Source of the DNA: Nitratireductor aquibiodomus NL21 = JCM 21793
Lineage (GTDB): Bacteria; Pseudomonadota; Alphaproteobacteria; Rhizobiales; Rhizobiaceae
Length of the DNA: 64,000 nt
Reading direction: 5' to 3'
Assembly: GCF_000615975.1 (NCBI RefSeq)
Contig: NZ_BAMP01000001.1
Location: 1-64,000, forward strand
Below, in pieces: positions 1 through 64,000 of the stretch (positions are counted from its first letter, which is position 1; each line of letters begins with the position of its first letter). The translations under genes and the position numbers were made by a program. A model generated the notes under the pieces. It was not told where the DNA came from. It worked only from the letters and a program-made list of their open reading frames with translations, and did not search any database.

Positions 1-835
1 CCGGCTGCCGCGCTGCAACCGTCGTGGTCTCGGCGGTATCCTCTTCCTCGTCGGCACCACCACCGAAGAGCGCGGCCAGGAGACCGCGGCCATTGCCGCC
101 GCCGCCATTGTCACGCGCAACCTGAATGGAGCCGCCGTTGCGCTTGCGCGATTCGTAGGCGGCAACCGCCTGCTTGTATCCCGGCAGAGGTTTGCCATCG
201 GTCGGAACATGCATGGTCTTGCCGTCGGGGAACACGGCCATAAGCTGCTTGCGGCTCATGCGCGGCCAGTGGCGCACACCGCCGACATCAATGTGAATGA
301 AGGGCGAGCCCGAACGCGGGTAATAACCGACGCCGCCGGCTTCGTACTTCAGTGCAGCGTTGCGCAGGCTGGCAAGCTTGACGCCTGGAATGTAGAAGTC
401 GATCGCCTTGCCAAGCATGTGCTGGCTCTTCTTTGCGACACCGTTGGAACGGCTGCGAAGCATGGCGTTGGTCTTGGGCGAGCGGTAGGCGGAAACGACG
501 TGGATGTAATCGCGTGCACCGGTGGCGCGATAGACCTCCCAAAGCAGGTCGAGAACCTTGGGGTCCATATTGGTCGGTTCGTTCTGTCGCCAGTCACGCA
601 GGAAGCGGTTGACCTGTTTGAGGCCGCTCTGGATGTAGCGCCCGTTCCGCTTGTAGGTGATCTCGGCGCGTTCCTTCGTGTGGATGAAGTAAAGCTTCAG
701 GGTGCGTGTTTCGGCGTGAGCAGCGGGCGCGGCTGCGACCAGCGCGCCGACTGCAAGCATCAAACCGGCGAGGAGCCTCACGCGTACAAGCGCAGGCAAG
801 CGCCATCCAAGAACGTGAACGTCGTTTTGTCTCAA
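1..835 (-). CDS. DUF882 / M15-type (YcbK-like) peptidase, 3' end cut by window
   Basis: Cell-wall peptidase-like protein of the DUF882 family (M15A fold). The reading frame runs off the left edge, so the C-terminus is missing. A hydrophobic signal segment ends in AAHA, followed by a conserved YFIHTKERA-like stretch. Further on come the zinc-site motifs of the family: SAYRSPKTN, QHMLGKAIDF and FIHID before VRHW. The visible tail is Gly/Asn-rich and then acidic, likely disordered. I chose a TTG start at 835 because a TAAGG lies about 10 bases upstream; a GTG at 781 would also leave a complete signal peptide. It lies on the same strand as, and about 200 bases downstream of, the regulator gene. 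The specific substrate cannot be told from sequence. Confidence 0.85.
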   Translation of the reverse strand, partial: MRQNDVHVLGWRLPALVRVRLLAGLMLAVGALVAAAPAAHAETRTLKLYFIHTKERAEITYKRNGRYIQSGLKQVNRFLRDWRQNEPTNMDPKVLDLLWEVYRATGARDYIHVVSAYRSPKTNAMLRSRSNGVAKKSQHMLGKAIDFYIPGVKLASLRNAALKYEAGGVGYYPRSGSPFIHIDVGGVRHWPRMSRKQLMAVFPDGKTMHVPTDGKPLPGYKQAVAAYESRKRNGGSIQVARDNGGGGNGRGLLAALFGGGADEEEDTAETTTVAARQP

Positions 836-1040
836 GATCCGTGGCCTTACAGGCTGGTGTTTGTCCCCCGAGCCTCAGGCCCGGACTGTGTGGTTCCCAC
901 CTTCCGATTATTCTATTTAATGGTTAATTCGATCTTATTAAAGGAGGAATGCGCGAAGAGGATGGCGATATCGTGGCAAAACGTGACAAGCCGCCGCAGG
1001 GTAAATGCGGGGTTAATGTCTGGACTGTGTCCCCGGCGCC

Positions 1041-2549
1041 TCAGTCGTCTTTCGCGCGCGGGCGTTCTGCCGGATCGATGCCCATATCCTTGAGTTTTCG
1101 ATAAAGCGTGGAGCGTCCAATGCCCAGGCGCCGCGCGATTTCACTCATCTGGCCACGGTAGTGATCGAGGGCAAACCGGATCACATCGCTTTCGATGTCC
1201 TCCAGCGGGCGTACATTCCCGTCTTCGTCCAGTGTGGCAACGCTTCCCGGCAGGTCTTGAACCGGAGGCGCTTCCCGATGGGGAAGGTCACGACGGTCTG
1301 TCGGGGGCTCTGCCGCAGGGCCATCCTCGGTCGGTATTGTTCCTGTCTGGGCCTCGTATGGATCAATGCCTTCGACCTGAGCGAAGATCTGCGGGAAGTC
1401 GGCTGTGTCGAGCACGGTCGTTTCACAAAGCACGACTGCCCGAAAGACGGCGTTTTCCAGTTGCCGAATGTTGCCGGGCCAGTCGTAGCTTTCCAGAAGC
1501 GCGAGCGCTCTTCGCGATATGCCGGTGATCCGGTTTGAAGCGCTGTCGCTGAAGCGGGCAATGAATGCCTGCACCAGAAGAGGAATGTCATCCCTTCTGT
1601 CGCGCAGCGGCGGCACCATGATCGGGAAGACATTGAGGCGGTAGAACAGGTCTTCACGAAACCGGCCTTCTTTGACGCGCTCAATCAGGTTCTGGTTGGT
1701 GGCCGAGATCAGGCGGATGTCGACCTTCTGTGTCCCGCGCCCGCCGACCGTGTCGACTTCGCCCTGCTGTACGGCACGCAGGAGCTTGACCTGTACGTCG
1801 AGGGGAAGGTCGCCGATCTCGTCCAGGAAAAGGGTTCCCGTATCGGCCTCGGCGAATTTGCCGATGCGCTTTTCCGTTGCGCCGGTGAAGGCCCCTTTTT
1901 CGTGGCCGAAGAGAATGCTCTCCACCAGCGTATCGGGGATCGCGCCGCAGTTGACGGTGACGAAAGGCTTTCGGCGGCGCCGGCTTTCGCTCTGGATCGC
2001 GCGGGCGATAACCTCCTTGCCGACACCGGATTCACCTTCGATCAGGATGGGTATGTCACTGGCGGCTGCCTTCTGGCCCAGCATGATGATCCGTGCCATG
2101 GACGGGCTGTTGGTGACCAGATCATCGAAAGAGGATGCCTCGGCCGGTTTGCCGCCACGGCGCTGGCGGGTCTCCATGGCGCTGACCCTGAGGGCGTTTT
2201 TTATGGCTGCACCAAGTCGGGCCGGGGCAACGGGCTTGACGATGAAATCGAAGGCGCCGGCGCGCATGGCTTCGACCGCCGTGTCGATGCTGCCGCGCGA
2301 TGTCTGCACGATCACCGGAATGTCCGAGCCCTCACCGCGAAGGCGTTCGAGCATTTCGAGCCCGCTCATCTGCGGCATGACGAGGTCGAGCACAATGGTA
2401 CGCGGGGCCTGCTCGGCGCGTTCCAGCACACCCAGCGCCTCCTGACCGTTCTCTGCAAGAAGCGGCGTGTGACCGAGTTTCTCCACTGCAGCCTGAAGAA
2501 GGCGGCGCTGGACCGGGTCATCGTCGACTATGAGAACGGCTTCGGACAT
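1041..2549 (-). CDS. NtrC-family sigma54-dependent response regulator
   Basis: A 502-residue DNA-binding activator. The N-terminal receiver has the acidic pocket D9-D11 and phospho-acceptor D55 in VLDLVMP. A central AAA+ domain carries Walker A GESGVGKE (about residues 172-179) and the sigma54 contact loop GAFTGA (about 219-224). After a Pro/Asp-rich linker there is a Fis-type helix-turn-helix (IARRLGIGRSTLYRKL). All parts expected of a sigma54 activator are intact. An upstream TTG at 2564 would add five residues, but ATG at 2549 begins the typical MSEAVLIVDD start. No cognate kinase lies beside it; it is divergent from pepF. Its target genes cannot be read from the sequence. Confidence 0.93.
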   Translation of the reverse strand: MSEAVLIVDDDPVQRRLLQAAVEKLGHTPLLAENGQEALGVLERAEQAPRTIVLDLVMPQMSGLEMLERLRGEGSDIPVIVQTSRGSIDTAVEAMRAGAFDFIVKPVAPARLGAAIKNALRVSAMETRQRRGGKPAEASSFDDLVTNSPSMARIIMLGQKAAASDIPILIEGESGVGKEVIARAIQSESRRRRKPFVTVNCGAIPDTLVESILFGHEKGAFTGATEKRIGKFAEADTGTLFLDEIGDLPLDVQVKLLRAVQQGEVDTVGGRGTQKVDIRLISATNQNLIERVKEGRFREDLFYRLNVFPIMVPPLRDRRDDIPLLVQAFIARFSDSASNRITGISRRALALLESYDWPGNIRQLENAVFRAVVLCETTVLDTADFPQIFAQVEGIDPYEAQTGTIPTEDGPAAEPPTDRRDLPHREAPPVQDLPGSVATLDEDGNVRPLEDIESDVIRFALDHYRGQMSEIARRLGIGRSTLYRKLKDMGIDPAERPRAKDD

Positions 2550-2703
2550 GTCGCAATTATGCAATGGCGTTACGATATCGCGCGCAGTTTTCCGGCGCGG
2601 GCTGGATCAAAATGGCATAGGCTTCTAAACAAGGTTCAAGAATCCCGGTGAACGAAACCTTTCGGCACCGTGGACGGACAGCGATTTCGGCAACGAGGAT
2701 TAC

Positions 2704-4563
2704 ATGGCCAACAACACTGACAGGGCCCGTCGCCCTGCGGCAACGGATGCGGCGCTAGCGGCTGAAAACGCGTTTTCGGAACTCGGCAATCTGCCGGAGT
2801 GGAATCTCGCCGATCTGTATCCGGCAATCGAGTCACCCGAACTGAAGCGCGATCTCGATCGTGCCGCCGCGGAAGCGGCCGGTTTCGAAACCGCCTGGAA
2901 GGGCAAGCTTGCGGACGAGGCTGCCAGGGGGCCGGAAGGCAGGCTGGGCGAAGCGGTTGAAGCCTATGAAGGCATTGAGGAACTGATGGGCCGCATCGTC
3001 TCCTATGCGGGGCTTCTTTATGCGGGCGATACGTCAGATCCGAAGCGTGCCAAGCTTTATGGCGACGTGCAGGAGAAACTCACGGATGCAAGCGCACATC
3101 TCATCTTCTTCACGCTGGAGCTGAACAAGATCGAAGACGCAGTGCTCGACGCAGCGCTGGAAGCCGATCCAAGGCTTGCGCACTACAGGCCCTGGGTGCT
3201 CGATATCCGCCGCGACAAACCCTACGAACTCGAAGACCGGGTCGAGCAGCTTTTCCACGAAAAGTCGGTGACCGGGCGTGGCGCCTGGAACCGCCTGTTC
3301 GACGAGACCATGACCAGTCTGCGCTTCACGGTGGACGGAGAGGAACTGGCGCTGGAGCAGACGCTCAACCTGTTGCAGGATGCGGATGGTGAGAAGCGCC
3401 ACCGGGCGGCGCAGGCGCTGGCCGATACTTTCTCGAAGAACCTGCGCACATTCACGCTGATTACCAACACACTGGCCAAGGACAAGGAAATCTCCGACCG
3501 CTGGCGCGGGTTCGAGGACATTGCCGATTCCCGCCACCTGGCAAACCGCGTGGAACGGCCGGTCGTGGATGCACTGGCGGAAGCCGTGCGAACAGCCTAT
3601 CCGAGGCTATCGCATCGCTACTACGCCATGAAGGCCAGGTGGCTGGGCATGGATGTGCTGAACCACTGGGACCGCAACGCGCCGCTGCCGGAGACACCGC
3701 AGGCGGTGATCGGCTGGGACGAGGCGAAGAATACGGTGCTCGACGCCTATGCCGCGTTTGATCCGCGAATGGCAGAAATCGCGGGCCGCTTCTTCGATCA
3801 CAACTGGATCGACGCGCCAGTGCGTCCGGGTAAGTCGCCGGGGGCGTTTGCTCACCCGACCGTGCCCTCCGCGCATCCCTATCTGCTCCTGAACTATCTC
3901 GGCAAACCGCGTGACGTGATGACGCTGGCGCATGAGATGGGGCATGGCATTCACCAGGTGCTGGCCGGAAAACAGGGCGCGCTTATGGCGCCGACGCCGC
4001 TCACGCTTGCCGAAACGGCCTCGGTTTTCGGCGAAATGCTCACCTTCCGCTCGCTGCTCGACCGAACGACCGAAAAACGCGAACGCAAGGCCATGCTGGC
4101 GCAGAAGGTGGAGGACATGCTCAACACCGTGGTGCGCCAGATCGCCTTTTATGAGTTCGAGCGCAAGGTGCATGCGAAGCGCCGCAGCGATGGTGAACTG
4201 ACCTCCGATCAGATCGGCGAATTGTGGCTCGACGTGCAGAAGGCGTGTCTCGGTCCGTCGGTGAAGCTGCGCGAGGGATATGAGACGTTCTGGGCCTATA
4301 TCCCGCACTTCATCCACTCGCCTTTCTATGTTTATGCCTATGCCTTCGGCGACTGTCTGGTGAACTCGCTCTTCGCCGTTTACCAGCAGGCTCCGGAGGG
4401 GTTCCAGGAACGGTATTTCGCCATGCTGGAGGCCGGTGGCACGAAGCATCATTCTGAGCTTCTGGCGCCTTTCGGCCTCGATGCGAGCGACCCGGATTTC
4501 TGGGGCAGGGGGCTTTCGGTGATCGAGGGGCTGATAGACGAGCTTGAAACGCTCGACGGCTAG
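2704..4563 (+). CDS. pepF: Oligoendopeptidase F (M3 metallopeptidase)
   Basis: Cytoplasmic zinc oligopeptidase of 619 residues, the normal size for PepF/M3B. The catalytic zinc motif HEMGH is at about residues 410-414, with downstream family sequence (ETASVFGEML) supplying the third ligand region. No signal peptide is present. The ATG follows a GAGG element at a suitable distance. It is divergent from the sigma54 regulator and followed closely by the damaged pabB, whose ATG lies 20 bases beyond the pepF stop. Function is peptide turnover; physiological substrates are unknown. Confidence 0.95.
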   Translation: MANNTDRARRPAATDAALAAENAFSELGNLPEWNLADLYPAIESPELKRDLDRAAAEAAGFETAWKGKLADEAARGPEGRLGEAVEAYEGIEELMGRIVSYAGLLYAGDTSDPKRAKLYGDVQEKLTDASAHLIFFTLELNKIEDAVLDAALEADPRLAHYRPWVLDIRRDKPYELEDRVEQLFHEKSVTGRGAWNRLFDETMTSLRFTVDGEELALEQTLNLLQDADGEKRHRAAQALADTFSKNLRTFTLITNTLAKDKEISDRWRGFEDIADSRHLANRVERPVVDALAEAVRTAYPRLSHRYYAMKARWLGMDVLNHWDRNAPLPETPQAVIGWDEAKNTVLDAYAAFDPRMAEIAGRFFDHNWIDAPVRPGKSPGAFAHPTVPSAHPYLLLNYLGKPRDVMTLAHEMGHGIHQVLAGKQGALMAPTPLTLAETASVFGEMLTFRSLLDRTTEKRERKAMLAQKVEDMLNTVVRQIAFYEFERKVHAKRRSDGELTSDQIGELWLDVQKACLGPSVKLREGYETFWAYIPHFIHSPFYVYAYAFGDCLVNSLFAVYQQAPEGFQERYFAMLEAGGTKHHSELLAPFGLDASDPDFWGRGLSVIEGLIDELETLDG

Positions 4564-4582
4564 GACAGGTTTCTCAGACGCG

Positions 4583-5712
4583 ATGCCCGTCGATATTCGG
4601 GGCCAGGTTCTGATCCGCGACGACGCGGCCGGTCGGGAGCTTTGCTTCTCCCGACCGCGCGCTCTTCTGACCGCGAGAGATGCCGAGACGTTCGAGATCA
4701 TGCTCGACCGGGCAGAGAGGGCGCGGCGCGACGGTTTCTGGCTTGCCGGATACATGGCCTATGAGGCCGGTTATCTGCTGGAGCCGAAGCTCAGACCGCT
4801 TCTGCCTGGGGGACGGCGTGGCCCACTCCTTTGCTTCGGCGTCTTCGACCTCCGGAGGATCGCCCGGTTTCCAGACCGGCGGTGGCGGATGCTGCGCTCG
4901 TCGATGCGAAACCGGCATGGAACGGCTCCGACTATGAACGCCGTTTTGAATGTCTGCACGGGCATCTGCGGGCAGGCGACTGCTACCAGGCGAATTTGAC
5001 CTTCCCCATCCAGGCCAGGTGGCACGGGGAGCCTGCGGGGCTGTTCGATGCGCTCGGCGCACGCCAGCCCGTGCGGTATGGGGCGCTGGTCGAGCTCGGC
5101 TGGCCGGTGATCGTTTCCCGTTCGCCGGAACTGTTTTTCCAGGTTTCGCGAGACGGCTGGATCGAGACCCTGCCGATGAAAGGCACGGTGCCGCGCGGTG
5201 CGACGCCCGAAGAGGATGCGGCGCAGAAGGCGTTTTTGCGCAACGATCCGAAGAACCAGGCGGAAAACCGCATGATTGTCGATCTCCTGCGCAACGACAT
5301 TTCCCGCATCAGCGAGGTGGGAACGCTGGAGGTGCCCGAGCTTTTCCATGTGGAAACCTATCCCACGGTTCATCAGATGGTGAGCCGGGTCCGCGCGAGG
5401 ATCAGACCAGCGACGGGTCTGCGTGAAATCTTCGCGGCACTCTTTCCCTGCGGCTCGGTGACGGGGGCGCCGAAAATCCGCGCCATGGAGATCCTGCGGG
5501 AACTGGAGACCGGCCCCCGCGAAGCCTATTGCGGTGCGATCGGCTGGGCGGCGCCCGACGGTACGATGCGGTTTAACGTGGCGATCCGTACGGTTTCGCT
5601 CTTTGCCGACGGGGAAGCAATCTACAATGTGGGTGGTGGCGTGGTGTTCGATTCCACAGCCGATGGCGAATATGAGGAAGCGCTGCTCAAGGCGCGCTTT
5701 GCGATGATCTAA
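4583..5712 (+). pseudogene. pabB: Aminodeoxychorismate synthase component I (PabB), frameshifted
   Basis: Chorismate-using enzyme that makes 4-amino-4-deoxychorismate for folate. Two overlapping frames together give one PabB. The N-terminal part ends in LLCFGVFD; the C-terminal part carries YQANLTFP, SRSPELFF, KGTVPRG, NRMIVDLLRND, PCGSVTGAPK and the GGGVVFDS end typical of the chorismate-binding domain. They join at about 4850, where one base appears to be missing in a C run: restoring it gives 376 codons, a normal length. The rest of the gene looks functional, so sequence error is more likely than decay. No separate pabA or pabC is nearby. It precedes a YCII gene by about 13 bases. Confidence 0.85.
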
Positions 5713-5725
5713 AAAGGGACCGGTG

Positions 5726-6010
5726 ATGTTTATCGTTTCGTTGCGCTATGTGGTGCCGATCGAGGATGTCGAGCCGCATATGGAAGGGCATATGGCCTGG
5801 CTCGAGAAATACTACGCGAGTGGGACATTCATTGCTTCGGGGCGCAAGGTGCCGAGGACGGGCGGTGTCATTCTCGCGCGCGGCGACCGCGAAGCCCTCG
5901 AAGCCTGTCTGTCGGAAGACCCTTTTGCGGTGTATGGCATCGCCGAAGTCGAGATCACCGAATGCGCCATTTCACGCACGGCGGAAGGGCTTGACGCACT
6001 TAGGCAATAG
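5726..6010 (+). CDS. YCII-family protein
   Basis: A 94-residue cytoplasmic protein with the YCII/YciI fold, a dimeric alpha-beta barrel found alone or fused to other enzymes. The sequence begins MFIVSLRYV and includes an HMAWLEKYYASG stretch and a GGVILARG turn typical of the family. GTG at 5723 directly precedes the chosen ATG; an AAAGGGA ribosome site lies upstream. The 13-base gap from pabB indicates cotranscription. The biochemical role of most YCII proteins is unknown; nothing here gives a substrate. Confidence 0.85.
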   Translation: MFIVSLRYVVPIEDVEPHMEGHMAWLEKYYASGTFIASGRKVPRTGGVILARGDREALEACLSEDPFAVYGIAEVEITECAISRTAEGLDALRQ

Positions 6011-6104
6011 CAGGGCCTTTGCGGACCGGAACCGTATTTGCGCTTTATTCTGACACGCTTCTGTGTTTTGGAGGCTCAATCGTTCTGTTTTGGAGAGGCG
6101 CGTA

Positions 6105-7550
6105 ATGGCTGACAGGAAATGGCCCATCCATGGTGAAATCACCGGCCCGATCGTGATGATCGGCTTCGGCTCAATCGGGCGCGGAACGCTGCCGTTGATC
6201 GAGCGCCATTTCAGGTTCGACAAATCGCGCATGGTTGTGGTGGATCCGAACGATGCGGATCGCAAGCTGCTCGACGAACGGGGCATCCGTTATGTGCAGG
6301 CGCATGTCACGAAGGACAACTACAAGGACCTGCTCAAGCCACTCCTGACGGATGGCGAGGGGCAGGGCTTCTGCGTAAACCTATCGGTCGACACGTCTTC
6401 GCTCGACCTGATGAAACTGTGCCGCAAGCTTGGCGTGCTCTATATCGACACGGTGGTGGAGCCCTGGCTCGGCTTCTATTTCGATGGCAAGGCTGACAAT
6501 GCCTCGCGCACCAACTATGCGCTGCGCGAGACGGTGCGCCGGGAAAAGGCCAAGAATCCGGGCGGCACCACAGCCGTTTCCACCTGCGGCGCCAACCCCG
6601 GCATGGTGTCCTGGTTCGTCAAGCAGGCGCTGGTGAACCTGGCGACCGACCTGGGGCTCGACTTCGATGAGCCGGGTGTCGAGGACCGCGAAGGCTGGGC
6701 CAAGCTGATGAAGAAGTGCGGTGTGAAGGGCATTCACATTGCCGAACGCGATACGCAGCGGACCAAGAAGCCGAAGCCCATGAACGTGTTCTGGAACACC
6801 TGGTCGGTGGAAGGTTTTATCGCTGAAGGATTACAGCCGGCCGAACTCGGCTGGGGCACACATGAGACATGGAAACCCCGGAACGCGCGCAAGCAGAAGA
6901 AGGGCAACAAGGCGGCGATCTTTCTGGAGCAGCCGGGTGCCAACACGCGGGTGCGCAGCTGGTGCCCGACGCCGGGGCCGCAATATGGCTTCCTTGTTAC
7001 CCACAATGAGTCGATCTCCATCGCGGATTTTTTCACCGTACGTGACGGGAAGGGCAAGGTCGTCTACCGGCCGACCTGTCACTACGCCTATCATCCCTGC
7101 AACGATGCGGTGCTTTCGCTGCACGAAATGTTCGGTGCCGAAGGCAAGGCGCAGCCCGAGCAGCACGTTCTTGACGAGAACGAGCTGGTGGACGGGATGG
7201 ATGAACTCGGCGTGCTGCTCTACGGGCACCGGAAGAACGCCTACTGGTTCGGTTCGCAGCTCACGCTGGAAGAGGCGCGCGAACTGGCGCCTTATCAGAA
7301 CGCTACAGGTCTTCAGGTGACCTCCGCCGTGCTTGCGGGAATGGTGTGGGCGCTGGAGAATCCCGAAGCCGGTATCGTCGAGGCCGATGAGGTGGACTAT
7401 CGCCGCTGTCTTGAGGTGCAGTTGCCATATCTGGGGCCTGTGAAGGGCTACTACACGGACTGGACGCCGCTCGAGGGCAGGCCTGGGCTTTTCCCCGAGG
7501 ACATAGACGAATCCGATCCGTGGCAGTTCCGCAACATTCTCGTGCGTTGA
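6105..7550 (+). CDS. hss: Homospermidine synthase
   Basis: NAD-dependent enzyme that joins two putrescine molecules (or putrescine and spermidine) to make sym-homospermidine, the characteristic polyamine of many rhizobia. The 481-residue protein opens with a Rossmann nucleotide site (VMIGFGSIGRG). Conserved family blocks follow, including DTVVEPWLGFY, STCGANPGMVSWFVKQAL and CHYAYHPCNDAVLSLHEM. ATG at 6105 is preceded by GGAGAGG; an upstream in-frame start at 6063 would add 14 unconserved residues. It is monocistronic, with a hairpin after the stop. Its likely putrescine supplier, ornithine decarboxylase, is at 18.7 kb. Confidence 0.95.
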   Translation: MADRKWPIHGEITGPIVMIGFGSIGRGTLPLIERHFRFDKSRMVVVDPNDADRKLLDERGIRYVQAHVTKDNYKDLLKPLLTDGEGQGFCVNLSVDTSSLDLMKLCRKLGVLYIDTVVEPWLGFYFDGKADNASRTNYALRETVRREKAKNPGGTTAVSTCGANPGMVSWFVKQALVNLATDLGLDFDEPGVEDREGWAKLMKKCGVKGIHIAERDTQRTKKPKPMNVFWNTWSVEGFIAEGLQPAELGWGTHETWKPRNARKQKKGNKAAIFLEQPGANTRVRSWCPTPGPQYGFLVTHNESISIADFFTVRDGKGKVVYRPTCHYAYHPCNDAVLSLHEMFGAEGKAQPEQHVLDENELVDGMDELGVLLYGHRKNAYWFGSQLTLEEARELAPYQNATGLQVTSAVLAGMVWALENPEAGIVEADEVDYRRCLEVQLPYLGPVKGYYTDWTPLEGRPGLFPEDIDESDPWQFRNILVR

Positions 7551-7613
7551 GCGGGGATGCGCGCGCTGCGCTTGCAATGACGTCGAAATCGGGCAATTGA
7601 AATGGGTATTGCC

Positions 7614-7635
7614 CGGCCCTGATGGGGGCGGGCCG
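7614..7635 (+). terminator. Hairpin downstream of hss, candidate terminator
   Basis: A 6-bp GC stem (CGGCCC / GGGCCG) with a G-rich 10-base loop lies 64 bases past the hss stop and is followed by GTTTCC. The T tract is poor, so termination is only suggested. Confidence 0.35.
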
Positions 7636-7692
7636 TTTCCAAGGCGGTGCGCTGTCGGTGCAGTACCGTAGGCGCAACAGGAGGCCAGAACC

Positions 7693-8076
7693 ATGAAGAC
7701 AGGCAAAATTCTGACGCTCACAACGGTTTTCTCGGCGCTAGCGCTGGCTGGTTGCCAGACGGGTATGCCCGATGGCGGAGGACAGCGCGCTGCGCGCCAG
7801 ACGGGGGTCGAAGGGCAGTGGATGGGCACGGACGGCGTTGCGGTGTCGACACTGCATGGCGGTCGTTTCAGCTCGCGTGCGGTGGAGACCGGCGAAGTGC
7901 TGACCGAGGGCTCCTATTCGCATCGCGATGCGACCACGATCGAGCTCTCCTTCTATTCGCTCAAGAGCCAGCAGCAGACGGCCGCGACATGTCTTCTCGC
8001 ATCCAGCGATCAGATGAACTGTACGCTGGCAAACGGCACCAATTTCGTCCTCACGCGCGCGGCGCGCGTCTCCTGA
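7693..8076 (+). CDS. omp10: Omp10-like outer-membrane lipoprotein
   Basis: A 127-residue lipoprotein. The signal peptide ends in the lipobox LALAGC, giving a lipid-anchored Cys at about residue 20. The mature part has an Omp10/Inh-like domain, with a VEGQW start, GGRFSSR, EGSY, a CLL...MNC cysteine pair and an NFVLTR end. These blocks align by eye with the Brucella outer-membrane lipoprotein Omp10. A CAGGAGGCC ribosome site precedes the ATG. It stands alone between hss and the PaaK-like gene. Omp10 proteins are surface antigens of unclear biochemical function. Confidence 0.8.
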   Translation: MKTGKILTLTTVFSALALAGCQTGMPDGGGQRAARQTGVEGQWMGTDGVAVSTLHGGRFSSRAVETGEVLTEGSYSHRDATTIELSFYSLKSQQQTAATCLLASSDQMNCTLANGTNFVLTRAARVS

Positions 8077-8225
8077 TCCATGGCGCGATGATGGCAGGTC
8101 GTACAGGAAGCTTCCTGCCCCTGTTGCGTTTTTCAACGCCGGCTCTCTCATGCATGACCTTGGTCGGTCTTGCTCCCTGGGTGTGATTGTTGCGATAACA
8201 TGCTCAAAACCCTTTGGGAGGAGCC

Positions 8226-9479
8226 ATGTCACCGCATTTCGACGCGCTGGAAATTCGTGATCCGGCGGAGCGTGAGCGTGACCTGTTTTCGGTCCTACCG
8301 CATTTTTTGAGCGGCGCCGTGGCCAAGGCGGAGGGGCTGGCGGCCTGGCTTTCCGGGTACGATCTGTCCAAAATTGTTGATCGTGCGGCGCTTGCGCGGC
8401 TGCCGGTCCTGCGCAAACCGGAGCTCCTGGAACTACAGCAGGCGAAGCCGCCTTTCGGTGGCTTTGTCGATCCAGACGCGCTCGAGGGAGCGCGTGTCTT
8501 CATGTCACCGGGGCCGATCTGGGAAATTCAGGGGGCGGGCGCCGATCCCTGGCAGGCGGCACGCGCCTTTTTTGCTGCCGGCGTTCGGCCCGGTGCGCGC
8601 GTTCACAACGCGTTTGCCTATCATATGACGCCGGGCGGTTTCGTGCTGGACACGGGCGCGCGGGCGCTCGGATGCAGCGTGTTTCCCGCGGGCACCGGCA
8701 ATACCGACATGCAGGTGGAGGCGGCCGAAGCCTTCCGGCCGGATGTCTATGCCGGCACGCCGGATTTTCTGAAGATCATGCTCGAACGGGCGGATCGTGA
8801 TGGCAGGGACCTGTCATCATTCCGGATCGGTCTGGTTTCGGGAGGGGCGCTGTTTCCTTCACTGCGTGAGGAATACCGCGCACGGGGCATAAATGTACTG
8901 CAGTGTTACGCCACCGCCGAGTTTGGCGTGATCGCTTATGAATCGACCGGGCCTGACGGTGCACCGCTGCCGGGCATGGTGGTCAACGAAAACCTGATCG
9001 TCGAGATCGTGCGGCCGGGCACGGACGATCCGGTGCCGGAGGGAGAGGTGGGTGAGGTTGTGGTGACCTCGCTTAACCCGGCTTATCCGCTGGTGCGGCT
9101 TGGAACCGGCGATCTATCCGCAGTGCTGCGGGAAAAGAGCCCATGCGGCCGTACCAATATGCGTATCAGGGGCTGGATGGGACGTGCCGACCAGCGAACC
9201 AAGGTCAAGGGCATGTTTGTCGATCCCAAGCAGATCGCGGAGTTGACGCGCAGACACGGCGAGATTGAACGCGCCCGGCTTGTGGTGACCCGCGATGGCG
9301 CGAGCGACGCCATGGCCCTGCATGTCGAGACAATCACCGGCACCGCTCCGGACACGACCGCGATCGAGACCACGCTGCGCGAAGTCACGAGGGTCGGCGG
9401 GCGCGTGGTGCTGGCTGAGCCGGGCAGCCTGCCGCGCGATGGCAAGGTGATCGCCGACGAGCGGGAATATTCAGACTAA
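8226..9479 (+). CDS. PaaK-like AMP-binding enzyme (phenylacetate-CoA ligase family)
   Basis: A 417-residue adenylate-forming enzyme of the short PaaK-like type. Family hallmarks include GLVSGGALFPSLREEYRARG, a CYATAEFGVIAYE block corresponding to the adenylate site, a VRLGTGDLSAV motif (usually YRTGD) and a GRADQRTKVKGMFVDP hinge. A catalytic lysine candidate sits in RDGKV near the end. ATG at 8226 follows GGGAGG; the upstream GTG-type start at 8214 lacks a site. Substrate unknown: it may activate an aromatic or other carboxylate to a CoA ester. It lies 190 bases before a TRAP transporter on the same strand, which makes a shared organic-acid substrate possible but unproven. Confidence 0.8.
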   Translation: MSPHFDALEIRDPAERERDLFSVLPHFLSGAVAKAEGLAAWLSGYDLSKIVDRAALARLPVLRKPELLELQQAKPPFGGFVDPDALEGARVFMSPGPIWEIQGAGADPWQAARAFFAAGVRPGARVHNAFAYHMTPGGFVLDTGARALGCSVFPAGTGNTDMQVEAAEAFRPDVYAGTPDFLKIMLERADRDGRDLSSFRIGLVSGGALFPSLREEYRARGINVLQCYATAEFGVIAYESTGPDGAPLPGMVVNENLIVEIVRPGTDDPVPEGEVGEVVVTSLNPAYPLVRLGTGDLSAVLREKSPCGRTNMRIRGWMGRADQRTKVKGMFVDPKQIAELTRRHGEIERARLVVTRDGASDAMALHVETITGTAPDTTAIETTLREVTRVGGRVVLAEPGSLPRDGKVIADEREYSD

Positions 9480-9670
9480 AGCATAAGGGAGAAAAGCGGG
9501 CCGCAATTCGCGTCTCGCTTGATTTCACGCCACCCGTATCACAGGATATGGTTGCAATGTCGCTGGACGCTGGTGATCGTCCGCGCCGTGCCAGAAAAGA
9601 AACAGGCGGTGACAGGCCGCGATTGTTCGTCCGCAGCGTGATGCGGGCTGTGCAGAGTGGAGGAGACCCC

Positions 9671-10666
9671 ATGCGACTTTTGATCGGTGCCGTCTCGGCG
9701 CTTTCCCTGACCGTGCTTGCAGGTCAGGCCCAAGCCCAGTGCGACGATGGAGAAATGGTTATCAAGTTCAGCCACGTGGTTGCCGAAAAAGGCCATCCCA
9801 AGGGCGATGCAGCGACGCTTCTGGCGGAACGGGTGAATGACGAGATGAACGGAACCGCCTGTATGGAGGTGTTTCCGAACTCGACGCTTTATGACGACGA
9901 CAAGGTGATGGAGGCCCTGCTTCTGGGCGACGTGCAGCTTGCCGCACCTTCGCTGGCGAAATTTGAGGCCTATACGCTCAAATACCGCCTGTTCGACCTT
10001 CCGTTCCTCTTTCCCACACTTGATGCGGTGAACAAGTTCACCACCTCGGATGATGGTCAGGGCCTGCTGACAGTGATGGAAGACGAAGGCTATACCGGCC
10101 TTGGTTTCTGGTCGTCGGGTCTCAAGCAGTTTTCTGCCGGCAAACCGCTTATGGAGCCGCAGGATGCGGCGGGGCTGAAGTTCCGCGTGCAGACCTCTGA
10201 CGTCGCCGTGGCCATGATCGAAGCTATGGGCGCATCTGCGCAGAAACTTGCTTTCAAGGAAGTTTACGGTGCACTGCAGACCGGTGTCGTGGATGGCCAG
10301 GAAAACAGCTGGTGCAACATCTACACCCAGAAATTCTTTGAGGTGCAGGACGGGATCACGGAGACCAACCACCAGCTTCTTGCCTATCTTCTCGTGACCT
10401 CGACAGAATGGCTGGAAGGTCTTGATCCGGCAGTGCGGGACCAGTTCGTCTCCATTGTCCAGGAGGTGACGGAGACAGCCAACGCCAATGTTGCCGACCA
10501 GGAAGGAACCTGCCGACAGAACATACTCGACGCCGGTGGCACGATCCGTGAGCTGAGCGCTGAGCAGCGCGCGACCTGGGTCGAAACCATGAAGCCCGTC
10601 TGGGCGAAATTCGAAGGTGATATCGGCAAGGAACTGATTGATTCGGCCGCCGCAAGCGGCTCCTGA
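9671..10666 (+). CDS. TRAP transporter substrate-binding protein (DctP family)
   Basis: Periplasmic solute receptor of 331 residues. It has a Sec signal peptide cut near AQAQ and then the DctP fold: FSHVVAEKGHPKGDAA, FPNSTLYDD, a GLKFRVQ strand with the conserved Arg that binds the substrate carboxylate, and VVDGQENSW. GGAGGAG precedes the ATG at 9671. First gene of the TRAP operon, followed by small and large permease genes. The ligand is expected to be an organic acid; its identity is not visible. Confidence 0.93.
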   Translation: MRLLIGAVSALSLTVLAGQAQAQCDDGEMVIKFSHVVAEKGHPKGDAATLLAERVNDEMNGTACMEVFPNSTLYDDDKVMEALLLGDVQLAAPSLAKFEAYTLKYRLFDLPFLFPTLDAVNKFTTSDDGQGLLTVMEDEGYTGLGFWSSGLKQFSAGKPLMEPQDAAGLKFRVQTSDVAVAMIEAMGASAQKLAFKEVYGALQTGVVDGQENSWCNIYTQKFFEVQDGITETNHQLLAYLLVTSTEWLEGLDPAVRDQFVSIVQEVTETANANVADQEGTCRQNILDAGGTIRELSAEQRATWVETMKPVWAKFEGDIGKELIDSAAASGS

Positions 10667-10769
10667 GCTTTCAGTCTTTCCCGACGCGGCGTCTCCCCTC
10701 GTCGCGTCATGCAGGGCCGTCCGCTGCGTGCGGGCGGTCTTGTGGCAGGTGATCTTCGGGAGGGAAATC

Positions 10770-11465
10770 ATGGTTCTGATATGGCCGGCGCTCGGGCTTG
10801 CGGCAATCGTGGCCGCCATGTTCCTCCTGGAACGGCGTTTTCCCGATGCGGTCGGGCGGTTTGAAGAAAACGTGCTTGCCATTCTTCTGGCAGCCATCAC
10901 GTTCGTCTCTTTCACGCAGGTTGTCGCCCGATACGGTTTCAACAGCGGTTGGGGCGGTGCGCTGGAGTTTACGCGCATCCTGTTTGCCTGGATGATCCTG
11001 TTCGGGATGAGCTATGGCGTGAAGAACGGGATTCATCTGGGTGTCGATGCCTTTATCAGGCTGCTTCCTTCACGGCTCTTCAAAGCGGTGGCGATCTTTG
11101 GTGCTGTCTGTGTCTTCCTCTACGCTTTCATTCTTCTCTATGCAGGCTGGATGACGCTGGTGGGCGCCGATGTATCCACCAACTGGCGCCAGACCGGCGC
11201 CATCGGCTACTGGAAATTCATGTTTGACCGGGGCACCGGGCTCGATGATCTGCGGTATCCGCTGTGGATGCAGGAGGCGTTCGGTCTGCAGGATCGTGTG
11301 CAGCGCTGGGTGGCCTATCTCATGCTGCCCGTCGGCCTGGCACTCCTCGCGTTTCGCGCCCTACAGGGCGTGGTGGGGATCGCCAGGGGTGAGCGCGACC
11401 TGATCATTGCCGGCCACGAGGCGGAGGACCTCGTCGCTGAAAACAAAGATGCCCTGAAGGAGTAG
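10770..11465 (+). CDS. TRAP transporter small permease (DctQ family)
   Basis: A 231-residue inner-membrane protein with about four to five hydrophobic segments and the DctQ-like block TQVVARYGFN...EFTRILFAWMILFGMSYGVK. It partners the large DctM-type subunit. It is longer than a usual DctQ (about 160-180 residues) because of an extra periplasmic or cytoplasmic stretch around residues 130-175. GGGAGGG precedes ATG at 10770. It ends five bases before dctM. Confidence 0.9.
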   Translation: MVLIWPALGLAAIVAAMFLLERRFPDAVGRFEENVLAILLAAITFVSFTQVVARYGFNSGWGGALEFTRILFAWMILFGMSYGVKNGIHLGVDAFIRLLPSRLFKAVAIFGAVCVFLYAFILLYAGWMTLVGADVSTNWRQTGAIGYWKFMFDRGTGLDDLRYPLWMQEAFGLQDRVQRWVAYLMLPVGLALLAFRALQGVVGIARGERDLIIAGHEAEDLVAENKDALKE

Positions 11466-11470
11466 CGGCG

Positions 11471-13087
11471 ATGGAACCAGCCATTCTCTTCGTCCTTGTT
11501 CTGCTCCTGCTGTTTCTTGGGGTGCCGGTGGCGGTGGCTCTCGGGCTCTCGTCGCTCATCATCATCGCCTTCTTCTCCAGCGATTCCATCTCTTCCGTCG
11601 CGCTGCAGCTTTTCACTGCCTCGCAGAACTACACGCTTCTGGCGATCCCGTTCTTCATTCTGGCTTCGGCCTTCATGTCGACGGGCGGCGTGGCGCGGCG
11701 CATCATCCGGTTCGCCATCGCTTCCGTCGGCCATTTTCGCGGCGGTCTGGCAATGGCGTCTGTGCTGGCCTGCATGATGTTCGCGGCCCTTTCCGGCTCA
11801 TCGCCGGCAACGGTGGTTGCCATCGGCACCATCGCCATCGCGGGCATGCGGCAGGTGGGCTACTCCAAGGAATTCGCGGCCGGCATCATCGCCAATGCCG
11901 GCACTCTCGGCATTCTGATACCGCCATCCATCGTGATGGTTGTCTATTCGGCGGCGACGGACGTCTCGGTCGGGCGCATGTTTCTGGCCGGTGTGGTGCC
12001 CGGGATCGTCGCCGGACTGATGCTGATGGTTGCCATCTATGTGATGGCACGGGTGCGCAACCTGCCGGCGGAAGAGTGGAAAGGGTTTCACGAGATCGTC
12101 GCGGGCGGCAAGGAGGCCGGCTGGGGGCTATTTCTGATCATCATCATTCTTGGCGGGATCTATGGCGGGGTGTTCACGCCCACGGAGGCGGCGGCTGTTG
12201 CCGCTGTCTATTCCTTCGCGGTGGCGCTGTTCGTCTACCGCGACATGGGGCCGATGAAGGATGAGCGGTGGGTGAAGGAGGACGACGGCAGGCGCGCGCG
12301 GGTGGGGTTTTCCGCCACTGTCTATGCACTCGCGTTTTTCTTTGTCTGGATGATCCTCAGCTTCTTTCTGACCGCCGACTGGGAAGGGGTCACCTTTGAG
12401 GGGCGCACGCTTACGGGGCTCGTCCTGTCTCTGGTTGCCATGGTGGCTTACGCGCTGTGGCGCGGCGGGGGCGGGGTGGCGGCGCTGCCGGGGCTGCTCG
12501 CTGCAAGCCTGCCGATCTGGCGGCGCAATCTGAGCCTGATGGGCCGAAATTTCCTGCGCGCCTTCTTCAATGAAGAGACGCGCAAGGTGACCGTGGATGC
12601 CGCACGCACCACGGTGATGCTGATGTTCATCATCGTCAACGCGCTGCTTTTCGCGCATGTGCTCACGGCCGAGCGCATTCCCCAGGCGATCACCGGTCTG
12701 ATGGTCGATGCGGGGTTCACCTGGTTTACCTTCCTGATTGCCGTGAACCTGCTTCTGCTCTTGGGCGGGCAGTTCATGGAACCCTCGGGCCTGCTTCTGA
12801 TCGTTGCGCCGGTGGTGTTTCCCATCGCCATGGAACTGGGTGTCGACCCGGTCCATCTTGGCATCATCATGGTGGTGAACATGGAAATCGGCATGATCAC
12901 GCCGCCGATCGGGCTCAATCTGTTCGTGACGAGCGGCATAACCGGCATGAGCCTGATCCAGGTGGTGCGCGCGGCGGCGCCCTTCGTACTGGTTCTGTTT
13001 ATCTTCCTGATACTGGTTACCTATATGCCGATTATGTCAACATGGCTGCCATACAGCCTTATGGGGCCTGAGATCGTGACGAGATAG
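11471..13087 (+). CDS. TRAP transporter large permease (DctM family) with central insertion
   Basis: The ion-coupled translocation subunit. It has 538 residues, against about 430 for typical DctM. The N-terminal half carries FAALSGSSPATVVAIGTI and NAGTLGILIPPSI, and the C-terminal half carries GMITPPIGLNLFV, both hallmarks of the family. Between them, at about residues 260-372, is an extra segment with a basic/acidic stretch and two further predicted membrane helices. The reading frame is intact throughout, so the insertion is real in this sequence. It closes the TRAP operon; a strong GC hairpin follows. Confidence 0.93.
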   Translation: MEPAILFVLVLLLLFLGVPVAVALGLSSLIIIAFFSSDSISSVALQLFTASQNYTLLAIPFFILASAFMSTGGVARRIIRFAIASVGHFRGGLAMASVLACMMFAALSGSSPATVVAIGTIAIAGMRQVGYSKEFAAGIIANAGTLGILIPPSIVMVVYSAATDVSVGRMFLAGVVPGIVAGLMLMVAIYVMARVRNLPAEEWKGFHEIVAGGKEAGWGLFLIIIILGGIYGGVFTPTEAAAVAAVYSFAVALFVYRDMGPMKDERWVKEDDGRRARVGFSATVYALAFFFVWMILSFFLTADWEGVTFEGRTLTGLVLSLVAMVAYALWRGGGGVAALPGLLAASLPIWRRNLSLMGRNFLRAFFNEETRKVTVDAARTTVMLMFIIVNALLFAHVLTAERIPQAITGLMVDAGFTWFTFLIAVNLLLLLGGQFMEPSGLLLIVAPVVFPIAMELGVDPVHLGIIMVVNMEIGMITPPIGLNLFVTSGITGMSLIQVVRAAAPFVLVLFIFLILVTYMPIMSTWLPYSLMGPEIVTR

Positions 13088-13184
13088 ATGCTTTTTGAGG
13101 CTTTTCGTTAAGTAAACGTTAACGATTTGATGGTTAGGCTTCCGATTGTCGGATCGGCTTTCCTCCTCCCAAGCACGGTTCGAA

Positions 13185-13213
13185 ACGGGGCGGCCGACCA
13201 GTGGCCGCCCCGT
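13185..13213 (+). terminator. Hairpin after TRAP operon
   Basis: A perfect 11-bp stem (ACGGGGCGGCC / GGCCGCCCCGT) with a 7-base loop lies about 100 bases after the dctM stop. It is followed by CCGTTTC, a weak T tract. Probable terminator of the TRAP operon before the GNAT gene. Confidence 0.6.
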
Positions 13214-13333
13214 CCGTTTCTGCCACCCTTCTCCAATCATTTCTCTGGCGCAGGTCTGCATGCGGTGCTGGGCCTTTTCGGGCATGTGCGGCCGTGCTTT
13301 GCAGAGCGGTAGACAAGGCTGGAGAACACCCCT

Positions 13334-14008
13334 ATGCAGACCGACCTTAAAAACTGGACAGCCCGACCGCGCCCGGCGCGCCAGGCTCTGGAGGGGCGCA
13401 CGGTCCGGCTTGAGCCACTCGATCCTGCGCGCCACGGCGATGGTCTTTATGCCGTTTCCAGCGTTGTCGACGCGGGAGAGCGGTTTCGCTGGCTGGCCGA
13501 ATATCCGCCGGAAAGCAGGCAGGCATTCACAGCGTGGCTCGAGAAGGCGGCCACCAGCGCGGACCCGTTCTTCTATGCCGTGATCGACAGGGAGACGGGA
13601 CAGGTCGGCGGCCGGCAGGCGCTGATGCGCATCGACCCCGCAAATGGTGTTATCGAGGCGGGGAGCATCTATTGGGGGCCGGGGATTTCGCGCACCGTAC
13701 GGGCAACCGAGGCGCTCTATCTCTTCGCACGCCACATCTTCGATGATCTGGGTTATCGGCGCTTCGAGTGGAAGTGCAACAATGCCAACCTGCCATCACG
13801 CCGGGCAGCCGAGCGTTTCGGCTTCACGTATGAAGGTGTTTTTCGCCAGCACATGGTGGTGAAGGGGGAGAGCCGTGACACTGCCTGGTTCTCGATACTC
13901 GACAGCGAATGGCCTGCGGTAAAAAGTGCATTTGACGCATGGCTTGATCCGGCCAATTTCGATAAGGAGGGCCGTCAAAAGAAACGGCTGGAAGCTTTCA
14001 GGGTGTAA
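13334..14008 (+). CDS. GNAT acetyltransferase, RimJ/RimL-like
   Basis: Predicted acetyl-CoA-dependent N-acetyltransferase of 224 residues. It begins with a VRLEPLDPARHGD segment and has the central GSIYWGPGISRTVRATEALYL region that replaces the usual acetyl-CoA loop. A C-terminal NNANLPSRRAAERFGFTYEG block, typical of RimJ/RimL-like enzymes, follows. ATG at 13334. Homologues of this type acetylate proteins or small amines; no substrate can be assigned. It is followed by a small membrane-protein gene on the same strand. Confidence 0.88.
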   Translation: MQTDLKNWTARPRPARQALEGRTVRLEPLDPARHGDGLYAVSSVVDAGERFRWLAEYPPESRQAFTAWLEKAATSADPFFYAVIDRETGQVGGRQALMRIDPANGVIEAGSIYWGPGISRTVRATEALYLFARHIFDDLGYRRFEWKCNNANLPSRRAAERFGFTYEGVFRQHMVVKGESRDTAWFSILDSEWPAVKSAFDAWLDPANFDKEGRQKKRLEAFRV

Positions 14009-14042
14009 CCCTGAAGTGCGGCGAACGGACAGGCAGGATCAC

Positions 14043-14291
14043 TTGTCGGAAAATCGCAATGCGGCGATCGCAGCCGCGCTCATCCTCATCGGCTTTGGTC
14101 TTGTGGCCTATCTGATGCCACGCATCATGCTGGCAATCGGCGCTTATTCGCCCTGGATCGCGGGCGGGGTCGCGGTGCTGTTCGTGCTGGCGTTCTTCAT
14201 GGTTTTCTGGTTGCGCCCGCGCTCAGCGGAAGCGCAACAACTGACACGCCCTTCCAGTGTCACGCCGCAAGGCTTGCGGCAAGGAGGGTGA
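14043..14291 (+). CDS. Small membrane protein, function unknown
   Basis: An 82-residue protein with two hydrophobic helices (AALILIGFGLVAYLMPRIML and the GGVAVLFVLAFFMVF region) and a basic, Gln-rich tail. I chose TTG at 14043 because it starts MSENRN-like sequence after a GGCAGGA; longer in-frame starts overlap the GNAT gene. Its 3' end overlaps the end of the convergent nickel/cobalt exporter gene by about 30 bases. I do not recognise a function; similar short proteins occur in related bacteria, from memory only. Confidence 0.6.
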   Translation: MSENRNAAIAAALILIGFGLVAYLMPRIMLAIGAYSPWIAGGVAVLFVLAFFMVFWLRPRSAEAQQLTRPSSVTPQGLRQGG

Positions 14292-15348
14292 GGCCCAGAA
14301 CCATGACAAGGGCAGCGCCGCCGATCTCTATCGCGTTGTGAATGCGGTTGCTCGCACGATTGCCGCCTGACAGCGCCACCGCCCAGTTCTTTGCCGTCAC
14401 CGCAAGTGTTGCCAGAACCGAAACGGTGATTGCCGTTCCAATCGACATGGCGACCACCGACAGAATGCCGCCAAGCCAGAGGCTGTTGAGAAACGCGAAG
14501 GTGAGCACGATCAGTGCGCCGGAGCAGGGACGTATGCCCACGGCGGCGATGGCAGAGCCTGCGGTTTTCCAGTCAAAACGCTCACCCGTCAGCATGGCGG
14601 GATCTGGCGCATGTGCGTGACCGCAGCTGGGGCAGACCTCGCCGGGACCGTGATCATGCGAATGTTCGTGCCGGTGCCCGTGCCCGTGCCCGTGGTGATG
14701 GTCATGTCCACACGCGTGTTCATCCGGATGGTGATGGTCGTGATGGTGTGTGTGCTCATGGACATGCGCTGCCGAAAGGCTGTGCATGGGCTGCGGAGCG
14801 GGCGCGCTGGTGCGCATCAGGCCCGAGGTTTTGCGCCACAGGAGCCAGGCGCCGAAAGCCGCGATCAGGCCGAAGCTGACGGTTTCCAGAAACCAGGCGG
14901 CGTCGGTCATGGAGATCGAGGTGCCACGCAGCGCAAGGAACACGACACTCATCAGGACGATGGCGGTCAGCCCCTGGAGAAGAGCGGAAGCGAAGGAAAG
15001 GATGACGCCGCGGCGCAGCGCCACCTCGTTTGCCAGCATGTAGGAAGAGATGACTGCCTTGCCGTGTCCCGGCCCGGCTGCGTGGAAAACGCCATAGGCG
15101 AAGGAAAGACCGATCAGGACCCAGAGCCTGCTGCCATCCTCGCGCATCGCCTTCAGTGCACCGGTCAGCGTACGGTAGAAGGCCTGTTGCTGGGTGTTGA
15201 TCCATTGCAGGGTGCCGGCAAAAGGGCCGGCCGGGGTGATAGCCGGTTCGGCAGCGCCGATGCCGAGCGAGCTTTGCGCCATCGCCGCGCCCGCGGCGAT
15301 AAGAGTGATTGCTGCAGCGGCAATGACGACACGGCGGGATGGGAGCAT
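14260..15348 (-). CDS. NicO-family nickel/cobalt (metal) exporter with His-rich loop
   Basis: Membrane transporter of 362 residues. An N-terminal hydrophobic signal-like segment is followed by AYGVFHAAGPGHGKAVISSY, a family metal-site block, and later VGIRPCSGALIVL, the second block of the NicO/RcnA family. Residues about 195-246 form a cytosolic or exposed loop very rich in His and Asp with a CPSCGH element, a likely metal-binding or sensing loop. The start overlaps nothing; the upstream DUF1007 gene ends four bases before it, so the two are cotranscribed. The metal could be Ni, Co or Zn. Confidence 0.88.
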   Translation of the reverse strand: MLPSRRVVIAAAAITLIAAGAAMAQSSLGIGAAEPAITPAGPFAGTLQWINTQQQAFYRTLTGALKAMREDGSRLWVLIGLSFAYGVFHAAGPGHGKAVISSYMLANEVALRRGVILSFASALLQGLTAIVLMSVVFLALRGTSISMTDAAWFLETVSFGLIAAFGAWLLWRKTSGLMRTSAPAPQPMHSLSAAHVHEHTHHHDHHHPDEHACGHDHHHGHGHGHRHEHSHDHGPGEVCPSCGHAHAPDPAMLTGERFDWKTAGSAIAAVGIRPCSGALIVLTFAFLNSLWLGGILSVVAMSIGTAITVSVLATLAVTAKNWAVALSGGNRASNRIHNAIEIGGAALVMVLGLTLLAASLAA

Positions 15349-15351
15349 GGG

Positions 15352-16017
15352 TCAGCTATCCTTGCTGCAGGTTAACTCCAGGCGGGTCGCAAAAATCTTA
15401 CTCATGTCATTGCCGGTCGGATCGTCGAAGAAGGCGTCCGTCAGGGTCTGCTGGTTCTGGGCGATCGCTTCATCGGGGTCCGGACGGACAACGCTGCTGG
15501 TGCAGCCTGCCGGGAGACTGTTGACGGTCATGTAGCTGTCTTCGATAAAGTCGATGGCTGTGTAGAATGTGGGGTCGTAGACGCCGAAGGCGATCTTGCC
15601 TGTAAGGGGGAGAGGCGTTTCGGGCTTCGATTCGAACAGGATGATGAGCTGATTGTCGACAAAATCGGCAATGAGCCGCTCGGGTGCCTGCATGGGCACA
15701 TCCTTGCCGTCCCGGGTGACAAGCTGGAAGTAATTGAAGTCTGCAAGCGACCCGTGAACCACGCTCGCCACCTCGTCCAGCTCTGCCTGGTCGAGCGCGA
15801 GGTCCTGGTTCTTGTCGAATTCGACAAGAACCGTGCTGGAAAACAGGTCGTCGAAGCGCCAGACATGGTGCAGGGAGGCAACGTTTCCATTGCCATCCGT
15901 GTTCACGTCAAGCCTGGCTTCGGCGAAGACGTGGGGGTGGGCGAAGGCAGGCGCCGCAAAAGTCAGAGCGAGAAGGGATATCCCGGCTCTGAGCATGAAA
16001 TTTGTCCGAATCGCCAT
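15352..16017 (-). CDS. DUF1007 periplasmic protein, partner of NicO exporter
   Basis: A 221-residue secreted protein: signal peptide ending AAPAFA, then HPHVFAEARLDV, the opening of DUF1007. Further blocks are HHVWRFDDLFSS and DKNQDLALDQAELDEV, an EF-hand-like acidic loop. A Cys near the C-terminus is followed by a TCSKDS end. DUF1007 proteins are commonly encoded beside NicO transporters and are thought to deliver or hold metal in the periplasm. ATG at 16017 chosen over an upstream start that would precede the signal with seven unrelated residues. Confidence 0.88.
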   Translation of the reverse strand: MAIRTNFMLRAGISLLALTFAAPAFAHPHVFAEARLDVNTDGNGNVASLHHVWRFDDLFSSTVLVEFDKNQDLALDQAELDEVASVVHGSLADFNYFQLVTRDGKDVPMQAPERLIADFVDNQLIILFESKPETPLPLTGKIAFGVYDPTFYTAIDFIEDSYMTVNSLPAGCTSSVVRPDPDEAIAQNQQTLTDAFFDDPTGNDMSKIFATRLELTCSKDS

Positions 16018-16087
16018 GTACAATCGTCCCGCTCCCATCTGGCTTGTGCTGTTTTCTACACGAACCGGGCGGAAATTGGACGATATG

Positions 16088-16988
16088 TTACTTGATTGGG
16101 TAATTTTCTTTCAGCCATTGCGCGAGATAGTCCACCAGGGCGCGGACCTTTGCAGGCAGGTATCGGCGGTGTGGGTAGATGGCGTAAATCCCGGCGCCAT
16201 CGAAACTGTTTTCCTCAAGCAGAGACACGAGACGGCCGGCGCTGATTTCGGGGTCCGCGATGAAGTCGGGCAGGATCGCAAAGCCAAGGCCCGATAGCGC
16301 CGCAGCGCGGGCTGCCATGGGGCTGTTGACCTCCAGGCGCCCGGTCACGGGGACATTGACGGTGGTTCCGTCATCCAGCCTGAATGGCCAGTTCTGGCGG
16401 TAACGGCTGTTTGTGTCGACGATGCAGGTAGGTGGGTGAGATCCTGTGGGCTTCTGGGCTCTCCGTGAAGGGAGATCAGATCGGGTGAGGCGCAAAGCGC
16501 CACGCGGAAGGGGGCCAGACGTTTGGCGATGAGCGAAGAGTCGGCCAGCTTGGTGATGCGAATAGCAAGATCGAACCCTTCCTCGACGAGATCCACGAAA
16601 CGGTCGTCGAGATTGATCTCGAGCGTGACATCGGGGTGTGCCCCGGCAAAATCGATCAGGGACTGGCCGATTGGCGCGTCCGCGAATGTGCGGGGTGCGG
16701 AAAGCTTGATCCTGCCGCGCACGTCTCCGGAGGAATCGCGCACCGCTTCGGCGAGGTCCTCGACGTCGCGCAGGAGCTCGACGGCGCGGGCGAAATAGGT
16801 GTGGCCGGCCTCCGTCAGGGACAATTGCCGCGTGGTGCGGTTGAGCAGGAGCGCGCCGAGTTCATCTTCCAGTTCGCGGACATATTTCGACAGAAGCGCT
16901 TTCGACTTTCCCACTTTGCGGGCGGCGGCGGAAAAGCCTCCGCTTCGACAACATCGACGAATGCGCGCATACGGCTGAGTGTATCCAA
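16088..16988 (-). pseudogene. LysR-family regulator, two frameshifts
   Basis: LysR transcription regulator split across three frames. The first, from TTG at 16988, reads MDTLSRMRAFVDVVEA. The second continues GGFSAAARKVGKSKALLSKYV through the helix-turn-helix and most of the effector domain to DLTHLP. The third gives CIVDTNSRYRQNWPF to the stop. Both breaks fit a lost base: GGG to GG near 16940 and CCC to CC near 16427. Corrected length is 300 residues, the family norm. It sits 11 bases behind the amidase on the same strand, so it may be cotranscribed with it. Sequence error is the likeliest cause. Confidence 0.82.
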
Positions 16989-16999
16989 GGGAGTTTCCT

Positions 17000-18187
17000 T
17001 CAGCTTCCGGAGAGGATATCGGCGGCAAGGCGGATGAGCTGCCGGTCGCTGCCGGCGGGTCCGAGAAGCGAGATGCCGAAGGGGGCACCATGCACCTGGC
17101 CGAGGGGGATTGTGATCTCCGGCCAGCCAAGCAGGCCGGCGATGGCGGTGAGTTTGAGTGCAAGGCCTCGGTAGCGGTCGAGCTCTTCCTGGGTTGCGCT
17201 TTTCAGTGGCGCAGCGGTTGGCTGGGTCGGCATGACCAGCACCATGTCGTGGTCGAAGAGCGCGGCGAAATCCTGCTGAAAGCGCCGGCGTTCCGCGCGG
17301 GCCCCGGCAACGGTTGCAGCGCTGATGCGGCTTCCAAACTCAAAGCGCTCCCTGACACCGGGGCCAAGTTCCGGTTTTGCACTGCGGATAAAATCGCCAT
17401 GCACCTCCCAGGCCTCAAAAGTCTGGATGATGCGGAAGCATTCAAAAAGCTGTTCCGGGGAACCAGGTAGCGCGAGGAAGGCGGCCTCCCGGTCGAAATG
17501 ATGGACGACGGTTGAAAGCATTGTGCCGTAGACGGCGCGCTCCTTCTCTCCGAAGAGGAGCGCTTCGAATTCCGGGATCCGGACGGGGCGTGCGAGGTCA
17601 TCGTCATACGGGTCGTCGCCAAGCAGCACTTCGCCGACACGGGCATAAGTTGCGGCGTCGCGTGCGAACCAGCCGAACGTGTCGAAAGAGGGGGCAAGCG
17701 GCATGGCGCCGTCGAGCGGGATGCGCCCATGGGTGGTGCGGAGGCCGATCAGGCCGCAATAGGAGGCTGGCGCACGGATCGAACCATTGGTGTCGGAGCC
17801 TGCTGCAATGTCGGCCAGTCCACCGGCGACGGCAGCCGCCGAACCGGAAGACGAACCGCCGGTGAAACGCTGGGGCGCGGCGCGATTGACCGGAGCCGGG
17901 TAATGGGCGTTCTGCCCGATCATGGAGAAGGTCAGTTCGTCTGTCTGGGTCTTGCCGATGAACCGCGCGCCCGCGTCGAGCAGACTCTGGATCGGCGGTG
18001 TGGTGCCCGGGGCGCAGGAATGGATTTCGGCCCGACGTGGATTGCCGCCACCGGTCGGATAGCCGGCAACGTCGAAAATGTCCTTCACGCCAAGCGTCAG
18101 GCCTGCCAGCGGACCCTCGCCCGAGGTCGGGGGAGGAGCGTCTGGATAGTCGAGGAAAGCGTTCAGCGTATCGCGCATCTTCATCAT
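17000..18187 (-). CDS. Amidase-signature hydrolase
   Basis: Serine amidase of 395 residues. The Ser-cisSer-Lys catalytic set is visible: the Lys in GVKDIFD, the Gly/Ser-rich FTGGSSSGSAAAVAGG loop, and the nucleophile region AAGSDTNGSIRAPAS, where N replaces the more usual G/S. It hydrolyses an amide of unknown identity; the family includes glutamyl-tRNA amidotransferase subunit A and many catabolic amidases, and no gatB/gatC is nearby. ATG at 18187 follows GACGAGG; in-frame starts up to 18265 extend into the upstream leader region and look unlikely. Confidence 0.88.
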   Translation of the reverse strand: MMKMRDTLNAFLDYPDAPPPTSGEGPLAGLTLGVKDIFDVAGYPTGGGNPRRAEIHSCAPGTTPPIQSLLDAGARFIGKTQTDELTFSMIGQNAHYPAPVNRAAPQRFTGGSSSGSAAAVAGGLADIAAGSDTNGSIRAPASYCGLIGLRTTHGRIPLDGAMPLAPSFDTFGWFARDAATYARVGEVLLGDDPYDDDLARPVRIPEFEALLFGEKERAVYGTMLSTVVHHFDREAAFLALPGSPEQLFECFRIIQTFEAWEVHGDFIRSAKPELGPGVRERFEFGSRISAATVAGARAERRRFQQDFAALFDHDMVLVMPTQPTAAPLKSATQEELDRYRGLALKLTAIAGLLGWPEITIPLGQVHGAPFGISLLGPAGSDRQLIRLAADILSGS

Positions 18188-18299
18188 CTTCGTTTTCCTC
18201 GTCGATCCCAGAGCGACAAAGGTCGGCATTCGCGCTCTTTTTTTCAAGCGCATAAAATTTTTCATTGATTGTGACAGTCGTTGCGACTATATCCGCGCT

Positions 18300-18731
18300 G
18301 CCCAAAGTCGCACGTGCCTGTGGGTGTCCGCCGGACCTCGAATATGGCGAGGAAACCGGTACGGTACCTGGACCTAACCGCTCCAGTCGGTCTGATGGCC
18401 AACCATCAAACCGAGGACATCTTGAAGCAACGACGGTGCGGGCCTTTCTGGTGTCTGCCGGCTGTCCAAAAGCCGGGGTTACTGAAGAGGCACACCTTCA
18501 TTGCCGGCAGTGCGGTTGGGGTCTCCCATCCAAAGCTGAGGCAGACAAAGCGCATCTTCGCCGCGTGGCGGGAATGCATCGTAGCGCGTTGTCGCATGAA
18601 CTGGTTCCGGTGCTCTCCACCTGCCGGCTCCCGTGTGCGCATGCCGCGCCCTTTGTCCACCGCGGAAGCGAGGTTCGCTTTCGCAGTTTCGAAGCTTCGG
18701 TAACGCGGCCCGGATGCCGCGATTGGAGAGA
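18300..18731 (+). ncRNA. Candidate speF-type structured leader of odc
   Basis: Alphaproteobacterial ornithine decarboxylase genes are known to carry a conserved structured leader called the speF motif. The present odc belongs to that gene family and has a 400-base structured upstream region, with GGTAC repeats followed by CTGGACCTAACCGCTCC near 18358-18385. Assignment is by gene context and structure; I did not run a covariance model, and boundaries are approximate. Confidence 0.45.
18704..18721 (+). promoter_or_regulatory. Hairpin just before odc ribosome site
   Basis: Perfect inverted repeat CGCGGC-CCGGAT-GCCGCG ending three bases before GGAGAG and 14 bases before the odc ATG. A stem here could affect ribosome access, or be the last helix of the leader. 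No T tract follows, so it is not a classic terminator. Confidence 0.5.
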
Positions 18732-18734
18732 CAC

Positions 18735-19867
18735 ATGGCCACCCAGCGCATTCTCGACTTCCTCGCCACCCGACGTCCCGACGGCCCCTGCCTCGTCGTC
18801 GACCTCGATGTTGTGCGTGACAATTACTGCGCCTTCGAAAAGGCACTGCCCGATTCCCGGATCTACTACGCTGTGAAGGCCAATCCTGCGCCGGAAATCC
18901 TGCGCCTTCTCGCTCAGCTCGGCTCCAGCTTCGACACCGCTTCCGTGGCGGAAATCGAGATGGCGCTGAATGCGGGCGCGACCGCAGATCGCATCTCCTA
19001 CGGGAATACGATCAAGAAGGAGCGCGACATCGCGCGTGCCTACGAGCTTGGCATTCGCCTGTTTGCCGTCGACTGCGAGGAAGAGGTGGAGAAGATCGCA
19101 CGTGTTGCCCCCGGTTCACGCGTGTTCTGCCGCGTCCTGACGGATGGTGCCGGGGCTGAATGGCCGCTCTCACGCAAATTCGGCTGTGTTCCGGCCATGG
19201 CGGTCGATGTTCTGCGCCATGCCCGAACGCTCGGCTCGATCCTTATGGCGTTTCCTTCCATGTCGGCTCGCAACAGACCGACCTTGATGCATGGGACCGT
19301 GCGCTGGCGGATGCCCGTGGTGTCTTCGGTGCGCTGGCGGATGAGGGCATCGTGCTGCGCATGGTCAACATGGGCGGCGGCTTCCCGACGCGGTATCTTC
19401 GTGACGTTCCGGCTGCCCAGGCATACGGTCAGGCGATCTTCTCGGCGCTGCGCAAGCATTTTGGCAACCGAATTCCCGAGACCATCATTGAGCCGGGCCG
19501 CGGCATGGTAGGCAATGCCGGCGTGATCAAGTCGGAAGTCGTCCTGATCTCCAAGAAGGCCGACAACGATAATGTGCGCTGGGTTTATCTCGACATCGGC
19601 AAGTTCGGCGGTCTGGCCGAGACCATGGACGAGGCGATCCGCTACCCGCTTGTGACGCGTCACGATGGCAGCGAAACGGCACCGTGCGTGCTGGCCGGTC
19701 CGACCTGCGATTCCGCTGACGTGATGTATGAGAAGACGCCCTATCCGCTGCCGCTGTCGCTGACCATTGGCGATGAAGTGCTGATCGAAGGTACGGGCGC
19801 CTACACCACGACCTACGCATCGGTGGCCTTCAACGGATTTGAGCCGCTTCGATCCTATGTGATCTGA
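18735..19867 (+). pseudogene. odc: Ornithine decarboxylase (alanine-racemase fold), frameshifted
   Basis: PLP enzyme converting ornithine (possibly also lysine) to putrescine, in the polyamine route that ends with homospermidine. The first frame has YYAVKANP with the PLP lysine K48, then SFDTASVAEIE and SYGNTIK. The second frame begins LDPYGVSFHVGSQQ and carries NMGGGFPTRY, EPGRGMVG and the active-site Cys in GPTCDSADVM. The break at about 19233 fits one lost C (GGCC to GGC). Corrected length is 377 residues, normal for rhizobial ODC. ATG at 18735 follows GGAGAG. Other features look functional. Confidence 0.88.
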
Positions 19868-19932
19868 CAGTGAAACGGGTTGCCCGCGCAAACCTGCGCG
19901 GGCCGGATTTCTCGGATTTCGGGATCGAGGCC

Positions 19933-20496
19933 ATGAACCAGGCTGTTGTCGGTGGCGCACCAGCGCACGCCTTTTCTATTCTTTGTGAAACCGCGCGGGA
20001 CTTGGCTGAGCGCGAGGCTCTGCTCGACCGTGTCATGGGACCGAAGCGCAGGCTGAAATCATCGGAGAAGCTGCGCCGTGGCCGTTTGCCGGCCGAAGGG
20101 CTGGCTTTCGTGGCGCGTGACGAGGCAGGATATCTGATCGGCTCTGTCCGGCTTTGGAACGTGCGCCTGGGCGCAGAGGGGGCAAACGCGCTCCTTCTCG
20201 GGCCGCTTGCGGTGGAGGCTGCGCTTTCGGGACGTGGCGTCGGGGCTGCGCTGATGCGCCATGCAATCGCCGAGGCGCGTCGACTGGAGCACACAGCGAT
20301 CCTGCTGGTTGGCGATGCTGCTTACTATGAGCGGTTTGGCTTCTCATCGGAGCTGACGGGTGCGCTTGCCATGCCCGGGCCCTATGAGACGGATCGGTTT
20401 CTGGCGCTCGAACTCCGGCCCGGTGCGCTCGCAAACGCATCCGGAACGCTCTGTGCCAGCGGTCGCACCGGGATCACCCGGAATCTGGTTGCGTAA
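19933..20496 (+). CDS. GNAT acetyltransferase, YhbS-like
   Basis: Predicted N-acetyltransferase of about 187 residues. The acetyl-CoA loop is LGPLAVEAALSGRGVGAALMRHAI, followed by ILLVGDAAYYERFGF. An upstream RERLLDR-like segment (EREALLDRVMGPKR) and RRGRLPAEGLAFVARD are typical of its subfamily. The in-frame GTG at 19870, three bases past odc, is an alternative start; ATG at 19933 fits the conserved region better. Tight linkage to odc suggests cotranscription and possibly polyamine or amine acetylation, but that is inference. Confidence 0.82.
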   Translation: MNQAVVGGAPAHAFSILCETARDLAEREALLDRVMGPKRRLKSSEKLRRGRLPAEGLAFVARDEAGYLIGSVRLWNVRLGAEGANALLLGPLAVEAALSGRGVGAALMRHAIAEARRLEHTAILLVGDAAYYERFGFSSELTGALAMPGPYETDRFLALELRPGALANASGTLCASGRTGITRNLVA

Positions 20497-20503
20497 AACG
20501 AAA

Positions 20504-20534
20504 GGGCGGACCGCTCTCGTATCGCGATCCGCCC
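20504..20534. terminator. Hairpin between convergent genes
   Basis: GGGCGGA / TCCGCCC 7-bp stem with a 17-base loop, between the GNAT gene (plus) and the SCP2 gene (minus). It could act in both directions; T tracts are poor. Confidence 0.4.
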
Positions 20535-20584
20535 GTATATGCCTGTCCCGGGGGGGTATGAACGCCCCGTTTGTCAAGCGCCGG

Positions 20585-20866
20585 TTACAGAACCTGACTG
20601 AGCTGCATGGCGACCGACATATCGCCGTCGACCTTGAGCTTGCCCTGCATGAAGGCAGCGGTTGGGTCGAGATCGCCTGCGATCATCGCTTCAAGATCGT
20701 CCTTCGACAGGCTGATAACGCAATCGGCGTCACTGTCTTCAGTGGAAACCGTGTTTCCGTCGATGACGACGACGCCGTCATTGCCGCAGTCGAATTTCAC
20801 TGACCGGCCGAAACCCGAGTCTGCCACGCGTGCCTTCACTTTCTCGGCGATTGCGTCCATCCCCAT
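20585..20866 (-). CDS. SCP2 sterol-carrier-domain protein
   Basis: A 93-residue single-domain SCP2 (sterol-binding) protein. Typical blocks are VKFDCGNDGVVVIDG, DADCVISLSKDDLEAMI and the AFMQGKLKVDGDMSVAMQL end that forms the lipid tunnel. It probably binds fatty acyl or other lipids in the cytoplasm. GGGAGA precedes ATG at 20866. It is transcribed alone; a palindromic operator-like site lies about 100 bases upstream. Confidence 0.9.
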   Translation of the reverse strand: MGMDAIAEKVKARVADSGFGRSVKFDCGNDGVVVIDGNTVSTEDSDADCVISLSKDDLEAMIAGDLDPTAAFMQGKLKVDGDMSVAMQLSQVL

Positions 20867-20962
20867 GCATATTCTCCCTGTAAACGCATCTGCGTTGTGT
20901 TGTCGTGCAATTGGCTTCACCCGTGCGAGGCACGCGTTGCCGATGGCCGACACTAGACGTTA

Positions 20963-20980
20963 GTTGACGTTTACGTCAAC
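20963..20980. promoter_or_regulatory. 18-base palindrome upstream of SCP2 gene
   Basis: Perfect inverted repeat GTTGACGT-TT-ACGTCAAC, centred about 105 bases before the SCP2 start and 14 bases beyond the MarR gene stop. Size and symmetry fit a dimeric repressor site; the TTGACGT half resembles operators I recall for MerR-family LiuR-type regulators. Confidence 0.5.
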
Positions 20981-20993
20981 GTCTTTGTTGGCT

Positions 20994-21527
20994 TTAACGA
21001 CGCGGGATCGGGGTTCTCTTCTTGCCGGCAAGCAGACGGTCGAGGAGTGCGATCAGAGCGTCTCGGTTCTCTTCTCCGCCCAGTCTTTCAATGATCCGCT
21101 TCTCGTGCTGCGCCCACAGCTTGGATATCTCGGCGATAAAATCCGAGCCCTTCGCGGTGAGGTGAAGCGAGTGCGAGCGGCGGTCAATGTCACCCTTGCG
21201 GCGCTCGGCGAGGCCGCGGGTTTCCAGGCAATCCATAAGTGCAACGAAATTCGCGCGTTTGATGCCGAGCTGCTCCGCTACTTCGGTCTGCTTTTGACCG
21301 GGGTTGGTGGCGATCAGGGAAAGCACTGCAAATTCCGTTGGCCGCAGCTTTACGCAGGCGAACGATTTCTGAAAATCCTGAAACACGGCAAGCTGAGCGC
21401 GGCGCAGCTTGTACCCGATGGCTGTCGCCAGAAGCGGTAAGCAGTGGCTGTTTGCATTTGTATCAAAGACATCAAGATAATCTTTGTCCGGTGTCCGGGC
21501 GGAAATATCGACCGAGGGCTGGGTCAT
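20994..21527 (-). CDS. MarR-family transcription regulator
   Basis: Winged-helix regulator of about 177 residues with a full MarR core: LRPTEFAVLSLIATNPGQKQTEVAEQLGIKR recognition region and the wing DRRSHSLHLTAKG. The N-terminal 30 residues are polar extension. ATG at 21527, with GTG two codons earlier, after GGAGA. It stands alone, downstream of a long AT-rich region and beside the flagellar cluster. Ligand and targets are unknown; a palindrome at 21659-21677 is a candidate autoregulatory site. Confidence 0.9.
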   Translation of the reverse strand: MTQPSVDISARTPDKDYLDVFDTNANSHCLPLLATAIGYKLRRAQLAVFQDFQKSFACVKLRPTEFAVLSLIATNPGQKQTEVAEQLGIKRANFVALMDCLETRGLAERRKGDIDRRSHSLHLTAKGSDFIAEISKLWAQHEKRIIERLGGEENRDALIALLDRLLAGKKRTPIPRR

Positions 21528-21658
21528 CGTCACTGTAAATCTCCAAACTATACTCTTTCGGCCCGCGCAAATCGCAGCGTCGAAACAGCGCTCCGCGTCT
21601 CTACCGAAAAATGGCGAGATAAATGCAGTAGCGAAAGACTGTTTGCATACGTTGGCCG

Positions 21659-21677
21659 TATAAGGCAACGCCTTATA
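21659..21677. promoter_or_regulatory. Palindrome upstream of MarR gene, candidate operator
   Basis: Perfect inverted repeat TATAAGGC-AAC-GCCTTATA, about 130 bases before the MarR start codon. MarR dimers bind sites of this size; autoregulation is common in the family. Confidence 0.5.
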
Positions 21678-21806
21678 TCCACATTAAACAAATCGATTTT
21701 GGACAGGAATGAGGCGTAGAGATACAAAAGTTCTCAGAAAGCAGGTTTTATTCGCCTTCTATTTCTCGATATAATCTTTATGGGAGATATTTTTTCAAAC
21801 ATCCAA

Positions 21807-21824
21807 ATTTATATTTTTATAAAT
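21807..21824. repeat. AT-only inverted repeat
   Basis: ATTTATA-TTTT-TATAAAT within the AT-rich region. Could be a bent or easily melted DNA element or a binding site for a nucleoid regulator. Confidence 0.35.
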
Positions 21825-22056
21825 ATGCAAACGATTATCGGGCCTGACCATTTTGCTCGGTTTATGGTCCGGGTCGGAGCGTAAACCCGATGGTCAACGA
21901 GAGCCAGGAAGATGAAAGCGGAGGCGTGAGTGCCTGAAATTCGGGTCGCTTCCCCATTTCGTGTAAGCGTTGACCGGCCCTAAAACGTCGGACCGAAAAG
22001 TGGACTCCGGATTTTGGATTGTTTCGATGCTCCATCAATAGATTAGATCGTCCTTT

Positions 22057-22076
22057 GTGCGTCCCGACGGACGCAC
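22057..22076 (-). terminator. Hairpin at end of flagellar operon
   Basis: Inverted repeat GTGCGTC / GACGCAC with a 6-base loop a few bases past the stop of the last minus-strand gene. No clear T tract on the minus strand, so it is only a candidate terminator. Confidence 0.4.
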
Positions 22077-22082
22077 GGCGAT

Positions 22083-22598
22083 CTAGTGAGCGTTCTTCTG
22101 CGGTGCGGGTGCCGCGTCGGCTGGCCCAAGGCGGCTGCGCGCGGTCTTGTCACGGATCTCGGCCTTCGAGAGATAGTCGGCCTGTTCGATGAAAACTTCA
22201 TGGATGAGCTTTTCGCCCACACGTTTGTTGATACTCTCGCGCAGGCCGTCGCGGAAGGCGGCGACATCGAACCCATTCTCGCTGGCGTAGTCGATCGCCG
22301 GATTCGCATAGAGATGGGAGTAGATTTCATCCACCAGCATCGTCTCCACCGGAATGCTCAGGGCAGGCAGCTTCTTGGAATCGACCGAGTAGGAGAGGCG
22401 GGTCAGAAAGTAGCCGTCCACCGTCCCGGCCTTGATGACCGGCACCGATATGACATCGGTGCTCACATAGTCGAGACCGCCGAAGAATGCAGGCGGTGGC
22501 TCGGCACTGATCTTGGCCTGTGAGAACTGGAACGAATAAAGCATCGTTCCGACCGTCACGGCGCAGATCCAGAGGGCGGCGAAGACGAACTTGATCAT
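22083..22598 (-). CDS. Membrane-anchored protein of flagellar cluster, function unknown
   Basis: A 171-residue protein with one N-terminal membrane helix (FVFAALWICAVTVGTMLYSF) and a soluble domain that begins KISAEPPPAFFGGLDYVSTDV. The layout, one anchor then an extracytoplasmic domain in the last position of a flagellar operon, resembles FliL-like basal-body proteins, but I see no FliL signature. A short Ala/Pro tail ends it. Its start overlaps the stop of the upstream gene by four bases, so it is cotranscribed. Confidence 0.75.
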   Translation of the reverse strand: MIKFVFAALWICAVTVGTMLYSFQFSQAKISAEPPPAFFGGLDYVSTDVISVPVIKAGTVDGYFLTRLSYSVDSKKLPALSIPVETMLVDEIYSHLYANPAIDYASENGFDVAAFRDGLRESINKRVGEKLIHEVFIEQADYLSKAEIRDKTARSRLGPADAAPAPQKNAH

Positions 22599-23008
22599 GC
22601 TGGCGAGGCCTGCCCGAATTCCTGCTGAGAGTAGGTGCCGTCCGTCTGGGCGCGCTGGATGGCGTCCTGAAGCAGATCGGCGACCTCATTCACTGCGCCC
22701 ATATGCGCGCGGATGGTGGCTTCGTTGTCGGCGAGCTTGTCGCGCAGGCGGATAAGGGCGTCGCGGTGCGCACTGGCAAGACCGCCCTCGTTGGCTCCTT
22801 TGAGCGCGCGGGTGAGCTCGTAGAGGTGGCGGCTCTTGCGTGCATTGGAAGCCTTGAGGTCGAAGGCAGGATCATTGCGGATCGCAGCCGTCTCGGCATC
22901 GATGGTCTCCTCAATGCGGCGCATGATTGCCAGGGCGCTTGCGCCGCCGTGCTGGCTCATAGCCAGAGAGGCATTTTCGGAGTGGGCTGCGGAGGTCATA
23001 TCATACAT
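22595..23008 (-). CDS. Helical protein of flagellar cluster, FlgN-like
   Basis: A 137-residue, almost all-helical soluble protein. The core has ALAIMRRIEETIDAETAAI, RKSRHLYELTRALKG and ALIRLRDKLADNEATIRAHM. These long amphipathic helices resemble FlgN-type chaperones for FlgK/FlgL. The assignment rests on helicity, size and location only. Overlaps the next gene by 4 bases (ATGA-type coupling). ATG at 23008 chosen; a second ATG three codons in is possible. Confidence 0.6.
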   Translation of the reverse strand: MYDMTSAAHSENASLAMSQHGGASALAIMRRIEETIDAETAAIRNDPAFDLKASNARKSRHLYELTRALKGANEGGLASAHRDALIRLRDKLADNEATIRAHMGAVNEVADLLQDAIQRAQTDGTYSQQEFGQASPA

Positions 23009-23030
23009 GGTTTCGTTCCGTTTCTGAACT

Positions 23031-23588
23031 TCAGCTCTCTTCGTCGCGGCTGGACGACGGTGCAGTGTTTACGCCCAGCGTTTTCGCGGCGTGTCGCTCG
23101 ATTTCCTCGACCATGGCGGTGGAAAGAAGTGTTCGCCTGCCGATCGCCTCCTGTTCGGGCGTCTGAGAGACGGCGCCCACGGGCACTGGCTTTTCGTTTT
23201 CAACCGTGTAGTCGCGCAGGACGTTGCGGGCGATGCCGATGCCGCCTTTTTCAGCCAGCGTCTCGCTTAACTGCTGTGCCAGCATGGAGCGCCACATTTC
23301 GCCGGCAAGGCCCTCGCCGTAAACGGCGGAGGTTTCCTCGGGCAGAAGCGATTGCATGAAGTTCTGCAGCACCATCGCCTCGAACTTCTTTTCGACATCG
23401 GAGGGGGCGTTCACGCTGACCTTCGTGGTGCCGACGGGCTGGTTGTCGAACACTGCCGAGAAGCTGGCGGTCGCACCCGACTTTGCCTGGAGCCGCTCTC
23501 TGGCGGCTGCGGCTTTGGCGGGGTCGGCGGCGCGCGCCACGTTCAGGACAATGTCGCCGGGAGGCGATATCGCCAAGGCGTCCTCCAT
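23031..23588 (-). CDS. FlgJ-like rod-binding protein
   Basis: A 185-residue protein with the FlgJ N-terminal rod-binding domain: KKFEAMVLQNFMQSLLPEE, then YGEGLAGEMWRSMLAQQLSETLAEKGGIGIA, the family core. The muramidase domain of enterobacterial FlgJ is absent, as is usual in alphaproteobacteria, where a separate transglycosylase does that work (candidate at 33.2 kb). It scaffolds rod assembly in the periplasm. Confidence 0.85.
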   Translation of the reverse strand: MEDALAISPPGDIVLNVARAADPAKAAAARERLQAKSGATASFSAVFDNQPVGTTKVSVNAPSDVEKKFEAMVLQNFMQSLLPEETSAVYGEGLAGEMWRSMLAQQLSETLAEKGGIGIARNVLRDYTVENEKPVPVGAVSQTPEQEAIGRRTLLSTAMVEEIERHAAKTLGVNTAPSSSRDEES

Positions 23589-23636
23589 CGTTCGTGTCTG
23601 TGAGGGACATATTCACAGAACAAGCTTGTGGGAGGC

Positions 23637-24026
23637 TTAAGCTCCGTTTGTCCTGCGGCGTTCGATAAACTCCAGACGCTCCTTGTCGGCGGCGCTGCGT
23701 TCTTCGAGATCAGCGGCTTCGCGGTAGGCGCGGGCGAGCGCGTTGCTGCGTGCATCCGCCTGCATGATGCTCTGGGCCTCCTGCCGGGCGCGATCGGCAC
23801 TTGTGCGGCTGCGCTCGAGCGCGCTGGCAACACGGCGGTGGTAGAGCTCGGGAAACAATGCGGTCATGGCGGTGCCGCTGTCGAGCGTTTCGGTGATGGT
23901 TCTTGCCTCGTCCCGAGCGGCAGCGGCTTCGGCCATGTGCGCGGCGTGCTGTGCCTGATGGAAATCCTTGAGGCGTTGCATCACCAGAACCAGTTTCTGC
24001 AGGCGCTTCTGGCGGGGTGTCGGCAT
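23637..24026 (-). CDS. FliJ-like coiled-coil protein
   Basis: A 129-residue coiled-coil protein: basic N-terminus (PRQKRLQKLVLVMQRLKDFHQ), then a long Ala/Glu/Arg-rich helix ending LEFIERRR. Length, charge pattern and position just after fliR match a FliJ-type export adaptor that works with the FliI ATPase. No sequence signature is strong enough to be certain. Confidence 0.65.
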   Translation of the reverse strand: MPTPRQKRLQKLVLVMQRLKDFHQAQHAAHMAEAAAARDEARTITETLDSGTAMTALFPELYHRRVASALERSRTSADRARQEAQSIMQADARSNALARAYREAADLEERSAADKERLEFIERRRTNGA

Positions 24027-24028
24027 CG

Positions 24029-24775
24029 CTAGCGCCCTTCGAAGATCGGGAAGAAGCCCTCGGCAAAGAGCCCGAGGAGCGAGGGAATGGCGAAGTAGAG
24101 AAGAATGGTGCCACCGGCGATCACGAAAGGCAGGGAGATGAAGTAGATCGGAATCTGCGGCGTGAGCTTGTTGATGAAGCCGATGGCGAGGTTCACCAGG
24201 ATGGCATAGGCCAGGAACGGGCTGCCAAGCCGGATCATCACGAAGAATGCGTCGGACAGCGTGTCGGTGATGTCGGTCAGTGCCGCCTGCGGATCGAACA
24301 GGCTTTCGATCGGGGCAAGCTCGTAGGAGACCACAAGTGCGCGAATGATCTGATGGTGGAAATCGAGAACGAAAAGCAGCATCAGGGCTGACAGCGAAAT
24401 GAGTGCGGTCAGGGGCGGCTGTGCTTCCGCCTCCTCAATGGCGGTACCGCCTGCCGCCATGCCGAAGCCGGAAAACATCGCCATGGATGTGCCGATGAAC
24501 TGAAGCGACAGCACGTAGAGACGCGCAATGAGGCCGATCAGCGCTCCTATGGCCAGTTCCGAGGCAATGAGCAGGAACAGTGGACCAGGCTCACTGGAGA
24601 CATGCGGCGTGATCAGGTCCCACAGATGTGCGAGCATGGCGAGTGTTGCCGCCACCGCCACGAACAGGCGCACCTGCATCGGCACGCGCACGCTCGAAAG
24701 CCCCGGCATAAACAGGAAGCATCCGCCGATGCGGCAAAAGGCGAGAAAGGCTGCCAGAAGCGGGGTTTCGAGCAT
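24029..24775 (-). CDS. fliR: Flagellar export gate protein FliR
   Basis: A 248-residue polytopic protein of the export gate. Family blocks include FLAFCRIGGCFLFMPGLSSVRVPMQVRL at the N-terminus and ALIGLIARLYVLSLQFIGTSMAMFSGFG in the middle. About six membrane helices. It lies two bases before the FliJ-like gene and downstream of flhA. Confidence 0.95.
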   Translation of the reverse strand: MLETPLLAAFLAFCRIGGCFLFMPGLSSVRVPMQVRLFVAVAATLAMLAHLWDLITPHVSSEPGPLFLLIASELAIGALIGLIARLYVLSLQFIGTSMAMFSGFGMAAGGTAIEEAEAQPPLTALISLSALMLLFVLDFHHQIIRALVVSYELAPIESLFDPQAALTDITDTLSDAFFVMIRLGSPFLAYAILVNLAIGFINKLTPQIPIYFISLPFVIAGGTILLYFAIPSLLGLFAEGFFPIFEGR

Positions 24776-24823
24776 GGCGTCAGGCCACCGCCGCGGTCAC
24801 TTTCAGGAGGCGGGCGACGCGCA

Positions 24824-26911
24824 TCAGGAAATCGAACCCAATACGCTGAGTTCGACGCCCTTTGCCATCTCAACATGGCTTAGCACCGGCAGCGTCGGGA
24901 AAAGCCGTTCGGTGATCATGCGTACATAGGGGCGCGCCTCCGGCGCGGTGACAAGCACAAAGCGTTCGCCGGCATCAAGATGCTTGCGGATGGCGGTGCT
25001 CGCTTCCTGACCAAACTCCTCGAGCTGACGTGGGTCGATGTCGAACTCGCGGATTTCGCCCTTGGCATCGCGCTTGAGTGCCTGGTGAAAGGCGAGGTCC
25101 CATCGGCCGCCGAGCCGCAGCACCTTGAGTGTGTTGCCCTCGGTCAGGTCGCCGCAGATCTGCTGTGCCATGCGAATGCGCACATGCTCCACGATCTGCT
25201 CCGTGCGGCGGATATGCGGCGCGATCTCGGCGATGGCCTCGATGATAAGGTGCAGGTTGCGGATCGACACGCGCTCGGCCAGGAGCAGCTTCAGCACCGC
25301 CTGCAGGCCCGGATAGGTGATGTGCGAGGAGCAGATTTCGTCGGCAAGCTTACGATATTCGGGGTCGAGCCGCTCAATGAGCGCCTTCATGTCCTTGTAG
25401 GAGAGGAGCTGCGGCAGGTTGTTGCGGATCACTTCGCTCAGATGGGTGAGCAGCACAGACATGTTGTCGGCGAAGGCGTAGCGCTCGCGTTTCAGGTCGT
25501 CAGCGAACATTTCCGGTACCGAGAAGGCGCGCATGCCAAAGGCGGGTTCCTTGACCTCCTCGCCGGGGATGTCGGGCATGCGGTTGTTGCCGACCAGAAC
25601 GAGCAGTTCTCCCACGCGCATCTGGTATTCGGTAACCACCGTGCCATGGATCTTGATGCGGTAGCTCTTTGGCGGGATCGAATAATCGTCGGTCAGCCGC
25701 ACCTCGGGCACCACGAAACCGTATTGCGCGGCGAATTTCTTGCGCATCTTGCCCATCCGGTAGGCGAGTTCCTGATGCGATGCCAGAAGCCGCGTCGAAA
25801 GCTGTTTGCCGATGAGAAGCTCGATCTCTGCGGTTTTCAGCGATGATTTGACGGAGTTGCGTTCTTCCTCTTCCTGAGAAAGCTGCTCCTGTCTCTGTGC
25901 CTCGTTGTGCTTCTCCTGCCTTTGGCGCGCCCGCCGTGGCAGCGCATAGCCGATCCCGGCCATGGCGCCGGCCAATGCCACAAAGGGCAGGAAGGGGAGA
26001 CCGGGTACAAGGCCGAGCACGGTCAGGAGCATCGCGGCAACGAAGAGCGCGCGCGGATAGGCGCTGAGCTGCCCGAACACGGCCTGATCGGCGGAACCGC
26101 GCGTGCCGCCCTTGGAGACCAGAAGGCCGGCCGCCAGTGACACGATGAGAGCCGGAATCTGCGAGACAAGGCCGTCGCCCACGGAAAGTTTGGTGAAGAC
26201 ATCCGCCGCTTCGCCGATGCTCATGTCGTGGCGCGCGTAGCCGATGGCAATGCCGCCGACGATGTTGATGGCGGTGATGATGAGGCCGGCGATGGCATCG
26301 CCGCGTACGAATTTGGAGGCGCCGTCCATGGCGCCGAAGAAGGAGCTTTCCTCTTCCAGTTCGGCGCGCCGGCGCTGGGCTTCCTTATCGTCGATCGTAC
26401 CGGCGGAAAGATCGGCATCGATGGACATCTGCTTGCCGGGAATGGCGTCGAGGGTGAAGCGGGCGCCAACCTCGGCTATACGCGTCGAACCCTTGGTGAT
26501 GACGACGAAGTTCACCACCACCAGGATCATGAAGACGATCAGGCCGATGACGAAATCGCCGCTCATCACCATGCGCGAGAAACCACCGATCACGTAGCCT
26601 GCCGCGTTCGCCCCCTCATGTCCTTCCGAAAGGATCACGCGCGTCGTGGCGATGTTGAGCGAAAGGCGCAGCATCGTCGCAATGAGCAGGATTGTGGGGA
26701 AAGAGGAGAAATCCAGTGGCCTCTGAATCCACAGCGCGACCATCAGGATCAGCACCGAAAGCGCGATCGAAAACGCGAGGCCGACGTCGATCAGAAAGGC
26801 CGGGATGGGCAGGAAGAGCACCGCCAGAATGATGACAATGCCGACGGCAAAGCCGATGTCGCGGCCGTGTTTTCTGGTCTCTGCGCCCGTGATTGCTTCG
26901 CTCAACGCCAT
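24824..26911 (-). CDS. flhA: Flagellar export gate protein FlhA
   Basis: A 695-residue protein with eight N-terminal membrane helices and a large cytosolic domain that forms the export ring. Recognisable parts are the loop [23 protein letters not shown] and the cytosolic region with GVLVLV-type [23 protein letters not shown]. The ATG at 26911 follows GGGAAG; the upstream start at 26947 adds 12 residues unlike FlhA. It follows fliQ closely. Confidence 0.97.
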
Positions 26912-27009
26912 GCCGGTCTTCCCACTCGATTCAGGACGCGTTTGCACGCCCGCGCGCTGACGCTAGCGCGTCAAGCTTGCGCGAAAGAGGAGAGTGGCGC
27001 GGGAAGAGG

Positions 27010-27276
27010 TCAGAAGCCGCCTTCGATGCGCTGAAAGATGACGTTGCTGAAACCGGAAATCTGCGAGGCGACGAAGGGTGCCGAAAAGGCAACCGCAACG
27101 AGGATTGCCACGATCTTGGGAACGAAGGTGAGGGTGATTTCCTGCACCTGTGTCAGCGCCTGCACAAGCGCGATGCCGACGCCGACCACCATGGCGACGA
27201 TGACCGCGGGGCTGGAGGCCACCAAGACGGTCCAGATCGCATACTGGACGATATCGAGGGCGTCGGCTTCGTTCAT
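27010..27276 (-). CDS. fliQ: Flagellar export gate protein FliQ
   Basis: An 88-residue protein with two membrane helices, the usual FliQ length, and conserved VGVGIALVQALTQVQEITLTFVPK. It forms part of the FliPQR gate. It lies three bases after flgD and upstream of flhA. Confidence 0.96.
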   Translation of the reverse strand: MNEADALDIVQYAIWTVLVASSPAVIVAMVVGVGIALVQALTQVQEITLTFVPKIVAILVAVAFSAPFVASQISGFSNVIFQRIEGGF

Positions 27277-27279
27277 TGT

Positions 27280-27678
27280 CTAACGGATTATGACGCCGGG
27301 TCCGACGGGGATCTTGTCGCCGCTTTCCAGAATGGCCATGACACCATCGCTGTAAAGACGGACTTCAGCGACCTTGCCGGTGGTCTCGCCATCGGCGGAC
27401 GTGATCTCGCGGCCAACTAGGCTGCCGGCCTGCGCAAGTGCGGACGCCTGCAGGATCTGGTCAAGCTTGGCATTGGCCTGCACCGACTGCTCCACCTGCG
27501 AGAACGTGGCGAGCTGCGCCACATAATCGGTGGATTCCATCGGGCTCGTGGGATCCTGGTTTTTCATCTCGGCCACCAGCAGGCGAAGGAATGCCTGATA
27601 GTCCACCGTCTGCGGTGCGGCGACCTGCTGCGTTCCGTTGCCGTAGGTCTTTGCGCCCGATGCTGCTTCAACGTTCAT
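27280..27678 (-). CDS. flgD: Hook-capping protein FlgD
   Basis: Scaffold for hook assembly, 132 residues. The N-terminal cap region DYQAFLRLLVAEMKNQDPTSPMESTDYVAQLATFSQVEQ is a near-textbook FlgD signature. The C-terminal part is short, as in other rhizobia, lacking the tudor/FnIII-like half of enterobacterial FlgD. Adjacent to flbT and fliQ with gaps of only a few bases. Confidence 0.95.
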   Translation of the reverse strand: MNVEAASGAKTYGNGTQQVAAPQTVDYQAFLRLLVAEMKNQDPTSPMESTDYVAQLATFSQVEQSVQANAKLDQILQASALAQAGSLVGREITSADGETTGKVAEVRLYSDGVMAILESGDKIPVGPGVIIR

Positions 27679-27681
27679 GGC

Positions 27682-28119
27682 TTACTTTCCTGCAACGGCG
27701 GCGACCGGCTGGCTCTCCGCCGCTCCTGTTTTCTGGATCATGATTTCGTCTTCGACAGGATAGAGCGCACGAATTTCCTTCAGCGCGTCATAAACCTGGC
27801 CGTTGGCCACAAGCTCCTCGACATGCTTCAGCCCGGCACGAATGCGCTCACTGGTGAAGCTGTTGAGGAGCCTGGGCAGGAGTTGACTGAAGAGACGGCG
27901 CGCGTCGTCTGCATTGTCCGGCGTGATCAGCATGATCTGTACCGTGAAATACAGCTGCCGCAGCGGCGTCCGTGCCTCTTCTGCCTGGAGAACATGGTTC
28001 TCAAGCAGGAACTGGACATTGTTCAGAAACTCCAGCGTGACCTTTCGATCGGTCTTGATGACCGCGCCGTTGACGTAGATCTTCTCGTTCGCCTTGAGTG
28101 ATATTTTTAACGTGCTCAT
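27682..28119 (-). CDS. flbT: Flagellin post-transcriptional regulator FlbT
   Basis: A 145-residue protein with SLKANEKIYVNGAVIKTDRKVTLEFLNN and ENHVLQAEEARTPLRQLYF, the FlbT signature. FlbT binds flagellin mRNA leaders: negative control in Caulobacter, more often positive in rhizobia/Brucella. It overlaps flaF by four bases. Confidence 0.94.
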   Translation of the reverse strand: MSTLKISLKANEKIYVNGAVIKTDRKVTLEFLNNVQFLLENHVLQAEEARTPLRQLYFTVQIMLITPDNADDARRLFSQLLPRLLNSFTSERIRAGLKHVEELVANGQVYDALKEIRALYPVEDEIMIQKTGAAESQPVAAVAGK

Positions 28120-28466
28120 TGCTGAATGCCGTCGCGGATGATCTGCGACACCTCGATCAGCCCATCAAGGTTCTGCGATCTTCCCTGACGAACCTCTTCG
28201 CCTTCCCGCAAAAGCCATAAACCGATGGAAATCAGATTGGCCCTGAGCTCCTTGGGAAGCTCGTTTTCCGGATTGCCGAGATCGTCGATGAAGGCAGTCC
28301 AGACGCGGATCATGAAATGGATTGCCTCGACGGCTTCCTGCGAGTTCACACCCTTTTCGCGCGCGGCCTGGAGGAGATCGATTGAACGGCTTAGAACCTG
28401 TTCCTCCCGATCTCGGGCGTCGGCGAGCGAGTCTGTCTGAACTTCGCTGTAGGAAAACTGGTACAT
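28116..28466 (-). CDS. flaF: Flagellar regulator FlaF
   Basis: A 116-residue protein with the FlaF pattern: YSEVQTDSLADARDREEQVLSRSIDLL at the start and LRANLISIGLWLLREGEEVRQG in the middle. FlaF works with FlbT in control and secretion of flagellins. Located between flgL and flbT in one operon. Confidence 0.93.
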   Translation of the reverse strand: MYQFSYSEVQTDSLADARDREEQVLSRSIDLLQAAREKGVNSQEAVEAIHFMIRVWTAFIDDLGNPENELPKELRANLISIGLWLLREGEEVRQGRSQNLDGLIEVSQIIRDGIQQ

Positions 28467-28498
28467 GTGCTTCCCGTTCGTTTGGTTCCGGCTGTCTG

Positions 28499-29548
28499 TT
28501 ATCGCAGATAGTTCAAGAGGCTGAGTTGCTGGAGCCGGGCTGTCAGTGCGTATGAGGCATCGAGCTGCGCTCTCAGATCGTTGACCCGTGTCGCCGCCTC
28601 ATAAGGATCGATGCCTTCGCTGTCCTTGATGAGGGTCTTGAACAGATCGACCTGAGATGAAATACGCGCGCTCGCGTCCGAGACGCGGTTTTCGACGATG
28701 CCGGCCTCGGCCTGCGCACCGGCGATGTCAGCGATCGCTTCTCCCACAAGCGTGAGCGACCTGTCGTACAGGACGTTACGGGCCTCCTCGCCGAGCGGCC
28801 CGCTGAGCAGATCGGAGATCGTGGCCGCGACCATGGCCAGTTTGCGTATACCGGTTTCATTTGCCGTGAGCGAGGTTTCGGCGGTCTCGTTCAGGGTGAT
28901 GCGGCTGGTGATTTTCTGGTTGGATGCGCTCGACCAGTTGGTCTCCCATCCCGGTCCGATGAACTGGGATTCCACATAGTTTGTCAGGAAGTCATCCATA
29001 TCGACCGCGCTGATGTTTGCAGCCGCCGGATCATTCTGTGTGAAACCGAATTTTGCCACGAATGCCGCATCGAAGGCGGCTTTGGCCGGGGAGGCAGGAT
29101 CGTGAAAATCTGCCACCGGCTTCACGTCCGTGTTGATGCCCGCAAACAGATACTCGCCGTTCAGATTGCTGTTGAGGATGCCGGTCATCGTCTTGAGCAC
29201 GCGTTCGGCTTCACCCCGCGAAACGGAGACCTGGTCGATGTCCGATTTCGCCGCGGTCAGCGAGGCAAGGAGACTTTGCCCCATATCGCCAAGCTGGGTC
29301 ATTGCGTTCTGCGTTGCCGAAAGACGATTTGCTGCGATTGCGTTGGCGTCGATCAGCCCGTTCAGACGATCGATGTTGCGGTTCATCGACAGGTTGCGGC
29401 CAGCGTGTGCGCCAAGGGCGATGCCGACGTCCGAGTGGCGTCCGGTCTGCGATTCCTTCAGGCTCTCGGCAAGCTCGGCCTGCATGCGCATGGTCTGGTA
29501 GCGCAGCGTCTGCGACATGGCCAGCGACGAGATGAAGGAGGTTTTCAT
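28499..29548 (-). CDS. flgL: Hook-filament junction protein FlgL
   Basis: HAP3, 349 residues. The N-terminal flagellin-like helices (FISSLAMSQTLRYQTMRMQAELAE) and the C-terminal helix ending in LQQLSLLNYLR match FlgL. It joins FlgK to the filament. Gap of 11 bases from flgK. Confidence 0.93.
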   Translation of the reverse strand: MKTSFISSLAMSQTLRYQTMRMQAELAESLKESQTGRHSDVGIALGAHAGRNLSMNRNIDRLNGLIDANAIAANRLSATQNAMTQLGDMGQSLLASLTAAKSDIDQVSVSRGEAERVLKTMTGILNSNLNGEYLFAGINTDVKPVADFHDPASPAKAAFDAAFVAKFGFTQNDPAAANISAVDMDDFLTNYVESQFIGPGWETNWSSASNQKITSRITLNETAETSLTANETGIRKLAMVAATISDLLSGPLGEEARNVLYDRSLTLVGEAIADIAGAQAEAGIVENRVSDASARISSQVDLFKTLIKDSEGIDPYEAATRVNDLRAQLDASYALTARLQQLSLLNYLR

Positions 29549-29559
29549 GTTCGGTCTCT

Positions 29560-31020
29560 CTACCGGGTTGCCTGCAGCAAGGTGGACAGCATTTCGTCTA
29601 TCACCGAGATCAGCCGCGCTGATGCCTCATAGGCGTTTTCGAGATCGAGCAGCAGTGCCATCTCGTTGTCGACATTCACGCCGGTTGCGTTGGAGAGTGC
29701 GGTTGCCGTGCGCACGGCGAGCGCTTCCTTGCCTTCCGCACCGCTTGCAGCCTGTTTGCGGTTTGCTTCCAGCCAGCTGACGGAATCGAACGAAAAGGCC
29801 GTTACGCTGCGGTTCGTGTCGAGACCGGCCAGCGGGTCGAACGTCATGGGTTCGTCAAGGCGTTCGGAGTAGCGCAGGAGCAGATCCGAGAATGAAGCCG
29901 CGCCGGTTGTGTTGTGCAGATAGGCCGCGCCATTGGCACCGCCATCCCTTAACAGTGACGGGTCGCCACCTGCATTCTTGTCGAACGCAGCGTTCACGCG
30001 GATCGCACCGGCCAGGCCGTCAATCAGGGTGCCCGCCGGCGGGATGCCGGGCCCGCCGGCCCAGCTGAACAGGCCGGCCATATCCGGGAGTGTGCCGCTC
30101 GGATCGGTCTCCGCAAATGCCGTGATCAGGCCGCGTGCAACCTCGTCGAGCTGGCGCTGCATCTGCAGCGCGGTCTCGTCGCGCAACTGAAGGGAAGCTG
30201 CGATGGAGCCCTTTGCGCTGGTGTTGCCACCAACACCCGGCACCAGGGGCACGCCGTCGACATAGACCGAATTGCCGGTCGTTCCCGGACCATAGCTCGT
30301 GTTCGGGGTGAATGTGACGGGCCGGGGAATTGTCTCGAACAGCGTTGCTCCGTCAGCGGTGACAATCACCATGTCGTTTCCGGAGCGCGTCGTGGTCGAG
30401 ATGGCCACATATTCCGAAATCTTCTTGAGGAGTGCATCCCGGCGATCCAGCGCATCCGAAACGTCGCGCCCGGAACGTGTCCCGTTCACGACCTCCGTAT
30501 TGACGGTCTCGAACTCGCCCAGAAGATAGTTGAGGTCATCCACGGCCGTTGCGATGTCGCGATCGGCATCGGCTCTGAAGTTTTGCACTGCGCCCGCACC
30601 GTCATTGAGCGAACGCACCACCTGATGTGCCGCCTGCACCGCGCTTTCGGCGAGTGTTGCGTTGGAGGGGGTGCCTGCATAGAGCTGCAGCGCCTCCTGC
30701 AACTTGCTGATGGCGGTAGCAGGCGCGTTCGCGTCCTCGACGCCATTGACTGTCAGGCGCATCGTATCGAGCCCGCCGGACATGGCCTTCTGGCCCTGCC
30801 ATGCGGAAATTGCGAAGAGATTTTGCCGGAAGAGAACTTCATCGGCGGCGCGTCGGATCTGGACGACGCGCGCGCCGGGAGCCATGCTGGACAGAAGCGC
30901 GCTGCGATGCGCGTAGTCCGGGTTGCTGGCTTCCGAAACGTTGCGAGAGACGACAGAGGTCTGGCGCGAGGTGTTGAAAAGCGCCGTCTGCGCGATGTTC
31001 AGTGCAGATGTCAGTGACAT
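29560..31020 (-). CDS. flgK: Hook-filament junction protein FlgK
   Basis: HAP1, 486 residues. It begins MSLTSALNIAQTALFNTSRQTSVVSRNVSEASNPDYAHR, the typical rod/hook-type start, and ends with the coiled-coil segment VNVDNEMALLLDLENAYEASARLISVIDEM. Links the hook to FlgL. Downstream of flgE with a 37-base gap. Confidence 0.95.
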   Translation of the reverse strand: MSLTSALNIAQTALFNTSRQTSVVSRNVSEASNPDYAHRSALLSSMAPGARVVQIRRAADEVLFRQNLFAISAWQGQKAMSGGLDTMRLTVNGVEDANAPATAISKLQEALQLYAGTPSNATLAESAVQAAHQVVRSLNDGAGAVQNFRADADRDIATAVDDLNYLLGEFETVNTEVVNGTRSGRDVSDALDRRDALLKKISEYVAISTTTRSGNDMVIVTADGATLFETIPRPVTFTPNTSYGPGTTGNSVYVDGVPLVPGVGGNTSAKGSIAASLQLRDETALQMQRQLDEVARGLITAFAETDPSGTLPDMAGLFSWAGGPGIPPAGTLIDGLAGAIRVNAAFDKNAGGDPSLLRDGGANGAAYLHNTTGAASFSDLLLRYSERLDEPMTFDPLAGLDTNRSVTAFSFDSVSWLEANRKQAASGAEGKEALAVRTATALSNATGVNVDNEMALLLDLENAYEASARLISVIDEMLSTLLQATR

Positions 31021-31057
31021 TTACGTTCTTCCACTCCCCCGTTCCGGAAACCCACGC

Positions 31058-32314
31058 TTATCGCTTCAGATTGACCAGGAGTTCCATCAGCTCGGAACCG
31101 GTCTGGAATGACTTGGAATTGGCCGTGTAGTTGCGCTGAGCCTCGATCATGTCCGTAAGCTCTGTGGCGATGTCCACATTGGACCGCTCCACCGCGCCCG
31201 GCGTTACCTTTCCAAGGCCGCCGCTTCCCGAGAAGCCCAGTTGCACACCGCCCGAGTCTGCACTTTCGGAAAAGACGTTGCCGGTGATGACCTTCAACTG
31301 GTCCGGGCTCTGCACGGTCGCGAGCGGAATGCGGTAGAGTGCGCGCCGCGATCCGTCCGCATATTGAGCGAAGACTGTGCCGTCCTCCGAAATCTCGACG
31401 CTGTCGATGGCGTAGGGTGCGCTTCCGTCTACCTTGCCGGTGACCGAGAAGTCCGTGTCGAGCTGCGTCATGTCCGACATATCAATCGTCAGCGTGTCGC
31501 CGCCTGGTACGGTCAGGGAGATGTCCGTCGGGCTGCCGCCGGCGAGTTTGCCGTTGGTCGGGTCGAAGGTGAGCGTGGTCGTGGCCAGCGGCGGGTTGGC
31601 ATAGGGGAACGACGTATCAGGCGCGGCATCCGCGCGGTCGTAGACGGTGACTTCCCAGGTGTCCGCGCCGGTCTTTGTCATGTAGACGTCGAGCAACTGC
31701 TTGCCGCCGAGATTGTCGTAGGCCACGAGCGATGTCTTGTGCGTGTACTGTGCCGTGGCTGCGTTGGCGGACGGCAGGTCCGCAGCGGCGACCACATCTG
31801 AGCCTGCCGGGAGGTTGGCCGTGAGCGAGCCATTGCGCGATGGCGTCGCCACCAGCTCCGACTGCGCGATCGTCACGGTTTCAAGACCCGCATACCCGTT
31901 TGCGGTGACAGCGGGAACGCCATTGGCGTAGCTGTACCCCATGAGCTTGTAGCCAGCGGCATTGACGAGTTCGCCGTCAGCGTTCGGCACGAAAGAGCCG
32001 GCACGGGTGAGGAATGGCTGACCGTTGGTGCCCTGGACGACGAAGAAGCCGTTGCCTTCGATGGCAAGGTCCGTTCCCGACGTGGTGTATTGCAGCGGGC
32101 CGGACTTGGAAATTTCATAGCGGATCGATGTCGTGACACCGCCCGAATTGTACGAGCCGCCAGAGGACGGCAGGACAAGCGAGGAAAATTCGGCCTTCGC
32201 GCGCTTGTAACCGTTGGTGCTGGAATTGGCGATGTTGTCGGCAACGGTGGACAATCGGTTGGATTGTGCCGCCATGCCGGAAACGCCGGTACGCATCATG
32301 CCATAAAGGCCCAT
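31058..32314 (-). CDS. flgE: Flagellar hook protein FlgE
   Basis: A 418-residue hook subunit. The start MGLYGMMRTGVSGMAAQSNRLSTVADNIANSSTNGYKRA is the conserved rod/hook N-terminus, and the C-terminal helix has LTDMIEAQRNYTANSKSFQTGSEL. Preceded by the FtcR/Rem-like regulator gene on the same strand with a 100-base gap, which may hold its own promoter. Confidence 0.96.
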   Translation of the reverse strand: MGLYGMMRTGVSGMAAQSNRLSTVADNIANSSTNGYKRAKAEFSSLVLPSSGGSYNSGGVTTSIRYEISKSGPLQYTTSGTDLAIEGNGFFVVQGTNGQPFLTRAGSFVPNADGELVNAAGYKLMGYSYANGVPAVTANGYAGLETVTIAQSELVATPSRNGSLTANLPAGSDVVAAADLPSANAATAQYTHKTSLVAYDNLGGKQLLDVYMTKTGADTWEVTVYDRADAAPDTSFPYANPPLATTTLTFDPTNGKLAGGSPTDISLTVPGGDTLTIDMSDMTQLDTDFSVTGKVDGSAPYAIDSVEISEDGTVFAQYADGSRRALYRIPLATVQSPDQLKVITGNVFSESADSGGVQLGFSGSGGLGKVTPGAVERSNVDIATELTDMIEAQRNYTANSKSFQTGSELMELLVNLKR

Positions 32315-32414
32315 CGGAAGTCTCCTCGTAGTCTGCGCCGATCACGGCCAAGGTAGGAGACGTGACTTGCGTGAAACTGGTGGTGGCGTGTTCTGAAGGA
32401 AAAAAGCCGGCGGA

Positions 32415-33089
32415 TTATGTATCCGCCAGCCGATAGCCGAGGTAGCGTTTGGAATCGATCGGGTCGAAACCGAGTTTTTCGCGCAGTTTCTTGCGCAGTT
32501 TGCTGATGTGGCTTTCGACCACATTCTCTTCGACGTCCTCGTCGAAGATGCCGTAGATGGCATTGAAGATCTGGGTCTTCGTGACCCGGCGCGTCGGGTT
32601 GCTCGCCAGATATTCCAGGATGCGACGTTCGCGGCGCGGCAGGGGAAGTGGTTGCCCCTCGATTTCCGGATCGCGTCCGTCAAAGTAGATGCGCATGGCA
32701 CCGATTTCGGTAAATGTCGCGGCTTCCTGCTGGGCCCGGCGGCGGATCGCCGTGATGCGTGCCAGAATTTCGCGGATGTGCACCGGTTTGCGCACGACAT
32801 CGTCGACACCCCACTCGAACATGCGCAGTGTGTCATCGAGCGAATTGCGTTCGCTGAGTGCGATCAGCGGTGCTGCCGAACGTTCGCGAATGCGCTGGGC
32901 GCGAATGTCGCCCTCTTCGCACTGGCCGAGCAGGAAAGCACTGACGGCCTTCAGTTCTTCGTCGGCGACCGTTTCGACCCATTCGCCGAATTCATCCGGT
33001 GCGAAGCCCGCGCTCGCAACCCCCTCACGATTGAAAAGTGAGTGATAACCTTCAGTCACCAGCTCACGCTCGTCTATCACGACAATCAA
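32415..33089 (-). CDS. ftcR: FtcR/Rem-type flagellar response regulator with degenerate receiver
   Basis: An OmpR-like regulator of 224 residues. The C-terminal winged helix is clear ([45 protein letters not shown]). Location between the motC/fliK block and flgE matches Rem of Sinorhizobium and FtcR of Brucella, master regulators of flagellar genes. The receiver starts IDERELV and keeps a Lys in RKPV, but at the expected phospho-acceptor strand it reads AFLLGQC, without an Asp. Phosphorylation-independent control is therefore likely. The upstream 140 bases include AT-rich DNA. Confidence 0.92.
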
Positions 33090-33227
33090 CGGCCCGCCCT
33101 CCGAATCAACTTATGTATCAAGTGGTAACTGGTCGGGCGAATCGCACACAACCATGAAATCTCAGGAGTCAATATTGGGGAGTCGCTGTATGGATGCTTT
33201 TCAGCTCAAGGAAATCAATAAATTCAA

Positions 33228-33782
33228 TTAATGGTTGCAGAAACTGCGTGCCTCGGGTGTCCACGCACCGAAGCCCGTTGTGACCATGTTGGTGATCACC
33301 CGGCAGACATAGCGCTTCTGCGCCGGATCGTTGTCAGGGCCGGCGTGATAGCGTGCCACGGCCATTGACCAGGAGCCGTGCCGCCGCTTTAGCTGAACCA
33401 GAAACCGGGCCGCGTAGTCGACATTCTGACGCGGGTCCAGCATGGATCCTAGATTTCGAAATTGATCGCCATGGTAGTGGTGGTTGATCTGCATGCATCC
33501 AAGATCAATGAGTTTCTTGCCCTCGCCGCGTGCCCGCTCGAAGGTGCGGATCGCTTCACCCGCGCTGCGGGCGAAGACGGCCTTGCCTTCAATGTTGAGA
33601 GCGTAAGGCTGCAGGCTTCCCTTCACGCCGGTCTCCGTGAGCCCGACAGCGTAGAGAATACCGGGCGGAACCTCATAGCGTTCCGCCGCGCGGAGGATTT
33701 CGCCCTCGCAGGCGTTGCCAGCTGCCTGCGCGTCTCCCGCGAGCATGAAGAGGCTAAATATAAAGGCCGTTCTGCGCCGCAT
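33228..33782 (-). CDS. Flagellar lytic transglycosylase (SLT domain)
   Basis: A 184-residue secreted enzyme: signal peptide ending DAQA, then the goose-lysozyme/SLT-like core with catalytic Glu in YAVGLTETG, CMQINHHYHGDQF and VARYHAGPD. It likely opens peptidoglycan for rod passage, taking the role of the missing FlgJ muramidase. ATG at 33782 follows AGGA and overlaps the fliK end by 29 bases, indicating coupling. Confidence 0.87.
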   Translation of the reverse strand: MRRRTAFIFSLFMLAGDAQAAGNACEGEILRAAERYEVPPGILYAVGLTETGVKGSLQPYALNIEGKAVFARSAGEAIRTFERARGEGKKLIDLGCMQINHHYHGDQFRNLGSMLDPRQNVDYAARFLVQLKRRHGSWSMAVARYHAGPDNDPAQKRYVCRVITNMVTTGFGAWTPEARSFCNH

Positions 33783-35030
33783 CGGCGGTATCCTGCGCCT
33801 GTCTTCCGTCGCGGCCAGCCTGCTCTCGGGGTGAGCGTTCCCCGCCAGCTCCGCGTGAGGGGTCGCCTTCGCCCCGGCCATCGCTCATGGACTGGAACGC
33901 CCCATCGCGTGTGTTGCCGCCGGTTGCGGTGTTGCTTTGACCACTGGACGCGGACTGCTGCACCGTGACCCGGTCAATATCGTAGCCGAGCGAGCGCAGC
34001 GCCTTGACGATGGAATCGCTGTCGGTGCTGAGACGATGGCGCGCTTCGGTGTTTTCCACCTGCAGGTCCACGGTCAGTTGCTCTCCAACGATGCGCAGCC
34101 GGGCTGTCACCATCCCGAGTTCGGCCGGCTGGAGCTGAATCTTCAACGTCTGCACCATGCGCCCGGCCTCGCCCTGCTGACCGGTTTGCAGATGTGCGGC
34201 TTCGCTGGTGCCGGCGCGCGGGGCAAGAGGTGTCTGCTCGCCGCCGGCCACAGGGGCGGGTGCGGGTGCGCGCTGGATGGAAACCACGCGGATTTCAGGT
34301 TGCTGGTGCTGCTGGGCGTTGTCACGCAGCAACCCATCGCTACTGTTGCCGCCAGCGACACGCTGCGTCGCCTCGGGTTTTCCAGAATGGCCAGGCTGCT
34401 GCTCGACGGCTCCTGCGGCCGGCTTTTCGGCTGCGGAGGCATTTGCTTTCACTGCCGCCTGTGCGGTTTCGGGAGCGGGGCGTTCAGGCCTGCCCGGGGC
34501 TGCCGTAGCCGTGCGCTCCCGGGGCCGTTCATTTGCCTGGGGTGACGGCTGCCCGGCTGCAGCGTGAGGTGCAGCTGCAGCATGTTCTGAGGCTGGAGGG
34601 GCAGCGTTTGGCGCTCCATTGGCCTGCGCGGCCCTGCTTTCACCGTTCAGCGCCTGTTTGCCGTCGTCCTCAACCGCTTCAGGATCTGCAGCCACGGGTG
34701 TTGGCCTGACGCCGGCTTCAGGCGAGGTGGCGCGCATCTGATCGGAGGGATGGTCTTCCGGAAGCGAAATTTCAATGCCGTCGGCCGGCTGCTCTTCGTC
34801 GCGCGGGGCCCCTCCTGCCCACCCATTCGATGCGGCAGGGTCCAGCGTATCGGGTGCCAGCCTGTTTCTTCGTCTCCGGCTTTTCTCTCCGGGTCGCCCT
34901 TTGCTTTCTGGTTTTCCTGGAGGGCTTCCTCGAACGCGGGGGAACCAGCCTCGCCGGCGGCGCGCTTCTGCAAACCTGTGTCCAGTGACTGTGGGCCGGT
35001 CGGCAAACTCCGGCTGATAGCGGCGTTCAT
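33754..35030 (-). pseudogene. fliK: Hook-length control protein FliK (MotD), frameshifted
   Basis: Secreted ruler of hook length, called MotD in older rhizobial literature. The N-terminal frame, from ATG at 35030, gives NAAISRSLPTGPQSL...DEETG. The second frame continues LAPDTLDPAASN, a long Ala/Pro/Gln-rich middle and the conserved C-terminal domain LKIQLQPAELGMVTARLRIVGEQL. They join at about 34861, where GGG appears as GG. The corrected length is 425 residues. Start overlaps the motC stop (ATGA). Confidence 0.87.
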
Positions 35031-36307
35031 TGCGCGGTTTCCTCTTCAAGCAGTGCATCGATATCTTCGAGCTTGCTGCGCATTTCTTTCAGGTACCCAT
35101 CGGCTTCCTCGTTCACCGGATCGCCGGGGAATACCAGGTCGTCGGTGCCCGGCGATGCGGGCGCGGTGGCGTTTTGTTCGTTCTTGACGATGCCGTTGTC
35201 CTCAATCGCTGCCTCCTCGGGAAGACCTGCCTCTGCAGGCGTCGGCTCGGGGGGCGGGGATACCGCAGACGTGTGACGGGGTTCATCCAGCACCGCCTTT
35301 GCAATGGCGGTTGCTGCGTCGAGCAGTTCCCGGTCGGCACTGGAGAGCCGGTCGCGTTCGATGCCGTTGAGCGCGGCAAGAACATCGTCGACATTATCCG
35401 AACTGACGGAAGCCATATTCGCGTAGAGAACGGCCCGTGGGTCGCTGTCACCGTCTGCGCCCTCGCTATGGGCCATGGCCTTTTGTGAGGCGAAGGCAAG
35501 GAGCCGCTCATAACCCTCAATGGCACTCTTGCGTGCGAGCCGCAGGTAGACGATTCGTGCCTGCTCGCTGGACATCTGCGCCGTAACGTCATCGACCATG
35601 CCCGGATCGACGGTTTCGTGCAGTTCCACGACGGCGGCCACGAAGGTGTCGACAAACTGCGTTGCGTAGGGTGAGCGCAGGAAACGCCGGACATATTGTT
35701 CGGACGCGCGGGCAAGCCGCTCGGTATCCCCGAGGGCGGCAGCCAAGGGGATGCTTCTGCGCAGGGCCGCCTCCTCTATCAGCGTGCCTGGACTGAGAAG
35801 CCTGGCTTCGTCAAGCATCCTGACCGCGAAAAGAGGGTTGTCCCTTGCCGTCACCGTCGCGCTGACGAGGGCGACAGGTGGCCCCACTTCCGGCGGGAGG
35901 CTCTTGGGATCGATCTCCTGGAGCACGGACCGGGCAGCGGCGAAGTCGCCCAGCGCATAGCGCACGATCGCATTGCCGAGCCGGCTTTCATCTGCATTCA
36001 GCGAAAGCTTCGAGAACAGGAGCTCCAGCGTCTTGGGATTGCCGCCGCTGAGACCATAGATGAGCAGCGCCTGCAGGTTCCGGGGGTCGGAAAAATCGTC
36101 CGGTGCGGCTTTGCGCATGCGGTTGTCGATGATGCCCAGGAGCTTCTGCTGCATGGGCAGGGCCGCATGATCGCCGTCTGCAATCCGATCCTGAACCCGC
36201 TGGAGCGAGCGGACCATCTGATAGGGCTGCATGGAAGCCGCCTCGGCACCGGCATCGAGAAACAAGCCGGTCACCAGAATGGCGGCAAGTCTCGCAACTG
36301 CCTTCAT
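35027..36307 (-). CDS. motC: Periplasmic motor protein MotC
   Basis: A 426-residue secreted protein with signal peptide ending GAEA, then SMQPYQMVRSLQRVQDRIADGDHAALPMQQ. It is helical with an acidic, Pro-rich tail. MotC is specific to rhizobial flagellar motors, where it acts with MotB to set rotation speed. It overlaps motB at its start and fliK at its end. Confidence 0.93.
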   Translation of the reverse strand: MKAVARLAAILVTGLFLDAGAEAASMQPYQMVRSLQRVQDRIADGDHAALPMQQKLLGIIDNRMRKAAPDDFSDPRNLQALLIYGLSGGNPKTLELLFSKLSLNADESRLGNAIVRYALGDFAAARSVLQEIDPKSLPPEVGPPVALVSATVTARDNPLFAVRMLDEARLLSPGTLIEEAALRRSIPLAAALGDTERLARASEQYVRRFLRSPYATQFVDTFVAAVVELHETVDPGMVDDVTAQMSSEQARIVYLRLARKSAIEGYERLLAFASQKAMAHSEGADGDSDPRAVLYANMASVSSDNVDDVLAALNGIERDRLSSADRELLDAATAIAKAVLDEPRHTSAVSPPPEPTPAEAGLPEEAAIEDNGIVKNEQNATAPASPGTDDLVFPGDPVNEEADGYLKEMRSKLEDIDALLEEETAQ

Positions 36308-37638
36308 CGCGGCACTTCCAGAAGAATTTCGATGCGGCGGTTTGCGCTGGCATAGGGATCTTCCGGCACCTTCAGCCTGCGGTCGGCGAAGCCGGCCACC
36401 TGCTCAATGCGCATTTCATCCAGCCCGCCGCGCACGAGCATGTAATAGGCGGCCTGCGCGCGCGCGCTGGACAGGCGCCAGTTGTCATAAGTTTCGCTGC
36501 GGAAGGGGCGCCCGTCGGTGTGGCCGCGCACGCTGACCTTTCCGATCTGCTCGCTCAATGTCTGGCCGATTTTGTCCATGGCGAGAACGAGTTCACGCTG
36601 AGGCACTGCCGATCCCACCGGGAACATGCCATTTTCAAGATCGTCGGTGATGGACACTAGAACGCCCTCATCCGTTGCGACGACCGAAATCGAGCTTTCA
36701 AGCGGCGTGCCCGCAAACTGCGCGGCGAGTTGAGCGCGGATCTGCTCGGCCAACTGCTCGCCGCGTTTTACAGCGTCCTCAGAGGCGGGCTGCGGCATTG
36801 CCTCCTGCGTGCTCGCCATTTCCGGTTCGGCCGGAGGAACTTCTTCCTGTGGCCTGGGCTCTTCCCGTTCAACCGGTTTCATGGGCTCCACTTCGGGAAC
36901 GGGTTCCAGTGCTATGGCCGTTCCCGCGTCAGTTTCCGGGGCCTCCCTGGACACGGCGGGTGGGGCATTCTCGCCATTGGTTGGGAGGTCGACATCGCTT
37001 CCCGCGGGGTTTTCGCGTGCATTATCGGGGTCACCCTGAACGCCGATCTGTGGCCGTGCGACCTGCTGTGACCAGAAATCCGGGGCGAACGGATCGCGAT
37101 AGGATTCACCGCCGGAGGCGCCCGAGGACGGGCCCGCGACCTGCGCGCCGCCATCGCCCCTGTCTGACACATTCTGCATCGTGTCGGTGTTGGAAGCGAT
37201 TTCTGCGAGAACGGCATAGGGATCGGAGAACAGATTTTCGTCTGAAAGCTTCTGCATATCCGAGCGGCCGACAGCGTTCTCGAAACTCATTGGTCCGGAT
37301 GTCTGATCCTGGTTCTGCGATGGAGCACCGGGAGCATCGTCCTCGACATCGTTCGGTGCGCTGTCGACCGGGTCACCATCAACATCTTCAAGCCCTTTGC
37401 TGCTTGTGTTGCGGTCGATGAGCTGCACGGGGTTGAAATAGCTCGCAAGCGCGGTTTTCGTATCGTCGTCGGTTGCGTTGATCAGCCACATAACCAGAAA
37501 GAAGCACATCATGGCGGTCATGAAATCCGCGAATGCGATCTTCCATGCACCACCGTGATGGCCCTCGTCTTCGCCGCCGCCGCCGCGACGAACGATAATG
37601 ATCTCGGATGCCCGATCCTCGTTTTCGGCCACGCTCAT
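36304..37638 (-). CDS. motB: Flagellar stator protein MotB
   Basis: Stator subunit of 444 residues. The single membrane helix follows AWKIAFADFMTAMMCFF; Asp38 in FADFM is the proton-carrying residue. A long, Pro/Glu-rich periplasmic linker precedes the OmpA-type peptidoglycan domain (VSVRGHTDGRPF, NWRLSSARAQAA). The linker is much longer than in E. coli, typical of rhizobia. ATG at 37638 overlaps the upstream gene end. Confidence 0.96.
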   Translation of the reverse strand: MSVAENEDRASEIIIVRRGGGGEDEGHHGGAWKIAFADFMTAMMCFFLVMWLINATDDDTKTALASYFNPVQLIDRNTSSKGLEDVDGDPVDSAPNDVEDDAPGAPSQNQDQTSGPMSFENAVGRSDMQKLSDENLFSDPYAVLAEIASNTDTMQNVSDRGDGGAQVAGPSSGASGGESYRDPFAPDFWSQQVARPQIGVQGDPDNARENPAGSDVDLPTNGENAPPAVSREAPETDAGTAIALEPVPEVEPMKPVEREEPRPQEEVPPAEPEMASTQEAMPQPASEDAVKRGEQLAEQIRAQLAAQFAGTPLESSISVVATDEGVLVSITDDLENGMFPVGSAVPQRELVLAMDKIGQTLSEQIGKVSVRGHTDGRPFRSETYDNWRLSSARAQAAYYMLVRGGLDEMRIEQVAGFADRRLKVPEDPYASANRRIEILLEVPR

Positions 37639-38281
37639 GAGATCAATCCTGCAAGTGCTTCCGACCACTCGGTGAGCCGGGTTTCAAAAAGCTCTTCATC
37701 AACCGAGATGCTGATGTCGAAGCCGGGCGCTTCCGCGAAATCCACATGACGAGCCTCTTCGCCGAGCCCCGCCTTCAGGCTTTCCCACAACACCGGTGAG
37801 CCGCTCACGCGGATGCGCAGCGTCTCGCGGTCGTCGATGGCGCTGCGTATCACGCGTTCCAGTTCGGCAATCGATCGCTTCTGCAGGTCATCCGTCAGAA
37901 CACCGCCTAGGATACGTGCCGTGGCCTGCGTGGTGAGGGCGACGAGCTGATCCTCCAGAGCGGCAAAACGGGTGTTGATCGTCTGCCCAGCAGCCTCACC
38001 GAGCTGCCTGCGTAACGCTTCCATTTCTTCGGCGTGTCGCTGACGCTCCTGTTCGAGAGCTGGGCATGTTCATACGCGAGCCTCTCCGCTAGCACGGCTT
38101 CCGCCGCCGCGATCCTCTCGTCAACCTGTGTCTGCAGGGGCCGAACGGCTTCCTTCGCTGGCGGCTCCCCGGTCTCGAGAAGCGCATCGAAACGGCTGGG
38201 GGCTGCAGCGCGCGGGGGTGCGGGCGGGGAAGGGGTGCCGAAATCCGGCAGAACGTCGATCAGCGACAGAGCGGGGGGCAT
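37635..38281 (-). pseudogene. FliH-like export protein, frameshifted
   Basis: Probable rhizobial FliH-type regulator of the FliI ATPase. The N-terminal part (PPALSLIDVLPDFG, Pro-rich) and helical arm AAAEAVLAERLAYEHAQL are in one frame. The rest (EALRRQLGEAAGQ to WSEALAGLIS) is in another. They join near 38057 with one base missing, probably CC read as C. Corrected length is 215 residues. Coiled-coil arm plus C-terminal alpha-beta domain fit FliH, and position between fliF and motB supports it, but no unmistakable signature is seen. Confidence 0.7.
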
Positions 38282-39921
38282 CAGCCGGCCTCCGCCTCAG
38301 CACGCGCCCATTTGCGCAAGATGTGTGCGGTGCGCTCTTCATTGAGGTCGACCATCCGCGCCAGTCGTTCCTGCGGCGCGGGACGGATCTTGAGACGATG
38401 GGTCCCGTATGTGTCGTCTTCCTCGAACTCGGGGTCGGAATAAGCGCCGTCCATGAGACGGGCCTGCTCTTCCTCGTGGTTGGGCAAGGCGCGCTGCGCC
38501 TCACCGGAAGCCGGATCCTGAGCGATCGCGGGGCGCATGAGGTTGGTGCCGATTGGCTTCAGGCCGAACCAGGTGACAAGGAAAGCCACGAGAATGAAGG
38601 CGGCAGCGTTGATCAGCGTGCCCGTATGCTGCCCGACGGCATCGAGAATTCCAGGCTCCGGCATCGGTGTGCCGTCGAGACCGTCGATAAACTCCACCGA
38701 GGAGACGTTGATCACGTCGCCACGGGTTTCGTTGAAGCCGGTGGCGGAAGCAACAACATTCTGGATATCGGCAATGCGTTCACCGATCTGCTCGGGTGTT
38801 GCATTGGGCCCGAGGATCTCCATGATCCGAGCCTGATTGACGACCACGGCGATCGACATCTTGTCGACGCTATACCCATTGCTGGTGGTGGCGATGCGTT
38901 TGGTGTTCAGTTCGTAGTTGGTGGTTTCCTCACGGCGTTCGCTCTCTTCGGAGGACTTCGGACCGGCCGTCGCAGCGGTATCGTCCTCGGGAAGATTCTG
39001 AGCCACGGAGGTCGGCTGAATGGCTGTCTCGCGATTCGCACTGTCGCTGGAGCGAACCACCTGGACCGACCGCTCCACCCGTGATTTCGGGTCGTAAATG
39101 ACCTCCTCGATCTGGCGGGCGTCGGTGTTGACGTCGGCCTTGACGCTGGCACGGAAATTGTCGGGCCCAAGATAGGGAGCCAATGCGCGGCGGATGTTCT
39201 GCTCGATCTGGTTTTCGACCGTGCGTTCCACCCCGATGGAGCGCTGTGCGGTGCTGTTGGAGGGATCGTCGCCGGCGGCCAGCAGTGTACCCGTGGAATC
39301 AAGCACGGTCACCTTTTCCGCGTCGAGGCCGGGCACGGCTGCCGAGACGAGGTAGCGGATGGAAGACGCTGCATTGGTGGCGTCGAGACTGGACGCGCGA
39401 ATGACGACGGACGCCGAAGGCTGGCGTTCCTCGGTGCGGAACGTGCCGCGTTCCTGCATGACGATGTGAACCCGTGCGGCCTTGATGCCGGCGAGCGACT
39501 GGATGGTACGGGCAATCTCGCCTTCCAGTGCCCGAACGCGCGTGACTTGCTGCATGAAGGTGGTCAGGCCGAGAGAACCGACATTGTCGAAGAGTTCGTA
39601 GCCTGCATTGGTGCTGCTCGGCAGGCCCTTTTCCGCAAGTAGCATGCGCGCCTGGGCTGTCTTGCCGGCAGGAACCAGAACCGCGGTGCCATCGGAAATC
39701 ACGTCGAAGCCGATGCCGGCTTCACCCAGCACGAGGCCTATCTGATTGACGTCGGACCGCTCGAGCCCGACATAGAGCGTTTCGTAGGCGGGCCTGTTGA
39801 GATAGGCCGCGCCGGCAACGATGACGGCCATGACCAGTGCCAGCATGCCGCCCAGAAGGGCGAGCCGGCGGGGGCCGAGGCTTTTCAGGTTTTCAACGAC
39901 GGTCTGAATCTGCTCAGGCAA
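38281..39921 (-). CDS. fliF: MS-ring protein FliF
   Basis: A 546-residue ring protein with membrane helices near residues 20-40 and about 440-460. Typical parts are YETLYVGLERSDVNQIGLVL, MQQVTRVRALEGEIARTIQSL and VHIVMQERGTFRTEER. The C-terminal tail ends in the FliG-binding region (RMVDLNEERTAHILRKWARAE). No ATG fits: TTG at 39921 begins LPEQIQTVVENL after GGGAGC. Ends one base before the fliH-like start. Confidence 0.95.
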   Translation of the reverse strand: MPEQIQTVVENLKSLGPRRLALLGGMLALVMAVIVAGAAYLNRPAYETLYVGLERSDVNQIGLVLGEAGIGFDVISDGTAVLVPAGKTAQARMLLAEKGLPSSTNAGYELFDNVGSLGLTTFMQQVTRVRALEGEIARTIQSLAGIKAARVHIVMQERGTFRTEERQPSASVVIRASSLDATNAASSIRYLVSAAVPGLDAEKVTVLDSTGTLLAAGDDPSNSTAQRSIGVERTVENQIEQNIRRALAPYLGPDNFRASVKADVNTDARQIEEVIYDPKSRVERSVQVVRSSDSANRETAIQPTSVAQNLPEDDTAATAGPKSSEESERREETTNYELNTKRIATTSNGYSVDKMSIAVVVNQARIMEILGPNATPEQIGERIADIQNVVASATGFNETRGDVINVSSVEFIDGLDGTPMPEPGILDAVGQHTGTLINAAAFILVAFLVTWFGLKPIGTNLMRPAIAQDPASGEAQRALPNHEEEQARLMDGAYSDPEFEEDDTYGTHRLKIRPAPQERLARMVDLNEERTAHILRKWARAEAEAG

Positions 39922-39989
39922 CGCCCAATGCTCCCATACGAATTCTGACCGGGAGACTAGACGCCGAAGCTTGTGCGAAAATGAAATGA

Positions 39990-40004
39990 GGCCGCAATGC
40001 GGCC
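39990..40004 (-). terminator. Candidate terminator after flagellin 1
   Basis: GGCCGC-AAT-GCGGCC stem just past the flagellin stop; on the minus strand it is followed by ATTTCATTTT, a modest T tract. Confidence 0.6.
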
Positions 40005-40039
40005 CCATTCGATACCTGGTGTTTTTGTAAACGCTGGCT

Positions 40040-40909
40040 CTACTTGAACAGGGCCAGAATGCTCTGCGCGTTCTGATTGGCGATGGCCAGGGCCTGAATA
40101 CCGAGCTGCTGCTGCACCTGGAGTGCCTGTAGTCGTGTCGATTCCTCGTTCATGTCAGCGTCGACGAGCTGTCCGACGCCGCGCTCAATGGAATCCATCA
40201 AATTGGAAACGAAGTCCTTCTGCAGATCGAGGCGAGTCTTTGCGGCACCGAGATCGGCAGCGGCGTTTGACATGCCCGACAGGGCCGTTTCCACATCGGT
40301 CAGATAGCCGTCGATATCGGCATCCGCGCCATTGGTGACGATGTCGATCAGCATGATGTCGTCCGCCAGCCCGCCCGGCAGACCGCCGGCGGCGAAAAGC
40401 TTCACGCTGGCAATGTCGATCTGGATCGTGCCGACCGTGACCGTGCCTGCTGAAGAGCGGTTGTAGGCGGAGACGACTTCCATATTGCCTGTATCGTCCG
40501 TTGCCAGAATGTTGGTGCCTGCATAGCTTGCGCCGGTGGCAGCGCTCTTGATGTGGTCAAGCAGGATTTCGATTTCGGCCTGGATCTTGCCTTGGTTTTC
40601 CGCGCTTGCGCCGCGTGCCGTCACCAGTTTGGATTTGATCGCGTCGACCGCTTCCAGAACGTTGTTCATGGCGGTGTAGGAGGTGTCGATCTTGCCGGCG
40701 CCGAGGCCGAGCGCGTCCTGCACGGCGGATAACGCCTTGTTGTCGGAACGCATGGTTGTAGCGATGGACCAATAGGCCGCATTGTCGCTCGCTTCAGCGA
40801 CGCGGTAGCCGGTGGAGATCCGGCCCTGAACGACGTCCATGGACTTGTTGGTCGCTTTCAGGCTCTGCAATGCCACCATTGCAGAAGTGTTGGTCATGAT
40901 GCTGGCCAC
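40040..40909 (-). CDS. Flagellin 1
   Basis: A 289-residue filament subunit. The N-terminal D0/D1 helices (NTSAMVALQSLKATNKSM) and the C-terminal ALQVQQQLGIQALAIANQNAQSILALFK are conserved. The hypervariable middle is short. GTG at 40909 follows AAAGGGGTG. About 43 % shorter middle than enteric flagellins, as usual in rhizobia. It lies downstream of the second flagellin. Confidence 0.94.
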   Translation of the reverse strand: MASIMTNTSAMVALQSLKATNKSMDVVQGRISTGYRVAEASDNAAYWSIATTMRSDNKALSAVQDALGLGAGKIDTSYTAMNNVLEAVDAIKSKLVTARGASAENQGKIQAEIEILLDHIKSAATGASYAGTNILATDDTGNMEVVSAYNRSSAGTVTVGTIQIDIASVKLFAAGGLPGGLADDIMLIDIVTNGADADIDGYLTDVETALSGMSNAAADLGAAKTRLDLQKDFVSNLMDSIERGVGQLVDADMNEESTRLQALQVQQQLGIQALAIANQNAQSILALFK

Positions 40910-41032
40910 GTGATCACCCCTTTGTTCAGCCGCCCCTGATGCACCGCGTGATGGCGCCGGGTATGGTTAACAATAGGTAGAAGCACATGGTTAACAGCCG
41001 ATTAACGGACGTTAACTGTTATTGGCAAGATC

Positions 41033-41069
41033 AAAAAAATAGACGGGCCGCTCGTGTGAGCGGCCCGTC
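41033..41069 (-). terminator. Strong intrinsic terminator after flagellin 2
   Basis: Perfect 12-bp stem GACGGGCCGCTC / GAGCGGCCCGTC with a 4-base loop; on the minus strand it is followed directly by TATTTTTTTG. It ends transcription of the 41.1-kb flagellin before the next flagellin. Confidence 0.93.
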
Positions 41070-41112
41070 CATTGTGGTGGGATGCCGACGCTCGCGCGCC
41101 GGGATCAACCTT

Positions 41113-41982
41113 TTAGCGGAACAGCGACAGGATGTTCTGCGAGTTGGAGTTGGCGATCGACAGCGCCTGAATGCCCAGCTGCTGCTGGACCTGCAGGGCC
41201 GACAGACGGGCCGACTCTTCGTTCATGTCCGCATCGACCAGCTGGCCAACACCACGCTCGATGGCGTCGGAGAGCTTGCCAACGAAGTCTTTCTGCAGGT
41301 CCACGCGCGACTTGGCGGCACCGAGCTCGGCAGCCTGATCAGCGAGGGCGGCGAGAGCCGTCTCGACGGTGCCAAGTGCGGTGTCGACTGCGGCGTCGGC
41401 AACCTGGCCGCCCGAAGCATCGAACAGGGCTGCCGCAACGACGTTCGCCGCGCTACCAGCGGTGCCGGCTGCGTCGAGCACCAGAACGTCGGCACCCGTC
41501 AGCGTGACTTCGTCGATGGAGACGGTCGTGCCGGTACGGTTGTAGGATGCGACGATGTTCACATCGGCGTTGTCCTGGATGATGTTGGAACCGGCATAGT
41601 TGGAGTTGCCGACAACCGAGGTGATGTGCTCCTGGAGCGCGTTGATTTCGCCCTGGATCTTCTGCTGGTCTTCCTGCGAAGCACCGCGTGCCGTGACAAG
41701 CTTCTGCTTGATCTTGTCGACGGTGTCGATGACTTCATTGATACCCGTGTAGGCCGTGTCGACTTTACCGGCACCGAGACCCAGAGCATCCTGAACGCTG
41801 GACAGGGCCTTGTTGTCGGACTTCATCGAAGTCGCGATCGACCAGTAAGCTGCGTTGTCGGCAGCTTCGCCCACGCGCAGGCCCGTCGAAATGCGGGACT
41901 GGGTGGTAGCCATGTTCTTGGAGATGTTGTTGAGGGTCTGCAGCGCCGTCATTGCCGACGCGTTGGTCATAAGACTTGCCAT
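41113..41982 (-). CDS. Flagellin 2
   Basis: A 289-residue flagellin very close to flagellin 1 in its conserved ends (ALQTLNNISKNM at the start and QALSIANSNSQNILSLFR at the end) but different in the centre (GADVLVLDAAGTAG). ATG at 41982 chosen; the upstream in-frame start at 42033 adds residues not seen in flagellins. It has its own 200-base promoter region and the strong terminator above, so it is an independent unit. Confidence 0.94.
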   Translation of the reverse strand: MASLMTNASAMTALQTLNNISKNMATTQSRISTGLRVGEAADNAAYWSIATSMKSDNKALSSVQDALGLGAGKVDTAYTGINEVIDTVDKIKQKLVTARGASQEDQQKIQGEINALQEHITSVVGNSNYAGSNIIQDNADVNIVASYNRTGTTVSIDEVTLTGADVLVLDAAGTAGSAANVVAAALFDASGGQVADAAVDTALGTVETALAALADQAAELGAAKSRVDLQKDFVGKLSDAIERGVGQLVDADMNEESARLSALQVQQQLGIQALSIANSNSQNILSLFR

Positions 41983-42185
41983 GGGATAAACGCCCCTGAA
42001 ATACAAAACATACGAGGGACATACCGGGCTCACCGGTATGACGGAGCGGCATCATGCCCTTGATCCCGTTGGAAGATCTGTCCGCCATGCTTGAGGGCAT
42101 TTATCGCGGGAAAGTCCTACCAAAAGGATAATGGGCCGGCTTAATTTCGGGGGATGTGACTTTTTTCGGATAGACGCCGTCAAGC
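41983..42185 (-). promoter_or_regulatory. Promoter and leader region of flagellin 2
   Basis: About 200 non-coding bases between the fliP stop and the flagellin 2 start. A GC-rich, repeat-containing stretch runs to 42110, then ACTTTTTTCGG near 42160. FlbT usually acts on flagellin mRNA leaders, so this 5' region is a plausible target. Confidence 0.4.
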
Positions 42186-42923
42186 TTACACGAATGAGCG
42201 AACAAGGCTGCCGACGAGCAGGTTCCAGCCGTCGATCAGGACGAAGAACAATATCTTGAACGGAAGAGACACGACCGTCGGTGGCAGCATCATCATGCCC
42301 ATCGACATGGTGATGGTCGCGACGATGAGATCAATGACGAGGAAGGGCAGCACGATCAGGAAACCGATCTCGAAACCGCGCCTGATTTCCGAAATCATGA
42401 ACGCGGGCACCAGCACCCGCAGGTCTGCTGTTTCCACCGTTGCGTCGATGTCGATGTTGCCGCGTTCGGCTGCGAGATCGGCAAAGAGAGCGAAATCCTT
42501 CTCGCGGACGTTGTTTACCATGAAGCCGCGGAACGGCTCGGCGATACGCTGCACCGCATCCTCTTCGCTGATTTCATTGTTCATCAGCGGGCGTATTCCT
42601 TCCGCCCAGGCACGGTCGAAGGTCGGGGCCATGACATAGAAGGTCATGAACAATGACAGGCTGATCAGGATCAGGTTGGCCGGTGTGGTCGGCAGACCCA
42701 TGCCCGCGCGCAGGATCGAGAAGGCGATCACGAAGCGGGTAAAGCTCGTGACCATGATCAGGATACCGGGTGCAACGGAAAGAACCGTCAGCAGACCGAA
42801 CAGCTGGATGATCGTGCCGATGGTTGAGCCATCGGCACCTGTCAGCGCGCCAAGGTCGATGGATTGAGCTGCCGCAGCGGATGGAAACAGCGCGCTGGCG
42901 GCCAGAAGAGCAAGTCGTCTCAT
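42186..42923 (-). CDS. fliP: Flagellar export gate protein FliP
   Basis: A 245-residue protein with cleavable signal peptide (ends AAAAQ). Family sequence LSVAPGILIMVTSFTRFVIAFSILRAGMGLPTTPANL and the C-terminal TISMGMMMLPPTVVSLPFKILFFVL are conserved. The FliPQR core of the export gate. Overlaps fliL by four bases. Confidence 0.97.
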   Translation of the reverse strand: MRRLALLAASALFPSAAAAQSIDLGALTGADGSTIGTIIQLFGLLTVLSVAPGILIMVTSFTRFVIAFSILRAGMGLPTTPANLILISLSLFMTFYVMAPTFDRAWAEGIRPLMNNEISEEDAVQRIAEPFRGFMVNNVREKDFALFADLAAERGNIDIDATVETADLRVLVPAFMISEIRRGFEIGFLIVLPFLVIDLIVATITMSMGMMMLPPTVVSLPFKILFFVLIDGWNLLVGSLVRSFV

Positions 42924-43423
42924 TCGAACAGCAGGGCCCTGAACAGGATTTGTTTGACCGCGCCTTCGCTGCGGATACTGGCGCGCTCTGCAAGATCGGA
43001 GCGCAGGTGCTGGAGACCGCTGGCCGTTTCCACCTGACGCAGTTTCACCGTGCGCAGATAGGCGAACAGGTCCTGATGGATGGCGGCTGCAACCACGGGA
43101 TCGGGTTCGCCTTCAAAGACGAGGGAGAGCTCGGCCCGGACCCAGATCTCGCTTGGCTCGGCCAGATTGGTGGTGATCGGCTCCATCATGAAAATGCCGG
43201 GTTGCGTGGGCGCCGCAGCGTCCTCTTCCATGGCGTGTTCGGCAGTTGTGGTTTCGGTCGCGGCGGCGGCAGCTTCCTCGGGGCCGCCCGATCTGCTCTG
43301 CAGATAGCCGCCGGCGAACCATGCAGCCCCGGCGGCAAGCGCCGACATGACCAGCAGCATCGCCAGCTGGACCACGAGGGACGGCCCTTTTTTCTCTTGT
43401 GGTTGCTGTTCAAGCAGCGCCAT
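42920..43423 (-). CDS. fliL: Basal-body associated protein FliL
   Basis: A 167-residue single-pass protein: basic N-terminus, one membrane helix (LVVQLAMLLVMSALAAGAAW), then an acidic linker and the FliL domain (GIFMMEPITTNLAEP, ALLFE end). Stabilises the stator. Overlaps fliP. Confidence 0.9.
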   Translation of the reverse strand: MALLEQQPQEKKGPSLVVQLAMLLVMSALAAGAAWFAGGYLQSRSGGPEEAAAAATETTTAEHAMEEDAAAPTQPGIFMMEPITTNLAEPSEIWVRAELSLVFEGEPDPVVAAAIHQDLFAYLRTVKLRQVETASGLQHLRSDLAERASIRSEGAVKQILFRALLFE

Positions 43424-43447
43424 GCGTCTTCTGGCTCCGGCGTCGGG

Positions 43448-44152
43448 TTAGAATGGAAGCACCTGGTCGAGGAACTGCTGGCCGTAGGGCGGCTGCTGAA
43501 CCTCGCTGATCCGTCCGCGTCCACCGTAGGAGATGCGCGCCTCGGCAATGCGCTCGTAGGAGATCATGTTCTGCGGGTCGATGTCGCTCGGCCGAACGAT
43601 GCCCTCGATGGTGAGAATGCGCAGCTCTGCGTTGACGCGCACTTCCTGGGTGCCGCGAATGCGCAGGTTTCCGTTGGACATCACCTGTGTGACCACGGCC
43701 GCCACAAGAAGACGGATGTTTTCCGAGCGTTCTGTCTGTCCGCCCCCTGCGGTCGACGTGCCGGAGCCGATCTTGCCTTCTGCTGCGGCGGAAGAGCCCG
43801 CGCCGCCGATCGAATAGGAGCCGGAAAGGCCAAGACTGCGCGCCGCATCGCGGGAGCGCTCGGATTCGTTCTTGAAACGCGCCTTGTCGTTGATCGAGAT
43901 TTCGACGGTCAGAATGTCGCCGACATTGAGCGCGCGCGGATCGGTGAAGAGCCGACTCTGCTTGTCGTCCCAAAGAGAATAACGCGTGAGCGCCGGGGCG
44001 GGGCGTTTTGGATAGTTGTAGGCCGCCATCACTTCTGGATCGATTGTGGCACCGACCTGAGTCATGGCCGGTTCCTTTCCGATCTCCTTCAGCGACTGTG
44101 AGCAGCCGGCGACGAAGGCCAGTGGCAGGAGAAATACGGGCCGGAACGTCAT
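43448..44152 (-). CDS. flgH: L-ring lipoprotein FlgH
   Basis: A 234-residue outer-membrane ring protein. Lipobox VAGCSQ gives a lipid-modified Cys near residue 16. Then SLWDDKQSRLFTDPRALNVGDILTVEI and the C-terminal NLRIRGTQEVRVNAELRILTIEGIVRPSDI, hallmarks of FlgH. Overlaps motE by four bases. Confidence 0.96.
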   Translation of the reverse strand: MTFRPVFLLPLAFVAGCSQSLKEIGKEPAMTQVGATIDPEVMAAYNYPKRPAPALTRYSLWDDKQSRLFTDPRALNVGDILTVEISINDKARFKNESERSRDAARSLGLSGSYSIGGAGSSAAAEGKIGSGTSTAGGGQTERSENIRLLVAAVVTQVMSNGNLRIRGTQEVRVNAELRILTIEGIVRPSDIDPQNMISYERIAEARISYGGRGRISEVQQPPYGQQFLDQVLPF

Positions 44153-44661
44153 GTCGGGTCCTCCGGACGCGCGGCGCTGGCGATGATGGTCGTCAGTGTC
44201 GCTGCGGACTTGCTGTTCATTTCATTGAGGATGATGCCGGCCGTGCGCGGTTCGAGCTTCATCAGGATCGCGGCGGCAAGCTCCACACGGACTTCCGCAA
44301 GGCGCTCGGCGGCAGCGTCGGGCCGCATGGAGGCGTAGATCTCCACAATGCCGGCCTCTGCCTGCGCCAGGAAGACGTTGCGGCGCTGAAGCCAGCCTTC
44401 ATAGTCGGCGCGCTTCTGCTCAAGCGCGGCAATGCGTTCGTCCACTTCGCCCCTGAGCTTCTTCAGTTCCATGGCCTGGAGCGCATAGCGGCGGTCCCGC
44501 GCGGCGTCGGCAATATTGGCGCAGAAACGTTCCACCTCGTCCGGTTTCATGCTGGCAGGATTGTCTGCCGCCAGCGCATGGAGCGGCGCGATTTGTGTGG
44601 CGAAAACGAGACCGGCGAACGCGGCGGAGGCGGTTTTCTTCAATTGGGTCCGGCGTGACAT
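44149..44661 (-). CDS. motE: Motor chaperone MotE
   Basis: A 170-residue secreted protein: signal peptide to HALAAD, a helical arm (RGEVDERIAALEQKRADYEGWL), then AAILMKLEPRTAGIILNEM and SKSAATLTTII. MotE is the periplasmic chaperone for MotC described in Sinorhizobium; related to MgtE N-terminal domains. GTG at 44670 is an alternative start. Confidence 0.9.
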   Translation of the reverse strand: MSRRTQLKKTASAAFAGLVFATQIAPLHALAADNPASMKPDEVERFCANIADAARDRRYALQAMELKKLRGEVDERIAALEQKRADYEGWLQRRNVFLAQAEAGIVEIYASMRPDAAAERLAEVRVELAAAILMKLEPRTAGIILNEMNSKSAATLTTIIASAARPEDPT

Positions 44662-44670
44662 ACGGCGCAC

Positions 44671-45774
44671 CTATTGCAGCACGAGTTCGGCCTGAAGCGC
44701 ACCGGCGGACTTGATGCCCTGCAGGATGGCAATGATGCCATCGGGCTTCACGCCCAGCCGATTGAGGCCGGAAACGAGGGTTTGCAGATTGGGACCGTCC
44801 AGCAGGGCCACATTGGCATCGGGCTGGTCGGCTTCGATTTCGGTAAACGGTTCGATCGCAGTCTCACCGCGCGAGAATGGCTCTGGCTGGACCACGCGCG
44901 GTGTCTCTGTGATGCGCACGGTGAGCGTGCCGTGGCTTATGGCAACGCGGGAGATGCGGACGTCATTGCCGATGACCACGGTGCCGGTGCGTTCGTCGAC
45001 CACAACGCGGGCTGGGCCGTCGGACTCCACCATCAGGTTTTCGATTTCGGCGTAGAAGCGGGCGTAAGAGATGCCCTTCGGCCGGCGGATGCGGATCGTG
45101 CGGGCATCCTCTTCCTGGGCGAGCCGGGCACCGAAACGCGAGCCGGTATAGGTGTTGATCGCATCCGCAACGCGCACGGCTGTTGAGAAATCCGCATTGC
45201 GCAACTGCAGGACGAGGCTTGCGCTGTCGGACATGGACGCCTCGACCTTGCGTTCGATGATGGCGCCATTGGGCACGCGGCCCGAGGTCGGCACGCCCTG
45301 CGTCAATGTTTCTGCCTGCCCCTGGGCGCTGAAGCCGGAAACGATGACGGACCCCTGTGCCACGGCGTAAATCTCGCCATCGGCAGCGCGAAGGGGGGTC
45401 ATCACCAGTGTACCGCCGGCGAGCGATGTCGCGTCGCCCAGCGAGGAGACGCTGACGTCGATCCGTGCGCCCGACTGCACGAAGGGCGGGAGGTTTGCGG
45501 TGACGATGACGGCGGCAACGTTTTTTGCGCGGGCGCGACCGCCTTCCGACGCGATGCCGAGATTTTCAAGCATCGCGCGCATGGACTGTTCGGTGAAGGG
45601 CGAGTTGCGCAGGCTGTCGCCGCTGCCCTGCAGACCGATCACCAGGCCGTAGCCGACAAGCTGGTTGTCGCGTGCGGCCTGCAGCATCGCAATGTCCTTG
45701 ATGCGCGATGCGGCGCCGGCCGGCAGGGCCAGCGTCAGCGCCATCAGGACTGAAAGGAAAAGGCGAGACATCAT
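44671..45774 (-). CDS. flgI: P-ring protein FlgI
   Basis: A 367-residue periplasmic ring protein. Signal peptide ends GAA; then SRIKDIAMLQAARDNQLVGYGLVIGLQGSGDSL, and the C-terminal VALLDGPNLQTLVSGLNRLGVKPDGIIAILQGIKSAGALQAEL, both classic FlgI. Overlaps flgA by four bases. Confidence 0.97.
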   Translation of the reverse strand: MMSRLFLSVLMALTLALPAGAASRIKDIAMLQAARDNQLVGYGLVIGLQGSGDSLRNSPFTEQSMRAMLENLGIASEGGRARAKNVAAVIVTANLPPFVQSGARIDVSVSSLGDATSLAGGTLVMTPLRAADGEIYAVAQGSVIVSGFSAQGQAETLTQGVPTSGRVPNGAIIERKVEASMSDSASLVLQLRNADFSTAVRVADAINTYTGSRFGARLAQEEDARTIRIRRPKGISYARFYAEIENLMVESDGPARVVVDERTGTVVIGNDVRISRVAISHGTLTVRITETPRVVQPEPFSRGETAIEPFTEIEADQPDANVALLDGPNLQTLVSGLNRLGVKPDGIIAILQGIKSAGALQAELVLQ

Positions 45775-46238
45775 ATGGCACCGACCTGAACGCTTCCATC
45801 AGCCAGCACCACACCCGTGAAGGTGCGGCCGCTCTCGATGTTGCGCAACCGGATCATGTCGCCGGCGGCACCCGCCTGAAGCGGAACCGCGCGCAGGGAA
45901 ATGACGAGGGGACCTTCGCTGAAGGTCACGGTGACGGGGCTGCCGGTTTCCACCAGATAGGCCTCGCGCACATAGCTGATGGGGATGAGACGGCCTGGAA
46001 GCAGCGTGCGCCGGGCAACCTTGCCGTCAATGTCTTCCAGCATCCGCGCAATCGCCGTGTTGCCTCGTGGCGGGCGGCGCAGAACCACCTCGTCGAGCGC
46101 GTCGACGGAGATGGTTTCGCCGGGATAGATGACGCGGGTGGACACCACCGCCTGCTCCAGCGCCGCAGCCGGAAGGCCGGTCGCAACAAAGCTGGCCAGT
46201 GCGAGGATGAGCGCGGAGAGGAGGGTGTGCCGCTTCAT
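45771..46238 (-). CDS. flgA: P-ring assembly chaperone FlgA
   Basis: A 155-residue secreted chaperone with an SAF domain: VVSTRVIYPGETISVDAL and RRTLLPGRLIPISYVREAYLVETGSPVTV, then a C-terminal GAAGDMIRLRNIESGRTFTGVV. Signal peptide ends PAAA. Sits between flgG and flgI. Confidence 0.94.
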   Translation of the reverse strand: MKRHTLLSALILALASFVATGLPAAALEQAVVSTRVIYPGETISVDALDEVVLRRPPRGNTAIARMLEDIDGKVARRTLLPGRLIPISYVREAYLVETGSPVTVTFSEGPLVISLRAVPLQAGAAGDMIRLRNIESGRTFTGVVLADGSVQVGAI

Positions 46239-46244
46239 GCGAAC

Positions 46245-47033
46245 CTACCGGATCGACTGGGTGACGGTTGCAGCCATTTCATCGGCCGCGCGGATGACCT
46301 TCGAGTTCATCTCGTAAGCGCGCTGTGCCGAGATCAGCTCTGTGATTTCCTTCACGGGGTCCACATTGGAGCCTTCGAGATAGCCCTGCTCGATGACGGC
46401 GAAGCCCGGATCGCCCGGCACGCCCTGAATGGCGGCTCCGGAAGCGGGAGTCTCACGGAACAGATTGTCGCCAATCGGGTCGAGACCGGCTTCATTGGCG
46501 AAGTTGGCAAGCGTGAGCTGGCCCAGATCCTGAAGCTCTGCCTGCCCGTCGATCCGTGCAAAAACCTGTCCGGTCTTGTTGATCACGACCTCCACGGCAT
46601 CTTCGGGAATGACGATTGCCGGGTTCACGTTGTAGCCCTGGGTGGTGACGAGCTGGCCTGTTGCATTGGTGTTGAAGGAGCCGGCGCGCGTATAGAGCGG
46701 CTCGCCATCAGTGCCTTCGATCTCGAACCAGCCCTTGCCGACCAGCGCGACATCCAGCTTGTTGCCGGTGTTGTTCATCGGCCCCTGGATATGCAGGTTG
46801 CGGACAGCCGCGGCCTTGACGCCGAGGCCCACATTTGCACCCTCCGGCACGATGGCCTGGTTGGCGCGGCTGGGAACGCCCTGCATGCGCTCGGTCTGAT
46901 AGAGCAGGTCCGAGAACTCGGCGCGGGCGCGCTTGAAGCCGGTCGTGTTGATGTTGGCGATGTTGTTGGCGATGACTTCAAGATTGAGCTGTTGGGCGCT
47001 CATGCCGGTGGCGGCGATCGACAGGGCTTTCAT
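46245..47033 (-). CDS. flgG: Distal rod protein FlgG
   Basis: A 262-residue rod subunit. Start [46 protein letters not shown] and end [27 protein letters not shown] are family-diagnostic, with the insertion that separates FlgG from FlgF. Gap of 12 bases from fliE. Confidence 0.97.
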
Positions 47034-47045
47034 GAATCAGGCTCC

Positions 47046-47354
47046 TCAGATGGCCATGCGGCTGATGTCGAGATAGGCGGTGACGAGCTTGTCGCGGACG
47101 GCGATCGCCGCCTGCAGCGCCTGCTCGGCACTCATGACGGCATCCACCACTTCGCGGGTTTCGGCTTCGCCCTGAAGTGCCTTCAGCGAAACGCCCTCGG
47201 CGTGGTTGAGCCTTGCCATGGTGTTGGCGGCTGCTTCGCCCAGCATGGCGCTGAAGGCTTCTCCGTTTTCGGAGGCGGGGGCCTGGCGTGCCGGCTGGAC
47301 ACCGGTGGCTTGCGTCAGTGTCGAAGGGGCAATGCTGCCGACTGGAGGAATCAT
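47046..47354 (-). CDS. fliE: Basal-body protein FliE
   Basis: A 102-residue protein, the usual FliE length, with the [45 protein letters not shown]-terminus. It links the MS ring to the rod. Overlaps flgC by four bases. Confidence 0.95.
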
Positions 47355-47770
47355 GACTGGCTCCGCATCAAATCAATGGTCATGGAAATGAGTTCGCGCG
47401 CCTGCTTGATGACCTGCAGGTTCGCTTCGTAGCCGCGATTGGCCTCGCGCATGTCGGCCATCTCGATCAGCACGTTCACATTCGGCATCTTGACGTAGCC
47501 GCGCTCGTCTGCCGCCTCGTGGCCGGGGTTGAACTCAAGGGTGAACTCGGTGGGATCGCGGGCGACCGATCCGACCTCGACGACGCTGCCGCCGATATTG
47601 CGGTCGAGCTCGGCGACGAAGCTGATCGTCTTGCGGCGATAGGGGTCTCCGCCCGGAATGTCGCTGGTGGACTTGGCGTTCGCCAGGTTTTCCGAAACCA
47701 CCTGCATGCGCTCGGACTGTGCCTGCAGGCCGGATGCGGCGACTTTCAGGGATGCGGAAAGCGGGTCCAC
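47351..47770 (-). CDS. flgC: Proximal rod protein FlgC
   Basis: A 139-residue rod subunit. [32 protein letters not shown] start and the [32 protein letters not shown] end define it. Three bases after flgB. Confidence 0.96.
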
Positions 47771-47773
47771 GGA

Positions 47774-48151
47774 TTATCCTCTCGACGTGTTCATGAGCAT
47801 GCGGTGAAAGGCCTTGACGATGGCCGTGTTGAGCTCGAACGAGCGGCGAACCTCACCTGCATTGGCCAGTTCGTCTTCCATTTTCACCGTGTTCTCCGAG
47901 GGCAGGACTGCCGGGTCCTCGGTGCTTCCGACGGCGAAGGAAGCGTTGGTCGCGCCAAATTGCAGATGGTTCGGATTGGTGCTCTTCAAAGCCACCCGCG
48001 AGCCGTTCAGAACATTTTCGAACGGCTCGACCTCAAGCGCCCTGTAGCCGGGCGTGTTGATGTTGGCGACATTGCTCGCCACCGTCGTCTGACGGACGGA
48101 AAGCCATTTCGCCTGCTGGGTGGCGAGATCGAACAGGTTGACGGGCTGCAT
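47774..48151 (-). CDS. flgB: Proximal rod protein FlgB
   Basis: A 125-residue rod subunit: VNLFDLATQQAKWLSVRQTTVASNVANINTPGYRA and the C-terminal VRRSFELNTAIVKAFHRMLMNTSRG. First of the flgBC-fliE-flgG series. 67-base gap from the upstream orf. Confidence 0.95.
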   Translation of the reverse strand: MQPVNLFDLATQQAKWLSVRQTTVASNVANINTPGYRALEVEPFENVLNGSRVALKSTNPNHLQFGATNASFAVGSTEDPAVLPSENTVKMEDELANAGEVRRSFELNTAIVKAFHRMLMNTSRG

Positions 48152-48218
48152 GAGGCAGGTCTCTCAGTCTATGCAAACATCCTGAATGGCACTTTAGGCA
48201 GCCAGTCTTGTGCGGGCC

Positions 48219-48858
48219 TTACGTCCCGTCTTCGGCAGATAGCTTGATCACCAGTTCGCGCGTCGTGATCATTTCCCACTGCCCGTTTTTCCAGACGATC
48301 TGGCGACGCGACTGCCATCCGGCAGGCGTGAGCCGCGCTGGACCAGCCAGTAGCCGTCTTCATCTTCGATCATGCGCGCCCCCCGACCGCGTGCACCAGG
48401 CGGAAGCCCGGCTCATCGCCAGGGAAGGGTTGATCCTCGAGCGCCCCGGTCGGTGTGCGGCCAACCGTGCCGGTGGAGGTGTAGTCGACCTGTGGCAGCG
48501 GGATTATCTGGGAGGGAATGCGTGCGCCAACCAAGGCAGGCAGAGCCTCGCGTGACGGCCCCTGCGGGGAGGGGCGGCCGGCAAATGTCATGGGGCGAAC
48601 GCCAAACTGTTCCTGATTGAAGAAGATATACCAGGGAAACATGGCACAGACGGCGGCAAGCCCGAGGCCACCGAGCATGATCATCCAGTCACTCCGGCTG
48701 CTGCTCGGCTTGTGCAGGGCGCTCGCCTTTTGAAGGCGACGCGGAAGAAATGCGGATCGTCGGGAAGGCGGAGGAGCCTCGACAACGGGTACGGCGGTCG
48801 GGTTCGGTTCGGTTCGCCGCCCGTCCGGCAGTTCAAGACTGGCCAGTTTCAGCGTCAT
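48219..48858 (-). pseudogene. Conserved flagellar orf between fliI and flgB, two frameshifts
   Basis: Unknown protein in a position conserved in rhizobial flagellar clusters. The first frame has a Pro-rich basic N-terminus, one membrane helix (DWMIMLGGLGLAAVCAMFPW), then a linker. Two more frames give MIEDEDGYWLVQRGSRLPDGSRVA and QIVWKNGQWEMITTRELVIKL. Breaks fit one lost base in a run of six C (48379-48384) and one at about 48302. Corrected length is 213 residues. Looks like a single-pass inner-membrane protein with a small Trp-rich extracytoplasmic domain. Confidence 0.72.
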
Positions 48859-50253
48859 TGTACCGGTTCTCCGGCTTTCAGTTTCATCGCCAGATCCGTG
48901 AAGGGATCAGTCGAACGTGGATCGTTCGGCGACTGGGTGAGGGCATCGTAGATCAGCGGTATCTGACGCACGGCCTGATCCAGCTCGGCATCGTTTCCGG
49001 GCTGGTACGCGCCGAGCAGGCGAATGTCGCGTGTGTCCTCAAAACGGGCGATCATGGAGCGTAGCCGGGTTACGAGGCGTTTTTCGTCGGGTTTCCAGGC
49101 GCGATCGGCAAGGCGCGAGATAGAGGCCAGCGGATTGACGGGTGGAAAGCGTCCCTGTTCTGCAATGGCGCGGTCGAGCACGACATGACCGTCGAGAATG
49201 CCACGTACGGCGTCGGCAACCGGGTCGTTGTGATCGTCGCCGTCGACAAGGACGGACAGTATTGCGGTGATGGAGCCGCGGCCGGTTTCGCCGGGCCCCG
49301 GCGCGTTCGAGCAGGCGTGGCAGTTCCGTGAACACCGAGGCAGGATAGCCGCGCGCCACGGGTGGCTCGCCGGCGCCGATTGAGACCTCGCGCAGGGCAT
49401 GGGCAAAGCGCGTGATGGAATCGAGAATGAGCAGTACCCTGTCACCGCGATCGCGAAAGTACTCCGCGACGCTCATGGCCGTATCCGGCGCGCGCCGGCG
49501 CATCATGGCGCTTTCGTCACTGGTAGCGACCACAGCCACTGATTTGGCCATGCCCTGCGGTCCGATCGTGTCTTCGAGGAATTCACGGACCTCACGCCCG
49601 CGTTCTCCCACCAGCGCGATCACCACCGTGTCGAACGCATCCGCGTTGGCCAGCATGGATAGAAGCGTGGACTTGCCGACACCGGAACCGGCGAAAACAC
49701 CGAGCCGCTGCCCATGGCAAAGCGGGGTGAAGATGTCGATGACCCGAACGCCCGTTCGGAACGCTTCTGAAACCCGCTGCCGCTGCATGGCCGGCGGCGT
49801 GACGGGGGCGAAGCCTGAGGCCGGAGGTGCGCCAGTGGGAGCGGGTTTCCCATCGGCGGGCCGGCCAAGGGCGTCGACGACCCTGCCGCGCCACGACGGG
49901 GCGGGCGCGAGATCGAGTTGTCCACGGTTGAACACGGCTTCGCCGAGACCGACGGAGCCGGCTTCTTCGTAAGGCGCGACGAGAACACCATCCTGCGTGA
50001 TGCGCACCACTTCGCCCGCGCCGGCAATGCCGCCCTTGCGATTGCGCCGCGATACCAGGTCTCCGAGCCTTGCCGTTTCCGACAGGCCGCGCACGCTATA
50101 ATGCGTGGGAGAAACTTCGCTGACGCGCCCGCCATGCCGGACGAGAAAACGCTCATCGCCCGCGATGCGCCGATGGGCTTCTTCCAGTGCCGTGAGCACG
50201 GTTTCCCTCGGCGGTGGGGCTGGCACTGCGGGTTCTGTCACGGCTTCACTCAT
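48855..50253 (-). pseudogene. fliI: Flagellar export ATPase FliI, frameshifted
   Basis: F1-like ATPase of the export apparatus. The long first frame carries Walker A GSGVGKSTLLSM and Walker B VLLILDSITRFAHAL, then loses phase after LPRLLERAG. The second frame gives GETGRGSITAILSVLVDGDDHNDPVAD through to the stop. Here the fault is the opposite of the others: a run of four G (49296-49299) where three fit. Removing one gives 465 residues, the FliI norm. ATG at 50253 overlaps flgF. Confidence 0.92.
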
Positions 50254-50966
50254 GCGCCCAGCAGTTTGATGGCATCTTTCAGCGCGGTGTCGCTATCGCT
50301 CATCAGCGCCGAGACGTGTTCAAAGGTGCGCTGCACCTCAATGAGGTTCATCATTTCGAGAACCGGATTGACGTTGGCTTCTTCCACGAAACCCTGGGCC
50401 ACGCCGACATCCGGCTGGTCGATCACCGGCTGCGCATCATTGGCAACGAAGCCGGAGTTGCCGAACCGCGCATAGTCCTGCGAGGGAGCGAAGGCGTAGA
50501 GGCCAATGGCGCCGACCAACTGGCCATTCTGGCGCAGCGTGCCGTCGGCGCTTGCCTCCGGCGGTCCGGCAAGGGGATCGAGCAGCAGCGGCGCGCCGCC
50601 GGCGTCGAGCACCGGGTGCCCGTCTATGCTGACCAGTTCGCCGGTCTCGCGCATGGTGAAGCGCCCGTCACGCGTGACGACGGTCCCGGCCGGTGTCTCC
50701 AGCGCGAACCAGGCATCGCCCTGTACTGCGAAGTCGAAAGGGTTTTTCGTTTCACGCAGGCCGCCTGCATGGATGGCGATGCTGGGCGTGCCGGGTGCGG
50801 CAAAGGAAACCGAATCCGGACCGTCGCCATTGACCATGTCGCGGAAATTCACCGATGTGGCGCGAAAGCCGACCGTACCGGCATTTGCGACGTTGTCGGC
50901 CAGTGTCCCAAGGCGCTTTTCAAGCGCCACCTGGGAGGAAAGGGCGACGTAGAGTCCGGTCTGCAT
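50250..50966 (-). CDS. flgF: Proximal rod protein FlgF
   Basis: A 238-residue rod subunit beginning MQTGLYVALSSQVALEKRLGTLADNVANAGTVGFRATSV, with the usual rod C-terminus PVLEMMNLIEVQRTFEHVSALM. Overlaps fliI by four bases and follows the DUF1217 gene by eight bases. Confidence 0.95.
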   Translation of the reverse strand: MQTGLYVALSSQVALEKRLGTLADNVANAGTVGFRATSVNFRDMVNGDGPDSVSFAAPGTPSIAIHAGGLRETKNPFDFAVQGDAWFALETPAGTVVTRDGRFTMRETGELVSIDGHPVLDAGGAPLLLDPLAGPPEASADGTLRQNGQLVGAIGLYAFAPSQDYARFGNSGFVANDAQPVIDQPDVGVAQGFVEEANVNPVLEMMNLIEVQRTFEHVSALMSDSDTALKDAIKLLGA

Positions 50967-50974
50967 TGGGTCTC

Positions 50975-52099
50975 TTACCTCTTCAACTGCGCAATGGTGA
51001 AAAGCATGTCGGTGGAGATGCCGAACTCCGCCGGCTGACTGAACAGCGCGGCGATGGAGGTCTGCTGGGAGCTGGTCGGGTTTTCAAGCTCCCACATGGT
51101 GGTGAAGCGCTTCAGAAAGTCCTCCAGCTTCTCCGGATCCCGAAAATCCGCGATGTCAATGCGCTCCCTGATCATCTCGACCTGCTTGTCGATGTCGGCC
51201 TGGGCCAGCGCTGGGGGGAAACCGAGCGCGGTGCGCACCACCTGGGCGATGGCCTTGTCAGCGAGCAGTTCATAGTAGGAGCGGAATTCGGGGGCCTTGC
51301 GCTGGAAATAGAGCGCCAGCCGCACGCCCTCGTTCTCCCTGCCTGCATCTTCTTCAAGCGTCTGGCGCACATAGCGTTCGACGGCGAGGTTGTTTGCGAT
51401 GTTGTAGGTGGTCGCGTCTTCGCCGTAGCGGGCGAAATTGAAGGCTTCCGCGAGTGCCCTGTAGCGCTTGTCTTCGGTCTGGTTCGCAGGGCTTTCGGGA
51501 TCATCGATACCACCCTCCAGAATCGAACGCAGGAATTTGAGGTCGATCACTTCGTCCACCTCGAACCCATGCGCCATGAGCGCGAAGGTCAGCATGTCCT
51601 GGTCGCCCATGAGATCATCGACGGATTTGATGTCGGGTATTTTCGCCAGGTAGTTGTTGATGCTGCCGATCAGTGCGGGATCGTTTGGTGCCGTGCCGTT
51701 CTTGATCGCGCGTGTAAGATATTTGTCGACCGTTCCCTTCTGGGCCGGGTTGTAGTTGGTGGTGTCGACGCCGCCGGCCGCAAAATTATAGGTGCGGGCA
51801 AATTCGACATAGCGCTTGTCGGTCAGCTTGTTGGCGAAGCTGTCGGGGTCGCTGATGCCCTCCTCCAGAACCTTCACCATGAACGCCTTGGCGTAGGCCA
51901 TGTCGTCCAGCCCGTGTGCTTTCATGGCATAGCGAAAGAGGCGGTCGTCGTTGACGAACTCCTCAATGGAGGTCACCCGACCGATGTTCTCCTGATAATA
52001 TTCGGTCTCGCGCTGCACCATGGGCTGCGACTGCACGCGCTCCAGCGACCGCGATAGGTCGCGGTTGATGAGGTTGTAGCTCGTGAACGTGTTGATCAA
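50975..52099 (-). CDS. DUF1217 protein, flagellar cluster
   Basis: A 374-residue soluble protein of the DUF1217 family. It contains two internal repeats: FARTYNFAAGGVDTTNYN at about residues 101-120 pairs with AEAFNFARYGEDATTYN, each preceded by VEFARTY or RALAEAFNF-type helices. It ends with DMLFTIAQLKR, resembling rod/hook C-termini. First gene of the long minus-strand block and divergent from motA. Role unknown; always found with flagellar genes, to my knowledge. Confidence 0.85.
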   Translation of the reverse strand: MINTFTSYNLINRDLSRSLERVQSQPMVQRETEYYQENIGRVTSIEEFVNDDRLFRYAMKAHGLDDMAYAKAFMVKVLEEGISDPDSFANKLTDKRYVEFARTYNFAAGGVDTTNYNPAQKGTVDKYLTRAIKNGTAPNDPALIGSINNYLAKIPDIKSVDDLMGDQDMLTFALMAHGFEVDEVIDLKFLRSILEGGIDDPESPANQTEDKRYRALAEAFNFARYGEDATTYNIANNLAVERYVRQTLEEDAGRENEGVRLALYFQRKAPEFRSYYELLADKAIAQVVRTALGFPPALAQADIDKQVEMIRERIDIADFRDPEKLEDFLKRFTTMWELENPTSSQQTSIAALFSQPAEFGISTDMLFTIAQLKR

Positions 52100-52146
52100 G
52101 GCGCACCCTCCGCCATCTTCGGTTGCGCAACCCTAGTTCGCCTATC

Positions 52147-52193
52147 TTGCGCGAGGCTTTCGCGTGGACTTCCGGCATTCAAGCCTCACGCAA
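52147..52193. promoter_or_regulatory. Interrupted inverted repeat in motA/DUF1217 divergent region
   Basis: TTGCGCGAGGCT (52147-52158) and AGCCTCACGCAA (52182-52193) form a 12-base inverted repeat with one mismatch and 23 bases between arms. Lies between the two divergent flagellar operons, a plausible binding site for VisNR or FtcR/Rem-type regulators. Confidence 0.45.
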
Positions 52194-52243
52194 GCCACGA
52201 CGGCTACACATGACGAAAGGCCTAAAAAGTAATGGCGGTATAG

Positions 52244-53116
52244 ATGGGTATTCTTGTCGGACTGGTGGTAACGCTCGGCTGCGTGATCGGCGGCTATATG
52301 GCAATGGGCGGGCATGTGGACGTGCTTTTCCAGCCGTGGGAAGTGGTGATCATCTGCGGCGCGGCATTCGGCACGTTTCTGGTCGCCAACCCCATGTCGA
52401 CCGTGAAGGACGCCGGCAAGGCCTGTGTGGAGGCTTTCAAGGGCGCGGTTCCGAAGGAAACCGAGTATCTGGAGACACTCGGTGTCCTGCACAGCCTGAT
52501 GCGGGAACTGCGATCCAAGTCTCGCAGCGAGGTTGAAGCCCATATCGACAACCCGGAAGAATCCGCGATCTTTCAGACTTATCCGACGATCCTGAAAAAC
52601 ACGGATCTTACCAATTTTATCTGCGATTACTGCCGTATCATCATTATCGGCAATGCCCGGCCCTTCGAGATCGAAGCGTTGATGGATGAAGAAATCCAGA
52701 CCATCCGGCGTGACAAGCTGAAGTCATACAATGCACTTGTCGCCGTCTCCGAAGGACTGCCGGCGCTCGGTATCGTGGCTGCCGTGCTGGGCGTCATCAA
52801 GGCCATGGGCGCGATCAACGAGTCGCCCGAGATACTGGGTGGCCTGGTCGGTGCCGCGCTTGTGGGTACCTTCCTCGGCATCTTCATGTCCTATGCCGTG
52901 GTCGGCCCGATCGCGACCAAGATCAAGATCGTGCGCGAAAAGAAGAACCGGCTCTACGTCATCGTGAAGCAGACGCTGCTTGCCTACATGAACGGCTCGC
53001 TGCCGCAGGTGGCGCTTGAGTTCGGCCGCAAGACCATTTCCGCTTATGACCGGCCGACGATCGATGCGGTCGAGCAGAGCACCATGAATGCCGGTGGCGA
53101 AAAGCAGGCCGCGTGA
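52244..53116 (+). CDS. motA: Flagellar stator protein MotA
   Basis: Proton-channel stator subunit of 290 residues with four membrane helices. Family blocks are [43 protein letters not shown] and [21 protein letters not shown], where the Pro is functionally important. First gene of the plus-strand block; motB is 15 kb away, typical of rhizobia. Confidence 0.97.
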
Positions 53117-53147
53117 TGCAGCAGGATCAACGGAGTAACAGTCGATC

Positions 53148-54086
53148 ATGGCGCTGACGGAAGACCCAGAACTGATGCGTGCGCTGGTCGTGGAGCGGCT
53201 GGTGGGCGCCACCGGAGATCCGCGAAAGGTGGTCGAGGCTGCGCGCTCCTGTGCGACACGGGCCCTGCCGCGCGTGATGGAAAGCCTGGAAGAGAAGCTG
53301 CCGACACCGATTGCGGTGGATCTGGTTGATGTGGAGATCGTGCGGCTTGCGGACCTGAAGCCCCAGCCCGATTGCTGCGATGCGCTGGTGGTCGTTCCCG
53401 GAGAAGTTTCCGGAGACGCGCTGACCATGCGGCTCGACCCCACGGCCATTTCCCTGCTCGTCGGTGCGATGTTCGGCGGCAATCCCGAGTTGCCGGCGGT
53501 TCCGGTCGAGCGCCCGCCTTCTGCCATCGAGCGCGATGTGGCGGCCCATGCTTTCGAGCTCTTCGCAAAGGCTCTGAACGGAAAAGGTGCCCGTTCTCTT
53601 GGCCTGCGGCTGCAGATGCCCACGGTGCTGGCGGGTGCGGATTTCCGCCGCTTCGTCGTGCGTGACGGTCCGGGTGTGCGGATACGGTTTGCCGTTGGCG
53701 GGGAAGAGCAGGGCGGCCTTTTGACCGCATGGATGCCGCAGCGGCTGCTGCTTGAAACACGCGACACCGAGGCGGAAGACAAGCGCCAGCAGAATGCGAA
53801 GGCGGCCGACTGGCACAACCGGTTCAGCGATGAGGTCATGCGCTCGAATGTGCGCCTCAAAGCAACCATCCCGCTGATGCGCATGGCGCTTGGACAACTC
53901 GCGTCGCTTCACGAAGGTCAGGTGATCGAGTTTGGCGACGGCGCGCAGCCTGAGGCGCGGCTCGCCGTGCGCGACAAGACGGTGTTCACCTGTGACTTCG
54001 GCAAGGCCGGACATCACTACACGGTGCGGATCAAACAGCCCTTCGACGCCCGCAAGGATGTCGTCGAGGGACTTCTGGCGCAATGA
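53148..54086 (+). CDS. fliM: C-ring switch protein FliM
   Basis: A 312-residue switch protein. Its CheC-like middle domain and C-terminal SpoA domain are visible (VIEFGDGAQPEARLAVRDKTVFTCDFGKAGHHYTVRI). The usual N-terminal CheY-binding LSQxEID-type motif is not evident, as in other rhizobial FliM. 31 bases after motA. Confidence 0.88.
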   Translation: MALTEDPELMRALVVERLVGATGDPRKVVEAARSCATRALPRVMESLEEKLPTPIAVDLVDVEIVRLADLKPQPDCCDALVVVPGEVSGDALTMRLDPTAISLLVGAMFGGNPELPAVPVERPPSAIERDVAAHAFELFAKALNGKGARSLGLRLQMPTVLAGADFRRFVVRDGPGVRIRFAVGGEEQGGLLTAWMPQRLLLETRDTEAEDKRQQNAKAADWHNRFSDEVMRSNVRLKATIPLMRMALGQLASLHEGQVIEFGDGAQPEARLAVRDKTVFTCDFGKAGHHYTVRIKQPFDARKDVVEGLLAQ

Positions 54087-54111
54087 TGTGCCGGAAAGGC
54101 GGTGAAGGAGA

Positions 54112-54498
54112 ATGACGATGACGAATGCCGAGCCTGAGCCGCAGGAAAACGGCGAGGAAGAGCTCAACAAGGCGATTGAGGAACTCAAGGACGTTCTTCA
54201 CGAGGATGGTCCCGGGGCGCGTGAAAGGGTCGATTCCTTTTCGGGAAATCCAGACCTGGTCATGAGCATCCCGGTTGAGGTTCAGATTGTACTGGGCAGC
54301 GCCGAGATGCCGGTATCGCAGCTCATGGCCTTGAAGAAGGGTTCGACGGTGTCACTCAACCGGCGTGTCGGCGAACCGGTGGAGATCGTGGTGAACGGTC
54401 GACGCATCGCACGGGGCGAGATCACGCTGGTCGATGACGATCCGTCACGTTTCGGTGTGAAACTGACTGAGATCGCCGGCAAGGCATCTGCTGAATAA
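54112..54498 (+). CDS. fliN: C-ring switch protein FliN
   Basis: A 128-residue protein with an acidic N-terminal extension and the SpoA domain: VMSIPVEVQIVLGSAEMPVSQLMALKKGSTVSLNRRVGEPVEIVVNGRRIARGEI. Follows fliM by 25 bases, with a GGAG site. Confidence 0.95.
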   Translation: MTMTNAEPEPQENGEEELNKAIEELKDVLHEDGPGARERVDSFSGNPDLVMSIPVEVQIVLGSAEMPVSQLMALKKGSTVSLNRRVGEPVEIVVNGRRIARGEITLVDDDPSRFGVKLTEIAGKASAE

Positions 54499-54537
54499 CG
54501 CGCATAACGGATTGCAGATAGAAAGGTCGGATCGGTC

Positions 54538-55548
54538 ATGACTGAAGCTCTGGCTCTGACACAGGCACAGAAGGCAGCCACCATTCTCGTGGCCATGGGC
54601 AAGCCCTCGGCGGGGCGGCTCTTGAAGTTCTTCAAGCAGGACGAACTCAAGGCGCTCATGGAAGGGGCGCGCCTGCTGCGGACAATTCCGCAGGCGGAGC
54701 TGGAGAAAGTGGTCAGTGAGTTTGAAAACGAGTTCACTGAAGGCGCCGGCCTGCTGGATTCTGCGGACAGCATCGACACGATCCTCAATGAAACCCTTTC
54801 CGAAGAAGAGATGAACCTTCTCATGGGGCGCAATGCGCCGGCTGCCAGCGAGGCAGAGGAGGTCTGGGCGGAACTTGAGAAGCTGCCTGCTGAGGAATTG
54901 ATCGAACTGATCTCTGCGGAGCACCCGCAGGTTATCGCGGCCATTCTAAGTGGTATCTCTTCGTCTATCGCGGCCAAGGTTCTGGTGAGCCTGGACAAGA
55001 ACCTGCGGACCTCCGTCGTCAGCCGCATGGCCGCGACGGGTGAAATGCCGGTGCAGGCGAAGAAGCTTATCGAAAACCGCATGAGCGACCTTTTGCGCAA
55101 CATGCGCGCGGGCAAGGATTCCGCTGTCGGACTCGCACGTGTCGCCTCGCTGCTGAACGAACTCGACAAGGATCAGGCGGACGAGGTCATTCACGATCTG
55201 GAGCTGACAGGCACAAGCGACGTGAAGGCGATCCGCTCGCAGCTTTTCAGCTTCGAGGAGATCGTGCTGCTCGATCAGAAGGCGCGTGTTGCGCTGTTCG
55301 ACGGTTTGTCCAGCGAGCTTGTCACGCTGGCACTTCGAAACGCGCCGGAGGATACCGTGGAGGCTGTCCTCTCCGCACTGGGCCAGCGCACGCGCCGCAT
55401 GATCGAAGCCGAGCTCAGCACCGGTTCGGAGGACGTGCAGGAGGCCGACATCATGCAGGCCCGCAGACGCATCTCCGCGAGTGCGGTTCAGCTCGCACAG
55501 CAGGGTAGTTTTGTCCTGCCCAGCATGCAGCAGCAGGAAGCCGCCTGA
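54538..55548 (+). CDS. fliG: Switch motor protein FliG
   Basis: A 336-residue C-ring protein. It has the EEVWAELEKLPAEELIELISAEHPQVIAAILS block, then the C-terminal torque domain FEEIVLLDQKARVALFDGLSSELVTLALR with the conserved charged residues that contact MotA. 39 bases after fliN, before flhB. Confidence 0.95.
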   Translation: MTEALALTQAQKAATILVAMGKPSAGRLLKFFKQDELKALMEGARLLRTIPQAELEKVVSEFENEFTEGAGLLDSADSIDTILNETLSEEEMNLLMGRNAPAASEAEEVWAELEKLPAEELIELISAEHPQVIAAILSGISSSIAAKVLVSLDKNLRTSVVSRMAATGEMPVQAKKLIENRMSDLLRNMRAGKDSAVGLARVASLLNELDKDQADEVIHDLELTGTSDVKAIRSQLFSFEEIVLLDQKARVALFDGLSSELVTLALRNAPEDTVEAVLSALGQRTRRMIEAELSTGSEDVQEADIMQARRRISASAVQLAQQGSFVLPSMQQQEAA

Positions 55549-55629
55549 CGCTTTCAGAAGGAGAAACCCGGCGCGCGGCGATCCCGGTGCCGGGCAGCCA
55601 CATCTTCAATCGTCTGAGCGAAGGTCCTG

Positions 55630-56697
55630 ATGGCGGAAGGTGCCGACAAGGAAAGCAAGACAGAAGAGGCCACGGAAAAGAAGATCCGTGACTCTATCGA
55701 CAAGGGTCAGCTGCCTTTTTCCAAGGAGGCACCGGTTTTTGCATCCTTTCTTGCCATTCTGACATTCACAATCTTCTTCGCGCAGGACAGCGCGGTGCGG
55801 CTTGGCAGCTTCCTTTCCATCTTTCTTGAGCGGGCGGATGGCTGGTCGCTTGAAACACGCTCCGATGCGATGGCGATCTACCAGCTCGTTTTCATGGAGA
55901 TCGCAAAGGTTGTCGGTATCGTCATGCTTCTGCTCGTGACGGCTGGCGTTGCCGCATCCGTCTTGCAGAACACGCCGCGCTTTGTGCTCGACCGAATCAA
56001 CCGAAACTTTCACGAATCTCGCTGAAAGAAGGCTGGAGCCGGATTTTTGGGGCCAAAGGTTTCGTCGAATTTGCAAAATCAGTAGGAAAGATCATCGTTG
56101 CAGGTGGTTTTCTGGTTCTGGCGATGCGTGAGGCCGAGACCCGCCTCCTTGCGGGTATGATCACCAACTGTCGAGTTCACGTCCGTCATCCGCGACATCG
56201 CGGTTCAAAGTCTTGTGGTCGTGACCCTGGTGGTCGCGGTTATCGCAGTCGCGGATCTTTTCTGGTCGCGTCACCAGTGGCGGGTGGACCTGCGCATGAC
56301 GAGGCAGGAGGTGAAGGACGAGCACAAGCAGACCGAAGGTGACCCGATCGTCAAGGCGCGGCTGCGATCGCTTGCGCGCGACCGCGCCCGTCAGCGCATG
56401 ATGTCGGCTGTGCCTCAGGCGACGCTCGTGATCGCCAATCCGACCCATTTCGCCATCGCGCTTCGCTATCGGCGGGATGAAGATGCAGCGCCGGTTGTCG
56501 TGGCAAAGGGGCAGGATCTCATTGCGCTCAGGATCAGGGAGATCGCCACGGAGCACAACATTCCCGTCTTCGAGGAACCGGTGCTCGCGCGCTCCATGTA
56601 CAAACAAGTTTCGGTTGATAATTTGATTCCGTCACAGTTCTACAAGGCCGTGGCGGAGCTGATCCGCCGCATCTACAGAACCGGTGAAAGACCGTAG
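55630..56697 (+). pseudogene. flhB: Export switch protein FlhB, two frameshifts
   Basis: Specificity switch of the export gate. The first frame runs to VLDRI. A second frame gives PKLSRISLKEGWSRIFGAKGFVEF through GMITN. The third begins [12 protein letters not shown] and carries the autocleavage motif NPTH in [14 protein letters not shown]. Breaks fit CCC read as CC at 56001 and CCC read as C at 56168, so the frame is recovered overall. Corrected length is 356 residues, the FlhB norm. Confidence 0.9.
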
Positions 56698-56713
56698 TCA
56701 GCAGGGATACACT

Positions 56714-57154
56714 ATGGACAAGCAGCCGCATTCGCCTGCTCGAGAAATTATCGTTGCCAACGCCATTCGCGCGGTGGCCAACGAGTTGCGTCTTATCGAC
56801 GTGGCCGACTACATCGCTTTCATTCGGCTGGAGAGCCTGGCGAGCGTCGCGGATATCGTGGAGTCGGCTGCGGAACTGTATTTCATGCCGGGCACATTGC
56901 GGCTTGGCCATGGCTGCGACGCGCATGTGACATGGGGGGGAAGCCCTCGCATATCGCTTGACCTTGAGCTTCGCCCGCAGGGGGCTACGGTTTATTTCAC
57001 GCTGGAGCTGAGTGCCGACAATGCCGGCGTGGAAGTCAATTATGTGGCCTTCGATAACCCCTCGGACGACCCGGAAGCGAACTCGCGCTATCTCGCCGAG
57101 ACCCTGCAGGCTTCGCGCATCGTGCGCACGGAAAGACCCTTGATCAACGGATAG
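56714..57154 (+). CDS. Conserved orf after flhB, function unknown
   Basis: A 146-residue soluble alpha-beta protein with no signal or membrane helix. It includes AIRAVANELRLIDVADYIAFIRLES, then SAAELYFMPGTLRLGHG and SLDLELRPQGATVYFTLELSAD. ATG at 56714, after AGGGA; the in-frame start at 56684 overlaps flhB. A small orf at this place, between flhB and visNR, occurs in rhizobial clusters. I do not recognise a fold. Confidence 0.7.
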   Translation: MDKQPHSPAREIIVANAIRAVANELRLIDVADYIAFIRLESLASVADIVESAAELYFMPGTLRLGHGCDAHVTWGGSPRISLDLELRPQGATVYFTLELSADNAGVEVNYVAFDNPSDDPEANSRYLAETLQASRIVRTERPLING

Positions 57155-57217
57155 CAGCGCCGCCCGTGGTCGGTTGCCGCCTCGTGTCCCTTGAAGTGAT
57201 ACTGACAGGTCCCGAAC

Positions 57218-57871
57218 CTAATCGATGAGGCCTTTGCGTAGCGCCTTGGCAACCGCGTGGACGCGATTGACCGCGTTCAGTTTCTGGGTGGTGTTTGCCA
57301 GATATTGATTGGCGGTGTGCACCGAAAGCCCCAGCCGCTTTGCAATTTCATCGCTGGTCAGGCCGTTCGCGGTGAGTTTCAGGCACTGGAGTTCACGCCT
57401 CGATATGGCCGGGCCGCTGGTTCCGCCGGGAAGCGGATCGTGCTCCAGAAACCGGGTGAAAAGGGCGTGACACCGGCTATGGAGATCGAGCAATGCATCG
57501 CGCTCCAGGCAGATTTCTCCGCCGAGAAAGAAGATGGCGCCATGATGTCGCTGGTCCGTCGCAAGCGGCAGTACCAGGCCACTTTCCTCCTCAAGCGGTG
57601 GAATCTCCTCCCAATGCACTCCAAAAGTCTCTTCCGGCATGGCGATGCCCCAGAGAAGCGGATGGAACGTTTCGGACAGCTTGTCCACGAAGCGCTTGCT
57701 TAATCGGCCGGCGAGTTCGAGGGCTTCAGTGTGGTTCTGCGTGCCCGTCTGCTCCAGACAGGGGGTCAGCCTTGGTTTCCCAAGACCATTGACCAGATAT
57801 AGATGAGATCGGGCGGCGCTGACGCTTTCGGTGAGCTCCTGCAGCTCGACTGCCATGTCCGAAAGCGTCAT
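57218..57871 (-). CDS. visR: LuxR-type flagellar regulator VisR
   Basis: A 217-residue DNA-binding regulator. The N-terminal ligand-type region is followed by a LuxR helix-turn-helix: LTANGLTSDEIAKRLGLSVHTANQYLANTTQKLNAVNRV. VisR works as a heterodimer with VisN at the top of the rhizobial flagellar cascade, turning on rem/ftcR. 12 bases after visN. Confidence 0.9.
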   Translation of the reverse strand: MTLSDMAVELQELTESVSAARSHLYLVNGLGKPRLTPCLEQTGTQNHTEALELAGRLSKRFVDKLSETFHPLLWGIAMPEETFGVHWEEIPPLEEESGLVLPLATDQRHHGAIFFLGGEICLERDALLDLHSRCHALFTRFLEHDPLPGGTSGPAISRRELQCLKLTANGLTSDEIAKRLGLSVHTANQYLANTTQKLNAVNRVHAVAKALRKGLID

Positions 57872-57883
57872 CGATCCACCGCT

Positions 57884-58576
57884 TTATATAAGGCCGTTGC
57901 GAATGGCCGTCGCAATTGCCATCGCGCGATTTTTGGCTGCCAGCTTGTGGATCGCGTGGGCGACGTAACTGTTCACAGTGTTCGATGACACGTTGATGAT
58001 GAGTGAGACCTCATCGGCGGTTTTTCCTTCGGAAACCCAGTAAAGACATTCGCGTTCGCGCTCGGAAAGCGGCTCGCCGATCGGATTTGTTCTTGCCTTG
58101 TAACCGGAAAGCAGGTGGCACAGCCCCATCTGCAGGCGCTGGAGTTCTGTTGTGTCGAGTGCATCGGCCTCATCTGCCGAAATCAGGGCGACGTAGCGCT
58201 TCTTTCCCGAGGGGAGCTTGAGGAGGAACACTTCCTGTTGTTGGTGAAGCGAAAGGTGTGCAACCTCGTCACAGGCGACGAGTGCCGCAAGCGCAAGCGG
58301 GTGCCAGCCGCGCGGAGCTGCACCGGGAAATGTGGAAATGGGACTTTCGACAAGGCGCGTGATGGCATTGAGGCCCACATCCTCGATGGTGTCGAAACTC
58401 CAGTTGGAGACCAGGATGCTTGCCATTCCTGTGGCGCTGTCAGGCGCAGCCTCAGCGATCAGGTAGGAAATGTTTTTGCCGGAACGGCAATAACCGCGCG
58501 CGAGGCTGGAGACGTCGCGCCGCGATGCGGCTTTGTACTGCCGGGCACTGCGTTTCTCTTTCGTCTCAGTCGCCAT
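57884..58576 (-). CDS. visN: LuxR-type flagellar regulator VisN
   Basis: A 230-residue regulator with C-terminal LuxR helix-turn-helix LSERERECLYWVSEGKTADEVSLIINVSSNTVNSYVAHAI. Paired with visR in one operon, the standard arrangement in Sinorhizobium. ATG at 58576. Upstream 246 bases carry no gene and probably its promoter. Confidence 0.9.
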   Translation of the reverse strand: MATETKEKRSARQYKAASRRDVSSLARGYCRSGKNISYLIAEAAPDSATGMASILVSNWSFDTIEDVGLNAITRLVESPISTFPGAAPRGWHPLALAALVACDEVAHLSLHQQQEVFLLKLPSGKKRYVALISADEADALDTTELQRLQMGLCHLLSGYKARTNPIGEPLSERERECLYWVSEGKTADEVSLIINVSSNTVNSYVAHAIHKLAAKNRAMAIATAIRNGLI

Positions 58577-58822
58577 TCGGTCTCACCGCAGATCCGCACC
58601 GCCGGATGGCCGGTGCTTTAGGGTTCGCGGATACGCAATACGAGGCCCGCTATTTGCCCGCTCCAAGTGAGATGATGGTGAAAAGGTCGAAACCGGTCAC
58701 TTCAAAACGGGCAGCACAAGAGAGCAGATCCAGTGTGGATTTTTGGCTGCCCCCAGTCACCCGCTTATGGTTAGGTAAGCTTTCGATTCGGGTCAAGAAA
58801 TCCTCAAATCGGTTAAAATGTG

Positions 58823-59911
58823 TCAGATATGGAGGAGCGAGCGGCCCTCTTCGGTGAAAAGATGCATCTTTTCCGGGGCCGCGGCGATGCGCAGCCGGTC
58901 GCCCTTGGCGTATTTCTGGACACCGGCCACCTTCACCACCACCGCGTCATCCACATCTTTCACATTCATGTAAACATTTGTCACTTCTCCAAGGCGTTCG
59001 ACGAAGTGCACGTCGCCCTCGAAGAGGAAGTCGTCCCCCTCCGCGATCCGCATATCTTCCGGGCGCACACCGAAATGGACCGGCGCTCCGGAGAGCGTTT
59101 CAGGCGAGGGGATTGGCACCACGGTTTCGCGCCCGGCAAGGCTGACAACCGTCTCACCGCCCGTCTTCGCGATTCGGGCGGGCTGGATGTTCATGGCGGG
59201 CGAGCCGATAAAGCGGGCGACGAACAGGTTGGCCGGCTTTTCGTAGAGCTCGATCGGGCCTCCCACCTGTTCGATGCGGCCTGCCGACAGAACCACGATG
59301 CGGTCGGCAAGCGTCATGGCCTCCACCTGGTCATGCGTGACATAGATCATGGTGGTTTCAGGCATGGAACTTTTCAGCTTGGCGATCTCGATGCGCGTGG
59401 CGACACGCAGCGCTGCATCCAGATTGGAGAGTGGCTCGTCGAACAGGAACACTTTCGGATTGCGGACGATGGCGCGCCCGATGGCGACCCGCTGGCGCTG
59501 ACCGCCTGACAGCGCCTTTGGCAGCCGGTCAAGATAGGGTGTCAACTGGAGAATGTCGGCGGCCGTCTGCACGCGTTTGTCGATTTCCTCCTTCGGCGCT
59601 TTGGCAATCTTCATGCCGAAGGCCATGTTGTCGTAGACTGTCATATGCGGATATAGCGCGTAGGACTGAAACACCATGGCGATACCGCGCTGTGAGGGCG
59701 GTATGTCGTTGACGCGCTGGCCGCCTATGAACATGTCACCGCCGGTGATGTTTTCCAGCCCGGCGATCATCCGCAGCAGGGTGGACTTGCCACAGCCCGA
59801 CGGACCGACGAAGACGACGAACTCCCCATCCTCGATCTTCAGGTCGATGCCGTGAATGACACGGGTTGCGCCGTAGCTCTTGTGGATGTCTTTCAGGTCG
59901 AGCGCCGTCAT
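58823..59911 (-). CDS. aglK: ABC transporter ATPase, alpha-glucoside type (AglK/MalK)
   Basis: Sugar-type ABC ATPase of 362 residues. Walker A GPSGCGKSTLL, signature LSGGQRQRVAIGR, Walker B VFLFDEPLSNLDAALR, switch His in THDQVEAM, then a C-terminal TOBE domain (HFGVRPEDMRI). Last gene of the agl operon; overlaps aglA by four bases. Energises uptake of alpha-glucosides. Confidence 0.95.
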   Translation of the reverse strand: MTALDLKDIHKSYGATRVIHGIDLKIEDGEFVVFVGPSGCGKSTLLRMIAGLENITGGDMFIGGQRVNDIPPSQRGIAMVFQSYALYPHMTVYDNMAFGMKIAKAPKEEIDKRVQTAADILQLTPYLDRLPKALSGGQRQRVAIGRAIVRNPKVFLFDEPLSNLDAALRVATRIEIAKLKSSMPETTMIYVTHDQVEAMTLADRIVVLSAGRIEQVGGPIELYEKPANLFVARFIGSPAMNIQPARIAKTGGETVVSLAGRETVVPIPSPETLSGAPVHFGVRPEDMRIAEGDDFLFEGDVHFVERLGEVTNVYMNVKDVDDAVVVKVAGVQKYAKGDRLRIAAAPEKMHLFTEEGRSLLHI

Positions 59912-61596
59912 TGTCCCACTCCCCTGCTGCCGAACCAGTATCCATAGGCCGGCAGCTTCAATATGCCGTTTTCCGCGGCTCCGCTGCTTTCCGCGCCCTG
60001 CATGGTCGCGTATGCTCCAGCATCGAACGCGAGCTCAACCGGATGACCGGCCATGTTGATGGCCACCAGTATCGAATGCGCAGCCATCGAGCGTTCGAAA
60101 ACGATAACGTCCTCGCCGGCATCGCGAAACGCAATATCGCCCTTGGCGAAGACCGGGTGGCGGGCGCGGAAGGCAAGCGCCCGGCGATAATGAGCGAGGA
60201 GAGAGTTCGGCCCGTCCTGTGCCGAGACCGCCAGATGGAGATGTTCCGGCGGGACTGGCAGCCAGGGCTTTGCCGCCGAAAAGCCTGCATTGACCTGTGT
60301 TTCCGACCAGACCATTGGCGTACGGCAGCCGTCACGCCCCTTGAAGGTCGGCCAGAACTGGATGCCGTAGGGATCCTGTAGATCCCTGAAGTCGAGCACC
60401 GCTTCCGTGAGACCGAGCTCTTCTCCCTGATAGAAGCAGACCGAGCCGCGCAGCGACAGAAGCAGTGTTGTCGTCATCTTCAGGAAAGCTTCGCGGTCGT
60501 GTACCTGGTCGGCCCAGCGCGAGGCGTGGCGAACCACGTCATGATTGGAAAAACTCCAGCACGACCAACCATCCGGAGCCTTTTCTTCAAAGGCCTCAAG
60601 GACGTCCCGAACGCGTTTCGGTGTGAGAGGCTTCTGCGAGAGGAAATCGAAGGAATAGCACATATGCACCTTGTCGCCGCCGCTCGTATATTCGGCGACG
60701 ATATCGAGGCCACGCTGCGCGTCACCCACTTCGCCGACGGCCGTGGTGCCGGGGAATTCATCGAGCAGGGCGCGGAAGCGCTTCAGAAACTCCAGGTTTT
60801 CCGGCTGGTTCTTGTCGTAGAGATGTTCCTGGTAATTGTAGGGATTGACCGCCGGTGCGATTGAGGCGTTGCGCTCGTCCTGATTAAGCGGCGGATTGTC
60901 TTCCAGACCGGCCGAATGAACATAGAAATTGATCGTATCGAGCCGGAAACCGTCGGCACCGCGCTCGAGCCAGAAGCGCACCGCGTCGAGCAGCGCATCC
61001 TGCACGTCCGGATTGTGAAAGTTGAGGTCGGGCTGGCTGGCCAGGAAATTGTGCAGATAGTACTGGCAGCGGCTCGTATCCCACTGCCAGGCCGAGCCGC
61101 CGAAGATCGACAGCCAGTTGTTGGGCGGGCTGCCATCTGGCTTCGGGTCGGCCCAGACATACCAGTCGGCGCGCGGATTCGTGCGGTTCTGCCGACTCTC
61201 GATGAACCACGGGTGCTGGTCGGATGAGTGGGAAATCACCTGGTCAATCATAACCTTGAGGCCGAGCCGGTGCGCTTCGGTGATCATGGCGTCGAAATCG
61301 GCCAGCGAGCCGAACATCGGGTCCACTTCTCTGTAGTCAGATACATCGTAGCCGAAGTCGAGCATGGGTGATTTGAAGAAGGGCGAAATCCAGATCGCGT
61401 CCACACCGAGCGAGGCGATGTAGGGGAGGCGCTGGGTGATCCCCTTCAGGTCTCCGATCCCGTCTCCGTTGGAATCCTGAAAGGAGCGCGGATAAATCTG
61501 GTAGATGACCGCGCCGCGCCACCAGTCGGTGTCTTCTGCATGGCGGCTGATGGCTCCAGGGGCATGTTCGAAGGGAACATCGTGCAGGACATTCAT
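59908..61596 (-). CDS. aglA: Alpha-glucosidase (GH13), AglA-like
   Basis: GH13 enzyme of 562 residues, cytoplasmic. Family regions are VIYQIYPRSFQDSNGDGIGDL, DQVISHSSDQHPWF, DGFRLDTINFY with the nucleophile Asp, AVGEVGD with the acid Glu, and FSNHDVVR with the third Asp. Hydrolyses imported sucrose, maltose or trehalose-type glucosides. Followed by aglK, preceded by aglG with a nine-base gap. Confidence 0.93.
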   Translation of the reverse strand: MNVLHDVPFEHAPGAISRHAEDTDWWRGAVIYQIYPRSFQDSNGDGIGDLKGITQRLPYIASLGVDAIWISPFFKSPMLDFGYDVSDYREVDPMFGSLADFDAMITEAHRLGLKVMIDQVISHSSDQHPWFIESRQNRTNPRADWYVWADPKPDGSPPNNWLSIFGGSAWQWDTSRCQYYLHNFLASQPDLNFHNPDVQDALLDAVRFWLERGADGFRLDTINFYVHSAGLEDNPPLNQDERNASIAPAVNPYNYQEHLYDKNQPENLEFLKRFRALLDEFPGTTAVGEVGDAQRGLDIVAEYTSGGDKVHMCYSFDFLSQKPLTPKRVRDVLEAFEEKAPDGWSCWSFSNHDVVRHASRWADQVHDREAFLKMTTTLLLSLRGSVCFYQGEELGLTEAVLDFRDLQDPYGIQFWPTFKGRDGCRTPMVWSETQVNAGFSAAKPWLPVPPEHLHLAVSAQDGPNSLLAHYRRALAFRARHPVFAKGDIAFRDAGEDVIVFERSMAAHSILVAINMAGHPVELAFDAGAYATMQGAESSGAAENGILKLPAYGYWFGSRGVGQ

Positions 61597-61604
61597 GGGA
61601 GCGG

Positions 61605-62741
61605 TCAGCCTCCTTTGACGGACCCGGCCAGAAGGCCGCGGACCAGGTAACGTTGCATTGCGAAGAAAACGAGAATGGGTACCACGATGGCCACGAAGGC
61701 CGAGGCGGTGAGGATTTCCCAGTTGCCACCGCGCGAGCCGAGCAGTTCGCGCAGGCGACCTGTGAGCACAAGCTGTTCCTCATTGTTGCCAAGGAAAACC
61801 GTGGCAACGAGCAGGTCGTTCCACACCCAGAGAAACTGGAAGATGGCGAAGGAGGCGAGTGCGGGGAAGGACAGGGGCAGGATGATCTTGCGAAAGATTT
61901 CGAAATCCGAGGCGCCATCGACGCGCGCGCTCTCGATGATTTCGCGCGGCAGGCCGGCCATGTAGTTGCGCAGGAGATAGATGGCGAGCGGCAGGCCGAA
62001 GCCGGTATGCGCGAGCCAGATGCCGATGAATGACTTGCCGATGCCGACCGTGTTGTAGAGGCGCAGGAGCGGGATGAGCGACATCTGAAGCGGCACGACA
62101 AGCAGGCCGACAATCGCGGCAAGCAGAAGCGCGCGGCCGGGGAATTCCATCCAGGCCAGGGCATATGCCGCATAGGCGGCTATCAGAATCGGGATGACGG
62201 TGGCTGGAATGGTCACGGTCATGGTGTTGATGAAGCTCTTGCCGAGTCCTTCGGAGAACAGGACGTTCTCGTAATTTGCGGTGGTGAATTTCGGTGGCTC
62301 GACGGAGCTTACGAAAATACGCTGGCCGCGGCCGGGTTCGGGCTCTCCGGCATAGGCAATCGTGTAGTCGCCATTGGCCTCGACGGTGAGTGTGGCGTCA
62401 CCGCGCAGCTCGGCTTCCTCGCCGACTGCGAAGGCCGACGGGTCGCGTGAAGAAATGCCAAAGCCAGTGACCTCTCCGCTGCCGCCCTCGAACACATTGC
62501 CGGTCAGCACATAGCGGCCGCCTTCCAGCGTGGCATTCTCCGGCGGTGCCGCGCGTGCGACCAGGTTGCGCTCGGATGAGGTCAGTGCCGTCCACCAGCC
62601 GCTGACGGCGAGTTGATCCTTGTCGCGCAGCGAAGAGACGAGAATGCCGAAGGTCGGCAGTGTCCAAAGGGCCACAAGCAGAATGACGGAAATGTTGACG
62701 ACCCATGCAAGCGCGGGCCGGGAACCGACGGGCGTGCTCAT
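61605..62741 (-). CDS. aglG: ABC transporter permease AglG
   Basis: MalG-type permease of 378 residues. A normal MalG has about 280. The extra is a long, glycine-rich, beta-type periplasmic segment at about residues 45-165 between the first and second helices. EAA-type loop: ESARVDGASDFEIFRKIILPLSFPALA. Start ATG at 62741, overlapping aglF by four bases; the longer frame to 63164 is a shadow. Confidence 0.92.
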   Translation of the reverse strand: MSTPVGSRPALAWVVNISVILLVALWTLPTFGILVSSLRDKDQLAVSGWWTALTSSERNLVARAAPPENATLEGGRYVLTGNVFEGGSGEVTGFGISSRDPSAFAVGEEAELRGDATLTVEANGDYTIAYAGEPEPGRGQRIFVSSVEPPKFTTANYENVLFSEGLGKSFINTMTVTIPATVIPILIAAYAAYALAWMEFPGRALLLAAIVGLLVVPLQMSLIPLLRLYNTVGIGKSFIGIWLAHTGFGLPLAIYLLRNYMAGLPREIIESARVDGASDFEIFRKIILPLSFPALASFAIFQFLWVWNDLLVATVFLGNNEEQLVLTGRLRELLGSRGGNWEILTASAFVAIVVPILVFFAMQRYLVRGLLAGSVKGG

Positions 62742-63892
62742 TTCATGTCCTTCCGTGCTTCGCGGATGTTCCACACCATGATGGGGGTGACCATGGCCAT
62801 GATGACCAGCGCGATGGTGGATGCGCGGCCGAAGTCCAACCCGCGGAACATCCAGTCGAACATGTAGTTGGCGAGCACCTGGCTGCCCCACTGGCCGTTG
62901 GTCATGGCCAGCACGATGTCGAACACCTTGAGAACCAGAATGGTGATCGTGGTCCAGACAACGGCGATGGTGCCCCAGATTTGCGGTACCTTGATCTTGT
63001 AGAAGATCTGAAAGGGAGAAGCGCCGTCGATGATGGCGGCTTCGATTGTTTCCTCCGGAATGCCGCGGAGGGCGGCGGAAAGAATGACCATGGCAAAACC
63101 GGTCTGGATCCAGATCAGGATGACCATCAGGAAGAAATTGTTCCAGAAGGGGATGGTGATCCACGCCTGCGGCTCTGCCCCGAAGAAAGTAACGATGGCG
63201 TTGAGGATGCCGATCTGATCGGAGCCTTCGGCGCGGTAATCATAGATGAACTTCCAGATCACGCTCGCGCCGACGAACGAGATCGCCATGGGCATGAAGA
63301 TGAGGCTTTTGGCAACATTGCCCCAGCCGATGCGGTCGGTCAGGGCTGCTGCGATGAGGCCGAAGAAGGTGGCGGCGGCGGGCACGACGATGAGCCAGAG
63401 AATGTTGTTGCGCATGCTCTCGCGGAAGGCCGCATCCTTGGCGAGCCAGGCGTAATTGGCCCCGCCGACCCAGGTCTCGCCGCTCGGTCCGTGGAAGGAC
63501 AGGACGATCGAATTGATAACCGGATAGACCAGATAGATGCCGAGAATGACAACCGCGGGCCCAAGGAACAGCCACGGCCGGATGCCGTTGGCCGCGTTGA
63601 TGTTTTCGGCCACCCGGCTGCCGCGGGGCGGGTAGATTACGTCGAGCAGCCGGTTGGAACCCCAGAAATAGCCGAAACACGCCGCCACGCCGAGCACCAT
63701 GACCAGCATCGCCTGGACAAGCTTGATATCGGGGAGGACCGTGTTGAGCGCGGCAAAGACGGCGACGGCACACAGCACCGCGAAGACGATGCCAGCCACC
63801 ATGATGACGAGCGCAATCGCCAGATTCAGAAGGAAACCACCGGGGCCGGGAGAGCCGGCGGGCGAGGCTGTTTCGGTCGAGGAAATTGCCAT
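62738..63892 (-). CDS. aglF: ABC transporter permease AglF
   Basis: MalF-type permease of 384 residues with about two extra N-terminal helices before the conserved six. The EAA-type loop is EAAIIDGASPFQIFYKIKVPQIWG. Partner of AglG; first permease after aglE in the operon. Preceded by an 84-base gap with a hairpin. Confidence 0.93.
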   Translation of the reverse strand: MAISSTETASPAGSPGPGGFLLNLAIALVIMVAGIVFAVLCAVAVFAALNTVLPDIKLVQAMLVMVLGVAACFGYFWGSNRLLDVIYPPRGSRVAENINAANGIRPWLFLGPAVVILGIYLVYPVINSIVLSFHGPSGETWVGGANYAWLAKDAAFRESMRNNILWLIVVPAAATFFGLIAAALTDRIGWGNVAKSLIFMPMAISFVGASVIWKFIYDYRAEGSDQIGILNAIVTFFGAEPQAWITIPFWNNFFLMVILIWIQTGFAMVILSAALRGIPEETIEAAIIDGASPFQIFYKIKVPQIWGTIAVVWTTITILVLKVFDIVLAMTNGQWGSQVLANYMFDWMFRGLDFGRASTIALVIMAMVTPIMVWNIREARKDMK

Positions 63893-63931
63893 GACTGCCT
63901 CCTGGGGCGCATGCGCAGAAGTTGGCCGTTT

Positions 63932-63958
63932 CCCGCCGTCTACGGTTCGGGCGGCGGG
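63932..63958 (-). repeat. Hairpin in aglE-aglF gap
   Basis: CCCGCCG / CGGCGGG 7-bp stem with a 13-base loop, between the aglE stop and aglF start. Without a T tract; may stabilise aglE mRNA or reduce read-through, as often found after binding-protein genes. Confidence 0.45.
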
Positions 63959-63976
63959 CTCGTCAGATGTTTGCGC

Positions 63977-64000
63977 CTATTTGATGGCGTCCCACTCCTT
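63977..64000 (-). CDS. aglE: Last codons of alpha-glucoside binding protein AglE, cut by window
   Basis: The minus strand at the right edge reads KEWDAIK followed by a TAG stop at 63977. The position, right upstream of aglF, and a short WDAIK-type end as in AglE proteins, suggest the periplasmic alpha-glucoside receptor. Only seven residues lie in the window. Confidence 0.5.
   Translation of the reverse strand, partial: KEWDAIK

Follow-up and report, generated by a model that had tools for sequence, protein, structure and literature searches.

What kind of RNA precedes the ornithine decarboxylase gene (odc) of Nitratireductor aquibiodomus NL21, and how might it act on that gene? The stretch of DNA analyzed here (the window, 64,000 nt) contains a 435-nt intergenic region (18300–18734), which is flanked by a divergent amidase gene on the minus strand (possible starts at 18265 or 18187) and by odc (ATG at 18735). 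An earlier note had claimed a GC-rich, structured leader at this place, had named it as the speF motif, and had called the neighbouring genes intact. The leader claim stands: the region is intergenic, its predicted fold is unusually stable, and two covariance-model matches cover most of 18300–18582. The folding energy of the 435-nt RNA is −193.7 kcal/mol versus −174.3 (sd 6.4) for 100 dinucleotide shuffles (z = −3.03), and none of the 100 was as low. The features discussed below are collected in Table 1.

Table 1. Features of the odc leader and its surroundings (window coordinates; partner strands in the last column)
Feature	Position	Strand	Remarks
Putative promoter, TTGATT + CTATAT	18265–18299	+	TTGATT 18265–18270, CTATAT 18287–18292; start near G18300; by eye
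ar45 module, RF02347	18300–18447	+	168.2 bits, cut-off 40; model 1–148, full length
GCCC, 5′ strand of ar45 closing stem (state 1)	18300–18303	+	partner 18440–18443; Rfam ar45 structure
Helix F, UCGCAC:GUGCGG (state 2)	18308–18313	+	partner 18510–18515; present in window minimum free energy (MFE) fold
GCAA:UUGC, outer end of long bulged stem	18427–18430	+	partner 18501–18504; both strands nearly invariant
Helix C, GGUG (ar45):CACC (speF)	18435–18438	+	partner 18493–18496; second pair co-changes, p = 6.8e-11
GGGC, 3′ strand of ar45 closing stem	18440–18443	+	last two bases shared with helix D
Helix D, GCCUUUCUGGU:ACUGAAGAGGC	18442–18452	+	partner 18481–18491; absorbs ar45 U-tract
speF leader module, RF00518	18456–18582	+	91.1 bits, cut-off 37; model 1–153
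P2 hairpin, loop GUCCAAA	18458–18476	+	6/6 pairs change on both sides among 45 leaders
P3, UGCC:GGCA, around P4	18502–18543	+	18502–18505 with 18540–18543; canonical in 143–149/150, nearly invariant
P4 hairpin	18514–18531	+	canonical in 150/150; shares G18514 and G18515 with helix F
Candidate anti-ribosome-binding strand, GUCUCCCAUCCAA	18521–18533	+	pairs with 18723–18732 in window MFE fold
Helix E, GACAAAG:CUUUGUC	18544–18550	+	partner 18651–18657; 7 bp, long-range, Rhizobiaceae-type leaders
odc ribosome-binding site, GGAGAGA	18725–18731	+	begins 10 nt upstream of ATG 18735
odc, ornithine decarboxylase	18735–19867	+	PF02784 in both pieces, PF00278 in the second (Pfam)

Composition and distribution of the leader

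The Rfam search that the earlier note had proposed matched speF far above its cut-off, upstream of odc and on the same strand, and the name given in the earlier note is correct. However, the first 148 nt belong to a second Rfam family, ar45, which had been overlooked. The two modules are arranged head to tail, and both stretches contain 60–61% G+C, in agreement with the GC-richness that had been noted. A scan of 18200–18800 up to an E value of 1 found nothing beyond these two families and no SAM-II match. The ar45 match resembles the known sRNA (Smr45C, SmelC706) over all 148 positions with 168 bits; however, RF02347 is handled as a separate sRNA gene, whereas here it makes up the 5′ third of an odc leader.

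The speF element was described by Corbino et al. in 2005, and six polyamine-pathway compounds showed no binding according to the excerpts of that paper (PMC1273637). The earlier statement that no ligand has been established agrees with this. In the portions consulted of later literature, the function of the motif is still called unclear.

Sequence conservation among relatives begins at approximately 18300 (GCCC), which speaks against a transcription start downstream of 18650. The putative promoter in Table 1 was picked by eye; a consensus scan of 18150–18800 gave no promoter-like site, with an E. coli-type consensus, and no terminator-like site. The description of the neighbours as intact does not hold for odc, since a one-base deletion near 19234 disrupts the frame that starts at 18735. 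The gene is intact (377 aa, 89% DNA identity to the window odc) in another genome of the genus, G188, and the best-matching locus (L252) has no gap at this position. The genome of the window is a draft (207 contigs, 86.6% complete); therefore, the deletion is possibly an assembly error. It may be a draft error or the mark of a young pseudogene. A GNAT acetyltransferase gene (19870–20496) starts 2 bases past the odc stop, and the two genes possibly form one operon.

At an E value of 0.001, 62 of 150 genomes from the order have a speF match, as do 85 of 101 from the family and 12 of 289 from the class; the corresponding counts above the Rfam cut-off were 50, 83, and 10. Matches to ar45 were found in 55 of the 150 genomes of the order. 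According to the coordinates, speF begins 6–12 nt after ar45 in 53 of these 55, and in the other two (G052 contig 29 and G089) the composite is present by model R1. This model was built from 45 leaders, and many of the genomes that it matches had contributed to it; its matches (62/150 in the order and 13/289 in the class, the last of the 13 being weak at 28.7 bits) are no independent test of sensitivity. At 153 of the 157 loci that were fetched, odc comes after the core in the same orientation, 198–431 nt from the core start. The four loci without odc (L096, L097, L153, and L155) have speF matches of only 25–28 bits and are probably spurious hits that RF00518 scores below its cut-off. They were left out before the set of 153 leaders was made, and three duplicates were then dropped to give 150.

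A DNA-pattern scan yielded at least 80 named loci. All 80 listed match model R1, and odc lies in range at 73 of them; the remaining seven are situated where the fetched piece ends. The genera among the matches listed include Sinorhizobium, Bradyrhizobium, Mesorhizobium, Methylobacterium, Bartonella, Stappia, and Thalassospira. One genome, G205, carries two equal-scoring copies near the ends of contig 1 (13728–13883 and 4518011–4518166; L034 and L157); these possibly stem from a circular chromosome whose overlap was left unresolved.

The ar45 and speF families form one composite RNA

Covariation was surveyed over 17391 column pairs of the 150 leaders by counting same-branch changes on the odc tree (parsimony, hypergeometric), with pairs of few changes left unscored. 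A pair of the ar45 inner stem and a pair of P2 ranked first, and the best pair after them links ar45 to speF (p = 6.8e-11). It belongs to helix C, a helix of 3–4 bp, three pairs of which occur in a fixed register in 147 of the 150 parsed leaders (of 153); L076, scored as a failure, is a parsing error judging by its letters. A second leader set, not identical to the first, gave 59 of 60 parsed leaders (of 63). When the partners were shuffled among distinct types, 0 of 20000 shuffles were as good in each set. Other groups carry the variants GUAG:CUAC, GUAA:UUAC, GGAU:GUCC, and GAAC:GUUU (6 of the 150 leaders were unparsed in this listing).

Helix D adjoins helix C. Its strands are GCYUUUYUGGU in ar45, which takes in the supposed terminator U-tract, and the complementary ACUGAAGAGGC in speF. 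Ten of the 11 pairs are canonical in 133–149 of the 144–150 leaders with letters on both sides, and the eleventh (C.A in the window) is canonical in 74 of 150; the pairs vary mostly on one side. At the place inside helix D where most leaders have AAGAGG, L016 carries AAGGAGG, a perfect Shine-Dalgarno-like heptamer. The pair probability of GCAA:UUGC is 0.87–0.92 in transcripts ending at GUGCGG and 0.70–0.73 in full leaders. Together with P2, helices C and D and GCAA:UUGC form one long bulged stem of approximately 79 columns. When this structure (state 2 without helix F) was applied to 45 leaders, 87% of the cells were paired; 0 of 500 shuffles were as high, and slid versions reached 41–58%. Conserved base pairing in relatives, the lack of which the earlier note would have taken as a refutation, is present and includes the covariation of helix C. 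As judged from the aligned leaders, ar45 and speF make up one composite RNA before odc, tied together by a covarying helix between the two parts.

A further long-range pairing, helix E, was tried as a general feature and rejected as such. Its 3′ strand CUUUGUC occurs in 53 of the 64 leaders with GACAAAG and in 1 of the 86 without it; over all 150 leaders the best helix scored 16.8 versus 16.1 with swapped partners, and helix E is a local feature only.

The excerpts of the 2005 paper speak of 'around 80 conserved nucleotides', a 'long bulged stem-loop', and invariant outermost pairs (PMC1273637). The element described there, now RF00518, resembles that of the window in its place before odc, its sequence, and its P2 hairpin, and its stem of approximately 80 nt fits columns 48–126. 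The long bulged stem is probably the stem-loop of 2005 and hence probably not new. The covariation support for this stem is new, as is the recognition that the Rfam split hides it: the Rfam speF model holds P2, the GGCA:UGCC hairpin, and a few further pairs, but, unlike the structure presented here, it lacks helices C and D. In the excerpts of PMC1273637, neither the covariation of helix C nor exclusion by ar45 nor a partner of the ribosome-binding site was found.

The association of ar45 with speF was noted earlier in Bartonella (PMC7717549) and in S. meliloti (PMC2573895, PMC2873474, PMC7143759), as far as the consulted parts of these papers go. It might be an association of two independent RNAs, with ar45 as a trans-acting, Hfq-bound sRNA and speF as a separate odc leader. 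Such an arrangement would suit the Rfam type of ar45 ('Gene; sRNA'), the co-precipitation with Hfq in S. meliloti that is cited in an excerpt of PMC7717549, and the tabulation of SmelC706/smrC45/SpeF under trans-sRNAs in a part of PMC7143759. However, no separation of the two was seen among the 55 genomes, of 150, that carry ar45, and helix C ties ar45 to speF; we consider two separate RNAs quite improbable. The composite reading suggests instead that sRNA surveys and Rfam have split a single RNA into two halves, each with a family of its own; these families could possibly be merged.

Predicted competing folds of the leader

In the ar45 fold (state 1), the first bases GCCC pair with GGGC, and GUCG and UGC pair with CGAC and GCA, approximately 130 nt later. 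The speF stem employs the same GCAACGAC and the same strand from GGGC to the U-tract. Minimum free energy folds were compared in 147 leaders, three of the 150 having been left out. The closing stem (at least 3 of 4 pairs) is present in 128 of them for transcripts that stop directly behind the U-tract and in none for transcripts extended to GGCA; the latter show helix D in 136 leaders and helix C in 125. In a sample of every third of the 150 leaders (49 leaders), the mean probability of the closing stem is 0.92 in short versus 0.002 in long transcripts. With the downstream half shuffled, the stem probability is 0.14, and in each of the 49 leaders the real value is lower than that of its control. 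Any downstream sequence therefore weakens the stem, and the real one does so more thoroughly. The ar45 and speF folds are thus predicted to be mutually exclusive by energy folding, which ignores pseudoknots, proteins, and kinetics. The pairs of state 1 hardly vary among the leaders, except that closing pair 6–64 changes from G-C to A-U in 2 of 150 rows (L099 and L100, of one family), a single compensated change that favours state 1.

In a rival reading, the leader is a transcription attenuator: the ar45 fold, GCCC:GGGC with U's behind it, would act as an intrinsic terminator, the fraction of transcripts stopping there would control odc, and speF would do no more than fold later. GGGCUUUUUU is seen in many leaders that are not of the Rhizobiaceae type. 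In the excerpts available, a 148-nt RNA of S. meliloti, SmelC706, is listed under RF00518 (PMC2873474), and ar45 of Bartonella is reported to be expressed apart from a speF transcript of more than 700 bases (PMC7717549). However, the tract of the window is only CCUUUCUGG, and the consensus scan gave no terminator there. Changes in the U-tract mostly preserve the pairs of helix D. Moreover, the U-tract is transcribed before the refolding partner, which would therefore be unable to decide termination at that tract. Attenuation is unlikely on balance, though it keeps some weight.

Helix F is suggested in state 2, more weakly than helix C. Five of its six pairs have probabilities of 0.87–0.88 in transcripts ending at GUGCGG, where the helix closes a three-way junction; the values fall to 0.39–0.70 in transcripts reaching GGCA and to 0.32–0.39 in full leaders. 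In family f34 (18 genomes), C at 132 faces G in 7, A at 18 faces U in 5, and the other 6 have G-U, with a mismatch at 16–134 in 5 of the 18. A pair is lost with no compensating change in at least 12 of 263 leaders (GAGCGG in 6, GUGAGG in 4, and UUGCGG in 2), and Bradyrhizobium with GAGCGG is among these lineages. A shuffle test was weak (312/20000), with several 5′ strands mis-parsed, L030 and L075 among them. Because of the falling probability in full leaders and the counter-examples, helix F is kept as suggestive only.

The GUGCGG strand also reaches into P4, which shares two G's with helix F. P4 pair 136–152 changes from G-C to A-U with 4 co-changes (p = 3.1e-9). P3, which surrounds P4, was predicted in only 7 of 147 minimum free energy folds.

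The ribosome-binding site and models of control

There is moderate evidence that the odc ribosome-binding site has a complementary strand in speF, UCUCCCAUCCAA. In the minimum free energy fold of the leader in the window, 18521–18525 and 18529–18533, that is, the 3′ strand of P4 and then a well-conserved UCCAA, pair with 18723–18732. The duplex between the P4 strand and its own site beats permuted sites (0/5000 in 150 leaders, with relatedness uncontrolled); by subset, the values are 0/5000 outside the Rhizobiaceae type (86 leaders) and 134/5000 inside (64 leaders, including that of the window). When sites were swapped with those of the nearest relative, which controls relatedness, the own site was favoured 46 to 24 (p = 0.012, uncorrected, one of five swap tests). 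Three negative-control swaps gave nothing (p = 0.15–0.81). The positive control with P2 gave 62 to 6, and placeholder letters at gap columns made its mean difference meaningless.

Only 27 of 150 leaders have their best partner segment for the site within P4, with approximately 5% expected. When 75 leaders (every second of the 150) were folded to the start codon, the positions of the site were paired 0.72 of the time. The P4-region strand accounts for 6% of the leader; pairing of the site with it had a mean probability of 0.42, and the share of the site pairing with this strand exceeded 0.3 in 48 of the 75 leaders. This anti-ribosome-binding pairing is suggested at the same weaker level as helix F.

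We tentatively propose a bistable translational switch, in which one odc leader would be ON in the ar45 fold and OFF in the speF fold; we put its chance somewhat short of even. In state 1, the 5′ end of the transcript (GCCC and GUCG) would be paired with GGGC and CGAC, and GUGCGG-GGG downstream would be left free. P4 could then form and tie up the UCUCCCAUCCAA strand, and the site would be open. In state 2, the 3′ strand of ar45 would join speF in the long bulged stem, and the 5′ strand would pair with GUGCGG. P4 would then be blocked, and UCUCCC/UCCAA would pair with the ribosome-binding site. The short ar45 RNA would arise from the odc leader, either because the transcript ends early or because it is processed. 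We infer the ON/OFF assignment, as well as a balance that is set by a polyamine-related signal acting directly or via a protein. Feedback from the polyamine pathway is likely because the odc context is constant, although the six compounds of 2005 showed no binding. Our confidence in the switch is lowered because the probability of helix F falls in full leaders. The comparison gives the motif a definite two-state model whose strands are named and could each be disrupted and restored by mutation in a laboratory rhizobium. How much putrescine these bacteria are supplied with, and how much homospermidine derived from it, depends on the control of ornithine decarboxylase, according to an excerpt of PMC13293326. 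A literature search confined mostly to openly accessible papers and to listings found none that describes ar45 and speF as competing folds or names a partner of the ribosome-binding site.

A more specific form of the switch would make ar45 and speF the two exclusive states of one alphaproteobacterial translational riboswitch. Its aptamer would be the three-way junction closed by UCGCAC:GUGCGG, and its ligand would lie outside the six compounds of 2005, with homospermidine or carboxyspermidine as first choices. We consider it unlikely that all of this holds. The SAM-II riboswitch of metA in alphaproteobacteria is likewise a leader able to act on translation; unlike here, its ligand is known (PMC9373788 and PMC1273637, from the portions consulted).

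Control might also do without a ligand if the conserved long stem were a binding or cleavage site for a protein or an RNase, which would set the stability or translation of the odc mRNA. The length of the conserved helix, its conserved unpaired bases, and the absence of ligand binding in the excerpts of the 2005 study (PMC1273637) would be in keeping with such a site, which by itself does not account for the complementarity to the ribosome-binding site. We regard this explanation as rather improbable.

The leader of the enterobacterial speF gene of Salmonella reportedly exerts its control via an upstream ORF. Alternative conformations and a control involving arginine have been reported for this odc leader in the excerpts of PMC6386406, and it shares with the alphaproteobacterial leaders its role before odc; however, the aligned columns of the latter yielded no conserved ORF. 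Control in the enterobacterial style, by a translated upstream ORF that senses ornithine or stalls, was considered for the present leaders since two frames looked coding at first, one reading VTEEAHLHCxxCGW and one with a UUG start behind GAAGAGGC, and six aligned start codons are present in 95–150 of the 150 leaders. However, indels break the frames, and the stops vary, giving 2 to 526 codons among 133 leaders (20 of 153 did not fit the search pattern). At the six aligned starts, the commonest ORF length is common to at most 23 of 150 leaders. The scan for a conserved upstream ORF found none in the aligned columns of 150 leaders, with the poorly alignable stretch between GGCA and odc excluded. 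Both frames were ruled out on these three grounds (broken frames, ORF lengths, and the scan of aligned starts), and a leader-peptide mechanism is therefore very unlikely.

A further conserved block was observed at 18612–18665, approximately 70–125 nt before odc and at the same place in relatives. It contains UCUCCACC..GCCGG and UUUGUCCACCGCGG; relatives elsewhere carry CGUCUCCACAGCGG at this place.
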